Part shown: positions 1-22,925 of the stretch, piece by piece
Layout of the letters: every line of letters begins with the position of its first letter
How positions within the stretch are numbered: the first letter of the stretch is position 1
DNA from: a virus
Direction: 5' to 3' (one strand)
Length of the DNA: 22,925 nucleotides
Virus record (IMG/VR): IMGVR_UViG_3300037325_000057
Span: 1 to 22,925 of that record
Notes under the pieces: generated by a model
The model's database searches: none
Told to the model about the DNA's origin: nothing
Seen by the model: the letters and a program-made list of their open reading frames with translations, nothing else
Translations under genes and position numbers: made by a program

Positions 1-919
1 TTGGCACATACAGGTACTGTCCTGCAGTGTCTTTCAACTTGCGAAGCGCGCCAAGACTTGAGCGACGCATCATGAAGTTTGCACCTTCGCGCACATAGTC
101 AGAATCAACCGAGTGTGCAAGGTCAATCAGGTTGTCAGCAGTGAACGCGCCGGTGAGGGCAGTTGCACCAGTAACGCCAAGGCTTGACGCCGTAACGACA
201 CCATTGGCTTGCACCGTTCCTGTGCCGACCGTGAGCAGTGCGTTGGCACGAATACCAACAGACTTGCCGAGGCTTGCAGCGAGGTAGGACACAATGTCAA
301 TGCCAGAGTCGGTGAGCAGCTCGCGGCTTACCTTGGTAAGCACCTGTACCTTTTGCGACTTCAGCGTGATGTTGCTAAATAATGGATCAAGTGGCGTGAT
401 CGCAGTTGCCTCAGCAATTGCACTAGCGGCTGGGCGTGACGTTTCAACGGGAACCTTGATGTCTTCACCAGAAGCGGTGTTGAGTTGAGTAACAACGTTG
501 GTGTCAAGCATCGGCCCTTGGAACTGCATTTTCTGTTGCAGGATCGCATAGAACGACTGCGGCACAACTGCACTGTCATCGCTTGTGTTCAGGTCGCGTC
601 GCTCAAAAGTTGCGGTACGAATCTCACCAGATGCAAGTGCGCGAACAACATCAAAGTCAGAAGCTTCACGCAATGCGCGATCTTCCCGAACCTCTGGTGC
701 GGTGCGAACAGCAGCTTCGATTTCAGCAGCCTTGGCTTCGTCTTCCATCAGGCCAGCGATGCGAGCAGAGCGAGCATCAATGTCAGCGTTTGCGCGAACG
801 TAAGATGCTTCCTCTTCAGCGTTCAGATCACGCTTTTCTTCAGCAGCGCGCTCAAGAATTGAGCGAGCTTCGTGCAGCGCGTTGCGGCGCAGTTCTTCCT
901 GTTGCTTTAAGTAATCCAT
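1..919 (-). CDS. Major capsid protein, HK97 family (N-terminal part, cut by window edge)
   Basis: Shell-forming subunit of the HK97-fold capsid. The frame is open from an ATG at 919 to the left window edge (about 306 residues, no stop). It begins MDYLKQQEELRRNALHEARS and continues with a charged helical stretch to about residue 75, as in the scaffolding delta domain that the prohead protease removes. The folded part follows, with VVPQSFYAILQQKMQFQGPM and later TLKSQKVQVLTKVSRELL, which resemble the N-arm/E-loop and spine-helix regions of this family. AGAAAGGA lies upstream of the ATG. It follows the protease gene, the usual portal-protease-capsid order. The family call is firm; the exact maturation cleavage site is not visible. 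Confidence 0.9.
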   Translation of the reverse strand, partial: MDYLKQQEELRRNALHEARSILERAAEEKRDLNAEEEASYVRANADIDARSARIAGLMEDEAKAAEIEAAVRTAPEVREDRALREASDFDVVRALASGEIRTATFERRDLNTSDDSAVVPQSFYAILQQKMQFQGPMLDTNVVTQLNTASGEDIKVPVETSRPAASAIAEATAITPLDPLFSNITLKSQKVQVLTKVSRELLTDSGIDIVSYLAASLGKSVGIRANALLTVGTGTVQANGVVTASSLGVTGATALTGAFTADNLIDLAHSVDSDYVREGANFMMRRSSLGALRKLKDTAGQYLYVP

Positions 920-961
920 TATGGATTCCTTTCTAAGTAGTGTGAGTGTTTTGACAATCCG

Positions 962-1000
962 CGCCGGCTCCGGCGTCGGTACGTCCAGCGGCTCCGCTGG
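962..1000 (-). promoter_or_regulatory. Twin hairpins between protease and capsid genes
   Basis: Two perfect hairpins stand side by side in the 93-nt gap: CGCCG-GCTC-CGGCG (962-975) and CCAGCG-GCTC-CGCTGG (985-1000). They share the same four-base loop although their stems differ. No T-run follows on the minus strand, so a simple intrinsic terminator is unlikely. They could slow or process the transcript and set capsid expression apart from the upstream genes. The function is inferred from position only. Confidence 0.5.
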
Positions 1001-1012
1001 AACGCGAGATCA

Positions 1013-1726
1013 CTAAATGTCGTATTTTTTAGCGATCAAATCTAGTTGCTTCATCAGCAGCGCGACAGGCGTATTCGCTGGCGCTACTTCCTCAATGTCA
1101 AGTTGTGGGGATGAGCGATCAACGACAGTGCGCAGCACATCGGCTTGCTCATCAGTGAGTTGCTCACCAGATTCAAGTGCAGCGATTGCGTCAGTCAGCA
1201 CAGCAACATCAGTCTCAGTGCGGAAAGCAATAACGCTTAGGTTGCGAACTGATGCGGTTGTTGCCGAGTAAGCGGCAACGCCGGTCACTACTGACACTTC
1301 ATGCAACCGAACTTCTTTGAGTGTTCGATTGTCTGGCCCAGTCCATTCATCTTTGACCGTTGAGAATCCAAAAGACATGGTGCGAGTGTCGCCGCGGGCA
1401 ATGCTCACAGAAAGGTCGCGGGCGTAACTTGTGTCAGGCAGATCAATCTCCGAATACAGCCCATCTGAGCGACTATCAAGGCGCAAGGTCTTTGCCCTCG
1501 TACTGCCAAGGATTAGGCGCTCATCGTGGTTGATATAAGCGCGAACGTCATTCTTGGCTTTGAGTGAGCGATCAAAAGCGCCGGGCGCAATAACTTCAAT
1601 GAAAGGCAGCGGCAAGCTGGGGGAATCGTAGCGCGCAGCGAAACCGCCAAAGGTCATTCCATCGCCGGATTCAGCAACGCGAACTTTAACAATGTCTGCG
1701 TCAAAGTTTCTAAATTCAACATTCAT
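1013..1726 (-). CDS. Prohead maturation protease, HK97 type
   Basis: Serine protease that trims the capsid scaffolding domain during prohead maturation. In the 237-residue product, FGGFAARYD (about 26-34) and EVIAPGAFDRSL (44-55) are typical opening strands. YINHDERLILGST carries the likely catalytic His67, and ARGDTRTMSFGF carries the likely Ser118, followed by LHEVSVVTGVAAYSAT. The frame runs further upstream to 1870 inside the portal gene. I chose the ATG at 1726 because GAAAGG (1735-1740) sits 8 nt before it, whereas the ATG at 1732 would be only 2 nt away. It lies 16 nt after the portal stop and precedes the capsid gene. Confidence 0.9.
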   Translation of the reverse strand: MNVEFRNFDADIVKVRVAESGDGMTFGGFAARYDSPSLPLPFIEVIAPGAFDRSLKAKNDVRAYINHDERLILGSTRAKTLRLDSRSDGLYSEIDLPDTSYARDLSVSIARGDTRTMSFGFSTVKDEWTGPDNRTLKEVRLHEVSVVTGVAAYSATTASVRNLSVIAFRTETDVAVLTDAIAALESGEQLTDEQADVLRTVVDRSSPQLDIEEVAPANTPVALLMKQLDLIAKKYDI

Positions 1727-1742
1727 GTGCATTACCTTTCGG

Positions 1743-3095
1743 TCAAACTTGATATGCGGCTTGTGGATCTTCAGGGTCAACCTGGGCGATCCCTTGGAGT
1801 TGTACGGAAGGAAGTCCCGTGTGAGTGATTGGCGCGAGTCCAACAGCGGCAGCGGCTGCATCAGGATCAAAGCCGGCTTGCACCAACTTCACAGCCATTG
1901 CAACGCGCTTGTCCAATTCGGTAATGGATGCTGCACCAAGATCAACGTTCGCCAATGGCACTCGGTAGACCTCGCCGCCTTCCACAGGCTCCATATCCTC
2001 AAGGCGGTGAATATCATTGATGCTCAAATATCCGGCCTGAGTCGCGCTGGAGTAGGCAGCAAAGCGTTCCGTGAGATTGGCGCGCAGCAGACCATCAACA
2101 TTGAACTTCATAAACGCGCCGCCGTTGAGCATTGGCGAATATGCCTGCTCTATCTTTGAGATGTACGGCAGCAACGTGTAAGTCACAAACTGCTTGCTGT
2201 TTTCTTCAACGCTTGCGTAAGACATTGATCCGGGCTTAGTGGACTGCAACAGGTGCGGTGGAATCCTGAAGATGCGCGCAATCTCTTCAACAGAGAACTC
2301 ACGGCTGCCCAGCATCTGCGCTTCATCAGGATCAACAGCAGTTTTCACAAACTTAGCGCCACCAGTAAGAATCCCTGGGCGGTACGCCTTGCGCAAACCT
2401 CGATGCTCACGCTCCCAGTTGTCTTTCAAATCCTTGGCTTGATCTTGCGTCATTTCATGCGGTGTCTCAATGATGCCGCTAGTCGTTGACCCACTGCCAA
2501 AGAATTGTGCCGAAAAGTCCTCAAGTGCTTTAGAAAGTCCAAGTGTTTGGCGTAGCGTGTCAATGCGCGAAACTCCGCGCAACTTGCCCGGTTGCCGCAT
2601 CTCAGTGATGTGCAGCATGTCCCCATCGGCAACACGGCGCTTACCAGCGTCAATCTTGTATTCAATAAGACCTTCACTGTTGCGCACGACGTCCACGCGG
2701 TGAGGTGCTAAAACGCTGAGGGCAACAATCTCACCAGTGTTCGGGTTGCGCAGTTTGCGCACAAAGGCGTTGCCGTCAATGAGCAGGGACACCAGCACCA
2801 TTTGAAAGTGATCAGCGCGAGTAACAGAAAGATCAGGCTCGGGGTCAACCAACCACGCCGGCATTGGGAAAGCCACACGCTGATCGTTGATGTTGACAAA
2901 AGTGTCTAGGGGCAAAGTGCTGATCACATCTGAGATTAAGCGCACAGATGCGTAGACAGCGCCAATGGTAATGGCGTTCTCTTGATTGATGTTGACACCA
3001 GCCAAGGTACGGTTGGGCATCTCGCCACCAGTTTGAAACAGCGTCGCTGCGCTGATGGCGCGGGTTGCGTTAGGTCTTAGGATTCGATCCAGCAT
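1743..3095 (-). CDS. Phage portal protein, HK97 family
   Basis: Forms the dodecameric ring at the capsid vertex through which DNA enters and leaves. It is 450 residues, normal for the HK97 portal family. Family hallmarks are AISAATLFQTGGEMPNRTLA near the start, YASVRLISDVISTLPL (about 48-63), LLIDGNAFVRKLRNPNTGEI, the FSAQFFGSGST segment and REFSVEEIARIFRIPPHLL followed by YASVEENSKQFVTYTLLPY. The start overlaps the end of the upstream small membrane-protein gene by 26 nt, so translation is probably coupled. Order TerL, small membrane protein, portal, protease, capsid. Confidence 0.93.
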   Translation of the reverse strand: MLDRILRPNATRAISAATLFQTGGEMPNRTLAGVNINQENAITIGAVYASVRLISDVISTLPLDTFVNINDQRVAFPMPAWLVDPEPDLSVTRADHFQMVLVSLLIDGNAFVRKLRNPNTGEIVALSVLAPHRVDVVRNSEGLIEYKIDAGKRRVADGDMLHITEMRQPGKLRGVSRIDTLRQTLGLSKALEDFSAQFFGSGSTTSGIIETPHEMTQDQAKDLKDNWEREHRGLRKAYRPGILTGGAKFVKTAVDPDEAQMLGSREFSVEEIARIFRIPPHLLQSTKPGSMSYASVEENSKQFVTYTLLPYISKIEQAYSPMLNGGAFMKFNVDGLLRANLTERFAAYSSATQAGYLSINDIHRLEDMEPVEGGEVYRVPLANVDLGAASITELDKRVAMAVKLVQAGFDPDAAAAAVGLAPITHTGLPSVQLQGIAQVDPEDPQAAYQV

Positions 3096-3231
3096 TACTT
3101 ACCACTCTTTCCACACCAAGACCGAACAGCACAATGAAAATGCCGCCAACGATTACAGCAGCGGGCGGGAAAATAAACCAAACGCCAACAGCAATGACAA
3201 TGAATCCAATGAGTTGAATGAAAGTAGCCAC
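3070..3231 (-). CDS. Small membrane protein between terminase and portal
   Basis: A 53-residue product starting at GTG (3231) and ending TAA (3070). It reads roughly MATFIQLIGFIVIAVGVWFI, then FPPAAVIVGGIFIVLFGLGV and a short polar tail (ERVVSNAGSNPKT). Two hydrophobic stretches (about 5-20 and 24-40) separated by FPP suggest a helical hairpin in the membrane. AGGAAAGG stands 7 nt before the GTG. It lies 13 nt after TerL and overlaps the portal start by 26 nt. Small membrane proteins are common at this place in actinophages; their role is unknown. The GTG start and short length make it easy to miss. Confidence 0.75.
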   Translation of the reverse strand: MATFIQLIGFIVIAVGVWFIFPPAAVIVGGIFIVLFGLGVERVVSNAGSNPKT

Positions 3232-3244
3232 GGTTCAACCTTTC

Positions 3245-4795
3245 CTAATAAAATTGCGGCACAACTGCCGCTGGTGCATCTTCAAATTGCATCGCTCGCT
3301 CAAGTCCCATGATGGCCGCAACAGCAAGGTCGATTTTGCGCGAAGATGATTTGTTTTCTTTATAGATGCGAGTGCCGCGTGAGTCTTGCTTCAGCACAGC
3401 GTTGGACACATGACGGTTTAGTGCAGGGTTGCCGTCATGCGTTAGTTGGCGCTCAAGCACCATCTGCGTGAATCTCTGTGTTGCCGGTGTCATGCGCGCT
3501 GCGCTTTGTGGGAACGCCACAACAGGCAAGCCTTCCGACTCCAACACTTCCAACGAGCGCGCCCAGAGGTGCGTGTCAGCCGTGACTTCAACGACGCGCC
3601 AACGCTCAGCACACGCCCTGATTCTTTCCTCAACGTCAAGGATTGGCACAGTCCAGCCAACCTCACCCGGTGGCTTTTCCCACACGCCAGCAACAGCGAT
3701 GTGCGGAAACTCCCCAACCTGTACCGCGATCAATGCGGTTGAGTCATTGCTGAAACTGCCGTCAAGGGCAAGCACAACATTGACGTGATCAGGAATCTCA
3801 CGGGCGTTGTGGCATTCAGTCCAAGCAACATCAGGCAACCATTGACCCTGGATACTTACTGGGCGGTTGAACCAATACCGCTGCCACTCAGCCGAAGATG
3901 TTTGCGGATCATCGTAGGAATCTGCGAGGGCTTCAACGTCCATCCAGTCAGCGGCTGGCCCGTAGACCTGTTTCAATCCGGCGATACGGTCGCGCCGTTT
4001 CTCAGCATCAAACTTTGGGTCAGCCTGCGCGTGATCAAAGTACAATCCAGAATCTTTAGTGCGGCCTTCCTTCACCGCCTGCGCGTAGTCAAAGGTGCCT
4101 TCAGCAACGCTGCCCTCACCGGGCGCGAACATTGTTGTTGTCTCCAGCGCCCAGCCGTGAGCAAGTTTGCGCTTAAGCAAGTTACGCAGCACAACTTGGT
4201 GCAGCCGTTTCAACTTTGGTTGAATCCACAGATGCGACTCATCAAAGACAGTGAACGTGGATTTACCACCATCAGCACTAGAATCTGCTGCTGTCTCTGG
4301 TCGAATCACGCCGCCGTTGGGCAGCAAGGTGCGAGCGTAGCCGGGATCAATGCCAGGGTACTTGTCTTGGAGTGCAGTTGATTCCTTGCACATATAAAGG
4401 ATCGTGTCGTAGGTGTTGCCGGCTTGACCGAGTTCGGTTGCAAAGCAGAGAACCTCTGGGCGTTTCACTGGCGCGCCGACAGGTTCGCCGGCCTCGTATG
4501 GATAACCCCACGCACTCACTTCACCAGCGACAGCCCAGTGATCAAAGCGAACAGGGCCGAGAGACTCAGCCATTGCAATGAAAGCAGCAAGCTCAGACTT
4601 AGCGCGACCTTTTGGGCGGCTGATAACTGAGCGTCGAATTGTTTTCTTGCCCGTTGCGTCAACCTCATACGATTTCACAATGAAGCGAGAGAACTCATCA
4701 TCAAGCAGGATTGGCTCACCTTCAATGTCGCCGGGGCCGTGAACTAAGAAAGTTTCAATAAAGGATATGACTTGGTAGCCAAGACTAAGGGCCAT
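3245..4795 (-). CDS. Terminase large subunit
   Basis: ATP-driven packaging motor and nuclease, 516 residues. An adenine-site/Walker A-like stretch SRPKGRAKS is at 59-67. Walker B with catalytic carboxylate is FTVFDESH (181-188), and the coupling motif is ALETTTM (about 216-222). The RNase H-like nuclease domain has LALDGSFSNDST (Asp345), VTADTHLW (Asp407) and RKIDLAVAA (Asp489) as likely metal ligands. AAGGAAG precedes the ATG. The start lies 52 nt inside the 3' end of the upstream HNH gene in another frame, so the HNH tail and the TerL N-terminus are double-coded. TerS is normally the direct upstream neighbour; here an HNH gene stands between them. Confidence 0.93.
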   Translation of the reverse strand: MALSLGYQVISFIETFLVHGPGDIEGEPILLDDEFSRFIVKSYEVDATGKKTIRRSVISRPKGRAKSELAAFIAMAESLGPVRFDHWAVAGEVSAWGYPYEAGEPVGAPVKRPEVLCFATELGQAGNTYDTILYMCKESTALQDKYPGIDPGYARTLLPNGGVIRPETAADSSADGGKSTFTVFDESHLWIQPKLKRLHQVVLRNLLKRKLAHGWALETTTMFAPGEGSVAEGTFDYAQAVKEGRTKDSGLYFDHAQADPKFDAEKRRDRIAGLKQVYGPAADWMDVEALADSYDDPQTSSAEWQRYWFNRPVSIQGQWLPDVAWTECHNAREIPDHVNVVLALDGSFSNDSTALIAVQVGEFPHIAVAGVWEKPPGEVGWTVPILDVEERIRACAERWRVVEVTADTHLWARSLEVLESEGLPVVAFPQSAARMTPATQRFTQMVLERQLTHDGNPALNRHVSNAVLKQDSRGTRIYKENKSSSRKIDLAVAAIMGLERAMQFEDAPAAVVPQFY

Positions 4796-5601
4796 TTGTC
4801 AGACTTCCTTAAGTTACATTTTTGACAGGCTGGCCTTAAGTTGCAAAGCATGTGAGCGCCACCTTTAGACAAGGGCTTTACATGATCAATGTTTTCTTTA
4901 GCGCCACCACACATCCAACATCCGGGGAACATGGACATCCGGTCGTTAAGTTGTTTTTGAGTAATTTTGACAACAGTTAAGTTTCTTTTTTTTGCTTGTC
5001 TTGCGCGTTCTAGCATTGTTGCAAATTGCCTGTGCTCTTTTTTGTATCTTGACGCATACGCTAAAACATAATCGCGGTTGTTGGCGCGCCACTCGCGTAT
5101 TCTTTCTGGAGGTGGTGGCCCTTTTCGCAGCCGAGATTGAGCGGATGATTCCCTTGCCCTGATAATCTTTTCAGGATTTTCTAACTTATCTTTTTGGTAT
5201 TTTTTTTGAGCTTGTATTGGGTCGTAGTATTCTCTGGCCTTTTTTGCATTACATTCTCGACAATATGAGGCCGAAACAATGTTTCCCGATCCGGCAATCC
5301 TTTCCCCAAAACGATTAAGGCTAAAAGTTGTTTGGCAAGAACGGCAAAACTTTTGGTTGCCTGCGGCCAATTTCTTTGCTGCAACATCCCGACGCTGTGC
5401 AAAGTGTTGCGCTGATCGTGAGCAATATCCACAGCCGCCACGATTGCCTCGAATGTGGCACACGGTCGGATTAACAAATCGGTTACAGGTTAGGCAAATA
5501 GACAGCAGTGGTGTGCGTGCGTCAACGTAAAGACCAACACGCTCCAGACCGACTGCGGACAATGAAAAATCAACTTCATTAACGGTCAGTTTTTTAGGCA
5601 T
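4744..5601 (-). CDS. Free-standing HNH endonuclease with N-terminal zinc fingers (homing type)
   Basis: A 285-residue protein. The N-terminus (about 25-70) has a treble-clef-like module with CLTCNRF and GGCGYC, as in other mobile HNH proteins. A second Cys pair set follows (FCRSCQTTF and YCRECNAKK), then a basic helical region (RIREWRANNRDYVLAYASRY). The C-terminal HNH fold carries CWMCGG, NIDHVKPLSKGG and CNLRPACQKCNLRKSD. The ATG at 5601 was chosen over 5634 because GGAGGAG lies 7 nt before it. The gene sits between TerS and TerL and overlaps TerL by 52 nt. It is AT-rich: 5161-5220 has 16 G/C of 60, against 37 of 60 at 181-240 in the capsid gene. Likely acquired by homing. Confidence 0.85.
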   Translation of the reverse strand: MPKKLTVNEVDFSLSAVGLERVGLYVDARTPLLSICLTCNRFVNPTVCHIRGNRGGCGYCSRSAQHFAQRRDVAAKKLAAGNQKFCRSCQTTFSLNRFGERIAGSGNIVSASYCRECNAKKAREYYDPIQAQKKYQKDKLENPEKIIRARESSAQSRLRKGPPPPERIREWRANNRDYVLAYASRYKKEHRQFATMLERARQAKKRNLTVVKITQKQLNDRMSMFPGCWMCGGAKENIDHVKPLSKGGAHMLCNLRPACQKCNLRKSDKWPLVLATKSYPLLKLS

Positions 5602-5607
5602 CTCAAG

Positions 5608-5656
5608 CTCCTCCACAAAAGGCGAAACGGCCAAGTGTTTGTGGCACTTGACCGCT
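5608..5656 (-). promoter_or_regulatory. Hairpin with loop complementary to the HNH ribosome binding region (element A)
   Basis: On the minus strand a 12-bp stem (5656-5645 with 5637-5626, two G-U pairs) closes a 7-nt loop CCACAAA (5644-5638). After a 6-nt linker (5625-5620) comes TTTGTGG (5619-5613), the exact complement of the loop, whose last two bases are the first two of the GGAGGAG ribosome binding site of the HNH gene starting at 5601. Pairing would mask that site. The arrangement matches the element before the other HNH gene (6893-6940) with unrelated sequence. Pairings are read directly; control of translation is inference. Confidence 0.6.
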
Positions 5657-5713
5657 TCTCGTTGCGGTAATTAATCGCAACTAGTCCAATGATATTGATT
5701 GTTAAAAACTTAG

Positions 5714-6139
5714 TTACTCGCTGAGCAGCTGCAAGCGTTTCCTTCGTGCAACATCCATGCTCACAGTCGTAGCGATCTCTGCTGCATCGTCAGTAATCTT
5801 GAGCTTTAGACGTAGCCGCGCCTCTGGCGTTGACCCAAAAGCGGAAACTCTGAGCCGTATTTCAGCAGCCAGATTGGTCGCACCCTCCCACATTGCCGTG
5901 TGAAGTAGCGCCGTATCAAGTAGAAAATCCCAATCTGACTCAGTAAAGCCCTGCGCCAAAGGTGATGTTCGGAAACTGTGCCACCACGCTTTCGTGCGAG
6001 GATGCCAGGTTATGTCTTTGGGCAGCGGAGATCCGCGCAGGATTCCATCTGCTGAAACTTTTGTAATGTCGGCATCACGGCGCTTGGTATCAGCCTCACG
6101 CGACAAGTTTTCTTTGGGCACTCTGCCTGGGCCAGCCAT
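5714..6139 (-). CDS. Terminase small subunit
   Basis: DNA-recognition subunit of the packaging machine, 141 residues. It starts MAGPGRVPKENLSREADTKR, a basic N-terminus common in actinophage small terminases. It continues with WHPRTKAWWHSFRTSPLAQG and FTESDWDFLLDTALLHTAMW, then a helical, charged C-terminus ending RRKRLQLLSE. The identification rests on this pattern and on lying upstream of TerL. There is no strong ribosome binding site; the ATG is 6 nt after the stop of the upstream HNH gene, so it may depend on translational coupling to that inserted gene. In the presumed ancestral order it followed the packaging HNH (7117-7425). Confidence 0.8.
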   Translation of the reverse strand: MAGPGRVPKENLSREADTKRRDADITKVSADGILRGSPLPKDITWHPRTKAWWHSFRTSPLAQGFTESDWDFLLDTALLHTAMWEGATNLAAEIRLRVSAFGSTPEARLRLKLKITDDAAEIATTVSMDVARRKRLQLLSE

Positions 6140-6145
6140 TGAGTT

Positions 6146-6886
6146 TTATCCAATCATCATAAGTTGCTCGTTGCCGCCACGGTCACTTCGTTGCGAGTTG
6201 CATAAAAAATGAGCCAATTTTAAATTTGACACATCGTGAGATCCACCGGCAGATTGCGGGACTATGTGGTCTAATGTTTTGCTGCGAGGATTCAAGTTGT
6301 TGAATTTTCCCCTTGCAACCAGCAAGCCGCAAATATGGCATTTCCATTTATCTCTAACACAAATGTAGTCAATTACTTTTACGCGTTGTTTTGCAAAAAC
6401 CCGAAAGGCCCTCTTAGTTTTCAGTTGCTTTTGATAACGCAATTTCAAGATACAACTTTTGCAAGTCTGCTTTTTTCTTGTCGGTCTAGATGTATGTAAA
6501 ATTCCACACGAAAGGCAAGGGACAAAACATATTTCAGATCGCTTATATATTAATTTTGTACATTGGTCGCTGCAAAATTTTCGGTCATTTGACTTAATAT
6601 ACGATTTTCCACAGTTGTAGCAATCAGCCCAAACTAATAATGAGCGCCATTCAGTTGATATCCCACTATCTTTTTGGGAATTTTTGAAGCAGATACGCGA
6701 ACAGAATTTTATTTTGTCCCTATTCTGCTTAAAGGCTTCCCCACAATATGCACAATCAATGAATCTTTTGTGACTCAAACCATATATTGCAACAGTCCAG
6801 CACTCACTTGAACAATACTTGTTTGCTCGCTTAATTTGACCTTTTGATAAATTTTTATTGCAGTGCATGCAAATCAGATTTTTCAT
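6146..6886 (-). CDS. HNH endonuclease with four zinc knuckles (homing type)
   Basis: A 246-residue protein. Four Cys4 modules come first: CMHCNKN/CSSEC, CAYCGEAF/FCSRIC, CYNCGKSY/FCSDQC and CLSCGIL/CKSC. A basic linker and a C-terminal HNH domain follow, with CHICGLL, LDHIVPQSAGGSHDVSNLKL and HFLCNSQRSDRGG. The knuckles probably read DNA and the HNH domain cuts it. The ATG at 6886 was chosen because TAGGTGG precedes it; the frame extends to 6922 without a better site. The gene is strongly AT-rich (6421-6480 has 20 G/C of 60), unlike the structural genes, which supports acquisition. It lies between the packaging HNH and TerS, ending 6 nt before TerS. Confidence 0.85.
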   Translation of the reverse strand: MKNLICMHCNKNLSKGQIKRANKYCSSECWTVAIYGLSHKRFIDCAYCGEAFKQNRDKIKFCSRICFKNSQKDSGISTEWRSLLVWADCYNCGKSYIKSNDRKFCSDQCTKLIYKRSEICFVPCLSCGILHTSRPTRKKQTCKSCILKLRYQKQLKTKRAFRVFAKQRVKVIDYICVRDKWKCHICGLLVARGKFNNLNPRSKTLDHIVPQSAGGSHDVSNLKLAHFLCNSQRSDRGGNEQLMMIG

Positions 6887-6892
6887 TATGCC

Positions 6893-6940
6893 ACCTATTG
6901 ATTGGCGAGGGTGCTGCACCAATAGGTGTGCAGCACCCTC
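6893..6940 (-). promoter_or_regulatory. Hairpin with loop complementary to the HNH ribosome binding site (element B)
   Basis: On the minus strand a perfect 13-bp stem (6940-6928 with 6919-6907) closes the 8-nt loop ACCTATTG (6927-6920). A 6-nt linker GCCAAT follows, then CAATAGGT (6900-6893), the exact complement of the whole loop. CAATAGGT runs into the ribosome binding site TAGGTGG of the HNH gene starting at 6886. Pairing would form a pseudoknot-like or alternative fold that hides the site. No T-run follows the stem, so it is not a plain terminator. Confidence 0.65.
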
Positions 6941-7116
6941 TAGCCCAACGGATCAAGTTGGGTTGAAATTGACTGTTTTGGAAGTTCCACGATTGCGTGG
7001 ACTTTGTTTAGCCTCAGAGCAGGGTGAACAAAAAGCACGAATGTGGATTTTTGATGTCGCCTCCGGGGTTTGCCGGGGGGTCTGACTCAAAATAAAATGA
7101 AATGAAAATGAATAAT
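6941..7116. other. Non-coding region beside the packaging HNH; candidate cos region
   Basis: 176 nt with no convincing gene. It holds hairpins CCCAAC/GTTGGG (6944-6962) and CCACG-ATTG-CGTGG (6987-7000), and a G/C-rich segment CTCCGGGGTTTGCCGGGGGG (7061-7080) next to an AT-rich purine run (7088-7125). In HNH-TerS-TerL phages the cohesive-end site often lies near these genes, and G/C-rich overhangs are usual in actinophages. The cos assignment is positional inference only. Confidence 0.3.
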
Positions 7117-7425
7117 TTATTGTTTTAATGTTTTGCTGCGAACGATGTTGCATGACCTATGTGCGGGTGCAAGGGGTGATTCGGTGCTTGCTGGAATTAC
7201 ATGGTCAGCCTGCCAAGGGTCACCGGGTCTGTACCCTTCCCCACATAACCAACAAACAACTGCGTTGTCTCGCACTTGCTTTGCTCGCTTGCGGTAATCC
7301 CCGGAGTAGTGGGGGCGCTCGCCTCTGCGAGATTCAATGATTCGATCTTGTTTGGCTTGGCAAGGTGGGCAGCGACTGCCTCTGCTGATGGCACCACAAC
7401 CAAGGCAAGCCTTATTGAATGCCAT
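7117..7425 (-). CDS. Packaging-associated HNH endonuclease
   Basis: A 102-residue compact HNH protein. CLGCGAISRGSRCPPC (about 7-22) is a Cys4 zinc site. A basic segment follows, then the HNH core CWLCGEGYRPGDPWQADHVI and HRSCNIVRSKTLKQ. This short type, without extra fingers, is the one normally found just upstream of TerS in cos phages such as HK97 (gp74), where it works with the terminase in DNA end cutting. Here TerS has been separated from it by a larger HNH gene. Base composition matches the structural genes, unlike the two AT-rich HNH genes. The ATG lies 15 nt after the previous stop; no strong ribosome binding site, so coupling is likely. Confidence 0.85.
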   Translation of the reverse strand: MAFNKACLGCGAISRGSRCPPCQAKQDRIIESRRGERPHYSGDYRKRAKQVRDNAVVCWLCGEGYRPGDPWQADHVIPASTESPLAPAHRSCNIVRSKTLKQ

Positions 7426-7440
7426 TGAGTCAGAGATTCA

Positions 7441-7653
7441 TCAGCGGGTTTCTGGTGCAGTAACTACCCGGGTCTCTTGTGATTTGTTTTCAATCTTGGA
7501 TTCTTTGACAGGTTTTGGCGTGACTAGGGACGGCTCTACCACGGCCAGTACGCCGTCCACCATTGCGCCTAGGTGGTCACGAATGACCCCGGAGTCTGGC
7601 CGGCCTGTTGATTCCAAAATTGCGTTTTCAATTTCTTTGCGAGTAAATGCCAT
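7441..7653 (-). CDS. Small hypothetical protein upstream of packaging HNH
   Basis: A 70-residue product, MAFTRKEIENAILESTGRPD at the start, ending RVVTAPETR. The N-terminal half looks helical (MAFTRKEIENAILESTG, VIRDHLGAMVDGVLAVVEPS); the C-terminal third is polar and Pro/Lys-rich. AAAGGA lies 7 nt before the ATG, a convincing start. It begins 3 nt after the stop of the preceding small gene and ends 15 nt before the HNH gene, so it is part of the same transcript. I do not recognise the family. Its position just upstream of the packaging genes is the only hint of a role. Confidence 0.65.
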   Translation of the reverse strand: MAFTRKEIENAILESTGRPDSGVIRDHLGAMVDGVLAVVEPSLVTPKPVKESKIENKSQETRVVTAPETR

Positions 7654-7656
7654 GTC

Positions 7657-7788
7657 CTAGTCCTTTGTTTTTAATCGCTGATCAAGTACGGCGTTGAGAT
7701 ACGCCTGCCACGCAGCTCCGCGTTCATCTGCTGGAACTTGGTTCAAATGGGTCAACGCTTCATCAACGTCAACGATTGCTGCGGTCAT
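7657..7788 (-). CDS. Very small hypothetical protein (start uncertain)
   Basis: From the ATG at 7788 the product is 43 residues: MTAAIVDVDEALTHLNQVPA followed by an acidic/helical tail ending RLKTKD. AAGGTGA lies 6 nt upstream. The same frame stays open upstream to a TGA near 7950 with plausible sequence (QTGIPDTFGVGILIPFDASA) but has no ATG or GTG there, only a TTG at 7881 without a ribosome binding site. Either the ATG at 7788 is right, or the upstream frame is joined by unusual initiation or a frameshift from the gene ending at 7940. Function unknown. Confidence 0.45.
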   Translation of the reverse strand: MTAAIVDVDEALTHLNQVPADERGAAWQAYLNAVLDQRLKTKD

Positions 7789-7939
7789 TGGTTTCACCTT
7801 GGAAAAAGGTTCGGCGCTGGCATCGAAAGGGATTAAGATACCAACGCCGAAAGTGTCTGGGATGCCAGTCTGCGCCGGCAAGAATGTTGCGAGTTGTGCA
7901 ACGTAACAGACTTTAGCGGAAATGGTGGTATTTGTAAAA

Positions 7940-8125
7940 TCACGGGCTTGTCATGCGTTGCTGGTGCGCCCACATGTGTGCGACATAGTCGGTGGCATCA
8001 CCGTCAATTTCAAACTGGACAGACTTTCTCCACCAGCCTGTTGTAGTGATCTTAACGAACACAATTGGAATGCTGACAGCGCACAGTGGGCAGTTCGCTG
8101 TGATCGTCTTGCTTTGCTCAATCAT
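7940..8125 (-). CDS. Small hypothetical protein with CxxC motif
   Basis: A 61-residue product beginning MIEQSKTITANCPLCAVSIP. One CPLC pair (12-15) and later His residues (HMWAHQQ) could bind zinc. A beta-rich middle (VFVKITTTGWWRKSVQFEID) is followed by DATDYVAHMWAHQQRMTSP. The ATG overlaps the stop of the upstream HTH gene as ATGA, a clear sign of translational coupling. The short C-terminal segment resembles those of small actinophage proteins that accompany HTH proteins, but I cannot name a family. Confidence 0.6.
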   Translation of the reverse strand: MIEQSKTITANCPLCAVSIPIVFVKITTTGWWRKSVQFEIDGDATDYVAHMWAHQQRMTSP

Positions 8126-8895
8126 GTCAACGCACTGATGTCATACCGGCCACGTTCTCTGTTGATCTTGCCTTGCCTTGCCCAGGTGCGCAGGGTGCGC
8201 TCAGTCACGCCCAAGTAATGAGCAGCGGCTTCAGGGTCAACGTAGATCCCGCCGGCGTTGGCGCTGGCACCGACGTAGAGCAGCCGGCTTACTTTCCAGT
8301 GTGTCTTACATGTGCGACAGGTTGCTTCAGCGTCAAAGTCGGCATCTTTGATCTTGATGGGCGTACCGCAGAGAACGATGCTTACCACGCCGTCATGCAT
8401 GACTTCAACGTCAGTGGGGCAAGGAATTACCCAAGAATTTGCTGGTGTCTCACCTGCGCCTTCCCTCATGGCTGCCCATTGCTGCCGCAACTCGGTGGCG
8501 AATAGATCAATGGCCAAATGCTCTTCGCAGGCTTTGGCAAGCCAAGTGTTGAGAAATGAGCAGATGTCTGTGAGTAGGGATGCTTGCGGGATGTTCTCGC
8601 TGACAATTCCCCATTGCACCAGCCCGTAAGTTTCTCGCCAATCTCGCACCCAGCATTCCAGCACGGCGACAGCATCAAAGCCGCAGGAAGCCTCTAAGGC
8701 GGCCATAGACAGCCCAAAGCCCCTTTCGGTACCTCTCTGACCACCGGGGCGTGGTTCGAGCCTCTGGGACGCTAATTTGGCGTATTTCGGTATATCTGCG
8801 AGTTGTCGGCGCATATTGGTTTCACACGCTTGGCAAGCCATCACATCGGCATCCTTGCCACAGATGACACATTTGTTGAGCAGGTCAAGGCTCAT
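8122..8895 (-). CDS. DNA-binding protein: N-terminal zinc finger, C-terminal MerR/excisionase-like HTH
   Basis: A 257-residue protein. The N-terminus CVICGKDADVMACQAC (about 9-24) is a Cys4 zinc site. A long helical middle contains LECWVRDWRETYGLV. A second Cys pair, CRTCKTHWKV, precedes the C-terminal helix-turn-helix IYVDPEAAAHYLGVTERTLR with TWARQGKINRERGRYDI, the pattern of MerR/excisionase (HTH_17-like) readers. Such proteins are common in actinophages beside WhiB and terminase genes and may act as late regulators; that role is inference. It is coupled on both sides: ATGA overlap with the WhiB stop upstream and with the next gene downstream. Confidence 0.75.
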   Translation of the reverse strand: MSLDLLNKCVICGKDADVMACQACETNMRRQLADIPKYAKLASQRLEPRPGGQRGTERGFGLSMAALEASCGFDAVAVLECWVRDWRETYGLVQWGIVSENIPQASLLTDICSFLNTWLAKACEEHLAIDLFATELRQQWAAMREGAGETPANSWVIPCPTDVEVMHDGVVSIVLCGTPIKIKDADFDAEATCRTCKTHWKVSRLLYVGASANAGGIYVDPEAAAHYLGVTERTLRTWARQGKINRERGRYDISALT

Positions 8896-9170
8896 GCGTT
8901 GACCTTCCTTCTCATTTCTCGGCGTTGCCCTGGTGTCGTCCCACCAAGGACTGCATATTGATCATTGTTATCAAAAGCAAATTGCAGGCAACGCTCAATG
9001 ACTGGGCAGCTTTGGCAAATGCGTAGGGCATCGGCAACCTCAGAGATCTTGGTGGATTTGTTGTGATAGAAAAACAGTTCAGTGAACGTGTTGGTGCAGG
9101 CGGCTTCCTCCATCCACTGATGCACCGGCTCAGAAAGGTCAGGCAGGTAGGCGTTGTGGTTGTGGTTCAT
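8892..9170 (-). CDS. WhiB-family transcription factor (first)
   Basis: A 92-residue WhiB-like protein. Cys25 (EEAACTN) and Cys52, Cys55, Cys61 (ICQSCPVIERC) are the four ligands of the [4Fe-4S] cluster. YAVLGGTTPGQRREMRRKVN gives the turn and basic tail; the usual GxWGG has become VLGG, so the tryptophan is lost. WhiB proteins bind sigma-factor region 4 and redirect RNA polymerase, and they occur only in actinobacteria and their phages, so this marks the host. The ATG at 9170 overlaps the upstream stop (TGATG); a TTG one codon earlier is less likely. It overlaps the HTH gene downstream by 4 nt. Confidence 0.88.
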   Translation of the reverse strand: MNHNHNAYLPDLSEPVHQWMEEAACTNTFTELFFYHNKSTKISEVADALRICQSCPVIERCLQFAFDNNDQYAVLGGTTPGQRREMRRKVNA

Positions 9171-9535
9171 CAAAACCCCGCTTCATCGTCGTTGGCTGTA
9201 ATTGCTGGTAGTTGCGTCGGCGCAAGCAGATGCGCAGGCGTTGGCTTGTCACATTGATGCTCTCTGTGGATTGTGAAGTGTCCAGGGCGTTTAAGGATCT
9301 CGGCGTGGCTGCGTCGCAAGATGTGGCCGGAAGGCTTGAGTGCATACATCAATTCGCCACCAACGATGTAGATCAGCTCACCGTCACGGGTCAGAGCCGC
9401 TGGATCAATTGTGACTGTGAAGGCACATGCGTCTGCATCTAAGCCCACTAGCACCTTTGCCCGGCATCGTGGGCATTTCTCCACTTTGCTTGGTCGTTGT
9501 TGGATGTAGGGTTTTGGTGCTTTCTTGGTTGTCAT
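9170..9535 (-). CDS. Hypothetical zinc-binding protein, first gene of the WhiB operon
   Basis: A 121-residue product. It starts MTTKKAPKPYIQQRPSKVEK and has CPRCRAKVLVGLDADACAF (about 21-39), a beta-rich centre and HREHQC near residue 90, which could complete a zinc site. The last third is low-complexity and Pro/Ala-rich. GGGGAAAAGAG precedes the ATG. It is the first gene after the palindrome and repeat region at 9562-9653, so it probably heads the transcript running through WhiB, HTH and the packaging genes. Function not recognised. Confidence 0.65.
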   Translation of the reverse strand: MTTKKAPKPYIQQRPSKVEKCPRCRAKVLVGLDADACAFTVTIDPAALTRDGELIYIVGGELMYALKPSGHILRRSHAEILKRPGHFTIHREHQCDKPTPAHLLAPTQLPAITANDDEAGF

Positions 9536-9561
9536 CTCTTTTCCCCAATCCCTCTATGTTT

Positions 9562-9598
9562 CATACGTTCTGGTATGTTCCCTATATATAGGGGGAAC
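9562..9598 (-). promoter_or_regulatory. Palindromes upstream of the WhiB operon (operator/promoter candidate)
   Basis: Two adjacent inverted repeats lie 27-63 nt before the gene starting at 9535: CATAC-gttctg-GTATG (9562-9577), and the perfect 14-bp palindrome CCCTATATATAGGG (9580-9593), which also allows GTTCCC/GGGAAC pairing (9577-9598). The AT-rich centre TATATATA could be a -10 region. A protein dimer site overlapping a promoter is the simplest reading; no protein partner can be named. Confidence 0.5.
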
Positions 9599-9610
9599 AC
9601 ACACATGAAC

Positions 9611-9653
9611 CTTCCATGTCTACGGAAGACATGAGAAGACATGGAAGACATGG
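9611..9653. repeat. Direct repeats of GAAGACATG with an inverted copy
   Basis: Three direct copies of GAAGACATG start at 9625, 9635 and 9644, about one helical turn apart. CTTCCATGTCT (9611-9621) is an inverted copy that could pair with AGACATGGAAG (9637-9647). The block lies just after the prim-pol/helicase stop. It could be an iteron-like protein binding array (regulator or replication initiation), or a hairpin ending the replication transcript. Confidence 0.6.
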
Positions 9654-9655
9654 AT

Positions 9656-11785
9656 TTATTCACCTTCCAAAACTGTGGTCAACATGAGCAACGGATAGCC
9701 GTTGGGAGTCTTTCCGACCTTTTCCAGTTGATTGTTTTCTATCATTAGGGCGATCAAATCCCACACTTTCTGCCCGTTTCCTTTAACACTTTGGGCAATG
9801 ACATTGCGTGAGCGTGGCACACCATCAGCGAACAAATCCACAATCTGCTGCGTGTCCACATTCGATTTCATGGCCGCCCGGCTCAATCCTGTCAGCAAAA
9901 GTTGCCTGTTTTCTGACATAAATGACAGCGCCTCTGGTGGCAATTCAACGTCCCGACCATAGGCAGATAGGTACCTGGTGGGACTACCAGCGCCGTAAAT
10001 GTCGTCAGATTCTTGGGCAACATCGGCGTCCTTTGTCAGCGTCCAGATGGCATCAGGCTCATCAAGTAGCCGGCTTGCGCCCCTGGATCGCTCACCGCCG
10101 TGGCCGGCGTGATGCACCACTAAGTCATCAACAACACCGCCGAGCATCAACGATTCTGACCACCAGGCAAAGAATGTGGCAACATCAGCGTTGCTGTTCT
10201 CATCTAGTCCCAGACTCGCCAACACGGGCGCTAAGGGGTCAAGAATGACCACTTCAGCATCATTGTCAGCCAACCATGAACCAAACTGTGCTCGGCCAGC
10301 TTCTGAGGACAGCGACAGCGCCGAGGCTTTGCCACGGAGATTAGACACCGTGATTTTGCCAGTGGCACTAATATTGGCGTCTTTAAGCCACCGGCGCATC
10401 GTTCGGGTGCCAACTTCCATGTTGAAGTACACAACGCGCCTAGTGACCTGTGTGACCTCATAGCGGCCAAGGAATAGGCCACCATCCACCAGCGCCGGCA
10501 GCAGGTTAGCTGCCACCATCGTTGTTTTCCCTGACTTTGCCTGAGCAGCGAGCAACACTCTGCCTTGCGCCGGCCACAAATCAGTGACCCGGTATTGCTC
10601 ATCTTCCTCAACTTCAGCCAAGAAATCACTCAGATTGTCCCCAAGTAGCGCCGGCGCTTGCCCAGCCTTAAGCGTTGACAGCCTTGACTTAGCGTCATCA
10701 TTGATGCGCAGATCAGTAAGTTTCGCTCGAACAGCGCGCTCATATGGTGTCAACTCGGCAATCTCAGCAACAACAACCTGGTACTCATCCGGCAGCGCGC
10801 CGGCCTCATCTTTTGGGAGCGAAGCCAACCACAGGTCAGCGGCAGCGTTGGTGTCTGCCGGCGGGTAGATTGGCTCGTTGATGCCTTGGTTGAGCATAAT
10901 GTCCACCAGCGCCGGGATGCGGGCAAGCTCATCGGATTCTAGGCCAGACTGAGCAGCGGCGTTGTGTAGCGCATACAAGCCAACTGATCGCTCAATAAGT
11001 CCACCGGCGATGCCTCGCGCAATCTTTGGCACCGCAACTGTTGCCAGCGCCATCCACCTGCCACCGCTGCTAGTGGTTGTGATTGCTTCACAGGCTGAGC
11101 GAATCACCGCGTCTCGGTATGCCTGCACGTTGGCTGTACTCACATTGGCTGTACTGATGTTGGTTGTGCTGTGCAGCGCCCTAATCGGGACTACCGGCGC
11201 TGGCGGTTTCTCCAGTTTACTCAACCATTGATCCAAAGGAATCTGCCCGGCAATATCGCCGTCAATGCGCTTCATGTAGGTGTAAGTACCACCGCTGACA
11301 TGCCGGCTTGGCGGGGCCACAACATAACCACCAACGCCTTTAACTTCGATCTTGTCCGGCAGACCATGCTTGCCTGATGGGATCGTCTTGTTGCCCCCTG
11401 GTGAGCAGTAGACATGGATGCCGCCTTCACCGCGCCCTGTCACTACTGTGGCGACATGCTCAGGAATCCCGTTATCTCTGGTCAGTTGGTTGTATTCGGC
11501 AATAGCGCCGTCCACATCAATGACATCAATTTCTGTGCCGGTACACAATCCAACGTTGGCGCTCGGCCATTTCGCCCACCACGTTTTGATCACGTTCGCA
11601 TCAAGGGTGGCATCTTTCAGCCCGTTCATTGTCAGCGGATGCTTTGCGGCGCTGCTGCACTGATCGCCTTTTGGACACGCGCACGTTGACCCAATCGGCC
11701 ACCACAGTGGTATCACGCTCATGCCAAGGTCAGCGAGTTCTAAGGCGCTGGCAAGTAGCTCGTTTGTTTGACGTTCAGGTTGCAT
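9656..11785 (-). CDS. Primase-polymerase/helicase fusion
   Basis: A 709-residue replication protein. The N-terminus holds a prim-pol (archaeo-eukaryotic primase) domain: Cys motif TCACPKGDQC (34-43), KHPLTMNGLKDAT, catalytic DVIDVDG (Asp90/Asp92), GGIHVYC (His124) and GYVVAPPSRH. A linker with the repeat STTNISTANVSTANV (about 206-220) leads to a RecA-like ATPase: Walker A AQAKSGKTT (414-422), Walker B VVILDPLAP (512-520) and VVHHAGHGGERSRGASRLLD, as in RepA/DnaB-type helicases. The C-terminus looks like a winged helix. It probably primes and unwinds DNA at the phage fork. GAAAAGGGA precedes the ATG. Confidence 0.9.
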   Translation of the reverse strand: MQPERQTNELLASALELADLGMSVIPLWWPIGSTCACPKGDQCSSAAKHPLTMNGLKDATLDANVIKTWWAKWPSANVGLCTGTEIDVIDVDGAIAEYNQLTRDNGIPEHVATVVTGRGEGGIHVYCSPGGNKTIPSGKHGLPDKIEVKGVGGYVVAPPSRHVSGGTYTYMKRIDGDIAGQIPLDQWLSKLEKPPAPVVPIRALHSTTNISTANVSTANVQAYRDAVIRSACEAITTTSSGGRWMALATVAVPKIARGIAGGLIERSVGLYALHNAAAQSGLESDELARIPALVDIMLNQGINEPIYPPADTNAAADLWLASLPKDEAGALPDEYQVVVAEIAELTPYERAVRAKLTDLRINDDAKSRLSTLKAGQAPALLGDNLSDFLAEVEEDEQYRVTDLWPAQGRVLLAAQAKSGKTTMVAANLLPALVDGGLFLGRYEVTQVTRRVVYFNMEVGTRTMRRWLKDANISATGKITVSNLRGKASALSLSSEAGRAQFGSWLADNDAEVVILDPLAPVLASLGLDENSNADVATFFAWWSESLMLGGVVDDLVVHHAGHGGERSRGASRLLDEPDAIWTLTKDADVAQESDDIYGAGSPTRYLSAYGRDVELPPEALSFMSENRQLLLTGLSRAAMKSNVDTQQIVDLFADGVPRSRNVIAQSVKGNGQKVWDLIALMIENNQLEKVGKTPNGYPLLMLTTVLEGE

Positions 11786-11798
11786 CAGTTCCCTTTTC

Positions 11799-11810
11799 CG
11801 TTGGCATTGC
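11799..11810 (-). repeat. Leader repeat GCAATGCCAACG before the prim-pol gene
   Basis: An exact 12-bp copy of the sequence at 12415-12426. Here it is followed on the minus strand by GAAAAGGGA, the ribosome binding site of the prim-pol gene. It contains an ATG that opens a ten-codon frame (MPTEKG...) running across that start. Confidence 0.5.
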
Positions 11811-11812
11811 TT

Positions 11813-12397
11813 TCATAGAAGTACCCCTTGCGCTATTTCTTTCGCAACAACTCCGCTGCCCTCAAATAGATCATCGACTGTGTCTAGGTCTTGATCAAAA
11901 CCAAGCATGTCCAAAACCCAACGAGTCCAAGCTGGCGGCTTTGCCCCGGGAAAACCGTTGTTCAATCTTTTGATTGTTACGGAATCACGCGGAAAAATAA
12001 CCTGACCATTTGATGCGCGTCTGCCTTCTGGAATTCTCACAATGACTGGCTCATATGTGTTTAACACCCTTGCTCCGCTTGGCATTGTTTGTGGCTTTGT
12101 CCAAACGCCAATACGAATTGGCACTGATTTAGGTATGAGTGGCATGTAATCGCGCAAATTGTCGTGCGCCATTGCAATTGCCCAACCGTCATATGTATCA
12201 ATCAACATCTGAACCATCTCTGCATGCTTTTCAATGTTGTCCCACAAATGAGCATCAGGGTGAAAGTCAGCAGGTCGCGGCCCACTCACGTTGGCCGTGC
12301 CACCATGAGATTTTGACAATCGGCTGATGTTCATTCCATCGCCGTACCAGACTGCAGCGCGCCCTAAATATGGTGGATCTGCTATGCAAAGTTTCAT
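11813..12397 (-). CDS. DNA amino-methyltransferase (N6-adenine or N4-cytosine), orphan
   Basis: A 194-residue methyltransferase. The catalytic motif IV is CIADPPY (4-10) at the very N-terminus. The AdoMet-binding motif I DLFEGSG (176-182) is near the C-terminus, the permuted order of beta-class enzymes. NGFPGAKPPAWTRWVLDMLG precedes it, as in phage methylases. There is no restriction endonuclease nearby, so it likely protects phage DNA or marks it. The ATG at 12397 is preceded by AAAGGGAGA and was preferred to the in-frame start at 12472. The target base and site cannot be told from sequence. It precedes the prim-pol gene, 27 nt away. Confidence 0.8.
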   Translation of the reverse strand: MKLCIADPPYLGRAAVWYGDGMNISRLSKSHGGTANVSGPRPADFHPDAHLWDNIEKHAEMVQMLIDTYDGWAIAMAHDNLRDYMPLIPKSVPIRIGVWTKPQTMPSGARVLNTYEPVIVRIPEGRRASNGQVIFPRDSVTIKRLNNGFPGAKPPAWTRWVLDMLGFDQDLDTVDDLFEGSGVVAKEIAQGVLL

Positions 12398-12414
12398 GTT
12401 TATTCTCCCTTTCT

Positions 12415-12426
12415 CGTTGGCATTGC
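12415..12426 (-). repeat. Leader repeat GCAATGCCAACG before the methyltransferase gene
   Basis: A second exact copy of the 12-bp leader. It is followed by AGAAAGGGA and the methyltransferase ATG. The embedded ATG opens the seven-codon frame MPTRKGE, whose stop lies 2 nt before the gene start. This is a repeated initiation leader, or the scar of a gene insertion or duplication. Confidence 0.5.
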
Positions 12427-12446
12427 TGTAACGATGTCCATAGCCT

Positions 12447-12716
12447 TCACTCTCCGCAACCAGCGCATTCATCTACCTGGCAGTAATCGCCTAAACCTTT
12501 TCCAACGCCAACGATGCCACGCGAATATCCGGCGGCGTAGCCGATGCAATAACCGTGATCGTATGCGCCAGTTTCTTCCTGCAACGCTGTCGCTGTTGCA
12601 GCCTTAACAGCGGCAACGTGATCTCTGTAATCAACGAAACCGCCATAAGTGGCTGGACTCATTGAAGTACTTTCTTTTCCAGTAACTATGTATCTTGGTG
12701 TCCAACGCTGTATCAT
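12447..12716 (-). CDS. Small hypothetical protein with DHVAAVKAA motif
   Basis: An 89-residue product starting MIQRWTPRYIVTGKESTSMS. The middle has GGFVDYRDHVAAVKAATATA, a motif it shares with its upstream neighbour (RHEDHVAAIKAAV), so the two may be diverged paralogues. A Gly/Tyr-rich segment (YDHGYCIGYAAGYSRGIVG) and CQVDECAGCGE at the end follow. Cys residues there could bind metal. The ATG overlaps the upstream stop as TGATG, with GAAGG 7 nt before. I do not recognise a function. Confidence 0.6.
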   Translation of the reverse strand: MIQRWTPRYIVTGKESTSMSPATYGGFVDYRDHVAAVKAATATALQEETGAYDHGYCIGYAAGYSRGIVGVGKGLGDYCQVDECAGCGE

Positions 12717-12976
12717 CACTTGACCTTCACCCATCTAATGGCGGTTTCAACACGTGATCTGCTTACTAATTCACCAGACTGCATTAAGTACAGATACCCA
12801 TCTACGCCAACAGCGCAACCGTGAATCTTTTCAACAATGTCCAAGCATCGCACACGCTCAGCGAGGACGGCGGCCTTGATGGCAGCAACGTGATCTTCAT
12901 GCCGCACCCACGCGCCGTTGTCGTTGTCCAATTCGCCAAGGTTGTTGGTCATTCGGTAACGCAGTATGCCACTCAT
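12716..12976 (-). CDS. Small hypothetical protein with DHVAAIKAA motif
   Basis: An 86-residue product, MSGILRYRMTNNLGELDNDN at the start. Then comes WVRHEDHVAAIKAAVLAERV, matching the motif of the next gene, and a C-terminal half RCLDIVEKIHGCAVGVDGYL and so on. Proteins of the form 'xxWVxxxDHVAAIxAA' are frequent small phage proteins of unknown role. The ATG at 12976 shares bases with the upstream stop (TGATG) and is preceded by GGGGGTGAAG. The longer frame to 13072 has no ribosome binding site. Confidence 0.6.
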   Translation of the reverse strand: MSGILRYRMTNNLGELDNDNGAWVRHEDHVAAIKAAVLAERVRCLDIVEKIHGCAVGVDGYLYLMQSGELVSRSRVETAIRWVKVK

Positions 12977-13116
12977 CACTTCACCCCCGGCGCGTTTAAG
13001 GAGTAATCCACACCATGCCCGGTTGGGCATGTTCCGGCGTAATCTTTCCCTGACGAAAGCGTCAAAATACACCTGATATTAGGGGTGAATTGACGGGTTA
13101 CAGATGATTCACTCAT
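12976..13116 (-). CDS. Very small hypothetical protein heading a coupled trio
   Basis: A 46-residue product, MSESSVTRQFTPNIRCILTL, then a polar tail ending SLNAPGVK. It begins at ATG 13116 behind AAAGGGAAA, the same ribosome binding pattern used by other genes here, and its stop overlaps the next start as TGATG. The strong start and the coupling are the evidence that it is real; nothing in the sequence names a function. It lies directly after the hairpin at 13138-13174. Confidence 0.5.
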   Translation of the reverse strand: MSESSVTRQFTPNIRCILTLSSGKDYAGTCPTGHGVDYSLNAPGVK

Positions 13117-13137
13117 GTCGTTTCCCTTTCGGTAAGT

Positions 13138-13174
13138 GTGCTGGCGGCGCAGCCTCTCGCCACGCCGCCAGCAC
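13138..13174 (-). promoter_or_regulatory. Strong hairpin between the ssDNA-binding-type gene and a coupled small-gene trio
   Basis: GTGCTGGCGGCG (13138-13149) and CGCCGCCAGCAC (13163-13174) form a perfect 12-bp stem with a 13-nt loop. On the minus strand it is followed not by a T-run but by the ribosome binding site of the next gene. Transcript processing, attenuation or partial termination is possible. Its core stem GCCGCCAG/CTGGCGGC recurs in the hairpin at 19093-19128. Confidence 0.6.
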
Positions 13175-13181
13175 GATTCAA

Positions 13182-13589
13182 TTAAACAGCAATGCCACTT
13201 GATTGCAGCAAAGCCATCGCAGCGACCTGTTCAGGTGTCAGGTCATTAGGTGCAGCCGCAGCCGGCGCGCCTTTACCGCGCACAACAACCACATCAAAGT
13301 GCTTCAGCGTCTTACCGCCGGCGCGCTTCTCAATCTCAGTTAGTGTCACGGTTAAATTGTCGCCCACTTCAGGGCGTTGTTCAGCGAGCGCAGCCTTGAG
13401 CCGAACCTGCCCGGCAGTCAAAGCAATCTCGCCGTCATCAGTTTCTAGCATGATCTTTGGCACAACTTTGCCATCATCAAACCGATGCGCGAACACGCCG
13501 GTAATGTTGCCGCTGACTCTATCGCCAATGGCTTCGAACTTCGCATAATCATTTACTACTGCTAACTCAGGATCGTCCCAAATTGACAT
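13182..13589 (-). CDS. Conserved actinophage replication protein, probably ssDNA-binding-like
   Basis: A 135-residue product, MSIWDDPELAVVNDYAKFEA at the start, then GDRVSGNITGVFAHRFDDGK, DDGEIALTAGQVRLKAALAE and EKRAGGKTLKHFDVVVVRGK. The centre reads as an OB-like beta barrel. The C-terminus is Ala/Pro-rich and ends DLTPEQVAAMALLQSSGIAV. Proteins of this type lie beside RecB-like exonucleases in many actinophages and are often called single-strand DNA binding, although the acidic tip of true SSB is absent. GAGAGGA precedes the ATG at 13589. It begins 11 nt before the end of the nuclease frame's intergenic space, so co-transcription is evident. Confidence 0.6.
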   Translation of the reverse strand: MSIWDDPELAVVNDYAKFEAIGDRVSGNITGVFAHRFDDGKVVPKIMLETDDGEIALTAGQVRLKAALAEQRPEVGDNLTVTLTEIEKRAGGKTLKHFDVVVVRGKGAPAAAAPNDLTPEQVAAMALLQSSGIAV

Positions 13590-13600
13590 TGTGTTTCCTC

Positions 13601-14344
13601 TCATTTCGGTTGGGTTGGATCAACGGTTGCTACACCGTTGCAGCCTGCCGTGATGTCAGATGACAGCGGCAGGAAGTAGGGACAGTAAGTGCAGAACGTC
13701 GGCGTTGCCGGGATAAACGGCAACATTGCCACCGATGTACTCACTGAAGTAATTGCATCAAGACGCGCAAGAGCTTGATCAACTAGGGCTTCATCGTAAT
13801 CTTCAACAACACAGAAAGCATCTGGCATCATGCCTGAGCGTGACCAAAACATGATGGCAATCTGCTCAATCTCAATGTCAGCCAGGCGCAGCCCAGTTGC
13901 GTAAAGATTCAACTGCACCCGTTGTTGATGCGTCATGCCTTCGCGCTTAGCCTTTTTCAACGATGTCAAGCCCACAACTTTGTGATCAATCACAGTCTTG
14001 CTTGGCAAGTGAACAAGGTCAGCGGTGCCTTTCGTCCACGGTTCTAACTTGATCCGCACCTCGGTCAAGAAATCAGGATGCCCTTTGAACGATGACTCCA
14101 GGTATGAGTGAACACCAGTGCCAACCATTGACGGCCAAGGGTCAGAGTCTGTGTTCACTGGATCAACGCTGAGCAGTTTGTACGCCAAGCGCCGGGCGCA
14201 AGGGTTGCCAATTTCTGACACGCCCAGCGTCTTTTGCTTTGAGCGTGGCCGCCGGCGCTCAGCCTCTTTAAGTGTGTCAACAACCAACCGGCCAATGTCT
14301 GCCGGCGGCGTATCCAATGACAGAGTGTCTTTAAGTGCGCCCAT
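13601..14344 (-). CDS. RecB/Cas4-like PD-(D/E)XK exonuclease
   Basis: A 247-residue nuclease of phage recombination. GVSEIGNPCARRLAYKLL (41-58) provides the first cluster cysteine (Cys49), GTGVHSYLE (75-83) the conserved His79, and GTADLV (Asp109) and VIDHKVVG (Asp120, Lys122) the catalytic core. QRVQLNLYATGL is the QxxxY-type motif. FCTYCPYF and a last Cys in TAGCNG near the C-terminus would complete a 4Fe-4S site as in Cas4/AddB. It probably makes 3' single-strand ends for recombination with the neighbouring ssDNA-binding-type protein. GGAGG lies 7 nt before the ATG, within a 22-bp repeat. Confidence 0.85.
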   Translation of the reverse strand: MGALKDTLSLDTPPADIGRLVVDTLKEAERRRPRSKQKTLGVSEIGNPCARRLAYKLLSVDPVNTDSDPWPSMVGTGVHSYLESSFKGHPDFLTEVRIKLEPWTKGTADLVHLPSKTVIDHKVVGLTSLKKAKREGMTHQQRVQLNLYATGLRLADIEIEQIAIMFWSRSGMMPDAFCVVEDYDEALVDQALARLDAITSVSTSVAMLPFIPATPTFCTYCPYFLPLSSDITAGCNGVATVDPTQPK

Positions 14345-14358
14345 AATTACGCCTCCAC
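14337..14358 (-). repeat. Junction repeat, copy 1
   Basis: A 22-bp segment matching 14792-14813 at 21 of 22 positions. On the minus strand it holds the ribosome binding site GTGGAGG, a stop codon and the start of the next gene (ATGGGCGC). It joins the end of the 150-residue gene to the exonuclease gene. Confidence 0.85.
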
Positions 14359-14799
14359 TCGTTTGGTTCCGTCTGGATTTTTCACTGTGATCTCGAATCC
14401 GTAGCCGTAATAAAAAGGATTACCGCAACCCCAATCAACAGTGAGTTCTAAAACGTCCCCAAAGTCTGCGAAGATGCTCCATTTTTCGTAGCCGCCCTCT
14501 GTCCGAACGCCAGTAATAATGTGATCCACCGTTTCGGCGTTCCACAGGAACGAATTAAGATCCGTGCCCGCGCAACAGTCAGCGGTGCCAGCCAGTTCAA
14601 CGGTGGCATCTGTGTCTAGTGTGATGCGTAGTTGTAGTTCGCTCCACACTGATGATTTTCTCGGGCCGGGCCAGCCCTCAACATTGACGATGCGGTGTCC
14701 CACAACGCTCTCCGCAAGGTGCGCCACGTTATCAACAATGGTGCCGTTGTCTGCTTCCTCACTGAGTACCTCGGTTGGTGTGAATATGTATGCGCCCAT
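14347..14799 (-). CDS. Hypothetical protein, DUF7448-like, bounded by direct repeats
   Basis: A 150-residue product, MGAYIFTPTEVLSEEADNGT at the start. GHRIVNVEGWPG and LRITLDTDATVELAGTADCC are followed by DLNSFLWNAETVDHIITGV. The 'GxxIxxV...DxCC...I.G' layout recalls the DUF7448 family of small phage proteins; this is from memory, so moderate. The function is unknown. The gene is exactly bounded by two near-identical 22-bp repeats, both carrying GGAGG, the stop of the preceding VEA-ending frame and an ATGGGCGC start. It looks like a cassette slotted between the upstream coiled-coil gene and the exonuclease. Confidence 0.7.
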   Translation of the reverse strand: MGAYIFTPTEVLSEEADNGTIVDNVAHLAESVVGHRIVNVEGWPGPRKSSVWSELQLRITLDTDATVELAGTADCCAGTDLNSFLWNAETVDHIITGVRTEGGYEKWSIFADFGDVLELTVDWGCGNPFYYGYGFEITVKNPDGTKRVEA

Positions 14800-14813
14800 G
14801 ATTACGCCTCCAC
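14792..14813 (-). repeat. Junction repeat, copy 2
   Basis: The second copy of the 22-bp junction repeat (one difference, A to G on the plus strand). It joins the end of the 97-residue gene (...VEA stop) to the start of the 150-residue gene (MGA...). Confidence 0.85.
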
Positions 14814-15095
14814 AATGGTAAACCGGCGCGACGTTGTTTCCTCAACACATGATGCGTACACCTCGCCGGAGAGTATCTGGTTGGCGCGCTTTTGACTAAA
14901 CCGTTTGGTGGTTACATGAGTCCAACGCACGACAGGTTCACCGCCAATGGTGCCAACTTCAATTTCGCCCATTGCGTCTTTTATCTGATTCTCGATCACA
15001 TCAATTTCATCATTCAACTGTGACCTGTCGGCGCGCAGTTGTAGCAGCATTGTGTACCAGTTTGCCATTGAATCTAACTCAACTATTTCTTTCAT
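14802..15095 (-). CDS. Conserved coiled-coil protein of the recombination cluster
   Basis: A 97-residue product. MKEIVELDSMANWYTMLLQL and the following RADRSQLNDEIDVIENQIKD form an amphipathic helix or coiled coil. Then come GTIGGEPVVRWTHVTTKRFS and a C-terminal TTSRRFTIVEA. This 'helix plus VxWxxxTxxRF...SRRF' layout is common in small phage proteins encoded next to RecB/YqaJ-type exonucleases, where a partner or regulatory role is suspected. AAAGGGAGA precedes the ATG at 15095. It overlaps the WhiB gene end by 17 nt and ends in the repeat joining it to the next gene. Confidence 0.65.
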   Translation of the reverse strand: MKEIVELDSMANWYTMLLQLRADRSQLNDEIDVIENQIKDAMGEIEVGTIGGEPVVRWTHVTTKRFSQKRANQILSGEVYASCVEETTSRRFTIVEA

Positions 15096-15336
15096 TGTCT
15101 CCCTTTCGATATCCGTAATCGGCAGCAAAAACTTTGCCACCCCAAACACCACCTGGTGCCTGTATTTTTTCGGCGTAAGCCAAACATTCTGATTGAACCA
15201 CGCACCCCTGACATATTTCTATGGCTGCGTCTTTGCGAGGATCTTTCTTCCACATCGGCCAAAACAATTCGGGATCTTTATTGACACACGCAGCCGATTG
15301 CCGCCAGTCCACATAGAGATCAAGTTGGCTAGTCAT
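15079..15336 (-). CDS. WhiB-family transcription factor (second)
   Basis: An 85-residue classical WhiB-like protein. Cys17 (QSAACVN), Cys42, Cys45 and Cys51 (ICQGCVVQSEC) bind the iron-sulphur cluster. GGVWGG (62-67) is the family turn that contacts the sigma factor, intact here, unlike in the first WhiB. The short tail ADYGYRKGDNERNS is weakly basic. It is coupled to the resolvase-like gene upstream (8-nt overlap) and to the coiled-coil gene downstream (17-nt overlap). Two different WhiB copies in separate operons suggest control of two expression phases. Confidence 0.9.
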   Translation of the reverse strand: MTSQLDLYVDWRQSAACVNKDPELFWPMWKKDPRKDAAIEICQGCVVQSECLAYAEKIQAPGGVWGGKVFAADYGYRKGDNERNS

Positions 15337-15787
15337 GGTAGACCGCTTTCACAGCGCCCAACATTTCACTGAGCGCAACCATGACCGTTGTGAACGATGC
15401 GGTGAGGTCAGAGAATACTCCATGATCGTCTGAGAGTGTCCAGCATTCCCAATCACCAACCCGCGCATTACCAAAGCCTTGTCGCTGCACCACAAGGAAG
15501 CCATGCACAGCGGCAGCAGCATTGCGCTCGCGCTGCGTGTCATCAAGCCATTTGCTGATTTGTCCAAGGCTAGCGGTCTGCGCTGACTTGCCAGCCTTCA
15601 CTTCAATGATGATCTTTGGGTTGCGCTGCAACACAACGTCACCCTGGTCATTAGCGCCAGCGAGTGCGATGCGCTCCGCTTCATGGAAACCTTGCGTCCA
15701 CGCGTATTTAACAACAGCAGTTTCAGCGGCAGTGCCTTTGTTCTTGTTCGGGTTTGCCACTAAAACCAACTGCTTATCCAGCGCCAT
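15329..15787 (-). CDS. Holliday-junction-resolvase-like PD-(D/E)XK nuclease
   Basis: From the ATG at 15787 it is 152 residues, starting MALDKQLVLVANPNKNKG. KGTAAETAVVKYAWTQGF carries the conserved Glu22, GANDQGDVVLQ gives Asp50 and KIIIEVKAGK gives Glu62/Lys64: the E-D-ExK core of archaeal Hjc-type resolvases and related phage nucleases. It probably resolves recombination or replication junctions before packaging. The start overlaps the upstream membrane-protein gene by 28 nt. A GTG at 15760 is an alternative start; the frame open to 15856 lies wholly inside the neighbour and is less likely. Confidence 0.75.
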   Translation of the reverse strand: MALDKQLVLVANPNKNKGTAAETAVVKYAWTQGFHEAERIALAGANDQGDVVLQRNPKIIIEVKAGKSAQTASLGQISKWLDDTQRERNAAAAVHGFLVVQRQGFGNARVGDWECWTLSDDHGVFSDLTASFTTVMVALSEMLGAVKAVYHD

Positions 15788-15882
15788 GTCACATAAACGA
15801 GTGCGCTCAATGCAACAATCCACAGAGCGAACATCCCGGCAAGTAACACATTCCACATGCGGGTTGTGCTTTTGTCAGTCAT
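15760..15882 (-). CDS. Small single-span membrane protein
   Basis: A 40-residue product: MTDKSTTRMWNVLLAGMFAL followed by WIVALSALVYVTWRWISSWF. Residues about 9-32 are a transmembrane segment with a short polar N-terminus and a Trp-rich end. GAAAGG precedes the ATG, which overlaps the upstream muralytic gene's stop (ATGA). With the secreted enzyme and another membrane protein directly upstream it forms a three-gene envelope-directed cassette. The function is unknown; it could assist lysis, or block superinfection. Confidence 0.65.
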   Translation of the reverse strand: MTDKSTTRMWNVLLAGMFALWIVALSALVYVTWRWISSWF

Positions 15883-16328
15883 GTGCAGCCTTTCATTGTG
15901 TTTGTTTGCGCCCAATGTGAACGCCCAGCGCCGTCGTCCCACACGATCCAAAACGCCATATCCTGCCAGAATGGATGCCAGTTGTTCGCGTGAGTGTTGC
16001 GCAACTGCGCGCCAATCCTTTTGGCGCTGCGCTCAGGCAGCGTGAGTCTTAGTTCCTTTTGGATCATCCACGCAGCACCAATGCGCATGCTGATGCTGAG
16101 TTGATATGCACCCCGGTATTTGCCTGTGCCATTGTTCGCGCCATAAGCATTGCGTGATTCCTTCCACCTGATGCACTTGCGCAGTTTCTCGTAGCGTTGA
16201 TGGTAATACCTTCCAAGGTACAGACTTGACCCATCAGAAACCTTTTGACCATGCTGCACCACATCAACTACAACGCCTTGCGCTGGTGTCAGAGTTAATG
16301 CTGCTGTTAATGCAATGGCGGCGATCAA
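15879..16328 (-). CDS. Secreted lysozyme/transglycosylase-like protein (Rpf-like)
   Basis: A 149-residue product. It starts at TTG 16328 with IAAIALTAALTLTPAQG, a hydrophobic signal-like stretch but without a basic N-terminus. The core KCIRWKESRNAYGANNGTGK and YRGAYQLSISMRIGAAWM matches the catalytic-Glu (Glu57) region of resuscitation-promoting-factor/lytic-transglycosylase folds. It likely cuts peptidoglycan glycan strands. The TTG overlaps the preceding TGA, and an in-frame stop just upstream leaves no other start, so coupling is likely. It is far from the holin-amidase pair, so its job may be something other than lysis. Confidence 0.65.
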   Translation of the reverse strand: MIAAIALTAALTLTPAQGVVVDVVQHGQKVSDGSSLYLGRYYHQRYEKLRKCIRWKESRNAYGANNGTGKYRGAYQLSISMRIGAAWMIQKELRLTLPERSAKRIGAQLRNTHANNWHPFWQDMAFWIVWDDGAGRSHWAQTNTMKGCT

Positions 16329-16477
16329 CGCGCAGCCCGTTCATTGTTGTGTCGCAGTTGCCCAAAGTACTTCTTGCGCCAGTAAGCAACATCTCTGCGC
16401 ATCGAATTGCGACCAAGCTCGTAAGCCAACAGAGCAATTGCAACCACCAAAATTATTGTTCCAATGAATTCAATCAC
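16325..16477 (-). CDS. Small single-span membrane protein with basic tail
   Basis: A 50-residue product starting at GTG 16477: MIEFIGTIILVVAIALLAYE, then LGRNSMRRDVAYWRKKYFGQ and a short tail ending NNERAAR. Residues 4-19 form a membrane helix and the rest is a basic cytoplasmic-type tail. GAAAGGGAAA precedes the GTG. It is the first gene after the terminator at 16567-16609 and overlaps the muralytic gene by 4 nt. Function unknown. Confidence 0.6.
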   Translation of the reverse strand: MIEFIGTIILVVAIALLAYELGRNSMRRDVAYWRKKYFGQLRHNNERAAR

Positions 16478-16505
16478 GGTTTCCCTTTCGTAGTCATTGG
16501 GTCAA

Positions 16506-16535
16506 TTACTACCACGCCAAGATTGTTGTTGTCAA
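16506..16535 (-). promoter_or_regulatory. Candidate promoter of the recombination/replication operon
   Basis: On the minus strand a perfect -35 TTGACA (16535-16530) is followed after 18 nt by TAGTAA (16511-16506) as a weak -10. It lies between the terminator and the GTG at 16477, where a promoter is expected. Confidence 0.35.
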
Positions 16536-16566
16536 TAAGTTGCTCGGCGTGTCGCAATAACGAAAA

Positions 16567-16609
16567 CAACGCCCCTGCCAGCAACCTTGTGAGTTGGGCA
16601 GGGGCGTTG
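16567..16609 (-). terminator. Intrinsic terminator of the short early operon
   Basis: CAACGCCCCTGCC (16567-16579) and GGCAGGGGCGTTG (16597-16609) form a perfect 13-bp stem. An inner CAAC/GTTG pair extends it. On the minus strand the stem leads into TTTTCG; on the plus strand TGTTTTCC follows, so it could work both ways. It separates the two early genes from the next operon. Confidence 0.8.
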
Positions 16610-16637
16610 CTGTTTTCCGGTGAGAGGTGCCGGAAGC

Positions 16638-16865
16638 TTATTCCTCGTCATCTGTGTAAAAGTTTTCACCTGCCGGCTCAGGCGCTCGCTCAATATATGC
16701 ACTGAAACCAATCGGCGCGCCGGTGGACTCAGCCTCAATAATGGGAGTCGGCAAAGTTTCTGCTATTGCGCCGGCGAGTTTGACCAGATCGCGCAGTTGC
16801 CGGTTGGTCAAGGTCACGCCAGTAAGTTGGATCTGTACTTCACTTACTCGCACAATGACTTTCAT
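16638..16865 (-). CDS. Small hypothetical protein of the early operon
   Basis: A 75-residue product, MKVIVRVSEVQIQLTGVTLT, then NRQLRDLVKLAGAIAETLPT and an acidic C-terminus ending FYTDDEE. A beta strand, a helix and an acidic tail are suggested. The ATG overlaps the upstream stop (ATGA), so it is translated with the DUF6378-like gene. It is followed by the strong terminator. Not recognised; acidic early phage proteins sometimes bind host enzymes, but nothing specific supports that here. Confidence 0.6.
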   Translation of the reverse strand: MKVIVRVSEVQIQLTGVTLTNRQLRDLVKLAGAIAETLPTPIIEAESTGAPIGFSAYIERAPEPAGENFYTDDEE

Positions 16866-17113
16866 GTGCGCAACTGGTGCGCTAGTCCAAGGTAAGCAAC
16901 GCCGTCAACGTAGTTGTCTTCAACGACAACGCCTGATGCTATGCGCCCAATCTTGACCAGCGCCATGCACACGGCGACATCGTGGGCGCTGATGGGTTTT
17001 CCTAGATAGGCAGACCAAAGATCCCCAATGCGCCCCAGGTTGTCCTCTGGCGCGCCGTACTGTGCTTGTCGGTCAATGCTGGTCAGGTTGCGGGCTTGGC
17101 TGTAAATGTCCAT
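16862..17113 (-). CDS. DUF6378-like early protein
   Basis: An 83-residue product. ARNLTSIDRQAQYGAPEDNL and GRIGDLWSAYLGKPISAHDV, then ALVKIGRIASG and DNYVDGVAYLGLAHQL, follow the layout of the DUF6378 family ('RxxxYGxPxxNxxRIxxLWSAYLG...DVAxxMxLxKxxRxxxx...DxxVDxxGYxxLA'). The family resembles all-alpha NTP-pyrophosphatase-like folds, but no activity can be claimed. It is the first gene leftward of the divergent promoter region. No strong ribosome binding site is seen before the ATG (CCTGAGAGGCGCGA lies upstream, with GAGAGG as the best candidate). Confidence 0.75.
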   Translation of the reverse strand: MDIYSQARNLTSIDRQAQYGAPEDNLGRIGDLWSAYLGKPISAHDVAVCMALVKIGRIASGVVVEDNYVDGVAYLGLAHQLRT

Positions 17114-17136
17114 TCGCGCCTCTCAGGCTGTGGGCA

Positions 17137-17142
17137 ATTGTA
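17137..17142 (-). promoter_or_regulatory. Candidate extended -10 promoter, leftward early operon
   Basis: On the minus strand TGTTACAAT contains an extended -10 (TGT plus TACAAT, 17142-17137), about 24 nt before the ATG at 17113. No clear -35 is seen. It is in the divergent region between leftward and rightward genes. Confidence 0.35.
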
Positions 17143-17171
17143 ACAATTTGATAACAGGGTGTTGTTAAGTG

Positions 17172-17199
17172 TTGCGCTGGTGTCGCATAGGTGTATTGT
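17172..17199 (+). promoter_or_regulatory. Candidate promoter giving a leaderless rightward transcript
   Basis: TTGCGC (17172-17177), 16 nt, then TATTGT (17194-17199). A start point 7 nt after the -10 falls on the A of the ATG at 17206. That gene has no ribosome binding site, so leaderless translation, common in actinobacteria, fits. Confidence 0.35.
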
Positions 17200-17205
17200 C
17201 AAGAC

Positions 17206-17400
17206 ATGGAAACAAAGGATCTACTCATTAGGGGTTACACGCTTCTGAGTGAAATTCATATCAAGACATGTGCAACGCGCCACTTGGGAATGTGTTCAGG
17301 GCCTTATGCAAATGTTGAGCAAGTTCTTGGACACGTTGTCAGCAATCATTGGGGCAGCGCTTCTAGGGCAATAAATAATTGCAAGAATCACGCAAAGTAA
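17206..17400 (+). CDS. Hypothetical protein, first gene of the rightward module
   Basis: A 64-residue product, METKDLLIRGYTLLSEIHIK, then TCATRHLGMCSGPYANVEQV and a C-terminus with HVVSNHWGSASRAINNCKNH. Cys and His residues (TCATRH, GMCSG, NHW, NCKNH) are numerous for its size and might bind metal. It is followed after 12 nt by a gene with a strong ribosome binding site. The plus-strand module is less G/C-rich than the structural genes (25 of 60 at 17641-17700). Not recognised. Confidence 0.55.
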   Translation: METKDLLIRGYTLLSEIHIKTCATRHLGMCSGPYANVEQVLGHVVSNHWGSASRAINNCKNHAK

Positions 17401-17412
17401 AGGGAGAACAAC

Positions 17413-17637
17413 ATGAATACAATCCAGACTCGCAAGGTCACATTAAGCAATCGCAAACTCAACAACATTGGCAAAGATTACCAAGACACATTCATTGGAG
17501 TAGATGCAGTGTTCACATCATTTAATGGTGAGCGCACAGTTGGCACAATCACTCACTTCAAAGACAATCGCTTTCCATGTGTGACTTTTGCAGATGGCAC
17601 TTGGTCACGACTTGATCTGACCATTGAACTTGTCTAA
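17413..17637 (+). CDS. Hypothetical beta-rich protein
   Basis: A 74-residue product behind AAAGGGAGA. MNTIQTRKVTLSNRKLNNIG leads into DYQDTFIGVDAVFTSFNGER, then TVGTITHFKDNRFPCVTFAD and GTWSRLDLTIELV. The alternating strands and the 'G.I..F....PCVTFADGTW' layout suggest an SH3-like small barrel. Second gene of the rightward module, 28 nt before the next start. No function can be named. Confidence 0.65.
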   Translation: MNTIQTRKVTLSNRKLNNIGKDYQDTFIGVDAVFTSFNGERTVGTITHFKDNRFPCVTFADGTWSRLDLTIELV

Positions 17638-17665
17638 TCAATCACAAACGAAAAGGGAGAATGAC

Positions 17666-17956
17666 ATGACACAAGCAAGAACAACACTTGTCGCAACAGT
17701 AACATTTTCAACCGAGCGCGCTGGATGGACAATTGATTTCGTAGATGGAGTCAGCAGCACAACAAATGGATCATGGACTGTGCAGAAATATCTTGAAAGA
17801 TTCGCATACTTCAACACGCGATTTCTACTAACAGATGACCTAAACACCATTGACATTTATTCTAGTGCTGTGCTTCCACCATGTGCAGATTGTGCAGCAA
17901 TCAATGGAGAATTCTGTTCAGAAAATTGTGGATCACACTTCTATGATGTCGTATGA
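17666..17956 (+). CDS. Hypothetical protein with Cys-rich C-terminus
   Basis: A 96-residue product starting MTQARTTLVATVTFSTERAG. The ATG at 17666 was chosen because AAAGGGAGA lies 7 nt before it. The N-terminal two thirds are mixed beta (WTIDFVDGVSSTTNGSWTVQ). The end has PPCADCAAINGEFCSENCGS, two CxxC-type pairs that probably form a zinc site. The stop overlaps the start of the C5-methyltransferase gene (ATGA), so both are made together; a helper role for the methylase is possible but unsupported. Confidence 0.65.
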   Translation: MTQARTTLVATVTFSTERAGWTIDFVDGVSSTTNGSWTVQKYLERFAYFNTRFLLTDDLNTIDIYSSAVLPPCADCAAINGEFCSENCGSHFYDVV

Positions 17957-18786
17957 AAGTTGGATCTTTCTTCACTGGTTATGGTGGACTTGATATTGCT
18001 GTTGGTGGGGAACTGCAATGGTACGCAGAGATCGAACCAGCAGCATGTCAAGTGCTTGCAGCGCATTATCCAGATGTTCCCAACCTTGGCGACATGACCA
18101 AGATTGATTGGACATCTGTTCCACCAGTAGACATTCTCACTGGCGGTTATCCATGCCAACCATTCTCACACGCAGGAAACCGAAAGGGAAAAGATGATGA
18201 ACGACACTTGTGGCCTTACGTTAGGTCTGCCATTGATGCGCTTCGACCAAGATACGCAATCCTGGAGAACGTCGCCGGACACCTCACTCTGGGACTTGCC
18301 GATGTCCTCTCCGACCTTGCCAGCATCGGGTACGATGCGGAGTGGGGTACTTACAAGGCGAGCGATGTTGGAGCGCCCCACGGACGGAAACGACTTTTCA
18401 TTGTTGCCCACCCCAACAGTAGTAGACATGGGAAACAACAAGACGCAACAGGAATGGAAAACGTGGACGGACGCTATGCGTTTGAAACACAAGAACGGGA
18501 ACGGTCATGGGCCGTCACTGACACAGGAAGCACTTGGGGCAAGTACGAACCTGCAATCCGACGCTGGGAAGCACTCACACGCGAAGTCCCAGAGCCAACT
18601 GTCCCGCACAAAGACAAGCGCAGACTCAACCCGGCTTTTGTTGAATGGATGATGGGCTTGCCCGCGGGACATGTCACCGGGCATGGACTCAGCGCAGCGA
18701 AAGAACTCAAGATGCTGGGCAATGGCGTAGTCCCACAACAGGCACGTTCAGCAGTGACTCAACTCATGGAAAGGATTACACAATGA
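17953..18786 (+). CDS. C5-cytosine DNA methyltransferase, orphan
   Basis: A 277-residue enzyme that puts a methyl on C5 of cytosine in DNA. Motif I is FFTGYGGLD (6-14), and motif IV with catalytic Cys68 is GGYPCQPFS (64-72). ENV (105-107) is motif VI and GAPHGRKRLFIVA (140-152) motif VIII. NPAFVEWMMGLPAG and KMLGNGVVPQQA form the C-terminal target/AdoMet side. All key residues are present. No restriction enzyme is near, so it likely shields phage DNA. It is coupled to genes on both sides by ATGA overlaps. The target sequence is unknown. From 18197 to 18652 a second frame is open within it. Confidence 0.93.
   Translation: MKVGSFFTGYGGLDIAVGGELQWYAEIEPAACQVLAAHYPDVPNLGDMTKIDWTSVPPVDILTGGYPCQPFSHAGNRKGKDDERHLWPYVRSAIDALRPRYAILENVAGHLTLGLADVLSDLASIGYDAEWGTYKASDVGAPHGRKRLFIVAHPNSSRHGKQQDATGMENVDGRYAFETQERERSWAVTDTGSTWGKYEPAIRRWEALTREVPEPTVPHKDKRRLNPAFVEWMMGLPAGHVTGHGLSAAKELKMLGNGVVPQQARSAVTQLMERITQ
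18197..18652 (+). CDS. Overlapping +1-frame ORF inside the methyltransferase gene ('SWRTS/LLPTPT' protein)
   Basis: A 151-residue frame starting MNDTCGLTLGLPLMRFDQDT. It includes QSWRTSPDTSLWDL, SSPTLPASGTMRSGVL, ERPTDGNDFSLLPTPTVVD and HKNGNGHGPSLTQEALG. These blocks read like a recurrent family of phage hypothetical proteins with 'SWRTS', 'SGxMRxG' and 'LPTPT' motifs (from memory). AAAGGGA (18183-18189) lies 7 nt before the ATG (another ATG at 18194), the same signal used by many genes here. The methyltransferase frame is intact throughout, so this would be true dual coding. Alternatively it is a shadow: motif VIII GAPHGRKR read +1 gives the ERPTDGND block. Confidence 0.4.
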   Translation: MNDTCGLTLGLPLMRFDQDTQSWRTSPDTSLWDLPMSSPTLPASGTMRSGVLTRRAMLERPTDGNDFSLLPTPTVVDMGNNKTQQEWKTWTDAMRLKHKNGNGHGPSLTQEALGASTNLQSDAGKHSHAKSQSQLSRTKTSADSTRLLLNG

Positions 18787-19061
18787 ACAGCAGATACAAC
18801 GGCGGCGATGTCATTGCGCTGCGAGACAGCGTTGATAAATGGAAGTTCACTCAGGCTTTAGCAAACGAAGCCCGCAATGATTTCGCTGCTTTAGTCCGAA
18901 CCTGCAACAACTCTGGGATGTCTCAGCGCGCCATCGGCCAACTGACCGGCGTTCACTTGCTCACAATATCTAAGATGGTGCGCGAAGTTACTGGTGACGC
19001 CGGCTCAACAACCACAACGATCAATCACCTTACTGACACCAGCGACAGCGACAGGATTTAG
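18783..19061 (+). CDS. Small helix-turn-helix protein
   Basis: A 92-residue product starting MNSRYNGGDVIALRDSVDKW. A long helix (FTQALANEARNDFAALVRTC) precedes the helix-turn-helix GMSQRAIGQLTGVHLLTISK with MVREVTGD. This resembles XRE or sigma-region-4-like readers. The C-terminus is Thr/Asp-rich and disordered. The ATG overlaps the methyltransferase stop (ATGA). As last gene of the rightward module it may regulate the divergent promoters at 17.1-17.2 kb; this is inference from position. Confidence 0.7.
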   Translation: MNSRYNGGDVIALRDSVDKWKFTQALANEARNDFAALVRTCNNSGMSQRAIGQLTGVHLLTISKMVREVTGDAGSTTTTINHLTDTSDSDRI

Positions 19062-19092
19062 ATTGCTTTAGACTGCACCCACAACTTAATAT

Positions 19093-19128
19093 CAATGCCG
19101 CCAGTTGCCTCCGCTGCTGGCGGCATTG
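19093..19128. terminator. Hairpin between convergent genes (terminator-like)
   Basis: CAATGCCGCCAG (19093-19104) and CTGGCGGCATTG (19117-19128) form a perfect 12-bp stem with a 12-nt loop. It stands between the rightward HTH gene and the leftward phosphoesterase, whose stop abuts it at 19129. There is no T-run on either side, so the strength is uncertain, but the position fits a two-way terminator. Confidence 0.65.
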
Positions 19129-20316
19129 TCATACAACTTGCAAGTCATGCCAGACACCGCCAGAGGTGACGAACGTCAGCGCTGCTGGCGGCGCAGTCAG
19201 TCCACCTTTGTGTTGCCACCACACTGACCCGCCATCAAGCGCGCCGGTTTGCATGAACGTTGTTGGGCCGAATTGTTGAATGTGCAAGTGGTGAAAGTGC
19301 CCGGCAAGGACAACATCAGAAGTGCCGATAGCGTCCCGATCCATTGCCTTATTTGCCAACCACGGTTGCATCTTTCCGCGCACCTGGTGACCGTGCAGCA
19401 TTCCAATGCGAGTGCCGGAAACATCAGCGACAAGGTGCATCTCATCGTGGCCAGGGAACATCCATTTCAGATTGTCGTAACCCTTGGCTTGGCATACGTC
19501 AGCGACTTGCACAAGACTCTCAATGTCCCAGTTGTCATCATAATTTGTGGCAACCTGGTTGCCGACGCGCAGCACATCGCCGTGATTACCGGGGACAGCG
19601 CAGACTAATACTTCACTGGCAAGATCACCAAAAGCTGTAACCTCATCGGCAAAGATCCGGCGCAGGACTCTGATCTGTTCGGTGAGTGTGAGATCCAAGC
19701 GACCGACTAAGTTGCCGCCTTGAGACTGTGTGCCCTCGGGGCAATCGCCAACGAATGACAGGCAGACTTTGTCAACTTGCCCTGCCTTGCGCAGGTACTT
19801 ATATCGGGTTAATGCTCGGTCTAAGGAATCATAGAATCTTTGCACTGTCCCAGCAGACCCATCACCATCAGGCTTACCGAGTTGTAGATCACCCATCACA
19901 AAGACGAAAGACTCAGGTGCGTCTTTAGCCTTGGCGGGTTTGCGTTTGCGTACAGCCTTGAGTAAGTCGTCAATAGGGATTTGCGCCGGGGCAACCTCAA
20001 CAACAAAGCGGTAACGCCACACTGCCCGCGTGACGGCGTTGGCTTGGTCAGCGTCATCTCGCGTCCACGCGACAGGATCAAACTTTGCTTCCACCAATCG
20101 AATCCGAAAACCATCAGGGACACTAACCCCGAGAGCTTGCACAGCAGCAGCCCAGGTTGATTCATCGCCCAACTCTGGGCCAGCGGGCAGTGTGATAAGC
20201 CGCGAGCCATTCGGCTCAAACTTGATACCAGCCTCCCAACCTTTCGGTGTGCTGGTGATCGCTTGCGCTGTTGATGCCGCTGCCTTGAGTGAATCTAGTG
20301 ATTCATTAAGACTCAT
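19129..20316 (-). CDS. Calcineurin-like metallophosphoesterase
   Basis: A 395-residue protein. The C-terminal two thirds have the two-metal phosphoesterase motifs: GDLQLGK (142-148), FVGDCPEG (188-195), PGNHGD (242-247), MLHGHQ (306-311) and GHFHH (339-343). The N-terminal 130 residues are specific to phage versions. Related phage proteins are annotated as exonuclease- or phosphatase-like (SbcD/Mre11 superfamily); whether this one cuts DNA is not shown. The ATG at 20316 overlaps the upstream stop (ATGA); a GTG at 20328 is a weaker choice. It ends the lysis-side transcript at the hairpin. Confidence 0.85.
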   Translation of the reverse strand: MSLNESLDSLKAAASTAQAITSTPKGWEAGIKFEPNGSRLITLPAGPELGDESTWAAAVQALGVSVPDGFRIRLVEAKFDPVAWTRDDADQANAVTRAVWRYRFVVEVAPAQIPIDDLLKAVRKRKPAKAKDAPESFVFVMGDLQLGKPDGDGSAGTVQRFYDSLDRALTRYKYLRKAGQVDKVCLSFVGDCPEGTQSQGGNLVGRLDLTLTEQIRVLRRIFADEVTAFGDLASEVLVCAVPGNHGDVLRVGNQVATNYDDNWDIESLVQVADVCQAKGYDNLKWMFPGHDEMHLVADVSGTRIGMLHGHQVRGKMQPWLANKAMDRDAIGTSDVVLAGHFHHLHIQQFGPTTFMQTGALDGGSVWWQHKGGLTAPPAALTFVTSGGVWHDLQVV

Positions 20317-20540
20317 GTTTTGGGGCACCGCTTATATCGGTGTTCAGTCAGCGCACCTTTTGACGCCACAACATTATTGTCTCGGCAGGCAACAACGATT
20401 CTGGCAATGCTGATGTCAAGGTTGTTGATTGCGTCCAGTAGCGCGCCAGATTCTTTGGGCGGTAGTTCGCGCAAAGCTTTGCACACAGTGCATTGGCGTT
20501 TGCTGTTACTTGCGGCTGCAAGATCGTCAATAAGGCTCAT
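20313..20540 (-). CDS. Small DNA-binding-like protein with CxxC
   Basis: A 75-residue product starting MSLIDDLAAASNSKRQCTVC. KALRELPPKESGALLDAINN follows, then SIARIVVACRDNNVVASKGA and LTEHRYKRCPKT. A layout of 'CxVC...L...V...ALxxHRxxxC' is usual in small actinophage proteins thought to bind DNA through a resolvase-like HTH, and the paired cysteines with the final HRYKRC may hold zinc. AAGGTG precedes the ATG. It sits between the amidase (2-nt gap) and the phosphoesterase (ATGA overlap). Confidence 0.6.
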   Translation of the reverse strand: MSLIDDLAAASNSKRQCTVCKALRELPPKESGALLDAINNLDISIARIVVACRDNNVVASKGALTEHRYKRCPKT

Positions 20541-20542
20541 GG

Positions 20543-21196
20543 TTACACCTTGCCGTTGGGGTGCGCTTTCACAAATGCAGTGATCTGGGCGCGAGTCTTG
20601 GCGGTCTTGCGTCGATTCCTGCGGGCAATCCCGATCACTTCATGCCACCAATCGAGGTCTTGCTTGACATCGGGTTTACGGGCAGTCCAGTCACGGTGAC
20701 GAATGACCCTGGAAACCGTGAGGCTGCGCCACCCACGCCGCATCGCGTTCAGCAATGCTGCGCTGAGTATCGCAGTACTGATGACCTGCTCAAGGCTCAT
20801 ACCTTCGAGCGATCCATCAATCTTGGACGATGATCCCAGCGACTCAATTTCGATTCCGTACAAGTGGCGGTTGCCTTGATCCCTAGGGATTGTTGGGCCA
20901 TTAGGAAAACGCCAAGGGCCACCTGCGCCGGCGTGGTATGCGCCAACGCCTGAGACAACTTCAACGGTGCCATCACGGTTGATCAGGAAGTGGCAGGCTC
21001 GCACAGGTGCATAAGGGTTGCCCGTAACAATCCATCCCAGTGAGTTAGTGCCGGCAGTGTGATGTAGCAGCACTCCCCAGAAATCAGACTGCCCGTTGTA
21101 CGGGTCAATGCGACGTGAGTTCCAGCCCTTAACATAATCTCGTTTGACTTTGTATTGCTTGAGCTTGTATGCGAGTCGTCTTGTTGACACCTTCAT
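20543..21196 (-). CDS. N-acetylmuramoyl-L-alanine amidase endolysin
   Basis: A 217-residue endolysin that cleaves the bond between N-acetylmuramic acid and L-alanine. GVLLHHTAGT (41-50) supplies a zinc His (His45) and VIRHRDW (164-170) His167 of the amidase_2/PGRP fold; GIEIESLG lies between. The N-terminus is short and basic (KLKQYKVKRDYVKG). The C-terminus is basic (RRNRRKTAKTRAQIT) and carries no recognised cell-wall-binding domain. GAGAGG precedes the ATG. The holin gene lies just upstream, 21 nt away, completing a standard lysis pair. Confidence 0.88.
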   Translation of the reverse strand: MKVSTRRLAYKLKQYKVKRDYVKGWNSRRIDPYNGQSDFWGVLLHHTAGTNSLGWIVTGNPYAPVRACHFLINRDGTVEVVSGVGAYHAGAGGPWRFPNGPTIPRDQGNRHLYGIEIESLGSSSKIDGSLEGMSLEQVISTAILSAALLNAMRRGWRSLTVSRVIRHRDWTARKPDVKQDLDWWHEVIGIARRNRRKTAKTRAQITAFVKAHPNGKV

Positions 21197-21217
21197 TATG
21201 TGCGCCTCTCAGTTGTC

Positions 21218-21436
21218 TTACTTAATTGTTGAAGCAGAATCTTGTGAACCGGTGCCGGTAGCGGCCACGCTCATCAGCAGCGACATCAACGCCGCAAGAG
21301 CTGAGACTGAACCTGCCTGCACCCAATCCACAGCGAGGACACCAGAGACATCGGTTGCCCACAGCGCCAGCAGCGCCTGGGCTGCGGTTCGGATTGCTCG
21401 CTCGGCTGCGTCTTTCCAAAACGTGAATGCGTACAC
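21218..21436 (-). CDS. Holin, r1t-like
   Basis: A 72-residue product from GTG 21436: MYAFTFWKDAAERAIRTAAQ, then ALLALWATDVSGVLAVDWVQ and AGSVSALAALMSLLMSVAAT with a polar tail. Two membrane helices (about 16-35 and 43-61) and the opening 'FWKDAAERAIRTAAQ' match r1t-type holins of phages of Gram-positive hosts, which open the membrane for the endolysin. GGGAGGAAAT precedes the GTG. The frame extends to 21460, but those codons overlap the terminator stem, so the GTG at 21436 is preferred. Confidence 0.85.
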   Translation of the reverse strand: MYAFTFWKDAAERAIRTAAQALLALWATDVSGVLAVDWVQAGSVSALAALMSLLMSVAATGTGSQDSASTIK

Positions 21437-21455
21437 ATTTCCTCCCAATAGAAAA

Positions 21456-21471
21456 GCCACCCGAAGGTGGC
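21456..21471 (-). terminator. Intrinsic terminator before the lysis genes
   Basis: On the minus strand GCCACC-TTCG-GGTGGC is followed directly by TTTTCTATT. A stable UUCG loop and a T-run make this a classic rho-independent terminator. It ends the tail-side transcript 20 nt before the holin start, so holin and amidase must rely on read-through or their own promoter. Confidence 0.8.
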
Positions 21472-21506
21472 GGTTTAATGTGGAATAAGCGTTGCGCTAT
21501 TCCATG

Positions 21507-21827
21507 TTATGAGTTGTTGAACAGGTCATGGAAGCGTGTCAAATCCGTACCGTTTTCAGTATCGTTGTGACCGTCAAGAATCCCTGCGTATTCCTCGCGG
21601 GACTTTTGTTCACGCTTACGCTCAGCGCGCTCAGCGCCGTCAGAGATGACTTTAGATAGAACGACAACCGACCTGGAAAGTTCGCCCTCCCAGTCAGGCG
21701 TGTAAGGGTCAAACAGGAACGTGGCCTGCACTTCAATCGCGTAATCCTGATGCTTCACAGAGTCAATGCTTTTCAGTGAAAGTCGCTCAGGTGAATGCGG
21801 ACGTGGTTCACGGTATCTGTTACCCAT
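21507..21827 (-). CDS. Hypothetical protein of the tail/lysis boundary
   Basis: A 106-residue product, MGNRYREPRPHSPERLSLKS at the start. HQDYAIEVQATFLFDPYTPD is beta-rich, then WEGELSRSVVVLSKVISDGA and a charged helix (ERAERKREQKSREEYAGILD). Polar tail NDTENGTDLTRFHDLFNNS. AGGGAG precedes the ATG. It stands alone between the hairpin at 21886-21920 and the terminator at 21456-21471. Not recognised. Confidence 0.65.
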   Translation of the reverse strand: MGNRYREPRPHSPERLSLKSIDSVKHQDYAIEVQATFLFDPYTPDWEGELSRSVVVLSKVISDGAERAERKREQKSREEYAGILDGHNDTENGTDLTRFHDLFNNS

Positions 21828-21885
21828 TGGGACTCCCTGTGTGTGGCCTAAGTCGTTTCTTTAACTGCCCTGTTTCTCATGTGAA

Positions 21886-21920
21886 GAAACATTACATGTC
21901 ACGAAAACATGTAAGGTTTC
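21886..21920. promoter_or_regulatory. Large imperfect hairpin upstream of a lone gene
   Basis: GAAACATTACATGT (21886-21899) and ACATGTAAGGTTTC (21907-21920) pair at 13 of 14 positions with a 7-nt loop. An overlapping GTTTCT/AGAAAC repeat lies at 21872-21890, so alternative folds exist. It is just after the stop of the small membrane gene and could be a terminator, attenuator or operator. Confidence 0.55.
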
Positions 21921-21931
21921 TGACAAAAACT

Positions 21932-22159
21932 TTACTTATCAAGATGCCACACAATATGCCCATCCAATTTAGTCCGAACATCAGCAACATCATTCTCGAT
22001 CCGGTTTAGTTGATCCTTAGTGGAGTTCCCGCCATTCGGTTTAAGATCACGCTGCATCGAACTCACCTGCGCTTTCACAATCCACAACAACCCAGCAATC
22101 ACAGCAGTGATAACAACCGTGCTGACGCCGAACAAGGAAATGACTTCCGCTGTTGTCAT
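21932..22159 (-). CDS. Small membrane protein with coiled-coil tail
   Basis: A 75-residue product, MTTAEVISLFGVSTVVITAV at the start. Residues about 9-29 (FGVSTVVITAVIAGLLWIV) are one membrane helix. The rest (QVSSMQRDLKPNGGNSTKDQ, LNRIENDVADVRTKLDGHIV) is a heptad-like coiled coil. Such N-terminal anchor plus coiled coil proteins accompany lysis or tail genes in many phages and may be a second holin or a spanin-like helper; the call stays open. The ATG overlaps the upstream stop (ATGA). Confidence 0.65.
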   Translation of the reverse strand: MTTAEVISLFGVSTVVITAVIAGLLWIVKAQVSSMQRDLKPNGGNSTKDQLNRIENDVADVRTKLDGHIVWHLDK

Positions 22160-22416
22160 GGCTCAATCACTTCCGGTTGAATAGGTGAAACGAACTCGTC
22201 GAGCACCGGGTCATACGTCATACCCTGACCCGCATAGGTTCCACGGAATGATCCGTTGTACGAGGTTTGCAACCAGTCACCGTCAATACCGATCGAAGCG
22301 ATGAACGCTTGCCCGATAGGTTCGGAATCGGGGAAGTCACCACCGCCACAGTCGGAGTTGTCAATCACGATCACGTTACGGACGATGCCGTCTTGGACTT
22401 GCGCGAAGTGTGCCAT
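22156..22416 (-). CDS. Tail-fibre-associated small protein ('MAHFA' type)
   Basis: An 86-residue product: MAHFAQVQDGIVRNVIVIDN, then SDCGGGDFPDSEPIGQAFIA and WLQTSYNGSFRGTYAGQGMT with YDPVLDEFVSP near the end. This 'MAHFA...V..VIVI.N...WxQTSYNxxFRxxYAGxGxxYD' layout is widespread in aquatic phages beside tail-fibre genes, where it is thought to be structural. GGTGG lies 5 nt before the ATG. It directly follows the glycine-rich fibre gene and overlaps the next gene by 4 nt. Confidence 0.75.
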   Translation of the reverse strand: MAHFAQVQDGIVRNVIVIDNSDCGGGDFPDSEPIGQAFIASIGIDGDWLQTSYNGSFRGTYAGQGMTYDPVLDEFVSPIQPEVIEP

Positions 22417-22925
22417 TTATACCACCACCCTTACTATTACGAGGCCAGAGCCACCAGGGCCGCCAGCCACACCGCCAGCACCGCCACCGCCGCCTGTGTT
22501 TACAGTTCCCGCGCCACCAGTACCGCCGTAACCAGATATACCGTTACCGCCACCTGTACCGGCAGTACCACCAGTTGATTGACCCGAACCACCACCGCCG
22601 CCAGCGAGAGAAACAGCCGCACCCGTAATGCTTGAACTTAAGGCAGACCCACCAGCACCACCAGTGCTCGTAGACCCATTACTACCAACTCCGCCAGCGC
22701 CACCGCCACCGCCGCCGCCTTCAGAACCACCATTACCGCCAGCGTTGCCTTGGCCACTCAATCCTGCCGACCCAGTTGTTGCCCCCGTGCTCGTCTCCCA
22801 GCCACCACCACCAGAACCACCAGTCGAACCAGATTTACGATATATTGAACCACCACCGCCACCGCCGACTCCATAAAAGTCACCAACCTTACTGGCAGTT
22901 CCATTACCACCGGGTGCATTGCTAC
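22417..22925 (-). CDS. Glycine-rich tail fibre protein (C-terminal part, cut by window edge)
   Basis: The frame is open from the right window edge to a stop at 22417 (about 169 residues seen). It is dominated by GG, GGS and GGA runs (for example GGGGGSGQSTGGTAGTGGG) with rare aromatic residues (DFYGVG, SIYRKSGS, GGWETSTG). It closes with GGSGLVIVRVVV, an ending typical of glycine-rich phage fibre tips (GGSGxVxxRxx). Such domains form polyglycine-type bundles and contact the host surface. A TTG at 22761 is not the start, because coding continues through it. Confidence 0.8.
   Translation of the reverse strand, partial: SNAPGGNGTASKVGDFYGVGGGGGGSIYRKSGSTGGSGGGGWETSTGATTGSAGLSGQGNAGGNGGSEGGGGGGGAGGVGSNGSTSTGGAGGSALSSSITGAAVSLAGGGGGSGQSTGGTAGTGGGNGISGYGGTGGAGTVNTGGGGGAGGVAGGPGGSGLVIVRVVV

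Follow-up and report, generated by a model that had tools for sequence, protein, structure and literature searches.

The window analyzed here (i.e., the whole 22,925-bp virus fragment) carries on its minus strand a terminase and capsid region (portal, protease, terL, and terS) in which terS is flanked by two HNH genes: HNH-A lies between terS and terL, and HNH-B lies upstream of terS. The locus raises the question of whether the leaders of these two genes, which share a layout and differ largely in sequence, belong to a single RNA family, and what such a family might do for the genes that it precedes. We consider it likely that the leaders (elements A and B; Table 1) are two members of an undescribed family of pseudoknotted cis-regulatory RNAs that occurs in actinobacterial phages and prophages and controls the translation of guest genes.

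Table 1. Positions in the window of the HNH genes and of the parts of the two leaders
Feature	Position	Strand	Description
HNH-A gene	4744..5601	-	285 aa; zinc fingers N-terminal, HNH C-terminal; Pfam HNH PF01844, 1.1e-7; PHROG endonuclease VII/HNH
HNH-A ATG	5601-5599	-	Sequence reading
Element A, overall	5681-5602	-	Hairpin 1, hairpin 2, linker, and SD strand before the HNH-A ATG
Element A, hairpin 1	5661..5681	-	GTTGCG, loop ATTAATTAC, CGCAAC; in the MFE fold; aligns to R1 hairpin 1
Element A, hairpin 2	5624..5658	-	14-bp stem with two G-U pairs: GAAGCGGTCAAGTG (5658-5645) / CACTTGGCCGTTTC (5637-5624)
Element A, hairpin 2 loop	5644-5638	-	CCACAAA, 7 nt
Element A, linker	5623-5620	-	GCCT; starts with the family's conserved GC
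Element A, SD strand	5619..5608	-	TTTGTGG (5619-5613), whole-loop complement, then AGGAG; RBS GGAGGAG
HNH-B gene	6146..6886	-	246 aa; multiple CxxC fingers and HNH; Pfam HNH PF01844, 8.2e-9
Element B, overall	6962-6887	-	Layout as element A, before the HNH-B ATG
Element B, hairpin 1	6944..6962	-	CCCAAC, loop TTGATCC, GTTGGG; kept in L003 with loop CTGATCC
Element B, hairpin 2	6907..6940	-	13-bp stem GAGGGTGCTGCAC / GTGCAGCACCCTC
Element B, hairpin 2 loop	6927-6920	-	ACCTATTG, 8 nt
Element B, linker	6901..6906	-	GCCAAT, 6 nt
Element B, SD strand	6891..6900	-	CAATAGGT (6900-6893), whole-loop complement, overlaps RBS AGGTGG; then GG, ATG
Packaging-type HNH gene (control)	7117..7425	-	No R1 match; leader fold z -0.11

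The proteins encoded by HNH-A and HNH-B have only the HNH motif in common. The G+C contents of their genes are 44% and 37.5%, respectively, compared with 51.6% for the window and 52.8% for the packaging-type HNH gene. A relative of HNH-B (93% identical) is found in L003, which presents the empty site of HNH-A: terS joins terL directly (GAGTGAAGTCTCTCGGC), and HNH-A is absent. In the window, about 0.9 kb separates terS from terL and holds the entire A leader together with HNH-A. Judged from this comparison of sequences, the A leader is within the inserted DNA, and it would either travel with the inserted gene or have been assembled on it. Both genes are phage HNH genes (PF01844) of the free-standing type, HNH-A being an insertion, and endonuclease/homing activity is predicted for them. 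HNH-A and terL share 52 nt (4744-4795) in different frames; this stretch is the 3' end of the former and the beginning of the latter, whose start codon is thus newly provided by the insertion. A relative of HNH-A at the same terS-terL position in L001 (918-1511) has no leader, and its ATG falls within the last part of terS, which suggests translational coupling to terS as an alternative expression route.

In both elements, hairpin 1 lies directly upstream of hairpin 2, separated from it by GA in A and by CTA in B (sequence readings); this first hairpin was absent from the preliminary description, which had treated hairpin 2 and its surroundings. That description held that the dimensions of A and B are repeated. 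The layout is indeed common to both, but the loops measure 7 and 8 nt, the stems 14 and 13 bp, and the linkers 4 and 6 nt in A and B, respectively. Its hairpin in A is the one found here, except that the reported 12-bp stem and 6-nt linker become 14 bp and 4 nt with the two outermost pairs closed. The complementarity of TTTGTGG to all seven loop bases, overlapping the GG of GGAGGAG, can be read directly, as had been stated. The further statement that A and B share no bases was slightly overstated: the sequences largely differ, but A, B, and the family at large share an A before the first G of the stem and TC-GCC at the 3' foot of the stem.

Scanning both strands of the 22.9-kb window for a stem, a loop, and a loop complement returned A and B as the only long-stem whole-loop cases, and both end at the start codon of an HNH gene. 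Relative to shuffled sequences, the folds of A and B gave z scores of -4.4 and -6.7, respectively. The packaging-type HNH gene, correctly described as being without such an element, has an unstructured leader at 7425 (z = -0.1) and no R1 match (see below). In-frame upstream TTG codons inside the hairpins of the window were considered as starts and rejected, given that no SD lies at the right distance from them. A simple consensus scan found no sigma-70-like promoter in the A or B leader, bearing in mind that phage promoters may differ. Element B is preceded by a further small hairpin (6986-7001; CCACG-CAAT-CGTGG), which lies about 25 nt before its hairpin 1 and has an inner stem (CACG/CGTG) that is kept in L003.

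Scanning the relatives of HNH-B revealed the same layout before about a dozen HNH genes, with a common upstream hairpin. The preliminary description had proposed a covariance model as a test, and we built one (R1) from eight other leaders, leaving out the window sequence and the RBS strand. MAFFT, given leaders that differed in stem length, had put hairpin 2 out of register, and R1 was therefore made from a subset that aligns without gaps. In the window, the model ranked element B first (6962-6901; 40.3 bits; E = 5.9e-8) and element A second (5680-5618; 20.6 bits; E = 0.0022, a modest match), with no other significant match (next, 10.9 bits). Wherever the model matched an opposite strand (about 18 to 29 bits), it had recognized the hairpin in reverse, and such matches were disregarded. 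Because R1 finds A at this score, A is a member of the family, though a diverged one, with a hairpin 1 loop that deviates from the family consensus. The proposed test was positive, with matches upstream of HNH genes. These matches, together with the covariation over 44 leaders presented below, bear out the idea that a shared architecture with differing sequence marks a real RNA family.

Using the loop and stem of B itself as a pattern was abandoned, as it retrieved only L003 plus chance matches (L173 and L174). BLASTN with consensus elements against 50,697 phage records returned essentially nothing except a weak match in Streptomyces phage Xkcd426, and no element was present in the leaders of the distant HNH relatives that were examined first, which came from phage records. 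Rfam 15 gave no window match at the gathering score and none over the element in 13 relatives at E values up to 1. A literature search covering open-access papers found no such actinophage leader; an earlier description in a subscription journal is possible.

A descriptor blind to loop pairing, based on hairpin 1 (loop class) and the stem of hairpin 2, yielded 44 non-redundant leaders. In the family, hairpin 1 has 6 to 7 bp and a loop that is usually YUGAUCM and sometimes CYAGCUA; no other sequence of the element is as conserved as this loop. Hairpin 2 (11 to 16 bp) follows after 2 to 3 nt. In 43 of the 44 leaders, an exact complement to at least 6 nt of the hairpin 2 loop lies downstream, beyond a linker of 3 to 7 nt, and runs into the SD; up to thirteen of the 44 leaders were first found via the pairing, and about 30 of 31 still match when these are excluded. 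The mean loop-SD run was 7.14 nt, compared with 3.59 nt when loops and downstream strands were permuted (maximum of 2,000 permutations, 4.41). Three or four Watson-Crick pair types occur at each of the first six pseudoknot positions and at most positions of the hairpins, and all three helices covary across the 44 leaders (the counts ignore shared ancestry). Compensatory changes are also visible among close relatives: the orthologues L126 and L385 pair TCCAGA with TCTGGA and CCCAGA with TCTGGG, respectively, and L003, compared with B, has an unchanged loop and complement, two stem mismatches, and one compensatory change. The linker starts with GC in 36 of the 44 leaders. Two leaders that keep their hairpins without the loop-SD match (L367 and L213) look decayed. 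Thus, as in SD-occluding pseudoknots, the loop is complementary to a downstream strand that overlaps the SD, and this complementarity is conserved by covariation.

The strand on which the stems tolerate mismatches bears on whether the element works as DNA, i.e., as a homing or recombination site, a cruciform, or a nuclease binding site that merely adjoins the start codon. Inverted repeats, an association with mobile nucleases, and the palindromic core of the hairpin 1 loop (GATC or AGCT, and TTAA in element A of the window) would fit such a role. On the mRNA strand, however, the stems contain 28 G-U and only 3 A-C combinations (P = 5e-6). This excess argues that the mRNA, as RNA, is what folds, and it already disfavors a DNA-level feature. 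Moreover, the third strand nearly always contains the SD, the sequences covary rather than being conserved, and the element stands before unrelated genes. We therefore regard a DNA-level role as extremely improbable. The palindromic loop core could, on sequence grounds, permit dimerization.

A folded RNA might also serve mainly as a transcription terminator or insulator of the inserted gene, with the loop-SD complementarity being secondary. Hairpin 2 of element A was computationally flagged as terminator-like, and the GC-rich GGAAGCCCC/GGGGCTTCC stems look like actinophage terminators. Yet most members are followed by GCATTC or a similar sequence, with no T-run, and the loop-SD match is kept in 43 of 44 leaders despite changing letters. 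A strong terminator at this position, between a gene and its own SD, would also silence the gene. Termination or insulation as the main function is thus very unlikely.

Under the preferred model of a pseudoknotted translational control element, the 5' leader would fold into hairpin 1 and, after 2 to 3 nt, hairpin 2, and the whole 7- to 8-nt loop of hairpin 2 would pair across the 3- to 7-nt linker with the strand that holds the SD, forming a pseudoknot. The pseudoknot would compete with the anti-SD of 16S rRNA; the computed free energies of the loop-SD duplexes (-7 to -14.6 kcal/mol) and of the SD-anti-SD duplexes (-7.2 to -9.3 kcal/mol) are of the same order. We infer the direction of control by the leader to be downward: the pseudoknot may lower or gate translation of the gene downstream, a guest that in most cases encodes a mobile nuclease (an HNH protein, for example), and the strong hairpin may block coupling with ribosomes finishing the upstream gene. 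Expression of a nuclease inserted in an essential operon would in this way be kept low or conditional, for which the RBS-sequestering hairpins of the T4 and Aeh1 endonuclease genes provide a precedent (PMC2988022, section 12). With all loop bases paired and only 3 to 7 nt spanning a stem of 11 to 16 bp, the structure is sterically tight, so that partial opening of the foot of the stem is likely; the full pseudoknot may form only with the foot open.

Hairpin 1 points to a further contact with the ribosome. Actinobacterial 16S rRNA ends with GGTGCGGCTGGATCACCTCCTTTCT (read in two host genomes, L432 and L433), and the loop sequence UGAUCC is complementary to the GGAUCA of this tail, just 5' of the anti-SD. 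A complement of 5 to 6 nt to the 16S 3' tail is present in 41 of the 44 hairpin 1 loops; the GGAUCA match is absent from the AGCT-type loops (6 of 44) and from element A of the window. The complementarity suggests recognition of the ribosome. It also raises the opposite possibility, i.e., that the leader promotes translation, with hairpin 1 acting as a standby site for the 30S subunit and the pseudoknot positioning the SD or insulating it from upstream structure. The prevalence of the 16S match and the conservation of the hairpin 1 loop speak for such a standby site. Nevertheless, the loops share ancestry, so that the match counts roughly once; the AGCT-type loops and element A do without GGAUCA pairing; and the full loop-SD complementarity is hard to explain if the SD must be free. 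A promoting role is distinctly unlikely in our judgment. Two other features were noted around hairpin 1. Apart from lacking one G, its sequence (for example, CTGCGGCTGATCACC) is similar to GTGCGGCTGGATCACC, the 3' end of actinobacterial 16S rRNA. In addition, an unpaired stretch, ACCCCATAnGCAC, is conserved just before it (15 nt upstream) in L094, L265, L271, L388, and others, and does not occur in element A of the window.

As regards the genes that carry the leader, about 40 leaders were found with R1 at HNH-B-type loci, and 80 HNH-A-type and related loci had essentially no element. Since the relatives of HNH-A are usually without a leader, HNH-A seems to have acquired its leader independently. 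Genome scans with a heuristic first pass detected the leader in 9 of 295 genomes of the genus Streptomyces and in 3 of 301 genomes of the Mycobacterium family (E values of 1e-6 or less; seeds included), counts that are fitting for scattered prophages. The sampled loci are biased toward HNH relatives, except in these genome scans and in two gene-blind pattern scans on hairpin 1. From the latter came about 34 complete leaders. HNH genes of several subfamilies follow some two thirds of them; the others precede TnpB, a family of 200- to 270-aa proteins in virus records of 54 to 95 kb, a family of 148- to 149-aa proteins, and others. Other searches added genes for endonuclease VII (L358, and L429 by sequence motif) and an HTH gene (L239). 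Each phage record contains one to three copies. The preliminary description had tied the element solely to free-standing, AT-rich HNH genes. This restriction does not hold, given the endonuclease VII, TnpB, HTH, and unknown accessory genes downstream; AT-richness applies to the two HNH genes of the window, but GC-rich members are the rule elsewhere.

The TnpB gene is of the IS605 type (L377, 505-1900; the record of L353), with leader loop CCCCGAGA and downstream strand TCTCGGGG, and the gene lies 4.3 kb from an HNH gene of the same virus bearing a leader of its own. The 200- to 270-aa proteins (L398, L399, L400, L402, and L394; leader present in each case) start with MARLQILQLPAG or a close variant, and the one member scanned (L398) had no PHROG match.

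The range of downstream genes allows a broader interpretation, which we offer tentatively and hold to be rather unlikely. The leader would be a portable translational gate common to mobile nucleases of unrelated kinds (endonuclease VII, TnpB, and several subfamilies of HNH) and to further guest genes of actinobacterial phages. Its hairpin 1 would read or mimic the 3' tail of 16S rRNA and its hairpin 2 would hold the SD in the pseudoknot, so that expression follows the state of the ribosome and not a small ligand or a phage repressor.

RNA-level control of phage homing endonucleases is known mainly from relatives of T4, where each gene has a hairpin of its own. The present case is one of a single RNA architecture, outside Rfam, that recurs across many actinobacterial viruses before selfish nucleases from several families. 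This would show how a potentially harmful nuclease is kept in check by guest genes at any landing site. For annotators, the architecture also provides a marker of such guest genes, and as a compact part for translational control in actinobacteria it is amenable to tests by single and compensatory mutation.

Among known systems are the SD-occluding H-type pseudoknots (the preQ1-I and SAM-II riboswitches and the T4 gene 32 operator), in which the loop of a hairpin binds a downstream strand located at the SD or close to it; the loop is likewise complementary to a downstream SD strand in our leaders. Their stems are short, whereas the stem here has 11 to 16 bp and the whole loop is complementary, without free loop bases. 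An accessory hairpin 1 is present, a ligand core was not seen, and there is no Rfam match. HEARO/omega RNAs (IscB and TnpB) resemble the leaders in being structured RNAs that adjoin a gene for an HNH-domain protein. This identity was rejected because the HNH genes of the window have no IscB-type RuvC Pfam match and no Rfam match was found; in addition, the structure described here ends at the SD of the gene itself, and the TnpB leader (L353) is at the 5' side of its gene with the same SD pairing.

The ESAS of cluster K mycobacteriophages are, in the parts of the published account drawn on here, near-fixed repeats that are present many times over, together with a fixed 13-bp SAS (PMC3203893). 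They share with our leaders inverted repeats and a start-proximal sequence upstream of actinophage genes. The leaders differ in having one to three copies per phage and varying letters, and those parts of the account do not include loop-SD covariation (PMC3203893). The 13-bp SAS (GGGATAGGAGCCC) had a single match with 3 mismatches in the window, below the 3.2 expected by chance; identity with SAS/ESAS was rejected on this basis and on that of the one to three leaders per record.

The leaders of homing endonuclease genes in phages T4 and Aeh1 (I-TevI, segB, and mobE) sequester the RBS (PMC2988022, section 12); a simple hairpin there has the RBS in its stem, and transcripts without the 5' arm arise from a late promoter (PMC2988022). 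Elements A and B are likewise leaders of putative selfish phage endonuclease genes and are predicted to pair their own RBS. In Aeromonas phage 25, the free-standing endonuclease gene seg43(25) also has a very stable hairpin immediately before its RBS; this hairpin was rejected as the same element since its loop is not RBS complementary (NC_008208) and hairpin 1 was not seen. Unlike in the T4 and Aeh1 leaders, the RBS lies outside both hairpins, and any pairing that it enters would be with the hairpin 2 loop; an extra conserved hairpin precedes hairpin 2, and one architecture recurs before unrelated genes.

Follow-up and report, generated by a model that had tools for sequence, protein, structure and literature searches.

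A putative two-hairpin RNA element with a loop complementary to the ribosome binding site recurs ahead of HNH genes in actinobacterial viruses and prophages

Sequence comparison identifies a hairpin in a 22,925-nucleotide viral DNA (IMG/VR record IMGVR_UViG_3300037325_000057; herein the window, meaning the whole stretch analyzed) as one copy of a previously unrecorded, putative RNA element that stands ahead of HNH genes in actinobacterial viruses and prophages. This fragment of a tailed phage carries terminase and portal genes, all on the minus strand, and two copies of the element, A and B, ahead of two HNH genes. Carriers elsewhere comprise metagenomic phages, actinobacterial prophages and the cultured Arthrobacter phages Persistence and Phrank15; the sequences are unrelated. 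We judge that the element is probably the cis-acting leader of a mobile HNH cassette, its loop pairing with the Shine-Dalgarno (SD) sequence and restraining translation of a homing endonuclease.

Two copies of the element in the window

Element B lies on the minus strand directly before HNH gene B. Read directly, its hairpin P2 (6907 to 6940) consists of the arm GAGGGTGCTGCAC (6940-6928), the loop ACCTATTG (6927-6920) and the arm GTGCAGCACCCTC (6919-6907), which form a 13-bp stem. The linker GCCAAT (6906-6901) follows, giving "CGC" with the last stem base, and then CAATAGGT (6900-6893), the exact complement of the loop, which runs into the SD AGGTGG and is separated by GGCATA from the ATG at 6886-6884. 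A preliminary sequence-only reading had described this stem, loop, 6-nt linker and 8-nt complement, and every letter of that description holds. Its account of the hairpin's extent was right for P2 and the complement but incomplete: lining up 13 members revealed a further hairpin, P1 (6944 to 6962), with a counterpart in all 18 members tabulated. The full order of element B is CCCAAC[TTGATCC]GTTGGG (P1), CTA, GAGGGTGCTGCAC[ACCTATTG]GTGCAGCACCCTC (P2), GCCAAT, CAATAGGT, GGCATA and ATG 6886, and our covariance model R1 matches it at 6884-6962 on the minus strand with 53.9 bits.

The octamer of element B occurs at only two places within the window, the loop and its complement, and the RNA fold z-score is -3.17. 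A simple calculation gives an 8-nt match within about 35 nt a probability of about 5e-4 per hairpin; a single match of this kind is notable, yet alone it is not decisive after scanning. The match is settled as nonrandom because the same architecture recurs with other sequences. One close homologue of element B was compared, that of L003, whose HNH B is 93% identical. It retains the hairpin and the complement, with one compensatory change in the outer stem, two P2 mismatches and an identical loop-SD pair; farther upstream of the hairpin, identity falls to about 50%. Exact-sequence searches for the element B hairpin returned nothing beyond L003 (hits L147 and L148 are unrelated by inspection). 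A start at TTG 6922, inside the hairpin, was considered and rejected: the frame is open in L003 too, but codon differences there change amino acids, and ATG 6886 is therefore preferred.

Element A (5681-5599, minus strand) precedes the other of these HNH genes. Its P1, GTTGCG[ATTAATTAC]CGCAAC (5661 to 5681), emerges from the member alignment and model R1; its P2 (5624 to 5658), found by scanning, has a 14-bp stem including two G-U pairs and the loop CCACAAA (5644-5638). TTTGTGG (5613 to 5619), also found by scanning, is the exact complement of that loop and runs into AGGAG. Model R1 matches 5601-5681 on the minus strand with 48.4 bits. We take the "element A" of the sequence-only reading to be this second, true copy; that reading had missed P1, the wider family and the proximity to the predicted cos end.

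Recurrence and covariation across the family

Outside the window, the element was found ahead of a distant HNH relative (L157), where it reads GGAAGCCCCGAG[TCTCCCGG]CTCGGGGCTTCC, GCACT, CCGGGAGA, AATT and ATG; a scan of the collected DNA after L157 turned up L158, L159 and the window's own element A. HNH-family profile searches of actinobacterial genomes yielded five prophage copies (L264, L266, L267, L270 and L287) and a copy ahead of a terL gene (L274). A search not aimed at HNH genes gave 58 matches to the loop/complement pattern in 84,980 species genomes, with a stem in L181 and L219 only; the L219 element precedes an HNH gene, and the ORF downstream of the L181 element is, judged by eye, possibly a decayed HNH gene. 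In 788 actinobacterial genomes, the same pattern had stems at HNH genes or L181 only. The scan demanding near-perfect Watson-Crick stems missed L181 and L219, which were recovered once G-U pairs were allowed.

Built from 13 members, model R1 added three copies ahead of HNH genes (L332 to L334), one whose HNH gene is truncated (L271), one in L152 that is cut at the 5' end, and two ahead of other small genes (L337 and L338). It also matches Persistence (46.7 bits; P2 GGAAGGCCCAGCA[TCCATAG]TGCTGGGCCTTCC, GCATTC, CTATGGA) and Phrank15 (41.7 bits); in both, the element lies close to the right genome end and is directly followed by an HNH gene. For the Persistence HNH gene (L351, 1056-1772), the annotation begins only at 1557, but the open frame and the element indicate a start at 1056, as in Phrank15 gp101. 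When R1 was run on 140 genomes, five of the six best matches preceded HNH genes (four intact and one truncated) and the sixth a terL; among the eight clearest, HNH genes again account for five (four intact and one truncated) and other genes for three. The three members ahead of non-HNH genes (terL in L274, a 102-aa ORF in L337 and a 153-aa cysteine-rich ORF in L338) are possibly remnants of lost cassettes or signs of wider use. The tie between the element and HNH genes thus is strong but not exclusive, and the association is inflated because many members were retrieved through HNH proteins. No copy was seen upstream of the HNH genes of phages Gaia, Footloose, Mildred21, PMP-GADVASU-IND, Baka, prophiGD57-2, Verity, BrutonGaster, prophiGD20-1, ClubL, NV1.1.1, Aminay, Easley and GAL1.

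The family has a regular anatomy. P1 comprises 6 to 7 bp and carries the loop YUGAUC in most members, with AGCU-type variants in L157, L266 and L332 and AAUU-type variants in element A and Persistence; every loop variant contains a 4-nt palindrome (a GATC core, AGCT or AATT). A spacer of 2 to 4 nt leads to P2, which has 11 to 14 bp, a base that is often GAAAG/CTTTC and a loop of 7 to 11 nt. "CGC" spans the junction of P2 and linker in all 13 aligned rows, and L332 departs with CGT. The linker (3 to 7 nt) usually begins with GC; the SD-bearing complement then follows, with the start codon 4 to 11 nt on. Hairpins similar to P2 that lack the loop-SD match also occur, in L339 to L341 and at the extreme left genome end of Streptomyces phage Xkcd426 (L308, 8-72), where the hairpin has a GCAT linker and is not ahead of an HNH gene.

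Covariation across the 18 members strongly supports both stems, the loop-SD pairing and hence the predicted structure of the element. In P1 and P2 together, 323 of 333 cells form standard pairs, with up to six pair types per position, and at least 11 different loops match their own downstream SD over 6 to 10 nt, continuously in every member but L271. Of the 14 matches that a strict scan returned in 3.56 million strand-bases, 12 are true elements; the other two (L281 and L316) look spurious, being G- or C-rich with the SD uncovered. In a second-order Markov control (5.3 Mb), the single match lacked a start codon. When complements were permuted among seven distinct loops, 2 of 20,000 shuffles reached the observed loop-SD total, a figure equal to the expectation from identity permutations alone. 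Recurrence and the Markov control rule out a chance origin of the loop-SD match, in line with the earlier claim that the loop complement was very unlikely to be accidental.

This covariation rests on the wider family, not on close homologues of element B. Relatives change both loop and ribosome binding site (RBS) while keeping them complementary, which upholds the RNA pairing proposed in the sequence-only reading; homologues in which the two diverge, set beforehand as the grounds for abandoning it, were not found, save for L271 (1237-1315). There both hairpins are intact, most of the loop-SD match is lost and the HNH ORF is cut to 75 aa; possibly the pairing decayed once the gene was broken. 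In L338, the match is down to 6 bp.

HNH genes, terminase genes and the predicted cos end

All the genes at issue lie on the minus strand. HNH gene B (6146 to 6886; 246 aa) has zinc-finger motifs and a C-terminal HNH domain (PF01844, 35.9 bits; cut-off 21.4) and lies between the predicted cos end and the small terminase gene (5714 to 6139; PF25673, 108 bits), which is directly downstream. HNH gene A (4744 to 5601, with its ATG at 5601; PF01844, 34.1 bits; cut-off 21.4) sits between the small and the large terminase genes and overlaps the start of the latter (3245 to 4795). Upstream of element B, a small HNH gene (7117 to 7425; 102 aa) adjoins cos; related phages widely conserve it. One phage thus has three different HNH genes interleaved with its terminase genes (4744-7425). 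With HNH A running into the start of terL and HNH B ending 6 nt ahead of the terS ATG, terminase translation may be coupled to endonuclease translation. Elsewhere in the window, an ORF on the plus strand (17953-18786) resembles a DNA cytosine methyltransferase by eye (MKVGSFFTGYGGLDIAVGGE...).

The cos end is predicted from the contig ends of relatives. Among 80 IMG/VR contigs with a relative of the small HNH gene, 26 end 21 to 102 nt past that gene, most of them at a matching position, and other contigs read through the point; such a pattern is the expected signature of a cos end. The record of Pontimonas phage phiPsal1 is also split there, ending in ...CCCTAC and starting with CCGCC. Comparison with L010 places the window's predicted cut at 7024/7023, between TTCAC and CCTGCTC on the minus strand, which puts the start of element B about 60 nt inside the left genome end. 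L003 begins about 11 nt after the predicted cut, which suggests an 11-nt 3' overhang, CCTGCTCTGAG.

Presence and absence among relatives set the HNH genes apart. The close relatives L004, L005 and L007 lack both HNH gene B and its hairpin, and L003 lacks both HNH gene A and element A, so that its terS runs straight into terL. In the window's lineage, the element therefore comes and goes with its HNH gene, as would be expected of a mobile cassette, and this behavior as a unit supports the earlier suggestion of a selfish endonuclease. Genes A and B carry the HNH nuclease domain and are intergenic insertions present in some close relatives and absent from others; on these sequence grounds they are likely free-standing homing endonucleases, with presumed homing activity. 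HNH genes beside terminase genes may be packaging factors or homing endonucleases (PMC10448857). HNH B resembles HK97-type packaging HNH genes in adjoining cos and terminase, but it is optional, being missing in TerS relatives, whereas the small HNH gene (7425-7117) is kept and fits the conserved partner better. The optional genes A and B thus look like homing endonucleases, and the conserved small HNH gene looks like a packaging factor. A PDB sequence search with HNH B gave no informative relative.

Proposed regulation and related systems

In the reading we favor, each window copy would act as a cis-acting RNA leader belonging to a mobile HNH endonuclease cassette. On transcription, P2 would fold first and its loop would then pair with the SD as the SD emerges. 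The product would be an H-type pseudoknot; where the geometry leaves too little room, the base of P2, often rich in A-U pairs, would open and the pseudoknot would be partial. To reach the SD, the 30S subunit would have to compete with 6 to 10 base pairs, so that little endonuclease would be made unless some trigger opens the pairing. That the regulation is repressive is suggested by the coverage of the SD. The loop-SD duplex has a computed energy of -7 to -20 kcal/mol. Pairing of that region with a typical 16S tail comes to about -6 to -16, and in most members the loop-SD duplex is comparable or stronger. By eye, no promoter of the T4 kind is obvious inside the hairpin.

The steric concern raised in the sequence-only reading was justified. 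In an A-form estimate, spanning a 12-14-bp stem takes about 6.6 to 7.3 backbone links and the linkers offer 4 to 8, and a zero-length L1 is too short to span 8 bp of the second helix; full P2 and full 8-bp loop-SD pairing are therefore only marginally compatible. Opening the base of P2, or leaving one or two loop pairs open, would resolve the clash in this model, which makes partial pairing or a switch likely; a strained fold of both helices would suit the latter. Masking alone leaves the conserved P1 loop and junction unexplained. A regulated switch would be compatible with masking and extend it: the pairing would be opened or stabilized by the HNH protein, by some protein of the phage or host, by a small ligand or by dimerization of transcripts through the P1 loop. 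The P1 loop is conserved despite a varying stem, each variant being palindromic, and neither this conservation nor the CGC of the 13 aligned rows is required by masking alone. The element has no known ligand or protein partner, however, and with so few variants the palindromes could be coincidental; we regard such a switch as rather doubtful. Slightly less so, and tentatively, the element may represent a new phage regulatory RNA class that couples a variable "cis anti-SD" loop to P1 as a sensor hairpin with a palindromic purine-purine-pyrimidine-pyrimidine loop core, P1 answering transcript dimerization, a ligand or the endonuclease itself. If so, mobile endonucleases would carry a self-contained expression governor that travels with them.

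The pairing might instead activate translation, the pseudoknot recruiting or positioning the ribosome as in repZ of IncI-alpha plasmids, whose translation requires the loop pairing, and the regular geometry (stem 11 to 14 bp, linker mostly 4 to 7 nt) does suggest a defined fold over simple masking. The activating pseudoknot of repZ/repA leaders differs from the element in that it pairs upstream of the SD, has longer spacing, is regulated by antisense RNA and serves a plasmid replication gene. In the element, the SD itself (CCGGGAGA, CTAGAGGA, CAATAGGT) is the paired strand and the pairing is strong, so we think activation unlikely, though likelier than the two readings that follow. Like the element, the leaders of IncI-alpha and IncL/M plasmids do have a hairpin loop that pairs beside the RBS and forms a pseudoknot; for an activating pseudoknot, PMC10724649 cites Asano and Mizobuchi 1998.

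It is very improbable that the element is a DNA site, such as a small-terminase binding site (cosB) or a protein operator near cos, that looks like RNA structure by chance. Cos sites hold terminase binding sites, that of HK97 lying 15-29 bp downstream of the cut (PMC11331095), and element B is close to a cos position that is itself supported; yet relatives of the cos region without the HNH gene are also without the element, element A lies between terS and terL, the L274 copy precedes terL and the Arthrobacter copies are near the right end, and loop and SD covary without sequence conservation, unlike a protein site. An ordinary terminator-like hairpin between phage genes has as little to commend it as a complete explanation. 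P2 often resembles GAAAGGCCC...GGGCCTTTC, and the similar hairpins of Xkcd426 and L339-L341 do without the match, but complementarity of 6-10 nt in all but one member, with at least 11 loops, cannot be incidental, and no U-tract follows the window hairpins. Termination could be a second function of P2; the covariation of loop and SD disfavors it as the whole account.

RNA control of homing endonucleases is documented mainly in T4-like phages. There, the RBS lies within a hairpin and late promoters yield transcripts unable to form it (PMC2988022). In the leaders of I-TevI, I-TevII, I-TevIII, segB and mobE, as probably in the element, RNA structure where a phage homing endonuclease gene begins blocks access to the RBS, and loop-SD covariation indicates that the upstream structure here engages the RBS as well. 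The earlier comparison with T4 hairpins is fair in the sense of working alike; it fails in that the RBS lies 3' of the hairpin and is reached by the loop, and in the additional conserved hairpin. The nearest precedent is seg43(25) of Aeromonas phage 25, where a very stable hairpin of unknown effect lies immediately upstream of, and does not contain, the RBS of a free-standing homing endonuclease gene (PMC2988022). That is a single case with a segD-like endonuclease, and that review describes no loop-RBS complementarity for it.

SAS/ESAS repeats of Cluster K mycobacteriophages and Cluster EF Microbacterium phages also lie at actinophage start codons and have an inverted repeat or a conserved sequence ahead of the SD (PMC3203893; PMC7302621). 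Unlike the element, they are conserved in sequence (GGGATAGGAGCCC), occur in many copies per genome and have arms without RNA covariation (PMC3203893; PMC7302621); the window's RBS regions read CAATAGGTGGC and TTTGTGGAGGAGC in place of the 13-bp motif GGGATAGGAGCCC (or GGGAAAGGACCCC), and its stems vary while pairing is preserved. Rfam 15 contains no covariance model that matches element A or B at the gathering threshold (permissive searches gave sub-threshold noise only), and the literature searched, subscription papers aside, does not describe the element, which appears to be an unregistered RNA family. The actinophage element would be a separate, recurring solution to the RNA control of endonucleases, testable in Persistence and Phrank15; it could reveal by what means a mobile endonuclease whose gene sits beside essential packaging genes limits its own dose, and model R1 gives a means of locating such HNH cassettes.

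A different recurrent leader, without an Rfam match, was observed upstream of actinophage HNH genes. It consists of a G+C-rich hairpin with a GGTAACA-type loop, TGGCCGA and a small SD-containing hairpin (for example, CCCCCGCACCTGCTGGTAACAGGCCGGGGGCATGGCCGACTAGTTAGGAGTCGAC-GTG), and occurs in L161 (about 1850-1911), L236 (about 1850-1910), L171 (about 1270-1330), L162 (about 1680-1745), L145 (about 630-692) and L155 (about 1550-1632).

Follow-up and report, generated by a model that had tools for sequence, protein, structure and literature searches.

Does the C5-cytosine methyltransferase gene of this virus carry a second gene in its +1 frame and, if so, what would the product do? The window, the whole 22,925-nt virus record analyzed here, also encodes a terminase, a portal, a primase, and an endolysin. 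Its methyltransferase (alpha; Table 1) matches PF00145 (E 5e-39; 135 bits, cut-off 22) and PHROG_363 (E 1e-72), and the PF00145 catalytic core was confirmed, the invariant PCQ, ENV, R145/R147, and motif IX-X residues all being present. The 110-aa open reading frame (ORF) upstream of it (17624-17956), without a clear family match, shares a 4-nt overlap (ATGA) with the alpha start. An earlier note had claimed that the +1 frame is open for about 151 codons from ATG 18197 to TGA 18652, behind an AAAGGGA signal 7 nt upstream that is common to other genes here, and that the product carries the SWRTS, SGTMRSG, ERPTDGND, and LLPTPTVVD blocks of a phage protein family. All of this was borne out. The ORF (beta) is fully nested in the frame-0 ORF 17953-18786, the four blocks are present, and ATG 18194 is a second possible start. 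AAAGGGA lies 4 nt from ATG 18194 and 7 nt from ATG 18197, and it looks like a ribosome-binding signal of the phage, since the window is enriched in AAAGGRA (13 sites, a number that 0 of 100 shuffles reached, against 4.9 expected). The family is PHROG_1008, in which beta residues 2-120 align to positions 61-178 (E 2.3e-9); Pfam gave no match for the window beta. As the note had also proposed, the N-terminal blocks of the family are what methylase motifs VI-VIII give when read in +1.

When the methylase protein was held fixed and its codons were resampled synonymously, 2.6% of the trials left the +1 frame free of stops between 18194 and 18535, and an ATG at the beta start site is expected anyway in 76%. 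With P near 0.026 for the window alone, the ORF is by itself weak evidence, and the case rests on comparative data. From these data, the reading that we favor, at a probability of roughly 0.75, is that the +1 ORF is a conserved protein-coding gene whose product, beta, serves as the second subunit of a C5-cytosine methyltransferase made of two chains and supplies its target recognition.

Table 1 Features of the overlapping methyltransferase gene in the window, and unannotated +1 ORFs nested in cytosine methylase genes of other phages
Feature	Sequence	Coordinates	Strand	Remarks
Alpha, C5-cytosine methyltransferase	Window	17953..18786	+	277 aa; frame 0; motifs I-VIII, IX, and X on one chain
AAAGGGA, likely ribosome-binding signal of beta	Window	18183..18189	+	Also encodes RKG of alpha
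Beta, +1-frame ORF	Window	18194..18652	+	152 aa from ATG 18194 or 151 aa from in-frame ATG 18197; TGA 18650-18652
Beta N-terminal segment	Window	18194..18415	+	About 70 aa, overprinted on alpha motifs VI-VIII (from alignment); SWRTS, SGTMRSG, and ERPTDGND blocks
Beta variable-region module	Window	18413..18532	+	LLPTPTVVDMG..NGNGHGPSLTQEAL; sole module in the window, relatives have several
Frame-0 reading of the gap	Window	18409..18534	+	Alpha residues ~153-194; predicted disordered tether at the expected TRD site (pLDDT ~36, residues 158-191); stop-free, whereas the conserved frame is +1
Alpha C block	Window	18535..18786	+	WGKYEPAIRRWE...; read in frame 0 here but in +1 in split relatives; PHROG_1008 positions 214-320
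Alpha motif IX	Window	from 18622	+	RLNPAFVEWMMGLP; frame 0, within C block
Alpha motif X	Window	18715-18735	+	LGNGVVP; frame 0, within C block
Unannotated +1 ORF with motif IX-like sequence missing from the long frame	L265, coliphage N15 gene 58	805-1530
Unannotated +1 ORF with motif IX-like sequence missing from the long frame	L266, Salmonella phage SEN5	760-1605
Unannotated +1 ORF with motif IX-like sequence missing from the long frame	L267, Lactobacillus phage Lc-Nu	859-1410
Unannotated +1 ORF with motif IX-like sequence missing from the long frame	L262, Microcystis phage Mae-JY24	1604-2596

The comparison covered 196 distinct loci, which are partly related, locus counts overstating their independence. 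In 50 of them (split loci), alpha ends a few codons past motif VIII and beta continues in +1 with its module or modules and motifs IX-X. Another 142 carry alpha and the C block in one ORF, and 4 are of other kinds. With the stretch between motif VIII and the C block called the gap, the one-ORF loci comprise 96 in which +1 is open across the whole gap (M1, the type of the window) and 46 in which it is interrupted (M0). The nearest relatives of the window, L009 and L010, are both split, their best alpha segments being 85-87% identical to it, and their +1 ORF starts from the corresponding MMNDT site and runs SWRTS...SGSMRSGE...LPTPTARDYKDT...WGKYEPAIRRWE...motif IX...LGNGVVPQQA. PHROG_1008 (“DNA methyltransferase”, 329 positions) is matched by full beta proteins as well as by the +1 product of the window. 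Unlike in a full protein of that family, the match of the window is divided between +1 and frame 0, where alpha residues 165-274 take up positions 214-320, and the split relatives explain this division. The proposal of a second conserved +1 frame in the methylase therefore stood, but its product is not an unrelated new protein, being in the relatives the second half of the same methyltransferase. Nor are the family members empty frame shadows, since motifs IX-X lie in +1 in 50 loci, and no +1 stop was found in the five nearest relatives. In the record of Rhodococcus phage ReT1v-2 (L001, 1757-2661), the +1 ORF and a C-terminal fragment are annotated and the long alpha frame is omitted, which means that annotation can overlook either chain.

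Selection in the gap was assessed by counting differences per frame-0 codon position in independent, non-overlapping pairs of relatives, frame-0 position 1 being the third position of +1. In split loci, the differences at positions 1, 2, and 3 were.376,.112, and.070, with position 1 above position 3 in 13 of 13 pairs. M1 loci gave.288,.100, and.076, the same order holding in 28/28 pairs (sign test 7e-9), and in the C block of the same genes frame-0 position 3 dominates (.37), as expected. M0 pairs were mixed, position 3 leading in 7 of 10. Between the window and L089, both single chain, the gap differs at 13/30, 5/29, and 5/29 sites (Fisher p 0.011, position 1 against the rest), a modest comparison (p 0.01-0.05) over a window gap of only 42 codons. 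After motif VIII, the pattern shows +1 to be the frame under protein-level selection in this locus class, with frame 0 open and otherwise little constrained. The 96 M1 loci hold 0 frame-0 stops in 11,151 gap codons, against the 327 that synonymous resampling for the +1 protein would place there, although the definition of M1 by one ORF builds zero stops into each locus; the split loci hold 554 against 477 expected. Among loci with the C block in the frame of alpha, 1 of 143 is interrupted. Since +1 varies at its third positions and frame 0 is free of stops, both frames appear to be used in M1 loci, +1 for its sequence and frame 0 for its continuity. Judged in this way, window-type loci are dual coding, and the suggestion that this locus shows such a state gains support.

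The beta start is conserved as well. In the subgroup with the NDERHLW segment, 29 of 31 loci write the D as GAT and thereby form the ATG, where local codon use predicts 11.9 (log10 P -12.7, a figure that overstates independence in these related loci). At other upstream D/N codons of these genes, T is the last base in just 26%. An AAAGG-like sequence precedes most of the aligned starts. In the GTRSG subgroup, beta starts farther downstream, often at a GTG accompanied by a TTAGGGG-like site. A drop in synonymous change across motifs VI-VIII, which the note had suggested as a test, proved non-discriminating: third-position changes between the window and L009 number 14/67 there against 70/156 elsewhere, but the drop is similar in the Streptococcus phage control genes, which have their own +1 frame, and it is thus not usable as evidence. 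These Streptococcus phage C5-methyltransferases (Javan92 type; L263, L269, L270, L272, L300, L305, L308, L311, and L313-L316), chosen as a negative control, have a +1 ORF 150-189 codons long. In all those examined, its end falls exactly 85 nt past motif VIII (...LSDILEVEVDDKYYLSAEKAVAILSNL), and it has no Pfam match. In the 90 nt past motif VIII, most pairs vary chiefly at +1 third positions (10/2/2, 13/5/4, 14/3/6, and 5/1/2), with one mixed pair (8/11/5) and one nearly invariant. It is possible that this is a second, unrelated internal frame.

AlphaFold, given the window alpha together with 22 single-chain relatives, returned a model with a mean pLDDT of 84.7. Most of residues 1-155 and 195-277 score above 90, a short loop at 75-78 excepted, the core and C block reach about 95, and residues 158-191 fall to about 36; the best structural match is M.HhaI, with Z 24.6 over both halves. 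Because of this profile and match, alpha is predicted to be a complete M.HhaI-like catalytic core with a disordered stretch at the target-recognition (TRD) place. At that place the alpha chain has only about 40 residues, at a pLDDT of about 36, a low confidence that is no proof against a fold. In frame 0, large hydrophobic residues make up 11% of the M1 gap against 19% in +1, and the conserved sequence at this stretch is that of +1. The model of beta is poor (pLDDT 55, pTM 0.33), so that its TRD role rests on position, and a comparison of the beta profile with solved structures returned one chance-level match (E 0.25).

That role is assigned mainly because the same module sits at the TRD position in frame 0 elsewhere. 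After its N-terminal segment, beta has one to several modules starting with (L/W)PTP, which recur in varied order and number and differ between close relatives. L041, L042, L043, L096, and L100 carry the module of the window (LLPTPTVVDMG...NGNGHGPSLTQEAL) in alpha itself, read in frame 0 and placed between motifs VIII and IX, and beta probably makes the DNA-recognition part that the enzyme is missing. In the M0 loci L053, L063, and L069, beta ends at a module boundary and frame 0 continues with more modules. In L075 (1448-2503) and L098 (2264-3178), beta runs beyond motif X into another LPTP module, as if modules could be added after the C-terminal end as well. In the pairs L034/L035, L070/L071, and L085/L086, the alphas are 86 to 99.8% identical in DNA and the beta module sets differ, which we read as the mark of recent cassette exchange.

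The idea that the whole family arose by overprinting survives for its first ~70 residues. A profile of the N-terminal segment, searched in viral and genome contigs with alpha left unused, retrieved 160 loci, all 160 of which overlap a methyltransferase in +1, although such a search can also retrieve untranslated +1 shadows and does not itself show that beta is made in each locus. No stand-alone beta gene free of a methylase frame was found among these 160. The result fits, short of proof, a methylase core that is older than the N-terminal segment overprinted on it. No relic of motifs VI-VIII was seen behind the frame-0 look-alikes of this segment in L059 and L096. The idea fails for the LPTP modules and the C block, which also occur in frame 0 and are ordinary methylase sequence rather than overprinted.

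In the two-subunit arrangement that we propose, alpha would hold the catalytic core and, in the window, also motifs IX and X, joined through the short disordered tether. Beta would initiate at its own ribosome-binding site inside alpha and comprise the segment overprinted on motifs VI-VIII, followed by the module or modules usual between motifs VIII and IX. It would dock on alpha and provide DNA target recognition in trans. We infer that in this phage beta is translated, binds alpha, and is the target-recognition part. One point against is that motifs IX-X, for which split loci cannot do without beta, are absent from the window beta, and this feeds the strongest alternative, that beta is a relic. 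A split ancestor would have undergone an indel that moved motifs IX-X into the frame of alpha, and the fused chain would work alone beside a dead but undecayed +1 ORF. The split state of L009 and L010, the loss of IX-X, and the single short module of the window beta all agree with this. However, most differences between the window and the single-chain L089 fall at +1 third positions, all 28 single-chain pairs vary in the same manner, frame 0 is open in all such loci, so that the state is long-lived, and the fused chain is without a confidently folded TRD. We regard a relic as unlikely, although less so than any other alternative.

It would be considerably less probable that ribosomes translating beta slip back by one base near the WGxY junction and so make a full-length beta with motifs IX-X from single-chain loci too. 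Single-chain and split loci would then give the same beta, and the +1 ORF does extend past the junction, but it ends at varied distances beyond it, no shared slippery sequence was seen by eye at the junctions, and a fully open frame 0 is not required by such slippage. Just as improbable is a beta that has nothing to do with methylation (for example, an inhibitor of host restriction) and is nested by happenstance. A window-type beta has none of the ten methylase motifs and no Pfam match, but beta carries IX-X in split loci and IX in Sitara-type loci, its modules lie in frame inside single-chain methylases, and it was never found without alpha. A chance, untranslated shadow of a conserved methylase, which the resampling figure for the window and the partial dependence of the N-terminal blocks on motif VI-VIII conservation would allow, is very improbable, being rejected for the family by the conserved start, the +1-type substitution past motif VIII, the frame-0 stop counts, and motifs IX-X in +1 in 50 loci, and having a slight chance for the window taken alone.

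Two-chain enzymes of this kind have precedents. M.EcoHK31I is a C5-methyltransferase for YGGCCR whose small subunit is encoded out of frame inside the large-subunit gene. Its large subunit holds motifs I-VIII and X, and its small subunit holds IX only (PMC3404938). The window resembles it in layout, with 18194-18652 nested in 17953-18786 and +1 selection in its class, but differs in that both IX and X lie on alpha in frame 0. Since these motifs stay on alpha, the window is best classed, on its sequence, as a variant of the overlapping two-subunit type and not as a strict M.EcoHK31I member. The EcoHK31I motif division with an overlapping +1 ORF is found in phages Sitara, Mae-JY24, N15, SEN5, and Lc-Nu (Table 1). 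In Paenibacillus phage Sitara (SITARA_60, L261 1685-2389), motif IX lies in +1 and X in frame 0, and the product matches PHROG_1008 with E 1.6e-74. Its depositors had already recognized the nested ORF, annotating it as “g59 internal gene”.

M.AquI, which targets CYCGRG, is a second precedent. Its alpha carries motifs I-VIII, and its beta carries the distal variable region and IX-X (PMC3404938). The motif division is that of L009 and L010, with IX-X on beta in all 50 split loci. Unlike in M.AquI, beta here starts deep inside alpha in +1, with an overlap of about 200 nt or more, and the window beta is without IX-X. The phage C5-methyltransferases of the SPR / phi3T type are multispecific, with tandem TRDs. 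As here, several short variable-region modules stand in series in them and come and go among relatives, but the modules of the present loci all begin with (L/W)PTP and often lie in the other frame. The ShiLan domain is an HNH endonuclease lying out of frame within a phage methylase gene that stays open (PMC11855218). It is a mobile insertion, whereas beta lies over the conserved core of the methylase and codes for parts of that enzyme. A prior description of this class was not found in a literature search confined largely to papers free of subscription.

By the sequence comparisons above, the hidden beta gene appears to recur in many phages and bacteria and to be often overlooked by annotation. 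For the 96 of 196 loci annotated as ordinary single chains, we see a somewhat better than even chance that the recognition part is a separate +1 subunit of interchangeable LPTP modules and that the visible “variable region” is a stop-free, sequence-free tether. Depending on the lineage, the frame would switch back ahead of motif IX, between it and X, past X, or at the edge of a module, so that the same parts are shared out in different ways between the two overlapping chains. In annotation, cloning, and assays, many C5-methyltransferases of phages and actinobacteria are treated as a single protein. If the specificity subunit is hidden in the other frame, clones that lose it would seem inactive or unspecific, and any specificity predicted from the variable region as annotated would carry no meaning. 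The system is also a large natural data set on overprinting, in which a conserved enzyme core carries a second conserved protein with a frame switch that varies between lineages.
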